A stretch of 51,132 bases of DNA from an uncultured Lachnospiraceae bacterium. Its GTDB lineage: Bacteria > Bacillota > Clostridia > Lachnospirales > Lachnospiraceae. Positions 1 through 51,132 of this stretch are shown here, one piece after another. Positions within the stretch are counted from its first letter, which is position 1; each line of letters begins with the position of its first letter. Under the pieces are notes generated by a model. That model did not search any database. It was given only the letters and a program-made list of their open reading frames with translations, and was not told the DNA's origin. Location of the stretch: contig CANREE010000010.1 in assembly GCA_947629545.1 (NCBI GenBank), positions 1 to 51,132 on the forward strand, read 5' to 3'. The position numbers and the translations under genes were made by a program.

Positions 1-3000
1 TGGTCGATGGAATGGTAGTCAAAATGGGTCGTCACCGTGGTGGTGGTCATGTCGTTGGCGGGCCGCTGCACCGGCGTGAAGGAATCGATCTCCTCCCCGA
101 TGGGAAGGACGATGATGCCGCCGGGGTGCTGCCCGGTGGTGCGGCGGATCCCAACGCAGCCCTGGACGATGCGGTTGATCTCGCAGTTGCGTTTGCGGTC
201 GCCGCGCTCGTCGTAGTAGCGCTTCACATATCCGTAGGCGGTCTTGTCCGCCAGAGTGCCTACGGTTCCAGCCCGGTAGGTCTGGCCCTTTCCGAAGATG
301 ACCTCCGTGTAGTCGTGGGCGTGGCTCTGGTATTCGCCGGAGAAATTCAGGTCGATATCCGGCTCCTTGTCGCCCTTGAAGCCCAGGAACGTCTCGAACG
401 GAATATCATGCCCTTCTTTCTTCAGCTTCGTCCCGCAGACCGGGCAGTCCTTATCCGGCATATCGCAGCCGGACATGCCGGAGAACGCCTTCACCTCCGG
501 CGAGTCGAAGTCGGAGTAATGGCACTTCGGACAGTAATAATGGGGGCTTAACGGGTTTACCTCCGTGATCCCGGCCATCGTCGCCACCAGGGACGAACCG
601 ACGGAACCCCGGGAACCCACCAGATAGCCGTCCTCATTGGACTTCCAGACCAGCTTCTGGGCGATGATGTACATGACGGCGAAGCCGTTGGAGATGATGG
701 AATGAAGCTCCCTCTCCAGCCGCTCGGTCACGATCTCCGGCAGGTTCTCGCCGTAGATCTCGTGGGCCCGGTCGTAGCAGATCTTCCGAAGCGTCTCGTC
801 GGAATCCTCGATGACCGGGGGACATTTATCAGGACGGACAGGGGCGATGCGCTCGCACATGTCCGCGATCTTCCTCGTGTTGGCGACCACCACCTCATAG
901 GCCTTGTCAGGGCCGAGATACTCGAACTCCGCCAGCATCTCCTCGGTGGTGCGCAGGTAAAGCGGCGCCTGGTTGTCGCTGTTTTCGTAGGTGCGGGCAG
1001 CCATGATGATCTTCCGGTAGATCTCGTCCTCCGGATCCAGGAAATGGACGTCGCAGGTGGCGCAGACCGGCTTATCAAACTGCTCTCCCAGGCGGATGAT
1101 CTTCCGGTTCATTTCCTTCAGATCCTCCTCGCTCTTGATCACGCTGTCGTCGTCCTCCAGCATGAACGCGTTGTTGCCCAGGGGCTGGATCTCCAGATAG
1201 TCGTAGAAATTCACGATCTCGCCGATCTGATTGTCAGGCACGCCCCGAAGAAGCGCCTGGTAGAGCTCTCCCGCCTCGCAGGCGGAGCCAATGATCAGCC
1301 CTTCCCTGTATTTTGACAGAAGGCTCTTCGGGATCCTGGGATTGCGGTAGAAATAATCGATATGGGAGCGTGAAACCAGGCGGTACAGGTTGGTCCGCCC
1401 CACGTCGTTCTTCGCCAGGATAATGATATGATGGGACGGCAGCTTCTTCACCCGCTCATCGTCCAGACGGCTCATCTCGTTCAGGGCGTCCACATTGTCC
1501 ACGCCCCGGTTCCGGAGCATTTTTAAGAAAGCCTCGAAGATCTCCGCGGTACAGCCCGCATCGTCCACGGCCCGGTGATGGTTCTCCAGGGAAATGTTTA
1601 ACGCCTTCGCCACCGTGTCCAGCTTGAAACGGCTCAGCTGCGGCAGAAGGAGCCGGGCCAAAGACACCGTATCCAGCACCGTCGGGTCGAACGGCAGACC
1701 CAGCAGCCGGGCGTTGTGGTCGATGAAGCTGACATCGAAGGAGGCGTTGTGGGCCACCAGGGCCGCCCCCTCGCAGAATTTCAAAAACTCCGGCAGCACC
1801 TGATCGATCTTCGGCGCGGAAAGCACCATGGAATCGTTAATGCCGGTCAGCTGCTCAATCCGGAACGGGATCGGCATGTCCGGGTTCACGAAAGTGCTGA
1901 ACTTCTCGGAAATGACGCCGTTTTCTACTTTCACCGCGCCGATCTCGATGATATGGTCGTTTAAGGGACTGAAGCCGGTGGTCTCGATATCGAAGACCAC
2001 GAAGGGATCGTCGAAGCTCTGGCCACGGGGACTTTCCACCAGCTGCTTCATATCGTCCACCAGATAGCCCTCGACGCCGTAAATGATCTTGAAAGTATCG
2101 CCCTTGTCCAGCGCGTGGCTGGCGTCAGGGAAGGCCTGTACCACGCCGTGATCGGTGATGGCGATGGCGGGCATGCCCCATTTCTTCGCACGCTTAATGA
2201 TGTCTCCCACCTCGGAGACGCCATCCATATCGCTCATCTTCGTGTGGCAGTGCAGTTCGACCCGCTTGACGGGGCTGTTATCCACGCGCTTGCCTGTGAA
2301 ATCCTCACATTTCTTAATGCCGACGATGGAGCCTACAGTCAGTTCGCCGTCGAACCGGTCGATCGTGGTCATGCCCTTCAGCTTGATGAAGCTCCCCTTG
2401 ACCACGGCTTTGCCCACGTCCTCCATGGCTTCTTCCGACGCGAACAGCTTCACGGAAATCGTATCGGTGAAATCGGTGATATCGAAGATCACCAGGGTCT
2501 TGCCGCTCTTTAAAAGCCTTTGGTCCGTGGAAATGATCTTGCCTCGGATCGTCACCTCGCCCTGAACGCCGTCGATATCCTTGATATCGAGGAAACCGTC
2601 GTCAAAGTCCCGGCCGTAGAGGACGTCCGGGTTGTCGCTTTTCTTCTGATAAGTGCCCATGCGCGCGCCGCCTTTGAAGCCGGATTTCCGGCGGGAACCG
2701 CCGGATGCGCCGCCGAAACTTGCGCCTGTTGCGCCGCTGCCAAAACTGCCTTTGCGAGCGTTGCTGCCGGCAAATCCGTTGCTGCCGCCGCTGCCGGCGG
2801 CAGACCGGCCGGAGACGCCTTCTGCTGGCTTACCACCGGCGCTGTCCGACACGCCTGCTGCGGCATTAGCTTCATACCGCATCGTACCGAAACTCTCGGC
2901 TGCCGTTTCACCGCCTGCGGCGCCATTCTCCCGTCCGCCGTAAGAAACACCGCTCATGCCTTCCGCAAAGTCAACGGATGCGGTCATCCGCGCATACACA

Positions 3001-3545
3001 TCCGCAGCTTCTGCCTCATCATCCCGCTCCGGCCTCTCCGCCGGTTTCACGAATTCATATTCCACCGTCACCGGGAACCCGCACCGTTCATAGAAGATCT
3101 TTTCCAACACATGCCTTAAATCGCCGGATTTGTCACGGAAGACCGCATTATCTTCCACGGTCAGGCACAGCCTGTTCTCGTCGGGGAACACGAACTCCGC
3201 GTGCCGGAACATATTGTATTCCACAATGCTGTAACGCTTCAGCTCCAGAAGGATACTGTCGCGGTAGACCTTCAGAAGCTTCTCCGGCGTGTACTGTCCG
3301 GAAAGATGGTATTTCTCCATGATCTTAACAGTCAGGCGTTTCTCCGGGAACAACTGATCCACGATGCCCTTTTCCAGCGCCAGGATATTCTTCTTGGCAA
3401 TCAGTCTGGGACTAACGATATAGACGCGAAGAAGACTGCGGTCCCTGGTCGTGGACACGCGTTCCACTTCTACCAGTTTCAGCAGCTCCTTAAACTCCTC
3501 CGCAATATTCAGTTCCGGAAATACTTCCAGAAAATTTTTTCCCAT
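1..3545 (-). CDS. polC: DNA polymerase III PolC-type alpha subunit (3' end beyond window)
   Basis: Replicative DNA polymerase of Gram-positive bacteria with a built-in 3'-5' proofreading exonuclease. About 1,181 residues are present; the finger and C-terminal part is cut off at base 1. The start is the ATG at 3545 (MGKNFLEVFPEL), preceded by a weak GGCGGG ribosome site. Domains seen in order: the N-terminal PolC domain; an Ala/Gly/Ser-rich linker at about residues 197-295; an OB-fold (GEVTIRGKIIS); the PHP start (ELHCHTKMSDMDGV); then the DnaQ-like exonuclease near residue 510 (FVVFDIETTGFSPLNDH), inserted in PHP as is diagnostic of PolC rather than DnaE. It is last in the pyrH-to-ispG gene run, 164 bp after ispG, with no clear terminator between. 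The linker is the odd part; the rest is typical. Confidence 0.97.
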   Translation of the reverse strand, partial: MGKNFLEVFPELNIAEEFKELLKLVEVERVSTTRDRSLLRVYIVSPRLIAKKNILALEKGIVDQLFPEKRLTVKIMEKYHLSGQYTPEKLLKVYRDSILLELKRYSIVEYNMFRHAEFVFPDENRLCLTVEDNAVFRDKSGDLRHVLEKIFYERCGFPVTVEYEFVKPAERPERDDEAEAADVYARMTASVDFAEGMSGVSYGGRENGAAGGETAAESFGTMRYEANAAAGVSDSAGGKPAEGVSGRSAAGSGGSNGFAGSNARKGSFGSGATGASFGGASGGSRRKSGFKGGARMGTYQKKSDNPDVLYGRDFDDGFLDIKDIDGVQGEVTIRGKIISTDQRLLKSGKTLVIFDITDFTDTISVKLFASEEAMEDVGKAVVKGSFIKLKGMTTIDRFDGELTVGSIVGIKKCEDFTGKRVDNSPVKRVELHCHTKMSDMDGVSEVGDIIKRAKKWGMPAIAITDHGVVQAFPDASHALDKGDTFKIIYGVEGYLVDDMKQLVESPRGQSFDDPFVVFDIETTGFSPLNDHIIEIGAVKVENGVISEKFSTFVNPDMPIPFRIEQLTGINDSMVLSAPKIDQVLPEFLKFCEGAALVAHNASFDVSFIDHNARLLGLPFDPTVLDTVSLARLLLPQLSRFKLDTVAKALNISLENHHRAVDDAGCTAEIFEAFLKMLRNRGVDNVDALNEMSRLDDERVKKLPSHHIIILAKNDVGRTNLYRLVSRSHIDYFYRNPRIPKSLLSKYREGLIIGSACEAGELYQALLRGVPDNQIGEIVNFYDYLEIQPLGNNAFMLEDDDSVIKSEEDLKEMNRKIIRLGEQFDKPVCATCDVHFLDPEDEIYRKIIMAARTYENSDNQAPLYLRTTEEMLAEFEYLGPDKAYEVVVANTRKIADMCERIAPVRPDKCPPVIEDSDETLRKICYDRAHEIYGENLPEIVTERLERELHSIISNGFAVMYIIAQKLVWKSNEDGYLVGSRGSVGSSLVATMAGITEVNPLSPHYYCPKCHYSDFDSPEVKAFSGMSGCDMPDKDCPVCGTKLKKEGHDIPFETFLGFKGDKEPDIDLNFSGEYQSHAHDYTEVIFGKGQTYRAGTVGTLADKTAYGYVKRYYDERGDRKRNCEINRIVQGCVGIRRTTGQHPGGIIVLPIGEEIDSFTPVQRPANDMTTTTVTTHFDYHSID

Positions 3546-3709
3546 ATGTATTACCCGCCTGTTTTTCCCATTTGCCTGTATTCACAGATTCCCGTATACT
3601 ATATCTGCGCATTACCATTCATCTGTGTCTGCAGCTGTATACCGGTCTCTTCTGCACATATCCTGTAAGCATACGCAGCCCGTGCATCATCCCACAGCTA
3701 TTCGCCGCA

Positions 3710-4801
3710 TTATTCCATATTTGATTCCTTACCGCAGCCCTGCGCGGCGCTCATCTTCTCCAGCTCTTCCCGCAGCGCCCCCAGAAGTTCTTCCTCGGGC
3801 ATCTTGCGGATGATCTCGCCCTTCCGGAAAAGCAGTCCCTCGCCGTTGCCGCCGGTCACGCCCAGATCCGCCTCTCTCGCTTCGCCAGGACCATTGACCG
3901 CGCAGCCCATGACAGCCACCTTGATATTCAGATGATCAAATTCCGTCACCATCGTCTCCACCCGGTTCGCCAGCCCGATCAGATCGATGCGGGTGCGGCC
4001 GCAGGTCGGACAGGACACCACCTCGATGCCGCCCTGCCGAAGTCCCAGCGTCTTAAGGATCAGCTTCGCCGACTTCACTTCCTCCACCGGATCGCCGGTC
4101 AGGGAGACGCGGATCGTATCGCCGATGCCCTCATGGAGCATGATCCCCAGGCCGACAGCCGACTTGATATTGCCGGAAATGACGGTTCCTGCTTCCGTGA
4201 TGCCGACATGCAGCGGATAATCGGTCTTCTTCGCAATCAGCTCATGGGCCTTCACACACATCATCACGTCCGACGATTTGATGCTGATGACCAGATTGCC
4301 GTAACCCATTTCTTCAATCATACGGACTTTGTCAAGAGCGCTCTCCACCAGTCCCTCGGCAGTGACGCCGCCATATTTCTCAATCAAGGGCTTCTCCAGA
4401 GAACCGCTGTTGACACCGACCCGGATCGGGATCTCCAGCTCCCGTGCCTTATCGACCACAGCCTGCACACGCTCGCGAGAGCCGATATTGCCGGGATTGA
4501 TGCGGATCTTGTCCGCTCCGCACTCCATGGCCGCGATCGCCAGCTTATAATCGAAATGAATATCCGCCACCAGCGGAATATGGATCTGCCTCTTAATCTC
4601 GCGGATCGCCGCGGCCGCCTCCATCGTGGGCACCGCCACGCGGATGATATCGCAGCCGGCCGCTTCCAGCCGCAAGATCTGCTCCACGGTCGCCGCCGCG
4701 TCCTCTGTCTTCGTATTGCACATGGACTGGATCAGGATCGGATGACCGCCGCCGATCACCCGGTCGCCGATGCGGATCTGTCTTGTCTCATTTCTGCCCA
4801 T
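3710..4801 (-). CDS. ispG: 4-hydroxy-3-methylbut-2-enyl diphosphate synthase (MEP pathway)
   Basis: Converts ME-cPP to HMBPP in the non-mevalonate isoprenoid pathway, using a [4Fe-4S] cluster. The protein is 363 residues. The cluster ligands are visible as C265 and C268 in SCPTCGRT and C301 in MGCAVNGPGEARE. The start is placed at MGRNETRQ because an AAAGGAG ribosome site sits about 10 nt upstream; a longer reading from 4834 would put that site inside the gene. The length fits the short bacterial (non-plant) form. It follows rseP after a 127-bp gap and precedes polC. Dxr, an earlier enzyme of the same pathway, is two genes upstream, so the operon carries two MEP steps together with UppS, which uses the pathway's products. 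Confidence 0.96.
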   Translation of the reverse strand: MGRNETRQIRIGDRVIGGGHPILIQSMCNTKTEDAAATVEQILRLEAAGCDIIRVAVPTMEAAAAIREIKRQIHIPLVADIHFDYKLAIAAMECGADKIRINPGNIGSRERVQAVVDKARELEIPIRVGVNSGSLEKPLIEKYGGVTAEGLVESALDKVRMIEEMGYGNLVISIKSSDVMMCVKAHELIAKKTDYPLHVGITEAGTVISGNIKSAVGLGIMLHEGIGDTIRVSLTGDPVEEVKSAKLILKTLGLRQGGIEVVSCPTCGRTRIDLIGLANRVETMVTEFDHLNIKVAVMGCAVNGPGEAREADLGVTGGNGEGLLFRKGEIIRKMPEEELLGALREELEKMSAAQGCGKESNME

Positions 4802-4928
4802 ATTCGGATATTCTCCTTTCGCGTCCGTAATCACGGCCGAATCATTCTCCGGCGGTCCGGTATCCCCACAGCTATCTTCCTGTCAATTCCCGGTTCGCCT
4901 CTCCGCCCGCGCGTCTTTCGGCATAAAT

Positions 4929-5984
4929 TTAATGAAAGAACACATTCGATATATCATTAAACAACACAAATATCATCAGGCACATCAAAAGCGCCATGCC
5001 CACCAGATGCACCAGCCCCTCTTTCTCCCGGTCAACCGGCTTGCCTCGCACGGCCTCGATCAGCATGAATACCAGCCGCCCGCCGTCCAGCGCCGGGATC
5101 GGCAGAAGGTTCATAACGCCAAGGTTCGCGCTGAACAGCACGCAGAGATTGGCTACGCTTAAGAGCATGGTCACAATCCCGTAGGAAATGCTCTCGTCCA
5201 CGGTCTCGTCGACCATCGCCACCATGCGGATTGGCCCCGCCAGATCTTCCGAATGAACCTGACCACCGATCATCATACCGATGCTCTTGATGACTGCTTT
5301 GATCCAGTAGACCACCTCATAGGCCCCATACTTCAATACGTTCAGGAAGCCGCCTGCCGGAACCCGGTAGCCCCTCGTAATAATACCCAGCATATAGGTA
5401 CCTGTTTCTTCACTTACCTTCGGCGTCAGGACCGCAGTTCGCTTCTCCACGGAACCGTCCGCCATCGTGCGCCGGTATTCCACCCGGATCGGGGCGTCGG
5501 TATGCGTCAGCATGAACATGGTCAGATCACGGTAAATGACCACCGGCGTATTGTCCAGCTTCGTAATCACATCGCCGGCCTGCATGCCCTGCTCCTGAGC
5601 GGAGAAACCTTCCTGCACGCCGGTCAGCTCAGGCGCGTCATATCCGACGGAAGCGACTATCACCACTGCAAGCACAAAGGCCAGCAGGAAATTGAAGACC
5701 GGTCCCGCCGCGACAACGGCGATACGGGACCAGACCGGCTTATTATTAAACGCCCTCGGATCCGGATCGGATTCATCCTCGCCCAGCATCATACAGGAAC
5801 CGCCAAAAGGGAACGCCTTAATCGAATAGCGCGTCTCGCCCCAGACCGTGGTCAGAAGCCGCGGTCCCATTCCGATGGAAAATTCCACAACAGCGATGCC
5901 GTTCTTCTTGGCAACGATGAAATGACCGAACTCGTGGATCAGTATGATCAGTCCGAATACAAGGATCGAGATTATCAAACTCAT
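4929..5984 (-). CDS. rseP: RIP metalloprotease RseP (site-2 protease)
   Basis: Membrane-embedded zinc protease that cuts transmembrane substrates such as anti-sigma factors or signal-peptide remnants. The protein is 351 residues. The zinc site is HEFGH at residues 17-21, inside the first membrane helix. A PDZ domain follows at about 110-210 (GFSAQEQGMQAGDVITKLDN). The second metal-binding motif is NLLPIPALDGGR, with Asp about residue 300, in a late helix. The overall helix-HExxH-PDZ-LDG order is that of the RseP/MmpA/YluC family. An AGAAGG ribosome site is about 12 nt before the ATG. Its place between dxr and ispG matches the clostridial order. The actual substrate cannot be told from the sequence. 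Confidence 0.95.
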   Translation of the reverse strand: MSLIISILVFGLIILIHEFGHFIVAKKNGIAVVEFSIGMGPRLLTTVWGETRYSIKAFPFGGSCMMLGEDESDPDPRAFNNKPVWSRIAVVAAGPVFNFLLAFVLAVVIVASVGYDAPELTGVQEGFSAQEQGMQAGDVITKLDNTPVVIYRDLTMFMLTHTDAPIRVEYRRTMADGSVEKRTAVLTPKVSEETGTYMLGIITRGYRVPAGGFLNVLKYGAYEVVYWIKAVIKSIGMMIGGQVHSEDLAGPIRMVAMVDETVDESISYGIVTMLLSVANLCVLFSANLGVMNLLPIPALDGGRLVFMLIEAVRGKPVDREKEGLVHLVGMALLMCLMIFVLFNDISNVFFH

Positions 5985-6150
5985 AGAGATCTATTGCCTT
6001 CTTTCCTTTTACTATTACGATGATTCCCCACAGCCTGCCGTTATCTTGTCTGTTTTTCCCCAGATCCACACAGAAACAGCACCGCCGCGTTCCGGCTGGC
6101 AGAACAGATTCTCACTGCCGCCAGAAGCCATTCTGAGCCGCTGCAAGCTC

Positions 6151-7374
6151 TCAGTACCGCGACCGCAGGAATTCATAAGTTTCCCGCTCCGCCTCAAGAA
6201 TCTGGTTAAGCGTCGGATTCGGAACCGGCTTATGGGCGTCCATGGCGGCTTCGATCATCTCAGTGATCGTCAGATACGGGATCCAGTGATTGATAAACCG
6301 GGCTACCGCATGTTCATTGGCCGCGTTAAAGACCGTCGGCATCGTGCCGCCGGTTTCCGCCGCCCGATACGCCAGCATAAGCGCCCGAAATGTCTCCGTA
6401 TCCGGCTTCTCGAACGCAATCTGCGCAAGCGACCAGAAGTCCAGCCGGTCGCCCCCCAAAAGTCTGCGCTCCGGATAATACAGCGCGTACTGGATCGGAA
6501 GCTTCATATCCGGCGTGCCAAGCTGGGCCAGAACCGCGCCGTCCGCGAATTCAACCATCGAGTGAATGATGCTCTTCGGCTGGATCACCACCTGGATCTG
6601 CGAGACCGGAACGTCGAACAGCCAGCGCGCCTCCATAACCTCCAGTCCTTTATTGACCATCGTAGAGGAGTCGATCGTGACCTTACGGCCCATCGACCAG
6701 TTCGGATGCTTCAGGGCGTCCTCCAGCGTCACGTCCTGAAGCTGCTGCCGCGTATATCCGCGGAACGGACCGCCGGACGCGGTCAGAAGGATCTTCGTCA
6801 GCTGGTTTTTGCTGTGGGATCCTGCGCAGGCAGCTTTCCTCCCGGCACCCCCCGTCTGATTCTCCGCCCAGTCAAGCGGCGGCGCGCCCACCCCAAGCGT
6901 GGTCAGGCACTGGAAAATGGCGCTATGCTCGCTGTCCACCGGCAGGATCCGCACGCCCTTCTCCCTGGCCAGCGGCATGATCAGATGACCCGCCGTCACA
7001 AGCGTCTCCTTGTTGGCCAGGGCGATATCCTTGCCCGCCTCGATTGCGGCGATGGTCGGCCGGATGCCGATCATTCCCACGACGGCCGTCACAACAGTCT
7101 GCGCCGAAACTTCCGTGGCCGCCTCGATCAGGCCGTCCATGCCGGAAACCACCTTCACCGGCAGATCCGCCACGGCCATCTTAAGTTCTTCCGCCTTCCG
7201 CTCATCCCAGACGCAGGCGATCCGCGGCCGAAACTCGCGGATCTGCTTTTCCAGCGCGACAATGTTATGATTGGCGGCCAGAGCTGTCACCTGTATGTCT
7301 CCGTTGCTTCTTACGATGTCAAGCGTCTGGGTTCCGATGGAGCCGGTGGAACCCAGAACCGATATTTTCCTCAT
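6151..7374 (-). CDS. dxr: 1-deoxy-D-xylulose 5-phosphate reductoisomerase
   Basis: Makes MEP from DXP with NADPH, the first committed MEP-pathway step. The start is taken as the ATG giving MRKISVLGSTGSIGTQTLD, the canonical N-terminal nucleotide-binding motif. A GTG at 7422, overlapping the cdsA stop, is possible but would add 16 residues not seen in the family, and the ribosome site before 7374 is weak. NADPH loop GSTGSIG, metal/substrate segment DSEHSAIFQCL (about 148-157), LLTASGGPFR (about 196-205) and DSSTMVNKGLEVMEA are all present. At 407 residues it is slightly long, because about 30 Gly/Ala-rich residues (about 161-190) are inserted between the SEHSAIFQ and TASGGPFR segments. Confidence 0.95.
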   Translation of the reverse strand: MRKISVLGSTGSIGTQTLDIVRSNGDIQVTALAANHNIVALEKQIREFRPRIACVWDERKAEELKMAVADLPVKVVSGMDGLIEAATEVSAQTVVTAVVGMIGIRPTIAAIEAGKDIALANKETLVTAGHLIMPLAREKGVRILPVDSEHSAIFQCLTTLGVGAPPLDWAENQTGGAGRKAACAGSHSKNQLTKILLTASGGPFRGYTRQQLQDVTLEDALKHPNWSMGRKVTIDSSTMVNKGLEVMEARWLFDVPVSQIQVVIQPKSIIHSMVEFADGAVLAQLGTPDMKLPIQYALYYPERRLLGGDRLDFWSLAQIAFEKPDTETFRALMLAYRAAETGGTMPTVFNAANEHAVARFINHWIPYLTITEMIEAAMDAHKPVPNPTLNQILEAERETYEFLRSRY

Positions 7375-7418
7375 AAATGTTCCCGCTTTCTCATTCTGTG
7401 TCGCCCGCATCTCTCTCG

Positions 7419-8219
7419 TCACCGCAGGAAAGTAATCGCGAAATAAATCGCCGGCGCCGTAAAGATCATGCTGTCAAACCGGTCCAGCACGCCGCCGTGG
7501 CCGGGAATCAGATGGCCGTAATCCTTCACATCATGGTTCCGCTTGATCGCCGACGCCGCCAGGTCCCCCACCTGGGAAATGACCGCAGCGATGGCGCAGG
7601 CCGCGGCACAGGCCAGCATCGGATTGCCGACCTCTGCCATGTTGCCGCCCAGAAGCTTCGCATAAAGCAGTCCCAGAACTGCCGAGCCGGCTACGCCACC
7701 GACGGCGCCTTCCACGGACTTCTTCGGACTCACGACCGGCGCCAGCTTATGCTTACCGATCAGCATCCCCACGCAGTAGGCGCAGGTATCGCAGCCCCAG
7801 GAGCTGATGAAGATCAGCCAGACCAGATACTTGCCGTCCGCCATCCGCCGCACCAGATACAGATACGACAGCATCATCGCCACATAGAAAACGCCGAAAA
7901 ATGCCGCCGTGATTTCTTCCGTCTTATATTTCGGAAATGTGAACACATAGACGGCCATCAGAAGCATCAGGGCGCCGATCGCCATCAGCGTCACGTATTT
8001 TTCCCAGCCCATCCAGAGAAGGACATAATAATAGACCGCCGCGCCGTAACCGATCACCGCCAGAGGCGTCTTTTCGATCTTCAGGACCCGGTACAGTTCA
8101 AAAAGTCCTATCATGGAGATCAGTGCCGTTACGGCAAACAGCAGATTCCCGCCTGCCCCCACCACAAGGACCGCCAGGATTACCAGGACGATCCCGCTGA
8201 TCAGACGTGTCGCAAACAT
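7419..8219 (-). CDS. cdsA: Phosphatidate cytidylyltransferase
   Basis: Integral membrane enzyme that makes CDP-diacylglycerol from phosphatidate and CTP, the branch point of phospholipid synthesis. The protein is 266 residues with about eight hydrophobic segments. The family signature lies at the C-terminal end, reading SQVGDLAASAIKRNHDVKDYGHLIPGHGGVLDRFDSM, with the conserved acidic and lysine/histidine residues intact. The gene sits between uppS (11 bp upstream) and dxr, as in most Firmicutes. The stop codon overlaps a possible GTG start of dxr, which suggests translational coupling. No unusual features. Confidence 0.96.
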   Translation of the reverse strand: MFATRLISGIVLVILAVLVVGAGGNLLFAVTALISMIGLFELYRVLKIEKTPLAVIGYGAAVYYYVLLWMGWEKYVTLMAIGALMLLMAVYVFTFPKYKTEEITAAFFGVFYVAMMLSYLYLVRRMADGKYLVWLIFISSWGCDTCAYCVGMLIGKHKLAPVVSPKKSVEGAVGGVAGSAVLGLLYAKLLGGNMAEVGNPMLACAAACAIAAVISQVGDLAASAIKRNHDVKDYGHLIPGHGGVLDRFDSMIFTAPAIYFAITFLR

Positions 8220-8229
8220 ACGTCTCCTC

Positions 8230-8946
8230 CTACTTGCGGCCGCCGAAGCGCCGCTCCCTTTGATTATACGCCGCGATGGCTTTTTCTAATTCTTCCTGAT
8301 TGAAATCCGGCCACAGGCAGTCGGTCACATAAAGCTCCGTATAAGCCAGCTGCCACAGCAGATAGTTCGACAGCCGCAGTTCCCCGCTTGTCCGGATCAT
8401 CAGGTCCGGATCCGGGATATCCGCCGTATCCAGATAGCCCGCGAACGAAGCCTCGGTAATGTTCGATACATCCAGACCGTTTTCACGATAGTCTTTCACA
8501 AGCTTCCGCGCGGCCCGGACGATTTCATCCCTGCCGCCGTAATTGATGGCTACCACGAACGTCAGGCCTGTGTTGTCCTTCGTGCTCTCCACCATACGAT
8601 CGATACCGGCGATGATATCCGGCGCGAACCGGCTCTTCTCACCGATCATCCGCACGCGGACATTGTTATCGTTCGCAATCTTGATGATGCGCACCATATA
8701 GTACCGGAACAGGTTCATCAGCGCCCCGACTTCCTCCTCCGAGCGCTTCCAGTTCTCCGTGGAGAAGCCGTACACGGTGAAGTACATAAGCCCCATGCGT
8801 GCCGCCGCCTCCACCATCTTCTCCAGCGTCTCGCAGCCGGCCTTATGCCCCATGGCGCGGGGTACGCCGTGGCGGGCCGCCCAGCGGCCGTTGCCGTCCA
8901 GAATCACCGCCACATGGCGCGGCAGCGTCATATCTTTCAATTCCAT
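8230..8946 (-). CDS. uppS: Undecaprenyl diphosphate synthase (cis-prenyltransferase)
   Basis: Condenses farnesyl-PP with isopentenyl-PP to make the C55 lipid carrier for peptidoglycan and other wall polymers. The catalytic motif HVAVILDGNGRWAARHG lies near residue 10, with the essential Asp. The C-terminal substrate-binding segment DLMIRTSGELRLSNYLLWQLAYTELY is complete. The start is the ATG of MELKDMTLPRH because a strong TTGGAGGATAT ribosome site immediately precedes it; the open frame extends 35 codons further upstream without a comparable site. This gives 238 residues, normal for the family. It lies 122 bp after frr and 11 bp before cdsA. Confidence 0.97.
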   Translation of the reverse strand: MELKDMTLPRHVAVILDGNGRWAARHGVPRAMGHKAGCETLEKMVEAAARMGLMYFTVYGFSTENWKRSEEEVGALMNLFRYYMVRIIKIANDNNVRVRMIGEKSRFAPDIIAGIDRMVESTKDNTGLTFVVAINYGGRDEIVRAARKLVKDYRENGLDVSNITEASFAGYLDTADIPDPDLMIRTSGELRLSNYLLWQLAYTELYVTDCLWPDFNQEELEKAIAAYNQRERRFGGRK

Positions 8947-9068
8947 ATATCCTCCAACCCATGAAAACCTGTCCCCGGATCCGTAAACCGGCACAGGCCG
9001 GATACCAACGCCGGGAACAGGCTTTCGGATAAAAGGGGCAGGAAATCCCACCCCTGATTCTCGGACGA

Positions 9069-9626
9069 TCAGACCGTCATGATCTCCTTGGTCTTGGCCT
9101 CCACTGCCTTGTCCACCTTCTCGATCATCTTATCGGTCAGCTTCTGCATCTTTGTCTCCGCCAGCTTCTGGTCATCCTCGGAGAACTCGCCGTTCTTCTC
9201 AAGCTTCTTAAACGTCTCATTCGCATCCCGGCGGATGTTGCGGATCGCTACTTTGGCGGCTTCTCCTTTCTTCTTCACGTCCTTGGACAGATCCTTCCTG
9301 CGCTCCTCTGTCAGTTCCGGGAAGACCAGACGGATCACGGAACCGTCATTGTTCGGATTGATCCCCAGATCCGAAGTTTGGATGGCCTTGCAGATATTCT
9401 TGATCAGGCTCTTCTCCCAGGGCGCGATCACAATCATACGGGCTTCCGGCACGGAGATGTTGCCCACCTGCTGGATCGGCGTCGGCGTACCATAATAATC
9501 CACCTTGATCTTATCAAGCACATGCGGGTTGGCACGGCCTGCGCGGATACCTGCATAGTCCTCCTGCAGAACGCTCAGCGTCTTCTCCATCTTCTCCTCA
9601 TACTGCTTCAGTTCGTCGTCCAACAT
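9069..9626 (-). CDS. frr: Ribosome recycling factor
   Basis: Splits post-termination ribosomes together with EF-G. The protein is 185 residues, the normal length. The conserved three-helix and beta domains are recognisable from AGIRAGRANPHVLDKIKVDYYGTPTPIQQVGNISVPEARM and from ELTEERRKDLSKDVKKKGEAAKVAIRNIRRDAN. A clear GGAGGGG ribosome site precedes the ATG. It starts 25 bp after pyrH, an almost universal bacterial pairing, so the two are surely co-transcribed. Confidence 0.98.
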   Translation of the reverse strand: MLDDELKQYEEKMEKTLSVLQEDYAGIRAGRANPHVLDKIKVDYYGTPTPIQQVGNISVPEARMIVIAPWEKSLIKNICKAIQTSDLGINPNNDGSVIRLVFPELTEERRKDLSKDVKKKGEAAKVAIRNIRRDANETFKKLEKNGEFSEDDQKLAETKMQKLTDKMIEKVDKAVEAKTKEIMTV

Positions 9627-9651
9627 AAATATACCCCTCCTGTATGATTAT

Positions 9652-10356
9652 TTATACGGTCACGACCGTGCCGTTTATCCTGCCCTGCATCGCATTCGCG
9701 ATACCGTCCTTCTCATTCAGGTCGAAAACCGCCATCGGGATCTTATGTTCCATACACATGATCGACGCGGTCAGATCTACCACCGCCAGCTTTTTATCAA
9801 TAACCTCCTGAATGGAAATCGTGTCGTAACGCTTCGCCTGCGGATTCACTGCCGGATCGCTGTCATAGACGCCGTCGATAGACTTGGCAAGCAGGATACA
9901 GTCCGCCTCCAGTTCCACCGCCCGCAGGGTGATACCCGTGTCAGTCGAGAAATACGGATGACCCGTACCACCTGCGAAAAACGCCACTCCGCCGTCTTCC
10001 ATGACCGCAAGCGCCTCATCCTTGGAAAATAACGCCGTCATGGCTCCGCAGGCAAAAGGCGTGAAGATCTTCGTCTTCATACCGATACTTCGAAAGACCT
10101 CGGATACATAGATACAGTTCATAACCGTAGCCAGCATACCAATCTGATCCGCCTTCGTGCGGTCAATGGCATTCGAGGTGCGGCCGCGCCAGAAATTGCC
10201 CCCGCCGATAACAATTCCGACCTGAATACCGGCCTCCAGTGAAGCCTTTACCTGATATGCGACTCCCTTCACTGTATCTTCGTCAAAGCCGGTCTTCTTC
10301 GGACCCGCCAACGCCTCGCCGCTCAGCTTAAGTAATACACGATTCCATCTGTTCAT
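9652..10356 (-). CDS. pyrH: UMP kinase
   Basis: Phosphorylates UMP to UDP; a member of the amino-acid kinase fold, unrelated to eukaryotic UMP/CMP kinases. The protein is 234 residues. Visible family segments are LLKLSGEAL at the N-terminus, GIVIGGGNFWRGR for phosphate binding, GTGHPYFSTDTGITLRAVELEAD, and a C-terminal VDLTASIMCMEHKIPMAVFDLNE. A CGGAGG ribosome site lies about 10 nt upstream. It is the first gene of the frr-uppS-cdsA-dxr-rseP-ispG-polC run. Its upstream region holds the twin-palindrome element at 10391-10535 and a possible promoter, so it is the likely point of regulation for the operon. Confidence 0.97.
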   Translation of the reverse strand: MNRWNRVLLKLSGEALAGPKKTGFDEDTVKGVAYQVKASLEAGIQVGIVIGGGNFWRGRTSNAIDRTKADQIGMLATVMNCIYVSEVFRSIGMKTKIFTPFACGAMTALFSKDEALAVMEDGGVAFFAGGTGHPYFSTDTGITLRAVELEADCILLAKSIDGVYDSDPAVNPQAKRYDTISIQEVIDKKLAVVDLTASIMCMEHKIPMAVFDLNEKDGIANAMQGRINGTVVTV

Positions 10357-10390
10357 AGGATGATGCCTCCGGGTTTCTTCTTATTATCCA

Positions 10391-10423
10391 GCGCGGGTAT
10401 AATCTCTACCGAGATTATACCAT
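10391..10423. repeat. 33-bp direct repeat, copy 1, holding a perfect palindrome
   Basis: Identical over 33 bases to the copy at 10503-10535. Positions 10396-10421 form a perfect inverted repeat with 11-base arms (ggtataatctc and its complement) around a 4-base loop. The palindrome places a TATAAT hexamer on both strands. No U-run follows on either strand, so it is not a simple terminator. Confidence 0.9.
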
Positions 10424-10502
10424 GTCCTCCGGACATGTTCCCTCCGGAAGATGCGCACGGTTCGCTTCGGTGTTTGCCCTCCCTACGGTCGGGCGCGAAC
10501 CG

Positions 10503-10535
10503 GCGCGGGTATAATCTCTACCGAGATTATACCAT
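10503..10535. repeat. 33-bp direct repeat, copy 2, holding a perfect palindrome
   Basis: Exact second copy of the 33-base unit, 112 bp from the first. The perfect palindrome is at 10508-10533. Between the copies lie further inverted repeats: a 7-base stem at 10421-10437, and a nested stem with outer arms at 10458-10465 and 10495-10502 and inner arms at 10476-10479 and 10491-10494. The whole 10391-10535 block is in the pyrH leader region or promoter. Confidence 0.9.
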
Positions 10536-10561
10536 AATATCCCTTATATGAAAAGGGACAA
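10534..10561 (-). promoter_or_regulatory. Possible pyrH operon promoter
   Basis: On the minus strand a TTGTCC hexamer (10556-10561) and a TATTAT hexamer (10534-10539) are separated by 16 bases. The match to a sigma-A promoter is moderate (4/6 and 5/6). It abuts the second palindromic repeat and lies just past the rarA stop, so a transcript would carry the whole structured element in its leader. Inferred only from the consensus match. Confidence 0.35.
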
Positions 10562-10566
10562 CTTTC

Positions 10567-11898
10567 TTAAAATCCGTTCTCCCCCCGTTTCCAAGCTTTG
10601 ATCTCTTCCAGACGTTTCTTCAGCGCGGCCTCCGCACCCTGACCATCCGGCTTATAATACTCCCGCCCCACAAGAGAATCCGGCAGGCACTGCATCCGGG
10701 CCATTTTCTCCGCAGTATCGTGAGCATAAATATATCCCTTGCCGTAATCCAGGTCCGCCATCAGCTTTGTGGGAGCGTTGCGGATATTTAGCGGCACGGG
10801 TTCCGCCAGCATCGTTTCCGCGTCCGCCTTTGCCCGTATATAGGCCGCATCCGCCGCGTTGGACTTGGGAGCCATAGCCATGTAGATCACTGCATGGCTT
10901 AAGATCACATTGCACTCCGGCATTCCGATGAAATGGCATGCCTGATACGCCGCCACGGCCAGCGGCATCGCCTGACTGTCTGCCAGTCCCACGTCCTCGC
11001 TGGCAAACCGCACCACCCGACGCGCCACATAAAGCGGATCTTCGCCGGCCTCCAGCATTCTGGCCAGCCAATAGACCGCCGCGTCCGGATCGGAATTGCG
11101 CATGGATTTATGAAGCGCCGAGATCAGATTGTAATGCTCCTCGCCTTTCTTATCGTACAGCAGGCTCTTCTTGCCGATGCACTGCTTTAATGTCTCCATG
11201 CTGACCGTGGTTCCGTCAGGCCCGATATCGCCATTGGTCACCGCCATTTCCAACACGTTCAGCGCCGTACGGGCGTCGCCGTTTGCGAACTCCGCGATCA
11301 TATGCAGCATATCGTCGGTTATATGGATATTCAGGTAGCCGAATCCACTGTCGCTCTTAAGCGTCCGATCCAGAAGCTTCACCAGATCCTCCGTCTTAAG
11401 CGCCTGCAGCACGAAAACCCGGCACCGGGACAAAAGCGCGCTGTTGATCTCAAAAGATGGATTCTCCGTCGTCGCGCCGATCAAAATGATACTGCCCTTC
11501 TCTACATAGGGCAGGAATGCGTCCTGTTGGGCCTTGTTGAAACGATGGATCTCGTCCACGAACACGACCGTCTTCGCCCCAACCCGTCGGCTCTGCTCCG
11601 CCTGGGCCATGACTTCCTTGATCTCCTTGATCCCGCTGGTGACCGCGCTGAAATTGATAAACCGTGCATTCGTCCTGTGGGCAATGATACCGGCAAGCGT
11701 GGTCTTCCCCACCCCCGGCGGTCCCCAGAAGATCATGGACGGGATCCGGTCCTGCTCGATCAGCTGCCGCAGAAGCCTTCCCTCTCCCAGCAGATGTTCC
11801 TGTCCGACAAATCCGTCCAGATCGTCGGGCCGCATCCGGCTTGCCAGCGGATGATAAGTCTCCTGCACGTCAAAAAGCGACATCTGTTCCATGGACAT
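10567..11898 (-). CDS. rarA: Replication-associated recombination protein A (AAA+ ATPase)
   Basis: Clamp-loader-like AAA+ ATPase of the RarA/MgsA/WRNIP1 family that acts at stalled replication forks. The start is placed at MSMEQMSLFDVQETYHPLASRMRPDDLDGFVGQEHLLG; the open frame runs 20 codons further upstream, but the AGAGGGAACAGG ribosome site fits this ATG. Walker A is GPPGVGKTT, Walker B is VVFVDEIHRF, and the sensor segment ATTENPSFEINSALLSRC is present. The C-terminal tetramerisation region (CNVILSHAVIYMAMAPKSNAADAAYIRAKA) is complete. The protein is 443 residues, normal. It ends close to the pyrH leader and may read through into that operon. Confidence 0.95.
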   Translation of the reverse strand: MSMEQMSLFDVQETYHPLASRMRPDDLDGFVGQEHLLGEGRLLRQLIEQDRIPSMIFWGPPGVGKTTLAGIIAHRTNARFINFSAVTSGIKEIKEVMAQAEQSRRVGAKTVVFVDEIHRFNKAQQDAFLPYVEKGSIILIGATTENPSFEINSALLSRCRVFVLQALKTEDLVKLLDRTLKSDSGFGYLNIHITDDMLHMIAEFANGDARTALNVLEMAVTNGDIGPDGTTVSMETLKQCIGKKSLLYDKKGEEHYNLISALHKSMRNSDPDAAVYWLARMLEAGEDPLYVARRVVRFASEDVGLADSQAMPLAVAAYQACHFIGMPECNVILSHAVIYMAMAPKSNAADAAYIRAKADAETMLAEPVPLNIRNAPTKLMADLDYGKGYIYAHDTAEKMARMQCLPDSLVGREYYKPDGQGAEAALKKRLEEIKAWKRGENGF

Positions 11899-11981
11899 GA
11901 TCCTGTTCCCTCTTTCCATCGAAAATGTTTCTTTCCCTGCCTTCCCATCATAACACATTTCCCATCAAATGAACATAATAC

Positions 11982-12010
11982 TTTTCATTTTCACAAAATT
12001 AATGTATAAT
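11982..12010 (+). promoter_or_regulatory. Putative promoter of the GNAT gene
   Basis: A perfect TATAAT at 12005-12010 is preceded, 17 bases upstream, by TTTTCA at 11982-11987 (4/6 to TTGACA). The region is AT-rich compared with its surroundings. It would give a roughly 95-base leader before the acetyltransferase at 12113. Confidence 0.5.
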
Positions 12011-12021
12011 CGTCCATGCAG

Positions 12022-12077
12022 GAAAAACGCCGCACATTTGAAGGGCGCCTGACAGTTTAAGGCCGCGGGGCGTTTTC
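12022..12077. terminator. Leader inverted repeat; terminator-like on the minus strand
   Basis: Outer arms of nine pairs (12022-12031, with one bulged A, against 12069-12077) enclose a GC-rich inner region with a second possible stem. On the plus strand it lies in the leader of the GNAT gene and has no U-run. Read on the minus strand the stem is followed by TTTTTCC, so it could stop transcripts coming from thrH and the TSUP gene antisense through the GNAT gene, before they reach rarA. This role is inferred. Confidence 0.4.
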
Positions 12078-12112
12078 ATGCGAAAAAACAGTCAAATACG
12101 AGGAGAATATTT

Positions 12113-12586
12113 ATGGAAATCAGACGTGCTGCAGAGCAGGACATAAACGGCATCAACAAACTTCTCTTTCAGGTATGCCGCGTCCACCACGACGGCCGCC
12201 CGGACCTCTTCACGGACGGCGGTAAGAAATACAACGATGACGAACTTCGCGAGATCATCCGCGACGATGAGCGGCCCATTTTTGTGGGCGTCGATGAAGC
12301 CGGAAATGTCCTGGGCTATGCCTTCTGTGTCTTCGAGCGCTACGACGGCAACGGCGCCATGGTGAAACGTTCGACGCTCTACATCGACGATCTGTGCGTG
12401 GACGAGCAGTTCCGCGGACAGCACATCGGCACACAGATCTACGACGCCGTGATCGGATTCGCGAAACAGAGCGGATGTTACAATGTAACTCTGAATGTAT
12501 GGTGCTGCAATCCCCCGGCCATGAAATTCTATGAAGCCAGAGGACTTAAGCCCCTCAAAATCGGTATGGAGACAGTGCTGGGCTGA
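12113..12586 (+). CDS. GNAT-family N-acetyltransferase
   Basis: A 157-residue single-domain acetyl-CoA-dependent acetyltransferase. The GNAT fold is supported by the start MEIRRAAEQDINGINKL, the beta-4 segment STLYIDDLCVDEQFRGQHIGTQIYDAVIGFAKQSGC with a pyrophosphate-binding loop of the Q/RxxGxG/A type (QFRGQHIG), and the late motif NVWCCNPPAMKFYEARGLKPLKIGME. A GAGGAG ribosome site precedes the ATG. The substrate is unknown; the sequence resembles small-molecule or protein N-acetyltransferases of the RimI-like group, but it is not RimI itself. It is one of only two plus-strand genes here, with its own promoter and leader, and is convergent with the TSUP gene 34 bp away. Confidence 0.85.
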   Translation: MEIRRAAEQDINGINKLLFQVCRVHHDGRPDLFTDGGKKYNDDELREIIRDDERPIFVGVDEAGNVLGYAFCVFERYDGNGAMVKRSTLYIDDLCVDEQFRGQHIGTQIYDAVIGFAKQSGCYNVTLNVWCCNPPAMKFYEARGLKPLKIGMETVLG

Positions 12587-12620
12587 CTGCCCGGCTCCTG
12601 TCCCCTTCTCATAAAACCAT

Positions 12621-13388
12621 CTAATACAAACCCAGGATCTTCAAAAACAGCAGAACCAGAACCAGCAGAATACTGGGCCGTACGATCCTTGAACCTTTCG
12701 TCATCACAAGCGACGCGCCGATCCAGGCGCCGGCCATATTGCTTACGGCAGCCGCCAGTCCCAGAAGAAAAAGAACCTGACCGTTCAGCAGAAATATCGC
12801 CAGCGACGTCACATTGGTCGTCCAGTTAATGACCTTTGCCTGGGCATTGGCCAGCTTCATCGGCATTCTGGCAAACACCGTCAGCGCGATGATCAGGAAT
12901 GTCCCTGTTCCCGGCCCATAAAAACCGTCATAGAAACCGACAACCAGCGCCGCCAGAGAAGAGATCACATACACCCGCCGGTTCAGAACCAGCTTGTCAT
13001 CCTCTTCTCCATCCGCCGCAAACAGCTTTCGGTCCAGTACGATAACTGCCGTCACCGGCAGAACCGCAAAGAGAATATACTTCATCACGGTCTCATCCAC
13101 CCGCATGGAAACCCGCGCGCCGCAGGACGATCCGATCATGGCGGCAATCACCGTGGCGGCCGCCAGCCGCAGGCTGACCATTTTCGCCCGGAGGAACCTG
13201 AGCGTCGCCAGAGTCGTTCCGCAGGTGGACGACAGCTTATTGGTGGCGATCGCCATATGGACGGGAACGCCTGCGATCAGATAAGCCGGCAGGGAAATCA
13301 GTCCCCCGCCGCCGCCGATGGCGTCCACTATCCCGGCCAGAAATACGAACGGGCAGACAATCAGAAACATCAACGGCGTCAGTTGCAT
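12621..13388 (-). CDS. TSUP (TauE/SafE) family membrane transporter
   Basis: A 255-residue membrane protein with about eight hydrophobic helices arranged as two related halves. The glycine-rich GIVDAIGGGGGLISLPAYLIAGVP in the first half and the matching VGFYDGFYGPGTGTFLIIAL in the second are typical of the TauE/SafE/TSUP (former DUF81) family. Members export or import sulfur compounds such as sulfite, sulfoacetate or thiosulfate, but many are uncharacterised, and nothing nearby identifies the substrate. The length is normal. It lies 54 bp after thrH on the same strand, possibly co-transcribed, and ends 34 bp from the convergent GNAT gene with no terminator hairpin in the gap. Confidence 0.85.
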   Translation of the reverse strand: MQLTPLMFLIVCPFVFLAGIVDAIGGGGGLISLPAYLIAGVPVHMAIATNKLSSTCGTTLATLRFLRAKMVSLRLAAATVIAAMIGSSCGARVSMRVDETVMKYILFAVLPVTAVIVLDRKLFAADGEEDDKLVLNRRVYVISSLAALVVGFYDGFYGPGTGTFLIIALTVFARMPMKLANAQAKVINWTTNVTSLAIFLLNGQVLFLLGLAAAVSNMAGAWIGASLVMTKGSRIVRPSILLVLVLLFLKILGLY

Positions 13389-13442
13389 AATTTCAGCATC
13401 TCTTTTCTCTCGTTTCTATTGTTTCGCCGGCTCGCGGATCCC

Positions 13443-14054
13443 TTAGTTGAATGGATCCAGCGCTCCCCTGATCGCCGCCAGCAGATCGTCAAATTTCTCA
13501 AACGCCTGCAGATCCGGATTGTCCGCAATGATCTTCTCCGTACTCTTAAAGAGGAAGCCGGCCTTGCTGGCACGAATCATGCCCAGATCGTTATAGCTGT
13601 CGCCGGCCGCAATGGTCTCGTAACCGATGGACTGCAGCGCCTTCACGGTGGATAGTTTCGACTGCTCCACACGCATCTTGAAACCCGTCACCTCTCCGCT
13701 TTCCGCCACCTCCAGCGTATTGCAGAAAATCGTGGGCCAGCCCAGCTTTTTCATTAACGGCTTGGCAAACTGCGTAAACGTGTCGCTTAAAATGATCACC
13801 TGCGTCATCGTCCGCAGCTCGTCTAAGAATTCCTTCGCGCCCGGCATCGGATCGATCGTCGCGATCACGTCCTGAATCTCCTTGAGTCCCAGTCCATGCT
13901 CCTTTAAAATCCCCAGCCTCCATTTCATCAACTTGTCATAATCCGGTTCGTCCCTGGTCGTCCGCGAAAGTTCCGGGATCCCGCTGGCCTTTGAAAACGC
14001 GATCCAGATCTCCGGTACCAATACGCCTTCCATGTCCAGACATACAATATTCAT
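13443..14054 (-). CDS. thrH: Phosphoserine phosphatase / homoserine phosphotransferase ThrH
   Basis: HAD-superfamily phosphatase of 203 residues. Family ThrH enzymes dephosphorylate phosphoserine and can transfer the phosphate to homoserine. The start MNIVCLDMEGVLVPEIWIAF carries HAD motif I in the characteristic ThrH form (DxEGVL rather than DxDGTL). Motif II is IILSDT, and motifs III/IV lie in KLSTVKAL and AAGDSYNDLGMI. The ATG at 14054 is chosen because AAGGAGAG lies upstream and the protein then matches ThrH from its first residue. ThrH is best known from Pseudomonas and is scattered elsewhere. Serine-related serS lies upstream on the same strand but 303 bp away, which may be chance. Confidence 0.88.
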   Translation of the reverse strand: MNIVCLDMEGVLVPEIWIAFSKASGIPELSRTTRDEPDYDKLMKWRLGILKEHGLGLKEIQDVIATIDPMPGAKEFLDELRTMTQVIILSDTFTQFAKPLMKKLGWPTIFCNTLEVAESGEVTGFKMRVEQSKLSTVKALQSIGYETIAAGDSYNDLGMIRASKAGFLFKSTEKIIADNPDLQAFEKFDDLLAAIRGALDPFN

Positions 14055-14357
14055 ACGAAGTTTCTCTCCTTTTTCATTTTCATGCTGACTGATGCGGACG
14101 AAACGTCGCCGCTCTGTTCGCCCAGAAATCCACCCGCCGGTTTCATACCGGCATTTTCTCTGCATCGACCGTCAATGCATCCCTCTAACGTGCTAAAGCG
14201 CCTCCGACAAAATAACGTCCGGGGACTTTCCGCCTTTTCCTCTGCAGCGCACGGATAATCCCCGGATGTGAATCTCCTTGCTTGGTGGGCTATCTCTGCC
14301 TTACAACTTCTCTGCTCTACAGCCATCCAGCCCTACGGCTTCCCGCCCGGCGGCTTC
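14055..14357. other. Intergenic region between serS and thrH
   Basis: No convincing gene. A 91-codon minus-strand frame (14326-14051) overlaps the thrH start, but its composition (Cys/Arg/Ser-rich, no fold signature) looks non-coding. The region holds the hairpin listed at 14206-14266 and a short stem around 14136-14153 (GCCGGT/ACCGGC) of unknown meaning. Confidence 0.5.
14206..14266 (-). terminator. Possible serS terminator
   Basis: On the minus strand an eight-base stem (14259-14266 with 14218-14225, TCCGGGGA/TCCCCGGA) extends inward with a few more pairs and is followed by CGTTATTTTGTC. It begins 92 bases past the serS stop. The U-run is broken, so confidence is modest. Confidence 0.4.
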
Positions 14358-15644
14358 TCACTTCTTCGGCACCAGCACCGTCTTTCCGCCCATATACGGC
14401 TGCAGGACCGCCGGGATCTTCACACTGCCGTCTGCCTGCAGGTTATTCTCCAGAAATGCGATCAGCATACGCGGCGGGGCTACCACCGTGTTGTTCAGCG
14501 TGTGCGCAAAATACCTGCCGTTCTCACCCTCCACGCGGATGCGGAGCCTCCTGGCCTGGGCGTCGCCCAGGTTGGAGCAGGAACCGACCTCGAAATACTT
14601 CTTCTGCCGCGGGCTCCATGCCTCCACGTCGCAGGATTTCACCTTCAGATCCGCCAGGTCGCCGGAGCAGCACTCCAGCGTACGCACCGGGATGTCCATG
14701 GAGCGGAACAGATCCACCGTGTTCTGCCACAGCCTGTCATACCACATCGGCGACTCTTCGGGCCTGCAGACCACGATCATCTCCTGCTTCTCAAACTGAT
14801 GGATGCGGTACACGCCTCTCTCTTCGATGCCGTGGGCTCCCTTCTCCTTGCGGAAACACGGGGAATAACTGGTCATCGTCTTCGGCAGTTCGCTCTCCGG
14901 CGTAACCGTGTCGATGAACTTACCGATCATCGAGTGCTCGCTGGTTCCGATCAGATACAGATCCTCTCCCTCGATCTTATACATCATGGCATCCATCTCC
15001 GCGAAGGACATCACACCGGTCACCACATTGCTGCGGATCATGAACGGCGGCACACAGTAAATGAAGCCCCTATCGATCATGAAGTCGCGGGCATAGGCGA
15101 TCACCGCCGAATGGAGTCTGGCAATGTCTCCCATCAGGTAGTAGAAGCCGTTGCCGGCCACGCGCCCGGCCGCGTCCAGATCGATGCCGTCGAAGGTCTT
15201 CATAATGTCCGTATGGTACGGAATCTCAAAATCCGGCACCACCGGCTCGCCGAACCTCTGAAGCTCCACATTCTCGCTGTCGTCTTTGCCGATGGGTACG
15301 CTGGGATCGATGATGTTCGGAATCGTCATCATGATCTTCGTAATCCGCTCCTCATAGGCCGACTGATCCTTCTCAAGCTGGGCCAGACGCTCGGCGTTGG
15401 CAGTCACCTGTGCCTTCACGGCCTCGGCTTCCTCCTTCTTCCCCTGGGCCATCAGCTGACCGATCTGCTTGGACAGCTTGTTGCGGGCCGCACGGAGGTT
15501 GTCCCCCTCGGCCTTGGCCGCCCGGTTCTTCGCGTCGAGATCGATCACCTCGTCTACCAGCGGAAGCTTCTCATCCTGAAATTTATTACGGATATTCTGC
15601 TTAACAATCTCCGGATTCTCTCTCACAAATTTAAGATCTAACAT
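14358..15644 (-). CDS. serS: Seryl-tRNA synthetase
   Basis: Class II aminoacyl-tRNA synthetase charging tRNA-Ser (and the serine precursor for tRNA-Sec where present). The start is MLDLKFVRENPEIVKQNIRNKF, directly after a strong GGAGGAAGATT ribosome site; the longer open frame to 15764 lacks one. The N-terminal long coiled-coil arm (about residues 25-100) is evident. Motif 2 (SPCFRKEKGAHGIEERGVYRIHQFEKQEM) and motif 3 (GRYFAHTLNNTVVAPPRMLIAFLENN) are complete. The length of 428 residues is normal. I looked for a T-box leader upstream and did not find its conserved TGGGTGGNACCGCG segment. Confidence 0.97.
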   Translation of the reverse strand: MLDLKFVRENPEIVKQNIRNKFQDEKLPLVDEVIDLDAKNRAAKAEGDNLRAARNKLSKQIGQLMAQGKKEEAEAVKAQVTANAERLAQLEKDQSAYEERITKIMMTIPNIIDPSVPIGKDDSENVELQRFGEPVVPDFEIPYHTDIMKTFDGIDLDAAGRVAGNGFYYLMGDIARLHSAVIAYARDFMIDRGFIYCVPPFMIRSNVVTGVMSFAEMDAMMYKIEGEDLYLIGTSEHSMIGKFIDTVTPESELPKTMTSYSPCFRKEKGAHGIEERGVYRIHQFEKQEMIVVCRPEESPMWYDRLWQNTVDLFRSMDIPVRTLECCSGDLADLKVKSCDVEAWSPRQKKYFEVGSCSNLGDAQARRLRIRVEGENGRYFAHTLNNTVVAPPRMLIAFLENNLQADGSVKIPAVLQPYMGGKTVLVPKK

Positions 15645-15778
15645 AATCTTCCTCCTGCAAAATATGCGTCTGCCAACGCGTCTCCTGCCGTTTCGCCCGC
15701 TGCCGCGCATCCGCACGGCGCCGCTGCCTGAGACGGCCCGGCGTACGGCATCGCCGCGCGCCATTTCTTACTTTGCAC

Positions 15779-15807
15779 AGTATACCGCAAACTTCCGAAA
15801 AAGAAAA
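15779..15807 (-). promoter_or_regulatory. Weak candidate promoter for serS
   Basis: On the minus strand TATACT (15779-15784) lies 17 bases from a poor -35 (TTTTCT, 15802-15807). The -10 matches five of six bases and sits in the AT-rich part of the divergent spacer; the -35 is weak. It would give a leader of about 130 bases. Confidence 0.3.
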
Positions 15808-15862
15808 CCCCAATTTTGCACGGGAATCCGAAAAAATGCGCTGTATTTTTTTATTTCAGGAA

Positions 15863-15890
15863 TTGCTGGACTTTCAGCCGGTTTTATAAT
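15863..15890 (+). promoter_or_regulatory. Candidate promoter for the hybrid sensor kinase
   Basis: A perfect TATAAT at 15885-15890 lies 16 bases after TTGCTG (15863-15868). The -35 matches only at TTG. It would give a leader of about 90 bases before the ATG at 15985. Confidence 0.45.
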
Positions 15891-15984
15891 ACAATGTTGC
15901 AAAGGCAAAATGAACAGAAATATTTTGGCACCATCATCCTGTTACCGGGATTTCGTAACCCGCCCATATTAAGGAGAATCATCC

Positions 15985-18900
15985 ATGAAGAAGACGAAAT
16001 CAATATGCCTCTTATCCTTCCTGTCGGCCGCACTGCTGTCAGCCGTATTCTGCGACGCACTGCCGGCAGTCGCATCATACACCGCATTGCCGATGGCCGC
16101 ACCGTTTTCCATCACTGCCCTCGCGGCCGAACCGTCAGAACAGACAGTCCAAACAACCGTTCAGACGCCGGTGAGCGAACCGCAGGAAATCCTGAAGGTA
16201 GGCTTTTTTGCCTTTTCCGGCTATCATATCATAGAAGAAGACGGCCGCCGCAGCGGCTACGGTTATGAATTCCTTCAGCGGCTGGCCATCCACGGCGGCT
16301 GGTCCTATGAATATCTCGGTTACAACGGTTCTTACGCCGAATCTCTGGATATGCTGCGCAACGGACAGGTAGACATCGTCACCTCGGTATCCAAAACCCC
16401 GGAGCGGGAGGAAGAGTTTCTCTTTTCCGACCAGTCTATCGGTGTCAACTCCACCATTTTCACGGTGAAGGCCGGGAACCAGAATATCGTGGAGGGAGAT
16501 TACGCCACCTATGACGGCATCACTGTGGGAATGCTTTCCGGCAACTCCAAAAACGCCACCTTCGAACGTTTCGCGGCGGAGCATGGTTTCTCCTATGAAC
16601 CGGCATATTTCGACGGGCAGGATGAACTTACCGCAGCGCTTCAGGAAGGCCGGGTAGACGCCGCCGTCACCGGCAGCCTGCGTCTTCTGGAAAATGAATG
16701 GCTGCTGGAATCTTTTGACGCCAGCCCATTTTATATCTGCACCCGCAAAGACCGCGCCGATCTGATGAAGCAGATCAATCTGGCCATCGATGAAATGGAC
16801 CTCCACGATCCAAACTGGCGCGATACCCTGCATGAAACCTATTATGCCACCGATATAGCAGGAACCGTGATCATGAATGCCGGGGAACGGGATTTTCTGG
16901 CCCGGCATCAGGCCTCCGGCGTGCCTCTGCGGCTGCTGTCCAATCCTGAGTGGGTTCCTTATTTCTATATTCAGGACGGAGAAGCCAAAGGTATCCTCCC
17001 CGCTGTCTTCGATAGGCTGGCACAGCGTCTCGGACTGAATTACGAATTTATCCCGGTGAAAGACCGGACAGAATACTATGATCTCCGCGCGGCCGGCGCC
17101 GCAGATGTGATTCTGGATTTTTACGGAGACTATTATATTGCGGAAAAAGAAAATTACAAGATCACTGTGCCTTATTTCCGAACCAGTTTCGCCCGTCTGA
17201 CGCAGGACGGTTTTTCCGGTCCGACCACCCGGCTGGCGCTGCCGGACCGCTCTGACGCCATTGACCGTCTGGCGTCCAGCCGTTTTACAGATCTGGAGAT
17301 TCTGCGCTGCAGCACCGCAGAAGAATGCGTCGACGCGGTTCTGGACGGCAGGGCTGACGCCGCGCTCCTCTTCTCTTATACCGGCGAATGGTACGCCCGG
17401 AACGAGGCGCGCTCCCGTCTGTCTTCCGTGACCTTCGGCAACATTCCCCTCTCCTATGCCGTGCATAACGACGTACCGGGCGGACGCTATCTGCTTTCGC
17501 TTCTCGATAAGGGAGCAGACAGCCTCACCGAAGCGGAACTGGATACCATCGTAGCGCAGGAGATCGACAACAGCCGGGACGACAGCATCAGCCTGACAAC
17601 ATTTTTATACCGGAATCCGCTCTACAGCGTAATCGGTGTCGCCACTATCCTCCTGCTCTTCTTTACGCTTGCCATGCTGGCGGTGCGCACCTACAATCAA
17701 AAGAAACTGGAAAAGAAAGTTGCGCTGGCCACCAGCGAACTGGAACAAAAAACCGAAGAACTGACTCATGCCCTTCAGGCTGCTGACGCCGCTAACCGGG
17801 CGAAAACAGCCTTCCTCAACAATATGTCCCATGACATCCGTACCCCGATGAACGCCATCATTGGCTATACCGCCCTGACTACAACTCATCTGGACAATAA
17901 AGAGCGGGCGCAGGATTATCTGTCCAAGATCGCCCAGGCCTCCAACCATCTGCTCTCCTTAATCAATGATGTGCTTGACATGAGCCGCATCGAGTCGGGA
18001 AAAGTCACCATCAACGAGCGTCCGGAAAACCTGGCGGACATCCTGCAGGGACTGCGCAATATCATCCAGTCTGATATCCATGCCAAGAATATGGAATTAT
18101 TCATCGATACCGTAGACGTCACGGACGAGGAAATCTTCTGCGACAAGCTGCGGCTGAACCAGATCCTGCTGAACCTGACCTCCAACGCCATCAAATTCAC
18201 CCCGGTGGGCGGCAGCGTTGCCGTACGTGTCACCCAGAAGCCATCCCGATCCTCCAGGCGCGGACTCTATGAGTTTAAAGTCAGCGACACCGGCATCGGC
18301 ATGAGTCCGGAATTCGCAAAAACTGTGTTCGATCCGTTTACCCGTGAACGTACCTCTACGGTCAGCGGCATCCAGGGTACCGGCCTTGGTATGGCGATTA
18401 CCAAGAACATCGTAGACATGATGGGCGGTTCCATCTGTGTTGAAAGCGAACAGGGCAAAGGCACCACCTTCACCGTAAGCCTTGAACTGCGCTTTTCCGC
18501 CGAGCACCAGGAAATGGGTCCGATCACGGAGCTTAAGGGTTTCCGCGGTCTGGTAGTCGACGACGATATGATCTGCTGCCAGAGCGTTTCAAAGATGCTT
18601 CGGCAGATTGGCATGCGGGCGGAATGGGCCCTCTCCGGGCGGGAAGCCGTTGCACGTACGACCGAAGCCGTAGATCTGGCCGATCCTTTCGAAGTCTATA
18701 TCGTGGACTGGTCCATGCCTGACTTAAGCGGCATTGAGACGGTCCGGCAGATCCGCAACATCGTGGGCGACGACTCTCCCATTATTCTGATGTCTGCCTA
18801 CGACTGGTCAGATATCGAGCAGGAAGCCCGCCTGGCCGGTGTCACCGGCTTCATCAGCAAGCCGCTCTTTGCCTCCGACCTGCACCTCACTCTGGAGCGC

Positions 18901-19362
18901 AGTCTGGGACGCGCAACGGAAACTCCTGTAAAGACGAGCGCAATCTCCGGGGAAGAAGACTTCACTGACAAATGCATACTGCTGGTGGAAGACAACGAAC
19001 TCAATCAGGAGATTGCCGCCGAAATTCTGAAAGAAGCCGGTTTCCGCGTAGAATGCGCAGGAAACGGACAAGAAGCCTGCGACATGGTACGTGACTCCCA
19101 GCCGGGTCATTACGACCTGATCCTGATGGATATCCAGATGCCGGTGATGGACGGCTACGCCGCCACCAGAGCCATCCGGGCCCTGGAAAATCCGGCGCTG
19201 GCGAACCTTCCCATCATCGCTATGACAGCCAATGCCTTTGAGGAAGACCGGAAAAAAGCGATGGAGACCGGTATGAACGGTCATCTGGCAAAGCCGATCG
19301 ATATTGATAAGATGCTGGAACTCTTACGGGGTCTGTTCAGCGGGATGTCCGAAAACCTATGA
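15985..19362 (+). CDS. Hybrid sensor histidine kinase with two solute-binding-like sensor domains and two receiver domains
   Basis: A 1,125-residue membrane sensor. Residues 1-50 hold an N-terminal signal/anchor. Two extracellular periplasmic-binding (SBP_bac_3-like) domains follow at about 68-290 (ILKVGFFAFSGYHIIEEDG, then RNGQVDIVTSVSKTPEREEEFLFSD) and about 315-530. A membrane helix is at about 546-567 and a coiled coil at 572-605. The HisKA domain has the phosphorylated His at about 616 (NNMSHDIRTPMNAIIGY). HATPase boxes are NQILLNLTSNAIKFTP, SDTGIGM and GTGLGMAI. Receiver 1 (about 854-972) has Asp at about 908 (VDWSMPD) and receiver 2 (about 996-1117) has Asp at about 1049 (LMDIQMPVMDG). 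No HPt domain follows. A GGAGAA ribosome site precedes the ATG. BvgS/EvgS-like layout; the ligand, probably an amino acid or similar small solute, is unknown. No separate response regulator is adjacent. Confidence 0.93.
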   Translation: MKKTKSICLLSFLSAALLSAVFCDALPAVASYTALPMAAPFSITALAAEPSEQTVQTTVQTPVSEPQEILKVGFFAFSGYHIIEEDGRRSGYGYEFLQRLAIHGGWSYEYLGYNGSYAESLDMLRNGQVDIVTSVSKTPEREEEFLFSDQSIGVNSTIFTVKAGNQNIVEGDYATYDGITVGMLSGNSKNATFERFAAEHGFSYEPAYFDGQDELTAALQEGRVDAAVTGSLRLLENEWLLESFDASPFYICTRKDRADLMKQINLAIDEMDLHDPNWRDTLHETYYATDIAGTVIMNAGERDFLARHQASGVPLRLLSNPEWVPYFYIQDGEAKGILPAVFDRLAQRLGLNYEFIPVKDRTEYYDLRAAGAADVILDFYGDYYIAEKENYKITVPYFRTSFARLTQDGFSGPTTRLALPDRSDAIDRLASSRFTDLEILRCSTAEECVDAVLDGRADAALLFSYTGEWYARNEARSRLSSVTFGNIPLSYAVHNDVPGGRYLLSLLDKGADSLTEAELDTIVAQEIDNSRDDSISLTTFLYRNPLYSVIGVATILLLFFTLAMLAVRTYNQKKLEKKVALATSELEQKTEELTHALQAADAANRAKTAFLNNMSHDIRTPMNAIIGYTALTTTHLDNKERAQDYLSKIAQASNHLLSLINDVLDMSRIESGKVTINERPENLADILQGLRNIIQSDIHAKNMELFIDTVDVTDEEIFCDKLRLNQILLNLTSNAIKFTPVGGSVAVRVTQKPSRSSRRGLYEFKVSDTGIGMSPEFAKTVFDPFTRERTSTVSGIQGTGLGMAITKNIVDMMGGSICVESEQGKGTTFTVSLELRFSAEHQEMGPITELKGFRGLVVDDDMICCQSVSKMLRQIGMRAEWALSGREAVARTTEAVDLADPFEVYIVDWSMPDLSGIETVRQIRNIVGDDSPIILMSAYDWSDIEQEARLAGVTGFISKPLFASDLHLTLERSLGRATETPVKTSAISGEEDFTDKCILLVEDNELNQEIAAEILKEAGFRVECAGNGQEACDMVRDSQPGHYDLILMDIQMPVMDGYAATRAIRALENPALANLPIIAMTANAFEEDRKKAMETGMNGHLAKPIDIDKMLELLRGLFSGMSENL

Positions 19363-20208
19363 TACCGGCCTGTTTCCGTTTACCCTCCGCATCAGTCCCG
19401 GCAGCGCTTTCTCAAACCTCACGCCGTACCAGTGAGACCGGTCGCCCACAGTCATCTTCATGCTTTCTACGGTGAAATCTGCCGCAATCGCGACAGACTC
19501 ATATACACTGTGGCCCTGCATCAGCGCGCCCACAAAGGCAGATGCGTAGCAGTCTCCCGTCCCATGGAAATTCTGCGCGATCTTCTCATGAAAATAGTAG
19601 CTGGTCTTACCATTTTGGCGCACCGCCACGCCCAGCTTCTCCGGTTCATAACTGACGCCCTTCATCACTACGCATTTTGCGCCAAGCGCGGATACCTTAT
19701 CCAGAAGCATTTCAATATAGGCCTCATCCATCGGTCCTTCCCCATAAGGCGTCCCGGTCATCAGACAGGCCTCGGTGATATTCGGCAGGGCAATATCGGC
19801 GATTCCGCACAGACCGCCCATCCTGCGCGCAAATTCATCCGTAAAGCCGTGGTACAGCCTGCCGTGATCCGCCATAGCCGGATCTATGATCCGAAGACCC
19901 CCGGGGGCCAGCGTTTCGTCCATGACCGTCTGCACATACGCAATCTGGTCGATGCTCCCGAGATAACCGGTGTAAACTGCATCAAAGCAAATGCCCTCCT
20001 TCTTCCAGTGCCTTCCGATCGCCAGCATATCGCCGCTCAGATCGTGAAATGTGTTTCCGGTAAAGCCGCCCGTATGGGTGGAAAGCACCGCCGACGGCAG
20101 GATCGCGGTCTCGATGCCGCAGGCCGAGATGATCGGCAAAGCCACTGTCAGGGAACACTGTCCCACGCAGGAGATATCCTGAATTGTCAAAACCTTCCTG
20201 TCACCCAT
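19357..20208 (-). CDS. pdxK: Pyridoxal/pyridoxamine kinase (ribokinase family)
   Basis: Phosphorylates vitamin B6 vitamers to make pyridoxal phosphate by salvage. The start MGDRKVLTIQDISCVGQCSL is chosen because GGAGGAACAGATC precedes it; an upstream ATG at 20223 has its ribosome site too close. Family features are QDISCVGQCSLTVALPIISACGIE at the substrate end, NITEACLMTG, VVMKGVS, and the ATP/anion-hole segment NFHGTGDCYASAFVGAL with the catalytic Asp in GTGD. This is the PdxY/PdxK type common in Clostridia (CL 'pyridoxamine kinase'); a ThiD-like role is less likely. Its stop codon overlaps that of the convergent kinase by six bases. Confidence 0.88.
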   Translation of the reverse strand: MGDRKVLTIQDISCVGQCSLTVALPIISACGIETAILPSAVLSTHTGGFTGNTFHDLSGDMLAIGRHWKKEGICFDAVYTGYLGSIDQIAYVQTVMDETLAPGGLRIIDPAMADHGRLYHGFTDEFARRMGGLCGIADIALPNITEACLMTGTPYGEGPMDEAYIEMLLDKVSALGAKCVVMKGVSYEPEKLGVAVRQNGKTSYYFHEKIAQNFHGTGDCYASAFVGALMQGHSVYESVAIAADFTVESMKMTVGDRSHWYGVRFEKALPGLMRRVNGNRPVS

Positions 20209-20243
20209 GATCTGTTCCTCCATCCCCTGTCAGATCTGCGAAA

Positions 20244-20987
20244 TCAATCTTTCGACTCCACACAGATCAGAATTCCTTCCTCAAAGCGAATTTCTGCCGT
20301 CTCTTCCGCGATCTCATTGCTGACGCAAAGTCCGGCTTCCCTGCCGATTGAAATATCCCTGCCCGTAAGCGGATATTTAAATCCGGTCAACGTGATCCCT
20401 CTCACGCGCTCCGTTAACGGGATAAACGATACATATTTCCCATAGGCCGCGTCCTTCCGGAAGCTTCTTCCGCCCATAAGCAGAGTCACCCGGTTATGCG
20501 CGTCGTACAATGCAGCTTCCACCCCCGCGTCCATACACACTTTCAGCAGGTGGATATTGGAAAGTTCATGATCCAGCCGGCCGCCGGTGGCGCCTAAGAT
20601 CGCCAGGCGCGTACAGCCCAGCCTTATAGCCGTATGAATCGCCAATTCTGTATCCGTTTCATCTTTCTCTGGTCTGTGTTCATCCCAGAGGGTATTCTTT
20701 CCGGTGCTCCTGCGGTACCGATCCAGCACTTCCGGACGCACCGTGTCAAAATCCCCTACGATGGCCGTCGGTACAAGGTTCAGCTTCTCCGCCGGCTCCA
20801 GACCGCTGTCTACCAGAATCACACAGTCAAAACCGTAATTACGGTCAAAACAATTTTCAGATCCGGTCTGCCGCACAGGGGCTCCGCCTGTCTGAAAAGC
20901 GGCGGCGCCGCAAGAATATCCGCGTAAAAATTCACCGGCGAAAACCGGATCCAGCCGGCCGCCGGTGATAATCAGTCCTGTCTTCAT
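20244..20987 (-). CDS. thiN: Thiamine diphosphokinase
   Basis: Transfers pyrophosphate from ATP to thiamine to make TPP. The protein is 247 residues. Visible features are LIITGG at the start, ILVDSGLEPAEKLNLVPTAIVGDFDTV (ATP/thiamine-binding GDFD), a DETDTELAI segment with the metal-binding acidic residues, ILGATGGRLDHELSNIHLL, and a C-terminal beta domain. About 30 extra Gly/Ala-rich residues (roughly 23-52) sit between the first strand and the VDSG segment; most relatives are 210-220 residues. The ATG at 20987 overlaps the rpe stop (TGATG), indicating coupling. It is the last gene of the long murE-to-thiN chain. Confidence 0.9.
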   Translation of the reverse strand: MKTGLIITGGRLDPVFAGEFLRGYSCGAAAFQTGGAPVRQTGSENCFDRNYGFDCVILVDSGLEPAEKLNLVPTAIVGDFDTVRPEVLDRYRRSTGKNTLWDEHRPEKDETDTELAIHTAIRLGCTRLAILGATGGRLDHELSNIHLLKVCMDAGVEAALYDAHNRVTLLMGGRSFRKDAAYGKYVSFIPLTERVRGITLTGFKYPLTGRDISIGREAGLCVSNEIAEETAEIRFEEGILICVESKD

Positions 20988-21649
20988 CACTGCTCAAATT
21001 CCTCCAGAATTTTCAGAAATTTCTTCGTATTTGCCGCCGCATCGCCACGGTAGATCGCGGAACCGGCCACGATCACATTAGCCCCTGCCGCAAGACACTG
21101 CGGCACATTCTCAAGCGTCACGCCGCCGTCGATCTGAATATCCAGTTCCACGCCCCGGTTTCTGCAAAGTTTTCGCAGGGCACGTACCTTATTCAGCGTA
21201 TACGGGATCATCTCCTGTCCGCCGAATCCGGGATTCACAGTCATGATCAGCACCATATCCACAGAGTCCAGAAGGTCATGAATCATCAGGATCGGCGTCG
21301 TCGGGTTCAGGGCCACGCCCACCTTCAGTCCTGCCTTGCGGATCTCCCGCAGCGTATAATCAAGATGGGTACAGGCTTCCGCATGAACCGTAATGATATC
21401 CGCGCCGCAGTCTACGATCTCCGGCAGGTAGCGGAGCGGTTCCTGCACCATCATATGTACATCAAAGATCTTATCCGTACAGCTGCGGATCGATGAAATC
21501 ACCTGCATTCCAAAGGAAATACAGGGGACAAAGGTCCCATCCATTACATCCAAATGGATATACTGCGCCCCGGCACGGTCAACTTCTCCGATCTGCTGTT
21601 CCAACCTCTTAAAATCTGCTCCCAGAATCGAGGGTGACAGAATATTCAT
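20987..21649 (-). CDS. rpe: Ribulose-phosphate 3-epimerase
   Basis: Interconverts ribulose 5-phosphate and xylulose 5-phosphate in the pentose phosphate pathway. A 220-residue TIM barrel of normal length. Metal ligands lie in HLDVMDGTFVPCISFG (His and Asp), FDVHMMV (His), and the C-terminal IQIDGGVTLENVPQCLAAGANVIVAGSAIY (Asp and phosphate loop). Also typical is MTVNPGFGGQEMI. It sits 3 bp after rsgA and overlaps thiN, a rsgA-rpe-thiN order common to Firmicutes. Confidence 0.97.
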   Translation of the reverse strand: MNILSPSILGADFKRLEQQIGEVDRAGAQYIHLDVMDGTFVPCISFGMQVISSIRSCTDKIFDVHMMVQEPLRYLPEIVDCGADIITVHAEACTHLDYTLREIRKAGLKVGVALNPTTPILMIHDLLDSVDMVLIMTVNPGFGGQEMIPYTLNKVRALRKLCRNRGVELDIQIDGGVTLENVPQCLAAGANVIVAGSAIYRGDAAANTKKFLKILEEFEQ

Positions 21650-21652
21650 AAA

Positions 21653-22531
21653 CTAGTATCTCCTTTTCTCCTTCTGCTCTGTATATAACAATCGGTAATT
21701 CTCATAACGGCTGCGGCCGATCTTCCCCGCTTTCACCGCAGACTTGACGCCGCAGACCTTCTCGCCGATATGGACGCAGCCGGGAAAACGGCAGTCCCCC
21801 TCGAAGGGCGCAAATTCCGGGAAACAGTCCTTTATTTCCTCCGGCTCCATCTCATCCAAATACAGGGAACTGAAGCCCGGCGTATCCATCAGATAAGTTC
21901 CTCTCTCCATGCAAAACAACTCCGAATGGCGGGTGGTATGCCGCCCGCGGCGGATCTTCTCGCTGACGCTGCCGGTCTCCATATTGGCCTCCGGCATCAA
22001 TAAATTCGTCAGAGACGATTTGCCCACGCCGGACGGCCCCGCAAGCACCGTCGTCCTGCCGCGCAGCAAAGCGCGAATGTCGTCCAGCCCCTGCCCCGTA
22101 CAGACGCTTAACGTCAGAAACGGATAACCGGCAGGCCTGTAGATCTCGCGATACCGCACAAGGAATTCCTCATCCGTCAGATCCGTCTTATTGAATACGA
22201 CCGCTGCAGGAACTTTTATCCGCTCCAGCATAACCAGAAACCGATCCAGCAGATTCAGGTTCGGCTCCGGATCCCTCGCCGCAAATACCACCAGAGCCTG
22301 ATCCACATTCGCTACGGCAGGCCTGACCAACGCGTTGCGGCGCGGCAGAATCTCATCCACATTTCCTTCCGGCGGATCATTTGCCAGCACGGAGAGCACC
22401 ACATCGTCACCAACCAGCGGCTTGATCTTCCGATTGCGGAAAACCCCCTTCGCCCTGCACGCATAGACCACGCCGTCTTCAGCATGGACATAATAGAACC
22501 CGGCGATTCCTTTGATGATCTTACCTGTCAT
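21653..22531 (-). CDS. rsgA: Ribosome small-subunit-dependent GTPase A
   Basis: Late assembly/checkpoint factor for the 30S subunit. The GTPase motifs are in the circularly permuted order typical of the family: FNKTDLTD (G4) comes before the P-loop GPSGVGKSSLTNLL (G1) and DTPGFSS (G3). An N-terminal OB-fold (KGIAGFYYVHAEDGVVYACRAKG) and a C-terminal zinc site (CRFPGCVHIGEKVCGV) are present. The 292-residue length is normal. It lies 13 bp after prkC and 3 bp before rpe. An AAAGGCAAGG ribosome site precedes the ATG. Confidence 0.96.
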   Translation of the reverse strand: MTGKIIKGIAGFYYVHAEDGVVYACRAKGVFRNRKIKPLVGDDVVLSVLANDPPEGNVDEILPRRNALVRPAVANVDQALVVFAARDPEPNLNLLDRFLVMLERIKVPAAVVFNKTDLTDEEFLVRYREIYRPAGYPFLTLSVCTGQGLDDIRALLRGRTTVLAGPSGVGKSSLTNLLMPEANMETGSVSEKIRRGRHTTRHSELFCMERGTYLMDTPGFSSLYLDEMEPEEIKDCFPEFAPFEGDCRFPGCVHIGEKVCGVKSAVKAGKIGRSRYENYRLLYTEQKEKRRY

Positions 22532-22544
22532 TCGCCTTGCCTTT

Positions 22545-24641
22545 CTACTCTGTCAGGAAGAAACGCACCGGATAACTGGCAAGCACCTGACCCGCTTCCG
22601 CGTTGACCACTTCCACTTCCCCGTATTCTGCGCCGGGAATGATCGCCTCTATCACAGGAAATTCGATCGGAAGCACACTGGAACCGGAGATCTCCGTGGC
22701 CTCCATCAGGGTTTGGTACTTAGACCCGTCTTCCGCGTCCTGCCGCAGGCGGATCTCCAGCTTCAGCGTCGTTCCCTCCATTCCGGGCCCAAATGCCCCG
22801 CGCAGATCATAGGACGTGCTGATCGAGGCAAGATATCTCTGCTGGGGCGGTTCCGGTCCGTCGCTGATAACGAAAGAAATCTGGCTGCCTTCTTCCACGC
22901 TTTCATTAGCCGCAACATCCTGGCTGATCACATAACCCTGCGGGATCACTGCGTCATAGCTTCTGGTGATCTCACCGGGATTCAGCCTGGCATCGGACAG
23001 ACGCTGTCTGGCCTCTTCTTCCGTGATATTATAGAGATCCGGCACCGTACGCATCACAGGCGCCGGTCCCATGCTCACATAAAGCGTCACCGTTTCTCCC
23101 TCGCGCGCCTGCGCCGGCTCATAACGGACGATATTATCCACGGCTACCGTATCATTATACTCATCGACAAAAGCCGCTTTCAGGCTGTTCTGGGCCAGCG
23201 TGGCCGCCGCCGCCGCCCTGTCCATGCTGGTAAGCGCCAGCGTCTGCAGGTCGATCATACCGTTTCCGGTACTGACCACGATCTTCACGGCGGAGTACCG
23301 GGATACCACAGTCCCTTCAACCGGATCCTGCGAAATCACCTTGTTCTTCTCCACAGTATCCGATTCTTCGTACTGCAGTTCCGAAAAAAGCGTATATTCC
23401 TTCAATTTGGCCTCAGCCATATCCACCGGCAGATTCGTTACATCGGGCGCCAGCACCTCCGTATCGGCAAGCTGCGGTCCGGTCTCCGAGGACAGCGTCT
23501 CTGTCTGGATCGACGATTGGGTATCCCCGTGCCCCAGACCGGAGCCGCTGCGAAACAAGGTCCCGATTCTGGAAAAAAGCACGATCAGAACCGCCACAAT
23601 GATCACTGCCACCAGAACGCCAACGCCTGTCAGTATCCGCTCGATCCCGCTGCTCGCATTCATATCCTGTTCTGAATCCTGCGGATAGTCCGATTCCAGT
23701 TCCTGCTGCATAGGCTGGTAGGATTTATGCGCCAGATTGATCACCTTCAGTTCGTCCTCGCTGATCGGTCTGGTATCCGCATCATAATCAATCTCCGGCG
23801 CCATCATAACAAAATTCTCGTCCGGATGGAGAAGTACCCGCCGAAGGTCAGTGATCACCTCCGTCACGGACGCATATCTGCGCTCCGGTTTTTTCTCCGT
23901 ACATTTAAGAATAATATTCTCCAGACTGACCGGAATATCCGGTTCATAGATGCTCGGCCTTGTGATCGGTTCTTCCACATGGGCGATGGCAACGGCAACC
24001 GTATTATCCCCTTCAAAAGGCAGGCGCCCCGTTACCATCTCATACATCGTGATGCCCAGCGAATAAATATCGCTCCTGGCGTCGCTGTAACCGCCCCGGG
24101 CCTGCTCCGGCGAAATATAATGGACCGACCCCACGGCGGACGACCCCTGCGTCTGGGCCGTAACCACCCTGGCAATGCCAAAATCCGCCACCTTCACCTT
24201 ACCGTCCCTGGAAATGATCATGTTCTGCGGTTTAATATCCCTGTGGATGATATTCTGCTCATGAGCGGCAGCAATTCCCTGCGCCACCTGGATCGCGATG
24301 CCTACCGTTTCTTTTGCATCCAGCTTACCCTTCCTGGCGATATAAGTCTTAAGAGTAATCCCCTCAATCAGTTCCATGACGATATAATGGAGCTGTCCCT
24401 CGTCCACGACGTCGTAGACGCTGACAATATTCAGATGGGAGAGTCCGGCGGCGGCCTGCGCCTCCATCTTGAATTTGGCGACAAACGACGCGTCGCTGCT
24501 TAATTCTTCCTTTAACACCTTGATCGCCACCAGCCGGTCGAGCTTATGGCATCTGGCTTTATAGACATCCGACATACCGCCGGAACCAATCAGTTCCAGA
24601 ATCTCATAACGGTTCTGTAAAAACTGTCCTGCTCTCAGCAT
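22545..24641 (-). CDS. prkC: PASTA-domain Ser/Thr protein kinase (PrkC/Stk1 type)
   Basis: Membrane kinase that senses muropeptides/lipid II and phosphorylates wall and division proteins. The protein is 698 residues. The kinase domain at about 12-270 has the Gly loop GSGGMSDVYKA, Lys41, HRDIKPQN (Asp135), DFGIAR (Asp153) and SPEQARGGYSDARSDIYSLG. A linker follows, then one membrane helix at about 337-357. Outside are three PASTA repeats at roughly 393-600 and a further beta-rich C-terminal domain of about 100 residues (from QQRYLASIS to the end) that does not look like PASTA. The start overlaps the prpC stop by seven bases, so kinase and phosphatase are coupled. An AGGTGGG ribosome site precedes the ATG. 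Confidence 0.96.
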   Translation of the reverse strand: MLRAGQFLQNRYEILELIGSGGMSDVYKARCHKLDRLVAIKVLKEELSSDASFVAKFKMEAQAAAGLSHLNIVSVYDVVDEGQLHYIVMELIEGITLKTYIARKGKLDAKETVGIAIQVAQGIAAAHEQNIIHRDIKPQNMIISRDGKVKVADFGIARVVTAQTQGSSAVGSVHYISPEQARGGYSDARSDIYSLGITMYEMVTGRLPFEGDNTVAVAIAHVEEPITRPSIYEPDIPVSLENIILKCTEKKPERRYASVTEVITDLRRVLLHPDENFVMMAPEIDYDADTRPISEDELKVINLAHKSYQPMQQELESDYPQDSEQDMNASSGIERILTGVGVLVAVIIVAVLIVLFSRIGTLFRSGSGLGHGDTQSSIQTETLSSETGPQLADTEVLAPDVTNLPVDMAEAKLKEYTLFSELQYEESDTVEKNKVISQDPVEGTVVSRYSAVKIVVSTGNGMIDLQTLALTSMDRAAAAATLAQNSLKAAFVDEYNDTVAVDNIVRYEPAQAREGETVTLYVSMGPAPVMRTVPDLYNITEEEARQRLSDARLNPGEITRSYDAVIPQGYVISQDVAANESVEEGSQISFVISDGPEPPQQRYLASISTSYDLRGAFGPGMEGTTLKLEIRLRQDAEDGSKYQTLMEATEISGSSVLPIEFPVIEAIIPGAEYGEVEVVNAEAGQVLASYPVRFFLTE

Positions 24642-25381
24642 ATGCCCACCTCACTTGTCTGTGGGGCAGCCAGAATGACAGAAATATTGTCCCGTCCGCC
24701 ATTCTGATTCGCGTCTGCGACCAGACGCTCCACTTTATCCTTAAACGTCCCGTCCCCTGCGAGGCAGTCCGCGATATCCCGGTCCGTCAGCATATTGGTC
24801 AGACCATCCGAACACAGAAGGATCATATCGCCTGCATCCAGTTTCAGCCGGAAATAATCCGCCTCGACCGTACGGCCGGTCCCCACCGCCCGGGTGATCA
24901 GATTCTTCTTCTCCCGATATTCTCTGCTTTCCCTTTTCATCCGACCCATCCGGACCATTTCTTCCACGTAGGAATGATCCTGTGTAATCTGGGTTAACTC
25001 CCCACTTTTGTATACATACAAACGGCTATCTCCCACATTTGCCACAAAAAGCTCGCCATCCCTGACTGTAGCCGCCACTAATGTCGTTCCCATCCCATCC
25101 AGTTCAGGGCTGGTCAGAGACTTCTCATACAGCTGGCGGTTCGCGTAACGAATCCCCTCTTCAAAAAGCGTAAGCGGATCGTCAGACTGATTCTGGCTCA
25201 GATACCCGACAAGCCTCTCAACCAGAAAACGGGACGCAAAGTCGCCCGCCTTATGGCCTCCCATGCCGTCAGCCACAAGATACAGATTCCTGAGCCCCCC
25301 GACCGGAGCCGATGAAGAATAGAGATAATCCTGATTGCGGGGCCTAACCCTGCCCGTATCCGTAAGTGCGTAGTCCAGCAT
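24635..25381 (-). CDS. prpC: PP2C-family protein phosphatase (PrpC/Stp)
   Basis: Metal-dependent Ser/Thr phosphatase that reverses PrkC phosphorylation. The protein is 248 residues. The PP2C motifs are GRVRPRNQDYLY (motif 1 Asp), LYLVADGMGGHKAGDFAS (motif 2), GMGTTLVAATV, VGDSRLYV, LLCSDGLTNMLTDRDI and GGRDNISVIL. The start is taken as MLDYALTDTGRVR because the GGAGG is about 7 nt before it; the ATG two codons upstream is too close to the ribosome site. Its 3' end overlaps prkC by seven bases; rlmN is 19 bp upstream. Confidence 0.95.
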   Translation of the reverse strand: MLDYALTDTGRVRPRNQDYLYSSSAPVGGLRNLYLVADGMGGHKAGDFASRFLVERLVGYLSQNQSDDPLTLFEEGIRYANRQLYEKSLTSPELDGMGTTLVAATVRDGELFVANVGDSRLYVYKSGELTQITQDHSYVEEMVRMGRMKRESREYREKKNLITRAVGTGRTVEADYFRLKLDAGDMILLCSDGLTNMLTDRDIADCLAGDGTFKDKVERLVADANQNGGRDNISVILAAPQTSEVGIC

Positions 25382-25400
25382 CCCCATCCCTCCTTTTCTT

Positions 25401-26459
25401 TCAGACAGACCGCTGCGGGGCGGTCAGATAACTGCGTCTGAGTTGGCCGCATGCACCCTGAATGTCGCGGCCCATCTCCCTTCTAATAGTAACATTAATT
25501 CCGTTTTTTTCAAGATGATTTTTAAATGCGTCCACGGTTTTTCGTTCGGACTGGACGTAATTACGCTCCCTGATCGGATTCACCGGAATCAGATTCACAT
25601 GTCCGTGCCGGCCCTTTAAGAGCCCTGCCAGCGCATCCGCATCCGCCGGACTGTCATTGACGCCTCTTACCAGACTGTATTCGAAAGTCAGCCTGCGGCC
25701 TGTTTTTTGGAAATAAATATCACAGGCATCCAGAACTTCCCGGAGCGGATAACGGTTGGCAACTGGCATCAGCTGCCTGCGCGTGTCATCGTCCGCGGCA
25801 TGAAGGGACAGCGCCAGCGTAATCTGCAGCTTCTCTTCCGCCAGCTTATGCATCTGCGGCACGAGGCCGCAGGTGGAAACCGTAATATTCCGCTGACTGA
25901 TGCCAAGTCCTCTCCCATCCGTCACAAGTCCGATGAAACGAAGCAGACTGTCATAATTGTCAAGCGGCTCGCCGCTGCCCATGACTACCACGTTAGATAC
26001 CCGCTCGCCGGTATCCTGAATGATCCGATAGACCTGCTCCAGCATCTCAGAAGGACGCAGGTTCCGCTCCAGACCGTCCAGCGTGGAGGCACAAAATCTG
26101 CATCCCATCCGACAGCCTACCTGGGAAGAAATACAGACGGAATTACCATGTCTGTAACGCATCAGGACACTTTCGATCACATTGCCGTCCGGCAACGCAA
26201 ACAAATACTTTCGGGTGCCGTCGATCGAAGAAACCCGAACATCCGCCTTCCCTAAGACCACCAATTCATATCTCTCTTTAAGCTGAAGGCGCAGAGCCTC
26301 GGGAAGATTGGTCATATCCTCAAAAGAAACCGCCTGTTTCCCGTGAAGCCACTGAAATATCTGCCCGGCGCGGTACGCCGGAAGTCCCATAACGCGTACC
26401 TGTTCCGTGAGTTCCCCGAAAGTCAGGGATCGAATGTCGACTCTTTCCATACTGTCCAT
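25401..26459 (-). CDS. rlmN: Dual-specificity rRNA/tRNA adenine-C2 methyltransferase RlmN
   Basis: Radical-SAM enzyme methylating C2 of A2503 in 23S rRNA and A37 in some tRNAs. The protein is 352 residues. The [4Fe-4S] ligands are C116, C120 and C123 in SQVGCRMGCRFCAS. The C-terminal catalytic cysteine lies in QGACGQL (about residue 337). Also conserved are VVVMGSGEPLDNYDSLLRFI, ISQRNITVSTCGLVP, and LSLHAADDDTRRQLMPVANRYPL. It is distinguished from Cfr by synteny and by the standard N-terminus. It lies between rsmB (76 bp) and prpC. Confidence 0.96.
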   Translation of the reverse strand: MDSMERVDIRSLTFGELTEQVRVMGLPAYRAGQIFQWLHGKQAVSFEDMTNLPEALRLQLKERYELVVLGKADVRVSSIDGTRKYLFALPDGNVIESVLMRYRHGNSVCISSQVGCRMGCRFCASTLDGLERNLRPSEMLEQVYRIIQDTGERVSNVVVMGSGEPLDNYDSLLRFIGLVTDGRGLGISQRNITVSTCGLVPQMHKLAEEKLQITLALSLHAADDDTRRQLMPVANRYPLREVLDACDIYFQKTGRRLTFEYSLVRGVNDSPADADALAGLLKGRHGHVNLIPVNPIRERNYVQSERKTVDAFKNHLEKNGINVTIRREMGRDIQGACGQLRRSYLTAPQRSV

Positions 26460-26535
26460 TTTCTATCCTTATCCTGTTTTCTGCATCGCCATTCTACGGC
26501 CCCACGGCAGACGGCCAGACCGTTTCAGGCGGAGA

Positions 26536-28002
26536 TCACAGACGCTGCATCACTGCCAGGAAAAAACCGTCGCAGGGATACTTTCCGGGCAGGAACTGCA
26601 CATAACCGGCTTTTAGGGTATCCTCACAAATCCTTCCGCCCAGCCTGCCGCCGATATCCACCGGTCTGAACGGATAATTTTCGAGGAACCAGTCCCTGTT
26701 CTGAATGTTCTCCTGCGGTGCTGTCGTACAGGTGCTGTAGACCAAAGTGCCGCCGGGTCTTACATACTGCCAGACAACCGAAAGGATCTTCCTTTGGAGG
26801 GCAGCTAATACGCCGATATCCTCAGGGCGAATCCGTTCCTTAATATCCGGCTTGCGTCCAATAACGCCCAGCCCGGAACACGGCAGATCGGCGAAGACCA
26901 CGTCGGCCTTCCCCGCCATCTCCTCATCGTATATACATGCGTCCCAGACCTGCACCGCAACCATATCCTCATATCCGCAGCGGCGGACATTCTCCTCGAT
27001 CAGGACAGTCTTGCGTTCACTGATATCGCGGACCAGAATATGACCCGCCCGCGCTTCGCGGCAGGCCCGCACCAGAAGCGACGCGGCATGGATCGCCTTG
27101 CCGCCCGGCGCACCGCACACATCCAAAACCACATCACCGGCTTTCAATCCGGCGGCCTTCGCCACGCAGGCAGAACTGAGATCCTGCACTGCGATCTGTC
27201 CCATCCGAAACGCGTCCAGACGCTCCGGATAGTCAATCCCCTCCAGATACAGTATATCATCCGCATACGCACTTTCCGTTACAGTCACGCCCTGCAGCCG
27301 TAAGCTCTCCTCGATCTCCGTCCGCGGGGCCTGATCCAGGTTGCAACGGACAGAAAAAGGGCTTTCCATAAGAAACGCCCGCATCATATTACGGGTATTT
27401 TCCGCACCATAAGACTCCGTCCACAAACCGATCAGCCATTGCGGCATACTGTATCGGACGGAATCATCGGGCCAGGCATCCATACCGGCTCCCCGCACCC
27501 CGTCAGAAGAGGCGTCCCGCCTGCTCTCATAAATCCCCTTCTCACGAATGATACTTCGCAGAACACCGTTTACAAAGCCCTGCAGTCCGGCAAACCGACG
27601 CTTCCCGGCCAGCTTCACCGCCTCATTGCAGACGGCTGAATCCGGCACACGATCCATGTAGAAAATCTGATAGACCGACATCCGCAGCAACGTCCGAATA
27701 AGCGGCTTCATCTTCGCCGTCTTCACATGGGAGCAGCGGTCTATTACGTAATCCATCTGGATCCGATATTCCAATGTACCTTCCACCACGCGCGTGATAA
27801 ATGCGCGGTCCTGCTTGTCCAGATACTGGTACTTCATCAGCGCCCGGTTCAGAACCACATGACTCGGGGCGCCGCGCTCCAGAACCTCAAGGAGGATATC
27901 CAACGCCAGTTCACGCGGGGTAAACGCCGCTTTTTGCAATCCTATCTGCCGCCTTTCGTCCGACCGCCCCTCGCACGGTTCATCCGTCTGCCTAGTCGTC
28001 AC
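26536..28002 (-). CDS. rsmB: 16S rRNA m5C967 methyltransferase RsmB
   Basis: SAM-dependent methyltransferase for C967 of 16S rRNA. An N-terminal NusB-like RNA-binding domain (FTPRELALDILLEVLERGAPSHVVLNRAL to VNGVLRSII) is followed by the Nol1/Nop2/Sun catalytic domain with VLDVCGAPGGKAIHAASLL (SAM), FADLPCSGLGVIGRKPDIK (motif IV with Pro-Cys) and LVYSTCTTAPQENIQNRDWFL (motif VI Cys). The start is inferred as GTG at 28002: AAGAAGG precedes it, the frame overlaps the yugP stop by 11 bases, and a start at 28071 would lie deep in yugP. This gives 488 residues, long for the family (about 430-450), mainly through the first 25 residues and a stretch at about 150-170. Confidence 0.92.
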   Translation of the reverse strand: MTTRQTDEPCEGRSDERRQIGLQKAAFTPRELALDILLEVLERGAPSHVVLNRALMKYQYLDKQDRAFITRVVEGTLEYRIQMDYVIDRCSHVKTAKMKPLIRTLLRMSVYQIFYMDRVPDSAVCNEAVKLAGKRRFAGLQGFVNGVLRSIIREKGIYESRRDASSDGVRGAGMDAWPDDSVRYSMPQWLIGLWTESYGAENTRNMMRAFLMESPFSVRCNLDQAPRTEIEESLRLQGVTVTESAYADDILYLEGIDYPERLDAFRMGQIAVQDLSSACVAKAAGLKAGDVVLDVCGAPGGKAIHAASLLVRACREARAGHILVRDISERKTVLIEENVRRCGYEDMVAVQVWDACIYDEEMAGKADVVFADLPCSGLGVIGRKPDIKERIRPEDIGVLAALQRKILSVVWQYVRPGGTLVYSTCTTAPQENIQNRDWFLENYPFRPVDIGGRLGGRICEDTLKAGYVQFLPGKYPCDGFFLAVMQRL

Positions 28003-28723
28003 GCCTTCTTCCCCCAAACAGGAGTACCAGCCGCAAAAGCTGAAGAATCGAACCGGCAGCAGCAGCCACATAGGTCAGGGCCGCGCTGCCGAGAACCTTT
28101 CTGGTCTGTCCCACTTCCTCACCGTGCAGGATCCCCACGCTGTCCAGAAGTCGAACCGCCCGGGCGGAGGCATTAAATTCCACCGGCAGCGTGATCAGCT
28201 GGAACAACACCACCAGCACGAACATCCAGATACCGATATTGACAATGGTGCTTCCCGCACCGCCCAAAAGCAGTCCGATCAGGATCAGCGGCCAGGACAG
28301 CCTGCTCCCAAAATTCACAACCGGCACAAAGGCCGCCCGCATCCGCAGGGGCACATAACTTTCATTATCCTGCATCGCATGGCCGCATTCATGGGCCGCC
28401 ACACCGATTGCCGCCACGGAAGCGGATCCGTAGACCGCATCGGAAAGATTCACGGTCTTTGTCCTGGGATCATAATGATCCGTCAGCTTTCCCGACACAT
28501 GCTGGATCGTCACATCGTAGATCCCCTGGGAATTCAAAAGCCGTTTTGCCGCCTCCGCACCGGTCATACCGGTCATGCTGCGGACAGAGGAATACTTCTG
28601 AAATGTACCGTTCACGCGGGCGGAAGCCCACATGGACAACACCGCCCCGATCAGCACCAGAAGAATTGTCCAGTCAAAACCGTAATACCCGTAACCCATT
28701 CCATAACCATAGCCGTATGGCAT
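27992..28723 (-). CDS. yugP: Zinc metallopeptidase, YugP family (membrane)
   Basis: Neutral zinc metallopeptidase of the PF04298 family. The protein is 243 residues. A tyrosine/glycine-rich N-terminus (MPYGYGYGMGYGYYG) precedes a first membrane helix. The zinc site HECGHA is at residues 111-116, and further hydrophobic helices lie at about 128-180 and near the C-terminus. Its cellular substrate is unknown. In many clostridia it lies, as here, in the def-fmt-rsmB cluster. It follows fmt after 25 bp and overlaps rsmB by 11 bases. The AAAGGGG ribosome site is good. Tandem YG residues at the N-terminus are unusual but recur in relatives. Confidence 0.87.
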   Translation of the reverse strand: MPYGYGYGMGYGYYGFDWTILLVLIGAVLSMWASARVNGTFQKYSSVRSMTGMTGAEAAKRLLNSQGIYDVTIQHVSGKLTDHYDPRTKTVNLSDAVYGSASVAAIGVAAHECGHAMQDNESYVPLRMRAAFVPVVNFGSRLSWPLILIGLLLGGAGSTIVNIGIWMFVLVVLFQLITLPVEFNASARAVRLLDSVGILHGEEVGQTRKVLGSAALTYVAAAAGSILQLLRLVLLFGGRRRDD

Positions 28724-28748
28724 ATCATTCGCCCCTTTCCCTGAACCT

Positions 28749-29723
28749 TCAATCCGCCTGCCGGCTCTTCACAAATACCGTACCTTTCCTCACCGGATAC
28801 CCCCGCAGAAACGCATCCGCTTCCATCCGCTTCTTTCCTTCCGGCTGAAGTTCCGTAAGCGACAGCGTCCCCTTTCCGCATTTCACATACAGGTGACTCT
28901 TATCCGTATAAACCACCTGTCCGCAGACGCCGTCTTCTTCCGGCTGCGTCCGCGGCCCGCAGCAGCTTTCCGGCACCACCTGCGCCTTCCAGATCTTTAG
29001 CGTCTTTCCGTCCCAGCCGGTATAGGTACCCGGCCATGGGCTCAGGCCCCTGATCAGACGCTCGATGGCTTCCGCGTCCATGGTCCAGTCAATATCGCCC
29101 ATGGTCTTCTTAAGCATCTTCGCATAACAGGTCATCTCATCCGTCTGGGGTGTCCGCACCGCCGTACCGTTCTCCAGTTTCTCAAGCGTAGATACGATCA
29201 ACTCTGCCCCCAGCGCGCTCAGCTTATCATGAAGACTGCCCCCGGTTTCATCCGGACTGATCGCGACAGCTGCCTGCTCCAGCACGTCACCGGTATCCAG
29301 ACCCTCATCCATCATCATCGTGGTCACGCCGGTTTCTTTCAGGCCATCGATAATCGCCCACTGGATCGGCGCCGCTCCCCGGTATTTCGGAAGGAGCGAT
29401 GAATGGACGTTCACACAGCCAAGACGCGGAATCTCAAGCACCGTTTTCGGAAGGATCTGTCCGAAAGCGGCCACCACAAAGACATCCGCATCAAGCTTAC
29501 GCAGAACCTCCACAAATTCCGATTCCCGCACTTTTACCGGCTGGTAAACCGTCAGTCCCAGTTCGAGCGCCCGCTCCTTCACAGGCGTCATCAGTACCGC
29601 TTTCCCGCGCCCCCTGGGCTTATCCGGCTGGGTCACCACACCCACGACAGTGTGCCCCGCTTCTGCGATAGCTGAAAGTATCGGCACCGCAAAATCCGGC
29701 GTTCCCATGAATACGATCCTCAT
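28749..29723 (-). CDS. fmt: Methionyl-tRNA formyltransferase
   Basis: Formylates initiator Met-tRNA using 10-formyl-THF. The protein is 324 residues. The N-terminal catalytic domain has MRIVFMGTPDFAVP and the active-site segment NVHSSLLPKYRGAAPIQWAI, with Asn/His and later Asp (MDEGLDTGDVL). The C-terminal OB-like tRNA-binding domain (GLSPWPGTYTGWDGKTLKIWKA) contains a short Cys/Pro/Glu-rich insertion. Its ATG overlaps the def stop (ATGA). The Def-Fmt pair together handle formylation and deformylation; Fhs, which makes the 10-formyl-THF donor, lies about 6 kb upstream. Confidence 0.97.
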   Translation of the reverse strand: MRIVFMGTPDFAVPILSAIAEAGHTVVGVVTQPDKPRGRGKAVLMTPVKERALELGLTVYQPVKVRESEFVEVLRKLDADVFVVAAFGQILPKTVLEIPRLGCVNVHSSLLPKYRGAAPIQWAIIDGLKETGVTTMMMDEGLDTGDVLEQAAVAISPDETGGSLHDKLSALGAELIVSTLEKLENGTAVRTPQTDEMTCYAKMLKKTMGDIDWTMDAEAIERLIRGLSPWPGTYTGWDGKTLKIWKAQVVPESCCGPRTQPEEDGVCGQVVYTDKSHLYVKCGKGTLSLTELQPEGKKRMEADAFLRGYPVRKGTVFVKSRQAD

Positions 29724-30211
29724 GCGTCCTCTCCTTCCGCCTCCTCCATCTCGGAATTATCATGCAGGCCGTCCTCCGCCAGATCCACATACAGTGCGCC
29801 GTGGAGATGATCACATTCATGACAGATGCACCGGGCCAGCAGACCTTCCGCCTCCAGCTCGTATGGTTTCATTTGCTCATTAAGCGCCTTCACCTTCACC
29901 TTCTCCGGCCTCGTCACGATGCCGTACTTTCCGGGGACGCTCAGACAGCCTTCATTTCCGGTCTGGCTTCCCTCTGTGGAAAGGATCTCCGGATTGATCA
30001 GCACATACTGGTTGCCGTCGTCCACATCGATGACCACCACCTGTTTCAGGATGCCCACCTGCGGTGCCGCCAGTCCGGCACCGTCCTTTGAATACATCGT
30101 TTCAAACATATCCTCGATCAAAAGCGCGATCCGGGGCGTCATGAACTTCACCGGCTTGCACTCCTTCGTCAGAATCTCGTCCCCTATGGTCCGGATATTC
30201 CTGATCGCCAT
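29720..30211 (-). CDS. def: Peptide deformylase
   Basis: Removes the formyl group from nascent N-terminal methionine. The protein is 163 residues. The three motifs are GAGLAAPQVG (about 44-53), EGCLSVPG with metal ligand Cys89, and HECDH with His131, Glu132 and His135. The start is the ATG of MAIRNIRTIGDEIL, preceded by GGAGGACAGG; an upstream ATG at 30232 has no ribosome site. The C-terminal tail is acidic (EDGLHDNSEMEEAEGEDA). The stop overlaps the fmt start. The gene is 108 bp after priA. Confidence 0.97.
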   Translation of the reverse strand: MAIRNIRTIGDEILTKECKPVKFMTPRIALLIEDMFETMYSKDGAGLAAPQVGILKQVVVIDVDDGNQYVLINPEILSTEGSQTGNEGCLSVPGKYGIVTRPEKVKVKALNEQMKPYELEAEGLLARCICHECDHLHGALYVDLAEDGLHDNSEMEEAEGEDA

Positions 30212-30319
30212 ATCCTGTCCTCCTGTTTTCACAACTCGCCGTATACACAGGATTAACCCGCGCCGGCCATTTCCTTCCGTCCGGTTGTCTAATCATTTGC
30301 CTGAGGCGGCCTCTCCGTC

Positions 30320-32683
30320 TCACGCAAAATCAAACTGCATCATCACCCGCTCATACCACTCCGCCCGGCTTCCAAGCGTTTCCAGACGGTTCTTGATTGT
30401 TATTAGTATATCATAGTTTTCCTGTTTCATATATAAAATTTTTCTGTAGATATCATTAACTTTGTAAATGGGCGCCTCAGCCGGACCGATCAGCTGGACC
30501 TGTCCTCCCTCCGGCATCCCGAGTACCCAACGGTGAAGCTGGGACACCGCCTCATTCAGCACACGCTCGTCGCGTGACGACACCAGTACCGACAGAAGTT
30601 CGCATGCCGGCGGATAACGGAGCACCTGCCGGTAAGCCATCTCCTTCTGGTAGAAGGCTTCATAATCCTGTCTGGCCGCGCATTCCACGGCATAATGCGC
30701 GGGACTGTATGTCTGGATGATCACCTGTCCCGGCGTCTCATCGCGGCCGGCCCTGCCGGCTGCCTGCGTCAGCAGCTGGAATGTCCGCTCTCCGCACCGA
30801 AAATCCGAAGAATACAGCGACAGATCCGCCGCCAGGATCCCGACCAGCGTCACATTCGGGAAATCATGGCCCTTGACGATCATCTGGGTACCCACCAGAA
30901 TGTCCGCTTCCCCTTCCTCAAATGATGCCAATATCTCCTCATGGCCGCCCTTCCTCGAAGTGGTGTCCAGATCCATCCGCAGAACTCGCGCCGCCGGAAA
31001 CATTTCCCGAACCATGGTCTCGATCTTCTGGGTACCGACGCCGAAGGCAGCGATATAAGGGGAAGCGCAGGAAGGACATTTTGCGGGTACGCCGGTCTGA
31101 TAACCGCAATAATGGCAGATCAGACGGCCATTGCGGTGAAGCGTCAGCGTCACATCGCAATGCGGACATTTCAAAGCCTGGCCGCAGCTGCGGCAGGATA
31201 CGAAATTCGAATAGCCGCGGCGGTTTAAGAACAGCATGATCTGATGGCCGCCGGCCAGTTCCTTCTCCATGGCTGTCTGAAGCTTACGGCTGAAAATCGA
31301 TTTATTGCCTGCACGGAGCTCTTCCCGCAGATCCACGATCTGCACATCTGCCATACGGCTGCCGGATCTGGCGCGCCCCGTAAGACGGTAGAGGAGATAA
31401 CCGGCCTTGTCTGATGAAGTTTCCGTGTTCTCCCCGGCGCCTCCAGAAAGCGCCCGCGAATATGCCTCCAGCGACGGCGTCGCCGATCCGAGCACCAGCG
31501 CGGCATCATTCATCCGCGCCCGCATCTCCGCCACATCCCTGGCGTGATATCTGGGCGACAGTTCGCTCTTATAGGCGCTTTCATGCTCCTCATCAATCAC
31601 GATCAGTCCCAGGTTCTGAAACGGCGTAAAAAGCGCCGATCTGGGCCCGATCATGACCCGCACGTCGCCGGCCATGGCGCGCTCAAACTGATCGTACCGC
31701 TCCCCTGCCGACAACCGGGAGTTGACGACCGAGACCAGATCCCCGAACCGCCGGTAGAAGCGGAGCACGGTCTGGTAAGTCAGGGCGATCTCCGGAATCA
31801 GCACGATAGCTTCCCGGCCCTCCTTAAGCACATGCTCGATCATCTCCATGTAGACTTCCGTTTTGCCGCTGCCGGTAATGCCGTAGATCAGGGAAGTCTG
31901 CCGGTCGCCCCGATCATAGCGGGCAGCGAAATCGTCGACTATGGCCCGCTGCTGCGGATTCAGCGTACATACGGATGCACTGCGTCCGGCTTCTGGCATT
32001 TCCTGCGCTCCGCATACAGCCGCTGCCCGATTCGCAGCTTTTCCGCCGCTGTTTCCTCCCTCAGATGTGCTTCCGGCCTGCAGTCGGATCTTCTTAAGCG
32101 TCTCCACCGGGCTCCGCTCCAGCGTCCGCGCCTGCAACCCGACCACGCCCTTCTCCAGAAGCGGTTTCAGCGTCGCCGCCGTCAGGTTCATCTGCCGCAG
32201 GGCAATCCCGTAGGGGATCCGGGGACTTTCCAGAAACGCCCGAAGAAGCCGCTCCCTGGCCTTATATTTCTTCCGGGCCGCCTCCTCAATCGCCGCCCCC
32301 AGTTCATTTTCCGAAAGATGGCATATCAATAGACGGTCTTCCCTCTTCTGCACTTTCTGCTTCACCGGGAACACCGTCTTAAGCGCCTGATTCATCGTGG
32401 AGCCGTACCGCTCCTTCATCCACCAGGCAAGCCGGATCAGCTGGGATTGTCCCGTCACACTGCCGGACACGATCCCGGCGATCTCCTTGATCTGATCCGT
32501 ATTCCATTCCGCCCGGTCCGTGATCTCCACCACGTACCCTTTCCGTTCATGGTTTCCCGCTCCGAATGGGATCCTAACCCTGACGCCTACCTGCACCTGA
32601 TCCGCAAGCTCCGCCGGAATCCGGTACTGAAACGTCCGATCCACTTTCTCATGGGAAATGTCAATGATGACGTTGGCATACAT
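30320..32683 (-). CDS. priA: Primosomal protein N' (replication restart helicase PriA)
   Basis: 3'-5' helicase that reloads the replisome at collapsed forks. The protein is 787 residues. An N-terminal 3'BD fold (MYANVIIDISHEKVDRTFQYRIP) is followed by Walker A (YGITGSGKTEVYMEMI) and DEEH (VIDEEHESAYKSE). The zinc-binding insertion has eight cysteines, in CRSCGQALKCPHC and LICHYCG...CPSC. Helicase motifs V/VI include QMIVKGHDFPNVTLVGI and QAAGRAGR. A low-complexity Gly/Ala-rich segment of about 38 residues (about 202-239) lies between the N-terminal part and the helicase. The start overlaps the murF 3' end by 23 bases. Confidence 0.96.
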   Translation of the reverse strand: MYANVIIDISHEKVDRTFQYRIPAELADQVQVGVRVRIPFGAGNHERKGYVVEITDRAEWNTDQIKEIAGIVSGSVTGQSQLIRLAWWMKERYGSTMNQALKTVFPVKQKVQKREDRLLICHLSENELGAAIEEAARKKYKARERLLRAFLESPRIPYGIALRQMNLTAATLKPLLEKGVVGLQARTLERSPVETLKKIRLQAGSTSEGGNSGGKAANRAAAVCGAQEMPEAGRSASVCTLNPQQRAIVDDFAARYDRGDRQTSLIYGITGSGKTEVYMEMIEHVLKEGREAIVLIPEIALTYQTVLRFYRRFGDLVSVVNSRLSAGERYDQFERAMAGDVRVMIGPRSALFTPFQNLGLIVIDEEHESAYKSELSPRYHARDVAEMRARMNDAALVLGSATPSLEAYSRALSGGAGENTETSSDKAGYLLYRLTGRARSGSRMADVQIVDLREELRAGNKSIFSRKLQTAMEKELAGGHQIMLFLNRRGYSNFVSCRSCGQALKCPHCDVTLTLHRNGRLICHYCGYQTGVPAKCPSCASPYIAAFGVGTQKIETMVREMFPAARVLRMDLDTTSRKGGHEEILASFEEGEADILVGTQMIVKGHDFPNVTLVGILAADLSLYSSDFRCGERTFQLLTQAAGRAGRDETPGQVIIQTYSPAHYAVECAARQDYEAFYQKEMAYRQVLRYPPACELLSVLVSSRDERVLNEAVSQLHRWVLGMPEGGQVQLIGPAEAPIYKVNDIYRKILYMKQENYDILITIKNRLETLGSRAEWYERVMMQFDFA

Positions 32684-34187
32684 AATCTGCCGCTTCTCCC
32701 AGATTCATGCTGTTGGAGCCCTTCATCAGGATGCAGTCGCCGGCCCTAAGCTCCCCGGCGATCCACCGCTCCATTTCTTCTTTCTCCGATTCTTCAAAAT
32801 GACGGACCGAAAGCTTCGGGTTCGCCTTAAGCGCCCCCGCTTCGATCTCCCTCGCCAGTTCTCCGTAAGTCACTAAAAACCCGATAGGCCGCGACCCCAG
32901 ATACGCTCCCACCTCCCGGTGGAAACGGACACTCTCCGGCCCCAGTTCTTTCATATCCGCCAGCAGGGCGATTCGGCGGCCGCAGTCCTCCACCGCCGTC
33001 AGATTATCAATAGCTCCCTTCATGGAGACCGGATTGGCGTTATACGTATCGTCGATCAGCGTGATGCCGTCAAAATGATGCACCTGCTGACGGCCTTTCA
33101 TCCCGGCGAACTGCCCCAGGGACTCAGCTGCCGCCTTCAGGTCGACGCCGTAAAGATCCGCCACAGCCAGCGCCACCATCGCATTTTGGACCTGATGGGA
33201 ACCCATGACCTTCAGCCGAACTTCCACCTTCTTCGAGCCGTCCCTGCCGCAGACCGCCGTAAATGTCGGATAGCCGTTCACCATCCGTACATCTGCGGCC
33301 CGGTAGTCGCAGTTTACGCCCATTCCGTAATAGAGCGTCCGGCAGCCCAGTTTGGCCTTGGCTTCTTTAAGGAACGGATCGTCGCCGTTTAACAGCAGGA
33401 TCCCGCCGTCTTTTAAGCCATTCTGGATCGTCATTTTCTCCCTGAAAATATTCTCCTGGGAGCCGAGCTGTTCGATATGGGCCACGCCGATATTGGTAAT
33501 GGCCGCCACATCCACCTGGGCCATCTCCGCGATAACGGTAAGCTCGCCCGGCTCGCTCATGCCGAGCTCAATAACGCCGATCTGGTCCTTTTTATCGATA
33601 TCCGTGATCGTAACCGGTACGCCCACCTGACTGTTGCGGCTTCCGTAGGTCTTGTAGACCCGAAGCCCCGCCGACAGTGCGGCCGCCACCATCTCTTTCG
33701 TCGTCGTCTTGCCGACGCTTCCGGTTATGCCGATAAGCGGTAACGTCAGCGTCTTCCGGTACGCCCATCCGATGGCCTGGAGCGCCAGCTTTGTGTCGCC
33801 CACGGCGATCCACGCCTTGCCGAAACCGATAACGCCATCGTCGCCGGCCGGAACCGGCTGCTTCGCACCGGCGCCTGCTTCTCCGCCATGCTCCTGCACC
33901 GCACAGGCTTCCGCCACGCCTCCCTCGCCGGCCTCCGCCTCCGCCCCGCAGGTTTCCTGCGCAGGCGCTTCATGCTCACTGGTCAGCGTAACCACAGCTC
34001 CGTTCTCCAGTGCCTGCCGGATGAACCGGTGGGCGTCTACCTTCTCGCCGATCAGCGGCACAAAAAGGTCGTTGCCTTCCATTTTCCGGGAATCCAGGCT
34101 GATATGCTCCACCGGTGCATTGCCGTCGCCGCACAGCAGGACGCCGCCGCAGGCCCTTACCAGATCATTTACCGTCCAATTCTGCAT
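32661..34187 (-). CDS. murF: UDP-MurNAc-tripeptide:D-Ala-D-Ala ligase
   Basis: Adds D-Ala-D-Ala to complete the peptidoglycan pentapeptide precursor. The protein is 508 residues (about 450-460 usual). The N-terminal domain (WTVNDLVRACGGVLLCGD, HISLDSRKMEGNDLFVPLIGEKVDAHRFI), central P-loop GITGSVGKTTTKEMVA, the segment THIGVAHIEQLGS-like (TNIGVAHIEQLGSQENIFREK), DDTYNANPVSMKGAIDNL and a C-terminal ligase domain are all present. The extra length is a Glu/Ala/Gly-rich insert at about residues 70-122 (bases 33822-33980) just before AWIAVGDT. It follows murE by one base and overlaps priA. Confidence 0.95.
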   Translation of the reverse strand: MQNWTVNDLVRACGGVLLCGDGNAPVEHISLDSRKMEGNDLFVPLIGEKVDAHRFIRQALENGAVVTLTSEHEAPAQETCGAEAEAGEGGVAEACAVQEHGGEAGAGAKQPVPAGDDGVIGFGKAWIAVGDTKLALQAIGWAYRKTLTLPLIGITGSVGKTTTKEMVAAALSAGLRVYKTYGSRNSQVGVPVTITDIDKKDQIGVIELGMSEPGELTVIAEMAQVDVAAITNIGVAHIEQLGSQENIFREKMTIQNGLKDGGILLLNGDDPFLKEAKAKLGCRTLYYGMGVNCDYRAADVRMVNGYPTFTAVCGRDGSKKVEVRLKVMGSHQVQNAMVALAVADLYGVDLKAAAESLGQFAGMKGRQQVHHFDGITLIDDTYNANPVSMKGAIDNLTAVEDCGRRIALLADMKELGPESVRFHREVGAYLGSRPIGFLVTYGELAREIEAGALKANPKLSVRHFEESEKEEMERWIAGELRAGDCILMKGSNSMNLGEAADYVCQRHH

Positions 34188-34188
34188 T

Positions 34189-35883
34189 TTATTTACCGCC
34201 TTCCAGTTTCGCTACGACTTCCTCGATGACCTGCCTGTCAAGGAACGGATAACGTACGCCGTTGATCTCCTGATAATCCTCGTGGCCTTTGCCGATCACG
34301 GCGATCATATCGCCGGGCTGAGCATGCACGATACTGTACTCGATGGCTGCACGCCGGTCCGGAATCTCGATAAACGCGCCGCCGGTCTTCTCAATACTTC
34401 CGCGGATATCTGCCAGAATATCTTCCACCCTTTCAAAACGGGAATTATCCGCCGTCAGGATGCACAGGTCCGCCAGCCGTCCCCCGAGCTCGCCCATGGA
34501 ATAACGCCGGTCTTTCGACCGGTTGCCGCCGCATCCAAAGACGCAGACAAGCCTCTTCGGATGGTAATCCCGAAGCGTCAGCAAAAGACTTTCCATACTG
34601 ACCGCATTATGGGCGTAATCCACAATGACCGTGCAACGCTCCGACGTATGAACGATCTCCATGCGTCCGTTGACATAGAGATGCTCCAGTGCGTGGCAGA
34701 TCTTTTCCTTCGGAAGATCCAGAAAACTGCAGACAGACACCGCCGCCAGCGCGTTATAGACGTTAAACCGGCCGGGAATATTGACCCGCACCTCCAGATT
34801 GTATTTCCCGCTCACCTTAAAGTCCAGACCGACGAAATCCGGCTCCGACACATACCGGATATCATCTGCCATGAAATCCGCCTTGTTGTCAAGCGCATAG
34901 GTGTAACAGGCGTATTTTCCGTCTGCCGCGATCTCAAACGCGGCGTCAGCGGCAGCGCCCCCGGGCAGCAGTTTCGCCGCCTCGCCGTAAGCCGCCATAG
35001 TTTCCTCCACCTGTCTCACGATTCCTGCGTAATGCTCATCGTCCCGGTTAATAAGGCCGACCCGGCAGAGATTCAGAAGCTTGGACTTATAATACAGATA
35101 CTCATCAAAACTGGCGTGCTCATTGGGTCCGATATGGTCATTGGAAATATTCGTAAACAGACCGTAGTCAAATTCAATGCCGTCCACCCGGTGCATCTTA
35201 AGCCCCTGGGAGGATACCTCCATGATCATATATTCACAGCCCTCTTCCGCCATCTGCGCAAAATAACGGTGCAGTTCATAGGATTCCGGCGTCGTATTAG
35301 CCGTGGGATAGGTATGCTCCCCAATAACGGCTCCCGCGGTCCCGATGAGACCCACTTTCTTGCCCGCCGCTTCCAGAATCGCCTTGATCATGTAGGTCGT
35401 AGTCGTCTTTCCCTTAGTGCCGGTGACGCCGATGCAGGTCATCTTTCGTGCCGGGTAGCCGAAACGGGCCGCCGACAAATAGGCGAGAGCCTGGCGGGCG
35501 TTCTCCACGCGGATGACCGTGACCGGCTCTGTAACCGAGGCTGGCTGCGTCCGGACCGTCCGCGCCTGATCCTGATCTGCTCCCGCCGCTTCCGCATGCA
35601 ATGTCCCGGATCGTACCTGAGCAGATCCCGGCTCTGCCTGCGCAGCGCGCAGAAGCGTCATCGTCGCCTCATCCGGTTCCTTCTCCACCACAAATACGCG
35701 CGTCCCCTTCTCAAGCACCTGCGGAATAAAATCATGGGAGTCGATCTTCGTTCCCAGCATGCAGACGAACACCGCCCCCGGCTCCGCCTTTCGGGAATCG
35801 TAAATGACTTCCGACACCTCCGCGTTATCGTCCCCCATCAGCACCTGGTAGTTTAATCCGGCCAAACCTTCCGCTATTTTCAT
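34189..35883 (-). CDS. murE: UDP-MurNAc-dipeptide amino-acid ligase (probably meso-DAP adding)
   Basis: Adds the third residue of the peptidoglycan stem. The protein is 564 residues against a usual 480-500. Features are IYDSRKAEPGAVFVCMLGTKIDSHDFI, P-loop GVTGTKGKTTTTYMIKAI, TTPESYELHRYF, MEVSSQGLKMHRVDGI, FTNISNDHIGPNEH and DYAHNAVSMESLL. The amino-acid selectivity segment reads TADNSRFER; the retained Arg argues for DAP over Lys, although the usual Pro of DNPR is Ser. A low-complexity insert of about 50 residues at 70-121 (bases 35521-35676) explains the length. A GGCGGAGG ribosome site precedes the ATG. It is the first gene of the coupled chain down to thiN. Confidence 0.93.
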   Translation of the reverse strand: MKIAEGLAGLNYQVLMGDDNAEVSEVIYDSRKAEPGAVFVCMLGTKIDSHDFIPQVLEKGTRVFVVEKEPDEATMTLLRAAQAEPGSAQVRSGTLHAEAAGADQDQARTVRTQPASVTEPVTVIRVENARQALAYLSAARFGYPARKMTCIGVTGTKGKTTTTYMIKAILEAAGKKVGLIGTAGAVIGEHTYPTANTTPESYELHRYFAQMAEEGCEYMIMEVSSQGLKMHRVDGIEFDYGLFTNISNDHIGPNEHASFDEYLYYKSKLLNLCRVGLINRDDEHYAGIVRQVEETMAAYGEAAKLLPGGAAADAAFEIAADGKYACYTYALDNKADFMADDIRYVSEPDFVGLDFKVSGKYNLEVRVNIPGRFNVYNALAAVSVCSFLDLPKEKICHALEHLYVNGRMEIVHTSERCTVIVDYAHNAVSMESLLLTLRDYHPKRLVCVFGCGGNRSKDRRYSMGELGGRLADLCILTADNSRFERVEDILADIRGSIEKTGGAFIEIPDRRAAIEYSIVHAQPGDMIAVIGKGHEDYQEINGVRYPFLDRQVIEEVVAKLEGGK

Positions 35884-36095
35884 GTCAACCTCCGCCAGTT
35901 CTCTCGTTTTGCAAGCCTATAACATCATAATATTCCCCAGAAGGGCCGTCTGCGCCTGATCCTTCCTGCATATCCGAACGCACCGTATATCGTCATTCCT
36001 GCGCTCTGACACAATGCAGGGCCGCTGCAGGGCCGGATCTTTTTACCGTAATCTGCGGCATGTCCGGATCCGTCCCGCGGCAGCCCCGCCTCAGC
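35884..36095. other. Intergenic region between fhs and murE
   Basis: 212 bases with no gene. No clear terminator for fhs is visible; the nearest structure is a GGCC-rich direct/inverted repeat near 36012-36030 without a U-run. An AT-rich stretch about 35-60 bases before murE could hold its promoter, but no paired hexamers are convincing. Confidence 0.5.
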
Positions 36096-37766
36096 TTAGA
36101 ATAATCCTACGATCTTTCCTTCTTCGTTCACATCGATATTGTCCGCCGCCGGCTTCTTCGGCAGTCCCGGCATGGTCATAATCGCGCCGGTGATCGCCAC
36201 CACAAAGCCCGCGCCCGCCGACACATAGACGTCGCGGACATTGATACGGAAACCGGTGGGCCGTCCCAGCTTGTTCTGGTCGTCCGACAGGGAATACTGG
36301 GTCTTGGCCATGCAGACCGGCATGCGTCCGAAGCCCATCGCCTCGATCTGCTTAAGTGCCTTCGCCGCCGCGGGCGCGTAATCCACGCCGTCGGCTCCGT
36401 AGATCTCCTTCGCCACGGTCTCGATCTTTTCCGCCAGGCTCAGCTCGTCGCTGTACAGCGGATGATAATGGCTCTCCTTCGTTTCCAGAGTTTCGATCAC
36501 TTTGGAAGCCAGGGCCTCGCCGCCCGCGCCGCCTTTGGCCCAGACCTCGGACAGGGCGAATTCGCAGCCCCGTTTCTCGCAGAAATCACGGATGAACGCA
36601 TACTCCGCCTCGGTATCGGTCAGGAAGGAATTGAGCGTCACAACTACCGGCACGCCGTACTTCTGGATGTTCTCGATGTGCTTCTCCAGATTCACGACGC
36701 CCTTCTTAAGCGCCTCCAGATTCTCTGTGCCAAGCTCCGTCTTCGGTACGCCGCCGTTGTATTTCAGCGCACGGACCGTCGCCACCAGCACCACAGCATC
36801 CGGTTTCAGTCCCGCCATGCGGCACTTGATATCCAGGAACTTCTCCGCGCCCAGATCCGCGCCGAAACCGGCCTCCGTCACGACGATATCCGCCAGCTTG
36901 AGCGCCGTCTTCGTTGCCCGGACGCTGTTACAGCCGTGGGCGATATTTGCGAACGGTCCGCCGTGAACCATGGCGCCGTTGTGTTCCAGAGTCTGAATCA
37001 GATTGGGCTTGATCGCATCCTTCAGAAGCGCCGCCATCGCGCCCACCGCGTTCAGATCCTTCGCAGTCACCGGCTCACCGGCGTAATTGTAAGCCACGAT
37101 GATCCGGCCGAGCCTGTCCTTCAGATCCTCCATATTATCTGCCAGACACAGGATCGCCATGATCTCCGACGCCACGGTGATGATGAAATGATCCTCCCGC
37201 ACGAAGCCGTCCGCCTTGGCGCCGAGGCCGATCACGATATTGCGCAGCGCCCGGTCGTTCATGTCCAGGCATCGTTTCCAGAGCACCTGCCGGGTGTCGA
37301 TTCCAAGGGCGTTGCCCTGATGGATATGGTTGTCCAGAAGCGCCGCCAACAGGTTATTGGCAGATGTGATCGCATGAAAATCTCCCGTAAAATGGAGGTT
37401 CAGGTCCTCCATCGGCACCACCTGAGCATATCCGCCGCCGGCCGCGCCGCCTTTGATGCCGAAGCACGGTCCCAGGGACGGCTCGCGCAGGGCCAGCATC
37501 GTCTTCTTTCCCAGACGGTTCAGCGCGTCGGCCAGACCGATGCTCGTGGTCGTCTTGCCCTCTCCTGCGGGAGTCGGATTGATTGCCGTCACCAGAACCA
37601 GCTTCCCGTCGGGACGGTCCTTGACCTGTTCCCAGAGTTCATCGGTCAGCTTCGCCTTGTACTTTCCGTAGAGTTCCAGATCATCCTCGGCGATCCCGTA
37701 GTTTGCCGCCACCTCGCGGATGGGCAGCATTGTCGCCTCCTGCGCAATCTGAATGTCTGTTTTCAT
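36096..37766 (-). CDS. fhs: Formate--tetrahydrofolate ligase
   Basis: ATP-dependent synthesis of 10-formyl-THF from formate and THF, feeding one-carbon metabolism and, in acetogens, the Wood-Ljungdahl methyl branch. The protein is 556 residues, normal. The P-loop [16 protein letters not shown] is near residue 70. Also typical are [69 protein letters not shown], and the C-terminal [30 protein letters not shown]. An AAGGAGG ribosome site precedes the ATG. It follows ftsK by 88 bp. Presence alone does not show acetogenesis, because many fermenters carry it for purine and fMet synthesis. Confidence 0.98.
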
Positions 37767-37854
37767 GTGTCAATGTCCTCCTTGCTATATGTGAAAACAT
37801 GTGTTGGGTAACCTTTCGGCCTCAGCAGCCGTCTTCTTTCGCGGAACGCTTTTC

Positions 37855-40719
37855 TCATCCGTTCAGCATGGCCTCAAACTCCTCTGCCGTCATCAGGATC
37901 TTTCTGGGCTTGGTTCCCTCCTCCTCGCCTACGACGCCGGCCTCCGCCAGCTGATCCATGATCCGGGCCGCCCGGTTGAATCCGATCTTGTACATCCGCT
38001 GCAGCATACCGATCGAAGCCTTGTCCTTCTCGATGATAAACCTTCCTGCCTGAGCAAAATACTCATCCCGGTCACTGTGCTCCTCTCCTCCGGTATCCGC
38101 CGACGGCATGGAGATCTGGCTTTCAATATCAATATCATAACCGGCATCCATACCCTGATTTTTCAGGAAATCGACCACTTTCGCCACTTCACCGTCCGTA
38201 ACCAGAGCGCCCTGGACACGCTGGGGTTTGGGCATACCCGCCGGATAGAACAGCATATCGCCCTTGCCAAGCAGTTTCTCTGCACCGACCATATCGAGAA
38301 TCGTTCTGGAATCGACGCCGGAGGATACCGCAAAGGCGATCCTTGACGGCACATTGGCCTTGATCAGACCGGTAATAACATTCACCGACGGTCTCTGCGT
38401 CGCGATCACCAGATGGATCCCGGCCGCGCGGGCCAACTGGGCCAGACGGCAAATGGAATCCTCCACTTCACCCGGAGCCACCATCATCAGATCCGCAAGC
38501 TCGTCGATGATAATGACGATCTGAGGCATCTTTACCGGCTTATTCTCATCTTCCACGTCACCGATGGCCTCAACCTTCGCGTTATAGCCCTTGAGGTCAC
38601 GAACACCGGCGGCGGCGAATTTCTTATAACGGTCATCCATCTCGGCCACAGCCCAGTTCAGCGCCCCGGAAGCCTTCTTCGGATCCGTCACCACAGGGAT
38701 CAGCAAATGCGGAATCCCATTGTAGGAACTCAGTTCGACCACCTTCGGATCCACCATAATCAGCTTCACATCCTCCGGGGCTGCTTTGTAAATGATACTG
38801 ATAATCAATGTATTGATACAGACCGACTTGCCGGAACCGGTGGCTCCCGCGATCAGCATATGGGGCATCTTCGCAATGTCGGTAACAACCACCTGACCTC
38901 CGATGTCCTTGCCCACCGCAAAAGTCAGTCTCGACTGGCTGTTCCTGAATTCCTCTGATTCCAGAAGCTCCCGCAGACAGACCGCGTTCTTCTCCTTGTT
39001 CGGCACCTCGATACCCACGGCAGATTTGCCGGGGATCGGCGCCTCGATACGGATATCTGCGGCAGCCAGACTCAGTTTGATATCGTCGGCCAGACCCACG
39101 ATCCGGCTGACCTTCACACCCTGTTCCGGATGCAGCTCATAACGGGTCACCGATGGTCCGCAGCTGACATTGGTCACTGTAACGCCCACGCCGAAATCCC
39201 GCAGCGTCTGCTGTAATTTGATCGCCGTCTCACGGTATTCCTTATCCGTCCCGGCTGCGGACCCGCTGTTCCCGCGGTTCAGCAGATTTATGGGCGGGAA
39301 AATATATTTCTTCTTCACCACGGGCTTGGGGTTCGGCGCTGTCTGCTGCCGTCCTGTTCTGCCGGCAGCATTCCCATCCGACCCTGCCGTCCGGGTGCCT
39401 GTCTGCGCGGCCTGTTCGTCGATACCTCCGAATTTTTCATCCCGCGCTTCCTGTCGGCGGCTTTCCAGCTTCTTCTGCAGTGCCTCCGTATCGCTCTCGA
39501 TAACCTTACCGGAAGCGGTTACCACACGCTTCGTACCCTCTTCTACCGTGATAATACCGCCAATCACATCCGTCTTGTCCGGTGCCGGCGGTTCCTCCTC
39601 GTCTGCATCAGCCGTAATTTCCTGCCAGACTTCCCCGCCATCCGACGGACCGTTCAAAGCAGGATCCGGCAGCTCCGACGTTCCTTCAAAGTCCGACTCT
39701 GTCACCCCGCCGTCAGGGTCGAACGGCACCGAATCATCCTCCGGGTCAATATAAACCGGCGGCCTGATAATACTGCCGGTAAAGACATCCGCCGGACTGG
39801 CAGTCCGATCCCTGTATTCCTTCGGCAGGAGCTCCTCCATGAATTCCTGATTGCCGACTTCAGGATCAAACTCTCTCTCTTCAACACTGATCAGTCTGGG
39901 GCCGCGCCCGCTGGCAACGCTCTGTGCGTCCGTATCAAAAGATTCCTCTTCCGGGACGTAGTCTTCCTGCTCCCAGTCATCCGCCTCTTCCCCGGAAATA
40001 TCTTCCAGCTTGGTGGAACTGAGATTTACGCCCCGCACCTTCTGTTCCTCACGCAGACGTCTCTTCTTCTCTTCGCGCACGACGCGCCGGCGATCCGCAT
40101 CCTCTTTCGCATACTGATACGCCCTGCCGCCGCCGCGTTTTACTGCTGAAACAACCGACCGTTCCGTAATGCAGACAATACAGATCACCAGAATTGCCAG
40201 CAGAATCAGATATGCACCGATCGTCCCCAAAAGAGAAGCGGTTCCCATAACCAGTACCCCGCCCAAAAGCCCGCCGCCAAGACCGTTCTCAGCACAACGG
40301 ACATAAATCTCCGTCAGTTTCTGCCCCGGCACATAGCCGGCACCGAATATAAGCTCCGCCAGACCGCTCACAATCCATACGCCAACGATCACAGCGGCCA
40401 GCTTGACGCTGGCCAGACGATTCCCACGGTTGGCCATGGCAAAGCATGTCCCCGCAAAGAGCAGAAGCGGAGCAATAAATCCGACCATGCCAAACAGCCC
40501 AAGCTGCACGGAACGGAGCACCCCGCCCAACGTGCCGCAGAGCCGGAAATTACTTAAAAATAAAAGAACTGCCACAGCAAAAGACGCCAGTATAAATATT
40601 TCCGCCGGAAGGAAACTTTCCTCCGGCTCAGGCGTCCTGCGGGTATTGGACCGCGGTTTGGATGAAGCGGACTTCTTTCCGCCGGCTGTGGATTTTCTGT
40701 GGTTTGTAGTATTCGCCAC
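37855..40719 (-). CDS. ftsK: DNA translocase FtsK/SpoIIIE
   Basis: Septal DNA pump that clears chromosomes at division (or into the forespore). The protein is 954 residues. After a basic, Ser/Thr-rich start come four membrane helices (about 38-60, 70-95, 105-130, 155-195), then a charged and acidic linker to about 480. The motor domain has Walker [18 protein letters not shown] (about 621-637) and Walker [15 protein letters not shown] (about 733-746), and [24 protein letters not shown]. The C-terminal gamma winged helix ([30 protein letters not shown]) reads KOPS/SRS-like orienting sequences. The start is GTG at 40719, placed 10 nt after AAGGAGG. Assignment between FtsK and SpoIIIE is not possible from sequence alone. 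Confidence 0.96.
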
Positions 40720-40756
40720 GCTGTATCTGCCTCCTTATCTCTCCCCACCGAAGTAT

Positions 40757-40785
40757 AGTATACAAAATATAGAAGGAAATTGCAA
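40757..40785 (-). promoter_or_regulatory. Promoter for ftsK
   Basis: On the minus strand TTGCAA (40780-40785) and TATACT (40757-40762) are separated by exactly 17 bases in an AT-rich pocket. This is the best promoter-like sequence in the window and lies about 38 bases before the GTG start of ftsK. Confidence 0.65.
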
Positions 40786-40841
40786 GGCAAACACGATATT
40801 TTCCATTCCCGGGCAAGACCGGCCTGCCGCCGTATATTCCG

Positions 40842-41387
40842 TCATCCGTCCACCAGCCATACGCCTTCCAGCGCCAGCAGTTTGCGCTTTATATCAAGCC
40901 CTGCCGCGTATCCGGTCAGGCTGCCGTCGGTTCCGACGACCCGATGACATGGAATAACGATGGAGATCGGATTATGGCCCACCGCGCCGCCGACAGCCTG
41001 CGCGGACATGGTCCTGCGACATACCGCACCGGCGCCGGTATGCATATCGATACCCTGAAGTTCCGCGGCGGCCCGCCGCGCCAGTTCCTTATAGGTGGTA
41101 AGCTCCCCGTAAGGGATCTCCGTGAGATAGCGCCAGATCATTTTCCGAAAACCGCTCCCCTCCGGGCGCAGCGGCAGCTCCCCCGGCCGCGGCTTCTCCC
41201 CCGCGAAGTACCGGTCCAGCCAGTCCTTCGCCTGCGCAAACACCGGCAGATCCTCCCTGCGCGGCGGCAGTTCCTTTAAGCCTCCCAGATAATATTTCTG
41301 TCCTTCGACCCACAGCCCCGTAAGCGCCTCTCCGTCGGAAGCCAGCGTCAGGCGGCCGACCGGGGAGTCATAAAAGGATGTGTACAT
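40842..41387 (-). CDS. ogt: Methylated-DNA--protein-cysteine methyltransferase
   Basis: Suicide repair protein that moves alkyl groups from O6-alkylguanine to its own cysteine. The protein is 181 residues. The acceptor is Cys147 in VIPCHRVVG. The helix-turn-helix region (PYGELTTYKELARRAAAEL) and the Asn-hinge segment (GGAVGHNPISIVIPCHR) are present. About 12 extra residues (GIDMHTGAGAVCRRTM) lie before the hinge, and the usual arginine-finger position (xRAVG) reads SAQAVG here; a preceding CRR could substitute. It is the last gene of the hydrolase-glxK-AEC-ogt cluster, with three bases between it and the AEC carrier. Confidence 0.92.
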   Translation of the reverse strand: MYTSFYDSPVGRLTLASDGEALTGLWVEGQKYYLGGLKELPPRREDLPVFAQAKDWLDRYFAGEKPRPGELPLRPEGSGFRKMIWRYLTEIPYGELTTYKELARRAAAELQGIDMHTGAGAVCRRTMSAQAVGGAVGHNPISIVIPCHRVVGTDGSLTGYAAGLDIKRKLLALEGVWLVDG

Positions 41388-41390
41388 TTT

Positions 41391-42308
41391 CTACCTCCAA
41401 AACATGTTCGCCAGCCCCACGACAAGCGGCAGACTCGCGATACTCAGCACCGTACTCAGGCAGATATCCCGCACGGCTCCCCTGTAATCCTTCTGAAACA
41501 TCTGGGCAAAGATCGCCACGTTGGCGCCCACCGGCGCGGAAGCCACGATCAGCACGGCCAGACGGATCATCATATATTCAGCCGGGATCAGCGAAAGCAG
41601 CGCGATCGTCAGAAGCGGGATCACGAGAAGCCTTATCAGACAGCACAGGTAGGTAAGTCCGCTGGTGAACAGATCCCGAAGCGACATCTGGGCCAGGTGA
41701 GAACCGATCACCAGCATGGCGACGGGCCCGTTCATGGAAGCCAGCGTGCCCATGACTCCCCTCAGGGTCTGCGGCACCGGAACCGGCAGGAAAAACAGCA
41801 GGAGTCCGACAGCCAGACTCAGCACCACCGGGTTCGTCGCAATCCGCTTTAAGCTGACCGTGGCCGGATCCTTCGTGATCGAGTAGACGCCGAACGTCCA
41901 CTGCAGGGTATTCAGAAGCGCCACATAGGACACCACATAGAAAACCGCTCCTTCGCCCAGAGTCATCTGCACAAGCGGGATCCCGATAAAGCCCGCGTTG
42001 GAAAATGATGCGCCGAACTGGCAGATGGCGGATCTTTTCTTAAACACCAGCGTGCTTACCGTCATGGAAAGCAGAAGCGATCCCGCTGCCGCCGCGAAAG
42101 ACAAAAGGATCTCCATAAGCATCTGCAGCGTGAAATCCCTGGCATAGGAATTCACTATGACCACCGGCGTGATCACATACAGCAGAAGCTTCCCCAGCTC
42201 CCCGCTGCCCTGGGTCGTCAGAAGATGGTTCTTAAACATCAGGTAGCCGATCAGAAGATAGATGAGCATCACCAGATTCTGACGGAAAAGCAATAAAACG
42301 ACATCCAT
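41391..42308 (-). CDS. AEC-family (auxin efflux carrier-like) transporter
   Basis: A 305-residue membrane protein with about ten helices in two inverted halves. It matches the AEC/membrane-transport family that includes malate, malonate and other carboxylate carriers; segments such as YVITPVVIVNSYARDF, NAGFIGIPLVQMTLGEGAVFYVV and ASAPVGANVAIFAQMFQKD fit the conserved crossing regions. The substrate is not determined by sequence. Its place 33 bp after glycerate kinase suggests, by inference only, a carboxylate such as glycerate. An AGGGAGGAG ribosome site precedes the ATG. Confidence 0.85.
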   Translation of the reverse strand: MDVVLLLFRQNLVMLIYLLIGYLMFKNHLLTTQGSGELGKLLLYVITPVVIVNSYARDFTLQMLMEILLSFAAAAGSLLLSMTVSTLVFKKRSAICQFGASFSNAGFIGIPLVQMTLGEGAVFYVVSYVALLNTLQWTFGVYSITKDPATVSLKRIATNPVVLSLAVGLLLFFLPVPVPQTLRGVMGTLASMNGPVAMLVIGSHLAQMSLRDLFTSGLTYLCCLIRLLVIPLLTIALLSLIPAEYMMIRLAVLIVASAPVGANVAIFAQMFQKDYRGAVRDICLSTVLSIASLPLVVGLANMFWR

Positions 42309-42341
42309 GGAATAACTACTCCTCCCTATACTCTCCTGTTG

Positions 42342-43487
42342 TTAGTTTGCTGCGAAGGTTTTCACGACCCGAAAGACCTGTTCTACGGTAGCAGCCATAT
42401 TTGCTCTGGCGTTTTCCGGCTCCATGGCCTCCTCCAGAGATACGGCTCCCTGAAGGATGGGGAAGTAGGCGTCGATTCCTTCCGCGTTGCAGGCAACGGC
42501 GTCTCTGGTCACGCAGCCGGCGAACCCCAGAACCGGCTTGCCGAATTTCTTGGCGGTCTTCGCCACGCCGATGGGGGCTTTGCCCATGACGGTCTGACCG
42601 TCCAGACGGCCTTCTCCCGTTACAACGATATCCGCATCCTTCACATAATCTTCCAGCCGGGTCTCATCCAGAACAATCCTGATACCAGATTCCAGCGTTG
42701 CGTTGGTGAAGGTAAGGAATGCGAAGCCAAGGCCGCCGGCAGCTCCGGTTCCGGGATATGCAGCGTCAGTGCCAGGATACTTTTCTTTGGCAATCGCCGC
42801 GTAACGGGCCAGCCATCCGTCCATTTCCCGGATGATTTCCGGCGTAGCGCCCTTCTGGGGACCGTAGATCACGCTGCAGCCCTGCTCGCCGCAGAGAGGA
42901 TTGGTCACATCGCAGGCGATCCTGAAGGTACACTGGGACAGTTCCGGCATCACATCCTCATCGGTGATCCGCGCGATATCCGCCAGACCTTTTCCGTAAG
43001 GAGACACGGACCTGCCCTCCGCGTCCAGAAATTCGTATCCCAGGGCCTTAAGCATACCAATGCCGCCGTCATTGGTAGCGCTTCCTCCGATACCCACAAT
43101 AAACCGGCGGCATCCCTTGCGGATAGCGTCTCTGATGACCTCGCCGACGCCGTAGGTGGTGGTGTTCAGCGGATTCCGCAGTTCGTCGGGAACCTGGGTA
43201 ATGCCTGCGGCCCCGGCCATTTCGATAATGGCGGTCTTACTGCCGGAAATGATGCCATACGGACAGTCTACCGGTTTGCCGAGAGGGCCTGTCACCTGAA
43301 CGTGCCGGATTTCACCGCCCATACCGCAGGTAAGAGCCTCCACGGTGCCTTCGCCGCCGTCAGCCAGAGGCCGGACACAGACCTCCGCATCCGGATAGAC
43401 CCGCCTCACGCCTGAGGCGATGGCCTGTCCGGCTTCCAGAGAGGAGAGACTGCCTTTCAGAGAGTCGATTGCTACGGTCACTTTCAT
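42342..43487 (-). CDS. glxK: Glycerate kinase (GlxK/GarK type)
   Basis: Phosphorylates D-glycerate, most GlxK/GarK enzymes giving 2-phosphoglycerate. The protein is 381 residues, normal. The start MKVTVAIDSLKGSLSSLEAGQAIASGVRRVYPDAEV and LADGGEGTVEAL are diagnostic. Also present are TAIIEMAGAAGITQV, IVGIGGSATNDGGIGMLKALGYEFLDAEG and DIVVTGEGRLDGQT. An AAAGGGGG ribosome site precedes the ATG. It lies between an alpha/beta hydrolase and an AEC carrier. Together with the carrier it suggests glycerate use, but the hydrolase partner is unexplained. Confidence 0.94.
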   Translation of the reverse strand: MKVTVAIDSLKGSLSSLEAGQAIASGVRRVYPDAEVCVRPLADGGEGTVEALTCGMGGEIRHVQVTGPLGKPVDCPYGIISGSKTAIIEMAGAAGITQVPDELRNPLNTTTYGVGEVIRDAIRKGCRRFIVGIGGSATNDGGIGMLKALGYEFLDAEGRSVSPYGKGLADIARITDEDVMPELSQCTFRIACDVTNPLCGEQGCSVIYGPQKGATPEIIREMDGWLARYAAIAKEKYPGTDAAYPGTGAAGGLGFAFLTFTNATLESGIRIVLDETRLEDYVKDADIVVTGEGRLDGQTVMGKAPIGVAKTAKKFGKPVLGFAGCVTRDAVACNAEGIDAYFPILQGAVSLEEAMEPENARANMAATVEQVFRVVKTFAAN

Positions 43488-43528
43488 AACAAACCCCCTT
43501 TTGTTCGCCGATATTAATTTAGCATGAT

Positions 43529-44500
43529 TTACGCCAGAAACGCAAGGATTTCCTTCCAGTACCCCTCAAGCACTTCCGTGGAAGAATTAAAGATCTCATG
43601 TTTCGTTCCCGCCACCTTTACGAAACGGGCGGCAGTCAGTCTTTCCCGGTTGATCCGGTTCACAAAGATCTCCTGCTCCGATCCCACGACAAAGGTATCG
43701 TTCTCCGACTGGAACAGAAGAATCGGCGTCCTGATCTTTTTCACCGCTTCCTCACGCAGATATTTGTTCAGCTGGGCAGCGCCGTAGACCCAGCCGCAGC
43801 TGGGCGACGTCATCTGGTAGATCTTAATGGTATCGCGCTTCCGCTGATAATAGTCATATCTCTCCCGGTTCATCGACGGGCTTCCCTCAAAGGTCTCCTT
43901 GCCGTCAAACGGATGCCCGCCCGGCACGTAAGACGCCCGCCGTCCCAGATGACAGAGGATCCAGGCCAGACTTTTCGCCGCCGGCCACGGGAGGCCCGCA
44001 GTGATCGGCCGGATCATAGGCGAAGAAAGGATCGCCTTTGTAAAAAGCTCCGGCTCAGCCGCCAGCGCCGCCGCCCCAACGCCGCCGCCCATGGAATGGG
44101 CGTACAGATACAGCTTCATATCCGGATGCTCTTTCTGCGCCAGATGCGCCACCGCCAGCAGATCCTTGATATAGCGGCTGTAGCTGTCCACATGGACAAG
44201 ACTGTAATCGTCCACGAGACGGTAGCTGTGGCCGTGGCCGCAGTGATCGTGCATATATACATGGTAATTATTTTTCAGGAAATAATAAATCGTTTCCTTG
44301 TACTTCTCCTCCGACTCCGTAAAGCCGTGGGAAATAACCATAACCCCAACCGGCTCGTCCGCCGTGTAACACGCGCAGTAAAGCTTCCTGCCTTCGTCCC
44401 GCGTCAGATAGACCACTTTCTTTCTGGCCTCCAGATACGGCACGACCGTCTCGTCCATGGTTTGTTTGTAGTTTTCTTCTTTCAGGATCTGGTCGTACAT
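43529..44500 (-). CDS. Alpha/beta hydrolase (lysophospholipase / monoacylglycerol lipase-like)
   Basis: A 323-residue serine hydrolase. The nucleophile elbow is AHSMGGG (Ser about residue 131), the oxyanion segment is VISHGFTESEEKY, the Asp is likely in LLFQSENDTFV, and the His in AGTKHEIF. HDHCGHGHSYR is typical of the Hydrolase_4 (PldB/MGL-like) family. The start MYDQILKEENYKQTMDETV has GGGGG upstream; the open frame to 44605 runs back through the terminator-like hairpin and is not used. There is no signal peptide, so it is cytosolic. Substrate unknown; probably a lipid ester. The leader contains a promoter-like sequence and a terminator-like hairpin. Confidence 0.88.
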   Translation of the reverse strand: MYDQILKEENYKQTMDETVVPYLEARKKVVYLTRDEGRKLYCACYTADEPVGVMVISHGFTESEEKYKETIYYFLKNNYHVYMHDHCGHGHSYRLVDDYSLVHVDSYSRYIKDLLAVAHLAQKEHPDMKLYLYAHSMGGGVGAAALAAEPELFTKAILSSPMIRPITAGLPWPAAKSLAWILCHLGRRASYVPGGHPFDGKETFEGSPSMNRERYDYYQRKRDTIKIYQMTSPSCGWVYGAAQLNKYLREEAVKKIRTPILLFQSENDTFVVGSEQEIFVNRINRERLTAARFVKVAGTKHEIFNSSTEVLEGYWKEILAFLA

Positions 44501-44534
44501 GTCGTTGAAATCCCCCTTACAAGATTGTGTCCAT

Positions 44535-44574
44535 AAACAAAACCGGCCGGAATCGTATCTCAGGTTCCGACCGG
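44535..44574 (-). terminator. Intrinsic terminator (or attenuator) before the hydrolase
   Basis: On the minus strand a ten-pair stem (44565-44574 with 44543-44552, one G-U pair) around a 12-base loop is directly followed by TTTTGTTT (44535-44542). It lies 62 bases beyond the stop of the antiporter operon, so it is most simply that operon's terminator. Because a promoter-like sequence lies just upstream of it, it would also be in the hydrolase leader. Confidence 0.75.
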
Positions 44575-44595
44575 ATCTACTGTATCCATAAGAGC

Positions 44596-44624
44596 AGTAT
44601 ACCACATGAAAGCAGATTTTTTAA
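44596..44624 (-). promoter_or_regulatory. Candidate promoter for the hydrolase
   Basis: On the minus strand TTAAAA (44619-44624) and TATACT (44596-44601) are spaced by 17 bases. Matches to the consensus are 4/6 and 5/6. It starts 12 bases past the stop of the upstream antiporter gene and precedes the hairpin at 44535-44574. Confidence 0.45.
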
Positions 44625-44635
44625 GCAAATTCTTT

Positions 44636-47053
44636 CTATTTTCCAAGAAATCCCCAGATCAGGTATATTAACGTCACGCAGAGTCCCACGCAGACCAGCA
44701 TCAGACCATAGGAGAAGCTCTCCTGAATCAGATGCATATTCCCTTTGAACTGCTCCTCACGGCGCACCAGACGGGCCGTCGCCGGTTCATGAAAGGGCAG
44801 CTTCTCCCGTCGCTTCCAGGGAAGCCGGCTTCTGAACGCCGCCGCGGCGTCGATAACGCCTCCGATCACATGGGCCGCCAGATCCGAATCATGAGGCTCC
44901 TTTACCGCCGGCACCTGCTTATGGGTCGTGAGACGTGCCATACGGATCAGCCAGTCCGCGCCGCTGTCCATTACCCTTCCGACGAACGTGGATACCGTCA
45001 GGAACGCCGCCGTCGCGGCCGGAACCAGATAGCGGTCGAGGAAACCGAACACCGCCCCGAAGACAGCCGGCAGGGCCACCTGCAGAATGGGCCGGTAGAC
45101 CAGATTCTCCAGATCAAGCCAGGATGGCCAGCGATCCACATAGCGGCGGCCTCCCGCGCCATCCGGTTCCATCAGAAGGCCTCGGATCACCGCGAAATAA
45201 AGGAGTACGCCGATACAGATACTGATTGCGCCGCCCTTCAGGTTCGCAGGGGACAGATACGCTACCGTATGCGCATGGCCCTGCACATGGAAGAACTCCT
45301 GCCCCAGATCCGCGATCCGATCCATGCTCAGATGGGCCGTCAGCCCGAGCGCCGGAAGGATGGCCGCCGTAATGACAAGCGCGGCTGTCGTCTCCGGACG
45401 CATGTATCCATGGGACGCATTGTGCGCCGCCGATGAAGCATGCAGTTTTTCCGTCGGTTTCTGGTTTTCCATCGCCGCACTGGTCTTCGTCTCGCCCTTA
45501 TGATTCTTCGTTCCCAAAGCTCTGCGAGCCGCCTTCGCATTGCTTCTGCTTCCGCTGCTGAAATGCTTCCGCGCGAATTCGCTGCACATTCCATCGTACC
45601 GCTCCTGCAGCTTTGGATCCGCATTCTTCTCCACGAACACCGCCACAAACAGCTTCAGCATATACGCTACTGTCATACCGCCGGTGATGAGAAATACCCA
45701 CTCCGCCAGATGCCAGACCCAGGGTCCGCCCACGGCTTCCATATATTCCACGATGCTCTCATGGATCAGCGTCTTGCTCACATACCCGTTCCACAGCGGG
45801 ATTCCGCCGATGCCCAGCGCCCCCATCGCAAACGCGAACATGAGCGCCGGCTTCTTCCGGCCAAATCCCCGGATTTCATTCAGATCCAGCTTGTGCAGGT
45901 TCATATATACCGCGCCCGCGCACAAAAACAGTACCAGCTTGAACAGCGAGTGATTGACCATATGAAGGAAGGCCCCCCGCACCGCCAGCGTATTGCCCTC
46001 TCCGATGCTGCGGAGCAGGCAGGCCATGCCGATACCGGTCAGGATAAAGCCAATCTGGGAAATGGACGAGCACGCCAGGGTCCGCTTCAGGTTGATGGAA
46101 AATACCGCCAGAAGCGCCCCCACAAACATGGTGATCAGTCCCAGCACCGCGATCAGAAGCCCCCAGCTGTGATCTGCCCCGAAAAGCCCGCAGGACACCA
46201 CGATGATGCCGAACACGCCGGTCTTCGTAAGTATCCCGGAAAGCAGCGCGCTGGCCGGCGCCGGCGCCTCCGGATGGGCCTTGGGCAGCCAGATATGCAG
46301 CGGAAAACAGCCCGCTTTCGCGCCGAAACCGAAAAGCAGAAGCGCGCCTGCCGTATAAAGCTGGGCCTTCGCCGTCGGGAAGAAGCTTCCGGGCATCCCG
46401 GGTGTGCTGCCGCTCCACGCAAGCCCCGGCAGCTTTCCCGCAACCCAAATGGAAGTCGGGCCGTCTGCGCCGCCAATTACAGAATAGGCCGTAACTGCCC
46501 CCTGAGACTGAGGAACCAGAGCCGCAGTCTGCCCGACTGCAGAAACCGCCGTTCCTTTCGCTGCAGCCACAGATAAGGCCTCACTCGCCTGCAGCGGCCA
46601 GTTCCCGCTCATCACCGCATCTGCCACCACACTGAGCTCATCGATCTCCAGCGTCCCGAACAGATCGTACAGCAGAAACAGCCCCATCAGCATCACCATG
46701 CCGCCGATGACCGCCACCGCCAGATACGTCTCCGCCGCCTTAAGGCTTGCGCTTCTCTCGTCAAACGCGACCCACACATAGGACGTAAAAGACATAATTT
46801 CAAAGAAAATAAACGTCGTAAACAGGTTCGCCGACAAAAACACGCCCACCGTCGCCGCGAACGTGGCCCAGAAGAAGATGTAATACCTCTTCCGGTTGGC
46901 GTAATGTGCCATATATTCACGTGAGAAGATTCCGCTGACCGTCCACATGAGCACGGCCACGATACAGTATACCAGACGGAACCCGTCCATTTTCAAATGC
47001 ATTCCCATGCCGCAGAAGCCGGGAATCACAACATCCATCCACACCTGATTCAT
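44636..47053 (-). CDS. Complex-I/Mrp antiporter-like membrane subunit (NuoL/MrpA-like), with loop insert
   Basis: An 805-residue protein with about 14-16 helices; proton/sodium-translocating subunit of a complex-I-like or Mrp-type assembly. Channel residues are visible: Glu in TTFIFFEIMSFTSY (helix 5, about residue 85), Lys246 in FGFGAKAGCFPLHIWLPKAHPEAPAPASALLSG (helix 7), Lys in LTKTG, His in HMVNHSLFKL, and Lys in GYVSK (helix 12). Between helices 6 and 7 lies an unusual insert (about 155-228) holding SVIGGADGPTSIWVAGKL. A second polar insert (about 510-565) lies before a C-terminal membrane region, and a long polar C-terminal segment precedes the last helix. Its start overlaps the upstream gene by four bases. 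The partner hydrogenase or dehydrogenase is not in the window. Confidence 0.88.
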   Translation of the reverse strand: MNQVWMDVVIPGFCGMGMHLKMDGFRLVYCIVAVLMWTVSGIFSREYMAHYANRKRYYIFFWATFAATVGVFLSANLFTTFIFFEIMSFTSYVWVAFDERSASLKAAETYLAVAVIGGMVMLMGLFLLYDLFGTLEIDELSVVADAVMSGNWPLQASEALSVAAAKGTAVSAVGQTAALVPQSQGAVTAYSVIGGADGPTSIWVAGKLPGLAWSGSTPGMPGSFFPTAKAQLYTAGALLLFGFGAKAGCFPLHIWLPKAHPEAPAPASALLSGILTKTGVFGIIVVSCGLFGADHSWGLLIAVLGLITMFVGALLAVFSINLKRTLACSSISQIGFILTGIGMACLLRSIGEGNTLAVRGAFLHMVNHSLFKLVLFLCAGAVYMNLHKLDLNEIRGFGRKKPALMFAFAMGALGIGGIPLWNGYVSKTLIHESIVEYMEAVGGPWVWHLAEWVFLITGGMTVAYMLKLFVAVFVEKNADPKLQERYDGMCSEFARKHFSSGSRSNAKAARRALGTKNHKGETKTSAAMENQKPTEKLHASSAAHNASHGYMRPETTAALVITAAILPALGLTAHLSMDRIADLGQEFFHVQGHAHTVAYLSPANLKGGAISICIGVLLYFAVIRGLLMEPDGAGGRRYVDRWPSWLDLENLVYRPILQVALPAVFGAVFGFLDRYLVPAATAAFLTVSTFVGRVMDSGADWLIRMARLTTHKQVPAVKEPHDSDLAAHVIGGVIDAAAAFRSRLPWKRREKLPFHEPATARLVRREEQFKGNMHLIQESFSYGLMLVCVGLCVTLIYLIWGFLGK

Positions 47054-48660
47054 CCCGCTTCACCTCCGATCAGTGCCAGGAACCGCAGCACCGGCCCCGC
47101 GTGGAGCCCCACCGCCACGATCACGACGGCGAAGATCACGAGAGGCAGAAGCATCCGCCAGCTTGGATCCTGATTGCCGGTTTCAGCCGCGGCGTCCGCC
47201 GTGCCGCCGGCCGGCACATTTTCATACGAAGAAAATGCCAGCGGCGCTTTGCTCGTATTTTCCGCCTGCTTCACCATCTTCGGAAAATACGCCCGCACCA
47301 CCGTCGACAGCATATAGATCCCGGTCATCAGTGCTGAATACAGGATCACGGCCACGCCGATATACGGCAGTACCCGTCCGACTGTGCCTCCCGCGCCGCC
47401 GCTCATCCCGCCGCCCAGGCTCAGCGCCGCCTCGCAGAGACTCCATTTGCTGACAAAGCCCGCAAACATCGGAATCCCCATCAGCGACAGGGCCGATACC
47501 GTAAAGCAGGCAAACGTCACCGGCATCCGGTAACCCATGCCGTCCAGTTCATAAATATAGGTCTTGCCGGTGCGGTGCATCACGGCACCTGCGCAGAAGA
47601 AGGCGCTGATCTTCATAAATGCGTGCGCCAGCAGATGAATAAGCGCCGCCACCAGTCCCAGCGGACTCATCATCGACGCGCCGAACAGGATATAGGACAG
47701 ATTGCTGATCGTGGAATACGCAAGCCTCCGTTTCCAGTGGACTTCCTTCACCGCCATGGTTGACGCGAAGACAATGGTCACCAGAGCCGCAGCCATTACC
47801 ACCCACTGGGCCCAGGTTCCGTAAAGAATATCCGTCCCGTAGCTGAAATACGTGAACCGCAGCACGGCAAACGCGCCGGCCTTCACCACCGCCACCGCAT
47901 GCAGCAGGGCTGTCACCGGGGTCGGGGCCACCGCCGCCTTCGGGAGCCAGTCATGCAGCGGAAATACCGCCGCCTTGACGCCGAAACCGAAGAAAGCCAG
48001 TACATAGACGAATAATAACAGATTCTTCCTGTCCGAAGCCGCTGCCGGATCCAGCATACCGCCGGCCACGAACTCCGTGGTTCCGATCGCCGAGAAGGAA
48101 AGAACCGTCACCAGACCGATGAACGCGAAGGCTGCGCCGCCGATGGAATAATACAGGTACTGCCTCGTGGCCCTCGCCGCCTCGGTCGTCATCGGATGCA
48201 TGACCAGCGGAAATGTAGCGAACGTAAGCATTTCATAGAACAAATACATGGTCACCAGGTTCCCTGCCAGCGCCACGCCCAGCGTCACGCCGTAGGAAAT
48301 CGTATAAAATGCGAAAAATACCGGTCTTCTCTCTTCGTGCTCCATATATTCAAAGGCATACAGCGTCGCAAGCGGCCAGAGAAAGGCCACCAGCCCCGCG
48401 AATACGCTCCCCATCCGGTCCAGACGGAACATAACCGTCAGCTGGCCGTAGAGCCGAAACAGCACGAGACTGCCGCTTCTGCCGCCATTTCCAACGATCA
48501 GCCACGCCACCAGCAGGCTGTTTACAAGCACAAGCGCTTCCACCAGCCACTGCATGATCCTCTCCCGCTTCTGGCTGCGGATCCATCCATTCATCGCAAG
48601 CAGCACCACGCCGCCGACAACCGGCAGAAATACAGGCGCCGCCAACAACCGATCATACAT
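47050..48660 (-). CDS. Complex-I/Mrp antiporter-like membrane subunit (NuoM/MrpD-like)
   Basis: A 536-residue membrane protein with about 14 helices. Conserved Proton_antipo_M features are Glu in MYLFYEMLTFATFPLVM (helix 5), Lys in FFGFGVKAAVFPLHDWLPKAAVAPTPVTALLHAVAVVKAGAFAVLR (helices 7 and 8, two lysines), His in HLLAHAFMKISAFFCAGAV, and Lys in FAGFVSKW (helix 12). A glycine-rich stretch GGGMSGGAGG follows the last of these. The C-terminal part (from KMVKQAENTSK to GNQDPS) is a polar linker before a final helix. An ACGGAGG ribosome site precedes the ATG. It overlaps the next gene by four bases. The role is cation translocation in a multi-subunit complex; which complex is unresolved. Confidence 0.88.
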   Translation of the reverse strand: MYDRLLAAPVFLPVVGGVVLLAMNGWIRSQKRERIMQWLVEALVLVNSLLVAWLIVGNGGRSGSLVLFRLYGQLTVMFRLDRMGSVFAGLVAFLWPLATLYAFEYMEHEERRPVFFAFYTISYGVTLGVALAGNLVTMYLFYEMLTFATFPLVMHPMTTEAARATRQYLYYSIGGAAFAFIGLVTVLSFSAIGTTEFVAGGMLDPAAASDRKNLLLFVYVLAFFGFGVKAAVFPLHDWLPKAAVAPTPVTALLHAVAVVKAGAFAVLRFTYFSYGTDILYGTWAQWVVMAAALVTIVFASTMAVKEVHWKRRLAYSTISNLSYILFGASMMSPLGLVAALIHLLAHAFMKISAFFCAGAVMHRTGKTYIYELDGMGYRMPVTFACFTVSALSLMGIPMFAGFVSKWSLCEAALSLGGGMSGGAGGTVGRVLPYIGVAVILYSALMTGIYMLSTVVRAYFPKMVKQAENTSKAPLAFSSYENVPAGGTADAAAETGNQDPSWRMLLPLVIFAVVIVAVGLHAGPVLRFLALIGGEAG

Positions 48661-48699
48661 GTAATCGTTCCTCCGTTCTCACGGTATCTGTCATGACAC

Positions 48700-48847
48700 A
48701 TTCTTATCTAAAACCCGTTCTTTTCTGAAAGGCGTTCTTCTCTGCCGACCTTTTCGGGAACACGGCCCTCTCGGGATCCCGGCTTTCCCCGAAACACGAC
48801 CTCTCGGAATTCCAGCCTACTCCAAAACACAGCCTTCTCTGAAACAC
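48700..48847 (-). repeat. Degenerate tandem repeat, about nine units of 17 bp
   Basis: Read on the minus strand from 48847, units of 17 bases (one of 16, one of 13) follow one another, with a rough pattern G-x-G-T-T-T-C-x-G-A-G-A-A-G-G-x-C. Adjacent units share about half to four-fifths of their bases, so it is an old, diverged array. It fills nearly all of the 189-bp gap between two antiporter genes, starting three bases after the upstream stop. The period is not a multiple of three and no gene covers it. Confidence 0.7.
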
Positions 48848-48849
48848 CG

Positions 48850-50454
48850 CTACGGCATCACCGCCGCCGCGATCGTTTCCACAAATGTCACCAGCGGTCC
48901 CGGAAAGCAGCCCAGCAGAAGCGCGGCTGCCGCCAGAATCACGATGGGAACCAGCATGAAAAGCGACGGTTCCTTCTTCGAAAGTCCTCTCTCCGCGATC
49001 TCTTTTCCATCAAAATCCTGTCCCGGGAAATATCCCTGGATCATGATCGGAAGCAGATATCCCGCGGTCAGAAGCGCGCTGATCAGTAGCACCACCGGCC
49101 CGGCAAATCCAAGCGCTCCGGTGCCGGAAGCAAGCGAACCCGTGGCCAGGTACCATTTGCTGACAAAACCGCTGAAAGGCGGAATGCCGATCAGCGCCAG
49201 GGACGCCATCGTATAGCAGGCAAGAGCCAGCGGCATCACACGCCCCAGTCCGCGAAGCTGATCCACCTTCTTCCAGCCGGTCACCACGATCACCGCTCCC
49301 GCGAACAGGAACAGGCAGGTTTTAATCACCGAATGGAACACCACATGGGTCAGCGCCCCCGTAAATCCGACCGGATTCATCAGACTTAAGCCGAACAGAA
49401 CATATGACACCTGGCTGACCGTCGAGTAGGCCAGACGTTTCTTGAACACTTTCTCGCAATACGCCAGCATGGAACCCATAAATACAGTCAGAAGCGCCAG
49501 AACCATCCACGCCGCCTGCACCCAGGTACCGCGAAGCACATCCGGACCTACCAGAAAATAAACAATACGCACCAGCGCCAGGACGCCGGCCTTGGTGATC
49601 ACGCCGGACAGCACCGCGCTGGCCGGGGCCGGAGCCACCGGATGAGCGATCGGCAGCCACCCATGAAGCGGGAACATACCGGCCTTGGTGCCGAAACCGA
49701 CGATCATGCAGAAGACCGCCGTCAGAAGAAGCGGCGCTCCCGCTGCCATTTCCGCCGTAAAACGGCCGCCCGCCGTGAAGCTCAAATCGCCGCACACATT
49801 GGCAAGATAGAAAATCCCGAACAGCGCCAGAAATGCGCCGCCCACCGAGTAAAACAGGTATTTCAGACCTGCCTGAACCGCTTCCTTCGTCAGCTCGTGA
49901 AGAACCAGCGGCAGGGACGTCAGCGTCATCATTTCATAGAACACATAAAATGTCACCAGATCCGCCGCGCAGTCAAGGCCGACCAGCACGCCGACGACAA
50001 TCAGGTAGAAGCCGTAAAACCGCTCCGCCCACTCCTCATGTTTCATATAAGCGACCGAATGGATTCCGGTCAGAAGCCACATGATCGATGTCAGAACCGC
50101 GAACAGACTTCCCAGGCCGTCCACACGAAGGCCCAGCGTCAGCGTATCGGTCAGGGAAAAGAGCCGCACGCTCCCGCCGCCTGCAGCGGCCAGAATCACA
50201 AAAACCGTTTCCAGCGCCAGCGCAGCCATGTAAATGAGATCCAGCGTCGTGATCTGACCATGGGAGGCTGTGCTGCCTGCGTTAGTCACGGCGTCTGTTC
50301 CGGACACAGCACTACCGGACGCACGATCCCCAGCCGTTTCTCCGGGCGCAGGACTTCCCTGCAACGCCTTCTTCTTAGAATTACACATTCCTGTATATAC
50401 CAGAATCGCGACTCCCGCCGCGATCGGCCAGAGAACCGGAAGCAATACTCTCAT
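48850..50454 (-). CDS. Complex-I/Mrp antiporter-like membrane subunit (NuoM/MrpD-like)
   Basis: A 534-residue membrane protein with about 14 helices. Channel motifs are Glu in FYVFYEMMTLTSLPLVLHELTKEAVQAGLKYL, Lys in GFGTKAGMFPLHGWLPIAHPVAPAPASAVLSGVITKAGVLALVR, His in HVVFHSVIKTCLFLFAGAV, and Lys in FSGFVSKWYLA. After the first helix there is a Ser/Ala/Gly-rich polar loop of about 45 residues (KKALQGSPAPGETAGDRASG... to HGQIT), longer than usual. A GAGGAGG ribosome site precedes the ATG. It follows the upstream subunit by 18 bp and is separated from the next by the tandem repeat. It is clearly a paralogue of the 536-residue subunit. Confidence 0.88.
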   Translation of the reverse strand: MRVLLPVLWPIAAGVAILVYTGMCNSKKKALQGSPAPGETAGDRASGSAVSGTDAVTNAGSTASHGQITTLDLIYMAALALETVFVILAAAGGGSVRLFSLTDTLTLGLRVDGLGSLFAVLTSIMWLLTGIHSVAYMKHEEWAERFYGFYLIVVGVLVGLDCAADLVTFYVFYEMMTLTSLPLVLHELTKEAVQAGLKYLFYSVGGAFLALFGIFYLANVCGDLSFTAGGRFTAEMAAGAPLLLTAVFCMIVGFGTKAGMFPLHGWLPIAHPVAPAPASAVLSGVITKAGVLALVRIVYFLVGPDVLRGTWVQAAWMVLALLTVFMGSMLAYCEKVFKKRLAYSTVSQVSYVLFGLSLMNPVGFTGALTHVVFHSVIKTCLFLFAGAVIVVTGWKKVDQLRGLGRVMPLALACYTMASLALIGIPPFSGFVSKWYLATGSLASGTGALGFAGPVVLLISALLTAGYLLPIMIQGYFPGQDFDGKEIAERGLSKKEPSLFMLVPIVILAAAALLLGCFPGPLVTFVETIAAAVMP

Positions 50455-50472
50455 TGTCCCTACCTCCTCATT

Positions 50473-51132
50473 TTATCCAAACATCGCAAGCCCGTCCGTA
50501 ATTGCGCGGACGATAGGCTGCGAGAATAATCCCAGAATCAGATTCAGAATGATGAAGCACACGATGGCGAGCCGCATGGTCCACGGGTTTGCCGCAAGCG
50601 CGGCGGAACCGCTGCCTGCCGCACCGCCTCTGCCGTCCCTCTCCGCCGGCTCCATTTCCGCGAAACTCCCACTCTTCGTCGGCCGGTACAGACCGATCAT
50701 CAGCCGCAGGAAATAGATTGCGTTCAACACTGTACTGACCGCCAGCGCGATCAGCGTGATCAGCATCTTATGCGGGCTGGCAAATGCCGACGTGGCGAAC
50801 AGCAGCTTGGAGATAAAGCCCGCCAGCATCGGAAATCCCACCATGGACAGCGCACCAACCAGAAAGCCCGCGCCCGCCAGCCGGTTCCGGTAGGCGCTTC
50901 CGCGGAGCGCCAGGAAATCGGTCCGGTCGCCGGATACCTTGTAAAGCCCCACACAGCTGATGAACAGCAGCGCCTTTGTCGCGCCGTGGGAGAAGATATG
51001 GAAAATGGCCGCGATCATTCCCGCCTGGGTTCCCAGGCCGATGCCCATATAGATATAGCCGATCTGGGCCACCGACGAATAGGCGATCATTTTCCGGGTG
51101 TCCGTCTGCATGATGGCCCGCAGGGAGCCGAA
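50473..51132 (-). CDS. Complex-I/Mrp antiporter-like membrane subunit, C-terminal part (5' end beyond window)
   Basis: The C-terminal 219 residues of a further Proton_antipo_M subunit. The frame is open to the window edge (FGSLRAIMQTDTRKMIAYSSVAQIGYIYMGIG), so the start lies outside. Visible are the segment with His (FHIFSHGATKALLFISCVGLY), the helix-12 lysine (LAGFISKLLFA) and the last helix LAIVCFIILNLILGLFSQPIV. A Gly/Ala/Glu-rich insert (AEMEPAERDGRGGAAGSGSAALA) precedes the last helix. Resembles NuoN/MrpD-like proteins. It is first of four in a row. Confidence 0.85.
   Translation of the reverse strand, partial: FGSLRAIMQTDTRKMIAYSSVAQIGYIYMGIGLGTQAGMIAAIFHIFSHGATKALLFISCVGLYKVSGDRTDFLALRGSAYRNRLAGAGFLVGALSMVGFPMLAGFISKLLFATSAFASPHKMLITLIALAVSTVLNAIYFLRLMIGLYRPTKSGSFAEMEPAERDGRGGAAGSGSAALAANPWTMRLAIVCFIILNLILGLFSQPIVRAITDGLAMFG

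Follow-up and report, generated by a model that had tools for sequence, protein, structure and literature searches.

A peptide resembling the sodium-site hairpin of OadB in an Mrp-like antiporter subunit and in many unrelated proteins of Clostridia

Results

An OadB-like peptide lies in an antiporter subunit

The window analysed here is a stretch of 51,132 nucleotides from an uncultured Lachnospiraceae bacterium, and towards its end lie the following features, in which residues are those of the 805-residue subunit and a copy of the peptide outside OadB is called a tag.

44636..47053, minus strand: gene for an Mrp/NuoL-like antiporter subunit of 805 amino acids, the peptide carrier (open reading frame and Proton_antipo_M, PF00361)
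46316..46318, minus strand: conserved channel lysine of TM7, Lys246 (alignment and translation)
46361..46639, minus strand: long, length-variable TM6-TM7 loop, residues 139-231, with the peptide inside (alignment)
46427..46489, minus strand: OadB-H1-like peptide module of 21 residues (189-209), delimited by likeness to OadB from -5 to +15 around GGADGPT
46454..46474, minus strand: core GGADGPT, residues 194-200, with Asp197 the equivalent of OadB Asp203
47050..48660, minus strand: antiporter-like subunit next to the tagged gene, without the peptide (open reading frame, Pfam, NCBIfam and motif search)
48850..50454, minus strand: antiporter-like subunit of the same cluster, without the peptide (open reading frame, Pfam, NCBIfam and motif search)
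50473..51132, minus strand: antiporter-like subunit truncated by the contig end, its visible part without the peptide (open reading frame, Pfam and NCBIfam)

The tagged subunit matches Proton_antipo_M strongly in Pfam (E = 2.6e-51, 175 bits against a cut-off of 21.5), and its top NCBIfam match is hydrogenase 4 subunit B, which, like all the NCBIfam matches of the antiporter-like subunits in the window, falls under its curated cut-off. Glu85 in TM5 and Lys246 in TM7 are invariant in an alignment of eight sequences. In the relative G001 (locus L383) the cluster goes on with genes whose best NCBIfam matches are subunit E, DUF4040 and subunit B (E values of 1e-22, 4e-25 and 2e-44 respectively, all under the curated cut-offs), and the window contig stops before such genes; we call the host locus an Mrp-like cation/H+ antiporter cluster, four of whose subunits are of NuoL/M/N type. 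A 358-residue open reading frame (43529-44605, minus strand), alpha/beta-hydrolase-like by eye, adjoins the tagged subunit and has a homolog at the same place in G001 (L383:12516-13484). Ahead of its YMRPET helix the subunit also has another hydrophilic insert, some 60 residues long (residues ~490-550, window ~45400-45590), which is found in G000, G004 and G012, has a shortened form in G008, G021 and G025 and is missing from most other congeners.

Residues 192-208 of the subunit read VIGGADGPTSIWVAGKL and are encoded at 46430-46480 on the minus strand, where the initial annotation had placed such a peptide, but its range of 46430..46486 takes in two additional residues (Y190 and S191). Its numbering of the channel lysine as Lys246 is right by count from the translation. 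The loop is 93 residues long (139-231) compared to 16 in G025 and 34 in G003, and by hand count some 59-77 residues longer than in untagged congeners. We take this loop to be external by analogy with the NuoL fold. It precedes Lys246, which lies 52 residues on from the GG at 194, and the tag stands ~66 residues after TM6 and ~29 before TM7, a departure from the OadB-like spacing described below.

In the window, VIGGADGPTSIW closely matches the OadB H1 pattern IIGGADGPT[SA]I[FY] (V for I and W for F or Y). A profile of 54 peptides matches the window copy in its own genome at E = 8.1e-13, a value that is partly circular because the window copy is among the 54, and Pfam OAD_beta reaches E = 0.0042 on the window protein (16.6 bits against a cut-off of 31.6) with a match limited to residues 160-208. 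The H2 motif of OadB (GVSAVPM) is absent from the window contig; its sole match in the genome lies in contig C53, beside the genome's other GGADGPT match, which is its oadB.

The peptide has been kept, decayed and lost within the genus

The 805-residue protein is matched at E <= 1e-40 in 22 of 26 genus genomes, and the loop alignment takes in 20 of these 22, without the pieces from G013 and G002. Alignment in relatives, a check named in the initial annotation, found the insert kept in six species besides the window's own (seven orthologs: G000, G004, G012, G015, G009, G001 and G008), decayed to GADGPTVVWTAGMF in G019, which is counted apart, and absent from 12 orthologs, namely 11 others and that of G021, a protein 84% identical overall in which a deletion has left AGNLPE as all that remains. 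As six further species have the peptide in the same protein, with synonymous differences, an assembly or one-off artefact is ruled out; cultured isolates, going by record titles, have such tags in other proteins.

A codon comparison of the seven tagged orthologs gave a pN/pS of 0.12 for the tag, compared to 0.37 and 0.43 for its two loop flanks, 0.10 before the loop and 0.23 after it, and the upstream part of the loop is full of length changes. The pN of the core was 0 at a pS of 0.33, a low value that is favoured by the choice of these seven orthologs for having the core, a choice that bears neither on synonymous changes nor on the tag positions outside the core. In this family the peptide is therefore under strong purifying selection within a fast-changing loop.

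The peptide recurs in unrelated proteins

A search for the motif outside the OadB family, likewise named in the initial annotation, found many unrelated proteins of Clostridia that carry the peptide. When a GGADGPT DNA pattern was searched in 61 relatives and 150 family genomes, most of the matches that were read were OadB and many were not. The family genomes gave 171 matches in 135 of the 150, with two or more in 31 genomes, compared to 2 matches in the 150 for a reversed-pattern control, and this control, together with conservation at positions outside the searched 7-mer, rules out chance occurrence. The OadB H2 motif, used as a further control, gave 138 matches in 131 of the 150 genomes, with two in 7 genomes, and, unlike GGADGPT, did not spread. 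A non-OadB copy was found in at least 32 of the 150 genomes, that is, in 28 of the 31 with several matches (three having OadB alone, and the tag place alone being read for G082 and G129) and in four with a single match (G165, G031, G078 and G072); this is a lower bound because most other single matches were unread or were OadB.

For a wider scan of an 84,980-species collection we used a longer form with Val at +8, a residue nearly never seen there in OadB (Ile in 91 and Leu in 2 of 93). This gave 113 stretches, 105 of which yielded non-OadB open reading frames with duplicates excluded, and the 80 of the 113 titles that were listed belong nearly all to Lachnospiraceae, Oscillospiraceae, other Clostridia or unnamed bacteria, with one Marinilabiliaceae MAG among them. 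Carriage by phages or plasmids was considered as a cause and rejected: two of 11 phage records were read (L380 and L381), both OadB-like, and among five plasmid records three are annotated as decarboxylase beta subunit, one is unread and one (L382) is a tag. Its carrier, HAAS-like by eye, is encoded on a 215-kb plasmid of Subdoligranulum variabile.

After masking of the tag, 145 non-OadB open reading frames fell into 52 rough BLAST clusters, which are not all independent; the 145 include genes fetched twice (e.g. L032/L210), one cluster mixes the window family with TM198-like proteins, and OadB was excluded by a text rule (an AYSYM or ANP..GAAAQ stretch) with no profile used. Among the tagged hosts scanned, matches above the cut-off come from at least 11 unrelated Pfam families (Proton_antipo_M, Peptidase_M56, Rhodanese, CDP-OH_P_transf, DUF3658 with DUF1835, ABC_sub_bind, DUF6449, Rotamase, FMN_bind, Peripla_BP_2 and HTH_3), with HAAS and TM198 matches under theirs, and as so many unrelated families share it the peptide is not special to the antiporter. 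They include BlaR1/M56 sensors, rhodaneses, PgsA, binding proteins, ABC permeases, lipoproteins and tiny membrane proteins, many being proteins of 50-110 amino acids with one or two predicted TM helices. Tags occupy N-termini, C-termini, loops and linkers, 39 of 145 being within 30 residues of the N-terminus and 6 within 30 of the C-terminus. No peptide-specific neighbour was found in the 25 largest neighbour groups (904 open reading frames at 113 loci), which are ordinary. L171 and L208 were considered as pyrophosphatases and this was rejected, as L171 has no such match and the cluster relatives L215 and L262 match DUF6449.

The rhodanese family was matched in 32 of 100 genomes. The rhodaneses L385 and L387 are tagged and L386 has a degenerate tag (GSDGPT), all after a TM anchor, while the untagged homologs listed had a lipobox-like Cys in 22 of 25 and a tag in 0 of 25 (L395 being a wrong frame); across L385-L414 the tag seems to go with the type of anchor, TM anchor versus lipoprotein-like. 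L403, an open frame of 199 amino acids, matches a tagged rhodanese over the TM anchor and tag alone and not over the rhodanese domain, as if anchor and tag were a unit set before another domain. The soluble-looking L095 family gave 6 matches in 5 of 100 genomes, with three GGADGPT tags, one GGSDGPT, one degenerate tag in a fusion and one mostly decayed; in L416 a degenerate tag stands where a glutamine-amidotransferase-like domain (by eye) joins an L095-type domain. Two proteins have two tags each: L248 (Peripla_BP_2), with tags 28 residues apart soon after a predicted signal helix and identical at 54 of 57 bases, and L186, with 41 of 57 bases identical. Three proteins that share with OadB the short peptide alone, L179 (a TM-tag-TM protein of 77 amino acids from Faecalimonas umbilicata), L276 and L248, score over the curated cut-off of Pfam OAD_beta, and this is a trap for automatic annotation.

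Tags resemble the OadB of their own genome in amino acids

The likeness of non-OadB copies to OadB runs from position -5 to +15 relative to GGADGPT, no clear likeness being seen outside this stretch, and includes positions left free by the 7-mer search (39 non-OadB rows, without the duplicates L032 and L110, against 93 OadB entries that include genes fetched twice). The consensus of the module is [SA][IV][SGA][IV]IGGADGPT[SA][IV][FWY][VIL][AST]G[KR..]xG. The profile was built from 54 of 65 candidate peptides (at most two per cluster, with L011 and tags too near an end left out), and its matches among PDB sequences were to OadB alone (6iva and 6iww). The structural study of OadB from StOAD (PMC7274780) describes the H1 sequence as a helical hairpin pointing into the folded interior, where Asp203 at the H1 tip faces Ser382 at the H2 tip at the Na+ site, which also requires Ser382 and Asn412 from other helices; the D203A change severely inhibited Na+ binding and abolished stimulated activity. 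Degenerate tags read GGSDGPT, GGGDGPT and, in one different host (L312), GGANGPT, so the Asp is not absolute in tags. Four OadB paralogs (L323-L326) have GAADGPT in place of GGADGPT.

Tags were compared with the OadB of their own genome in 70 genomes having both a GGADGPT OadB and a tag, with one tag per genome, genomes with disagreeing OadB paralogs left out and one mis-collected OadB of G217 removed. At +7, where OadB has S the tag has S in 28 genomes and another residue in 6, and where OadB has A the counts are 6 and 28 (P = 1e-7); at -3, among genomes with A or G, they are 5 and 1 against 2 and 26 (P = 4e-4). As kinship was ignored in both tests, the association could largely come from two lineages having forms of their own. 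Codon identity of tags was 0.434 to the own OadB and 0.406 to those of other genomes of like GC3 (74 tags; Wilcoxon P = 0.036), a small excess inflated by the choice, as own value, of the best among several OadB paralogs. Tags thus resemble the OadB of their own genome in amino acids and hardly in codons, with little sign of recent copying.

Between host clusters the tag DNA had a median of 38 identical bases in 63, and the four closest pairs examined shared no flank word of over 9 bases. Flanking inverted arms averaged 6.55 compared to 6.49 at random positions, and direct repeats 7.21 compared to 6.97 (145 tags and 357 random positions). Of the 46 tag-bearing genomes examined, 44 gave a full OadB and two, G216 and G224, did not; these, with G031 and G072, have peptide-sized OadB matches alone and may be incomplete, the two of known completeness standing at 67% and 60%.

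Many tags are predicted to lie outside, beside a TM helix

TM helices and sides were predicted by simple hydropathy and charge counts (TM threshold 1.7 for tags and 1.4 for OadB, with distances under 60 residues counted). A TM helix lay within 30 residues of 88 of 145 tags, compared to 31% for positions drawn at random from these proteins, and 33 of the 145 tagged frames had no predicted TM helix. By charge, 77 of these 88 TM-near tags were predicted outside, 8 inside and 3 were undecided, so that in 77 of the 145 tagged frames the peptide is predicted outside beside a TM helix. Median distances were 16 residues from the TM end to the GG (n = 65) and 13 from the T to the next TM start (n = 71), and in OadB, at its lower TM threshold, they were 16 and 13 (n = 89); for OadB itself, H1 lies on the less positive side in each of the 86 that were counted among the 89. 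Cytoplasmic-looking carriers exist in the DUF1835/DUF3658, L095 and L241 families.

Discussion

Compared with OadB (PF03977, TIGR01109; PDB 6iva and 6iww), the tags have the same 21-residue H1 sequence and those near TM helices mostly share its predicted side and spacing, but nothing outside the peptide is common to them, and the window protein lacks the H2 motif and scores under the whole-protein cut-off. With Mrp and NuoL/M/N proteins (PF00361) the likeness is that of the tagged host and its neighbours, whereas the other antiporter-like subunits of the window and 12 of the 20 aligned orthologs lack the peptide. At the level of sequence, what we have found is a portable, conserved OadB-like peptide in many unrelated proteins of Clostridia.

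The reading that we prefer, and to which we give a probability of roughly 0.4, is that the window holds one copy of a portable, roughly 21-residue module, an OadB-H1-like surface hairpin or recognition motif. Such a module would be a membrane-proximal external hairpin or recognition motif imitating H1, which might dock with other copies of the module or with a partner that the hosts have in common, and this docking would mark or gather envelope proteins; in the antiporter it would be an accessory tag in an external loop, outside the ion path. Counting against the module are the lack of a partner among the 25 largest neighbour groups, the soluble-looking carriers, the atypical spacing of the window tag, the tags in (perhaps incomplete) genomes where no full OadB was found, and the Asp that is not absolute. 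A wider proposal, that a copy of the OadB sodium-site hairpin serves Clostridia as an all-purpose surface module of envelope proteins (sensors, transporters, binding proteins and small membrane proteins), wherever in the protein it stands, that either one shared partner or Na+ itself reads it, and that it evolves with the cell's own OadB, is offered tentatively and may well not hold.

The initial annotation had proposed a transplanted peptide that changes ion handling, folding beside TM7-8 of the antiporter so that its Asp helps to bind or select Na+. The host does belong to an antiporter-subunit family and the equivalent Asp203 at the H1 tip matters for Na+ binding in OadB (PMC7274780), but the idea finds no support in the sequences compared and we consider it highly improbable. 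Sensors, rhodaneses, a phospholipid synthase, lipoproteins and soluble-looking proteins, from which no ion transport would be expected, carry the peptide as well, and among close relatives of the antiporter G021 has lost it and G019 has let it decay with the antiporter core kept. The site in OadB draws on Ser382 and Asn412 from other helices too (PMC7274780), another host has Asn for Asp, and some 29 residues separate the window tag from TM7. The suggested physical connection of two unrelated Na+ pumps thus holds as sequence and does not extend beyond it. The other suggestion, a peptide-coding insert spreading in Lachnospiraceae, stands at the protein level, with Oscillospiraceae and other Clostridia added, but does not look like mobile DNA. 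A small mobile element spreading in frame, with conservation of the peptide as a by-product, would suit the scatter of unrelated hosts and the near-identical tandem copies of L248, and would be akin to the Rickettsia palindromic elements and PARCEL coding repeats, in which one coding repeat is reported from different proteins (PMC2229807, PMC2996958). The tags differ from these in having no palindrome or flanking repeats and in their diverged codons, and a mobile element is quite unlikely because codon usage has diverged between copies and the flanks show no more inverted or direct repeats than random positions do; the distant tag DNA with no shared flanks, the small codon excess towards the own OadB and the strong purifying selection on the peptide also argue against it.

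LPXTG and PEP-CTERM sorting tags are likewise peptides borne by many envelope proteins, but the present tag is not tied to one terminus and no processing partner was found for it. A decoy or mimic of OadB, aimed at an outside agent (a protease, bacteriocin, phage or host immunity) that drives the match to the own OadB, would fit that match and the predicted external position of 77 of the 88 TM-near copies; we know of no such agent, cytoplasmic-looking carriers exist, and the hairpin points into the folded interior of OadB (PMC7274780), making a decoy very unlikely. Stacking between copies as a strand-turn-strand (SIxII-GGADGPT-SVFVAG), by which carriers would meet, recalls the bacterial amyloid signalling motifs, short motifs reported to be common to different proteins (PMC8086366, PMC12261475). 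The length of about 21 residues, the glycine-rich turn between beta-branched runs, the places at termini and linkers of unrelated proteins and the soluble-looking carriers are consistent with it, but the tag instead matches a transporter hairpin that is helical in OadB (PMC7274780), many copies flank TM helices and are predicted outside, and no NLR domain was seen among the hosts scanned, so that self-assembly of this kind is unlikely.

The string GGADGPT was absent from the 5.39 million open papers searched, a set that leaves out most subscription papers and preprints, and on related ideas the literature searched gave the OadB structure paper and general analogues alone; such absence is weak evidence, given this coverage and how seldom papers print sequences in their text. 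To our knowledge, no case of such a portable OadB-hairpin tag has been described.

If the portable module is the right reading, the active-site hairpin of a transporter would have been turned into a portable tag across at least 11 unrelated families of gut-bacterial proteins. This would imply a recognition or sensing system at the cell surface of these bacteria, and would also explain why unrelated proteins (L179, L276 and L248) can score as OadB.
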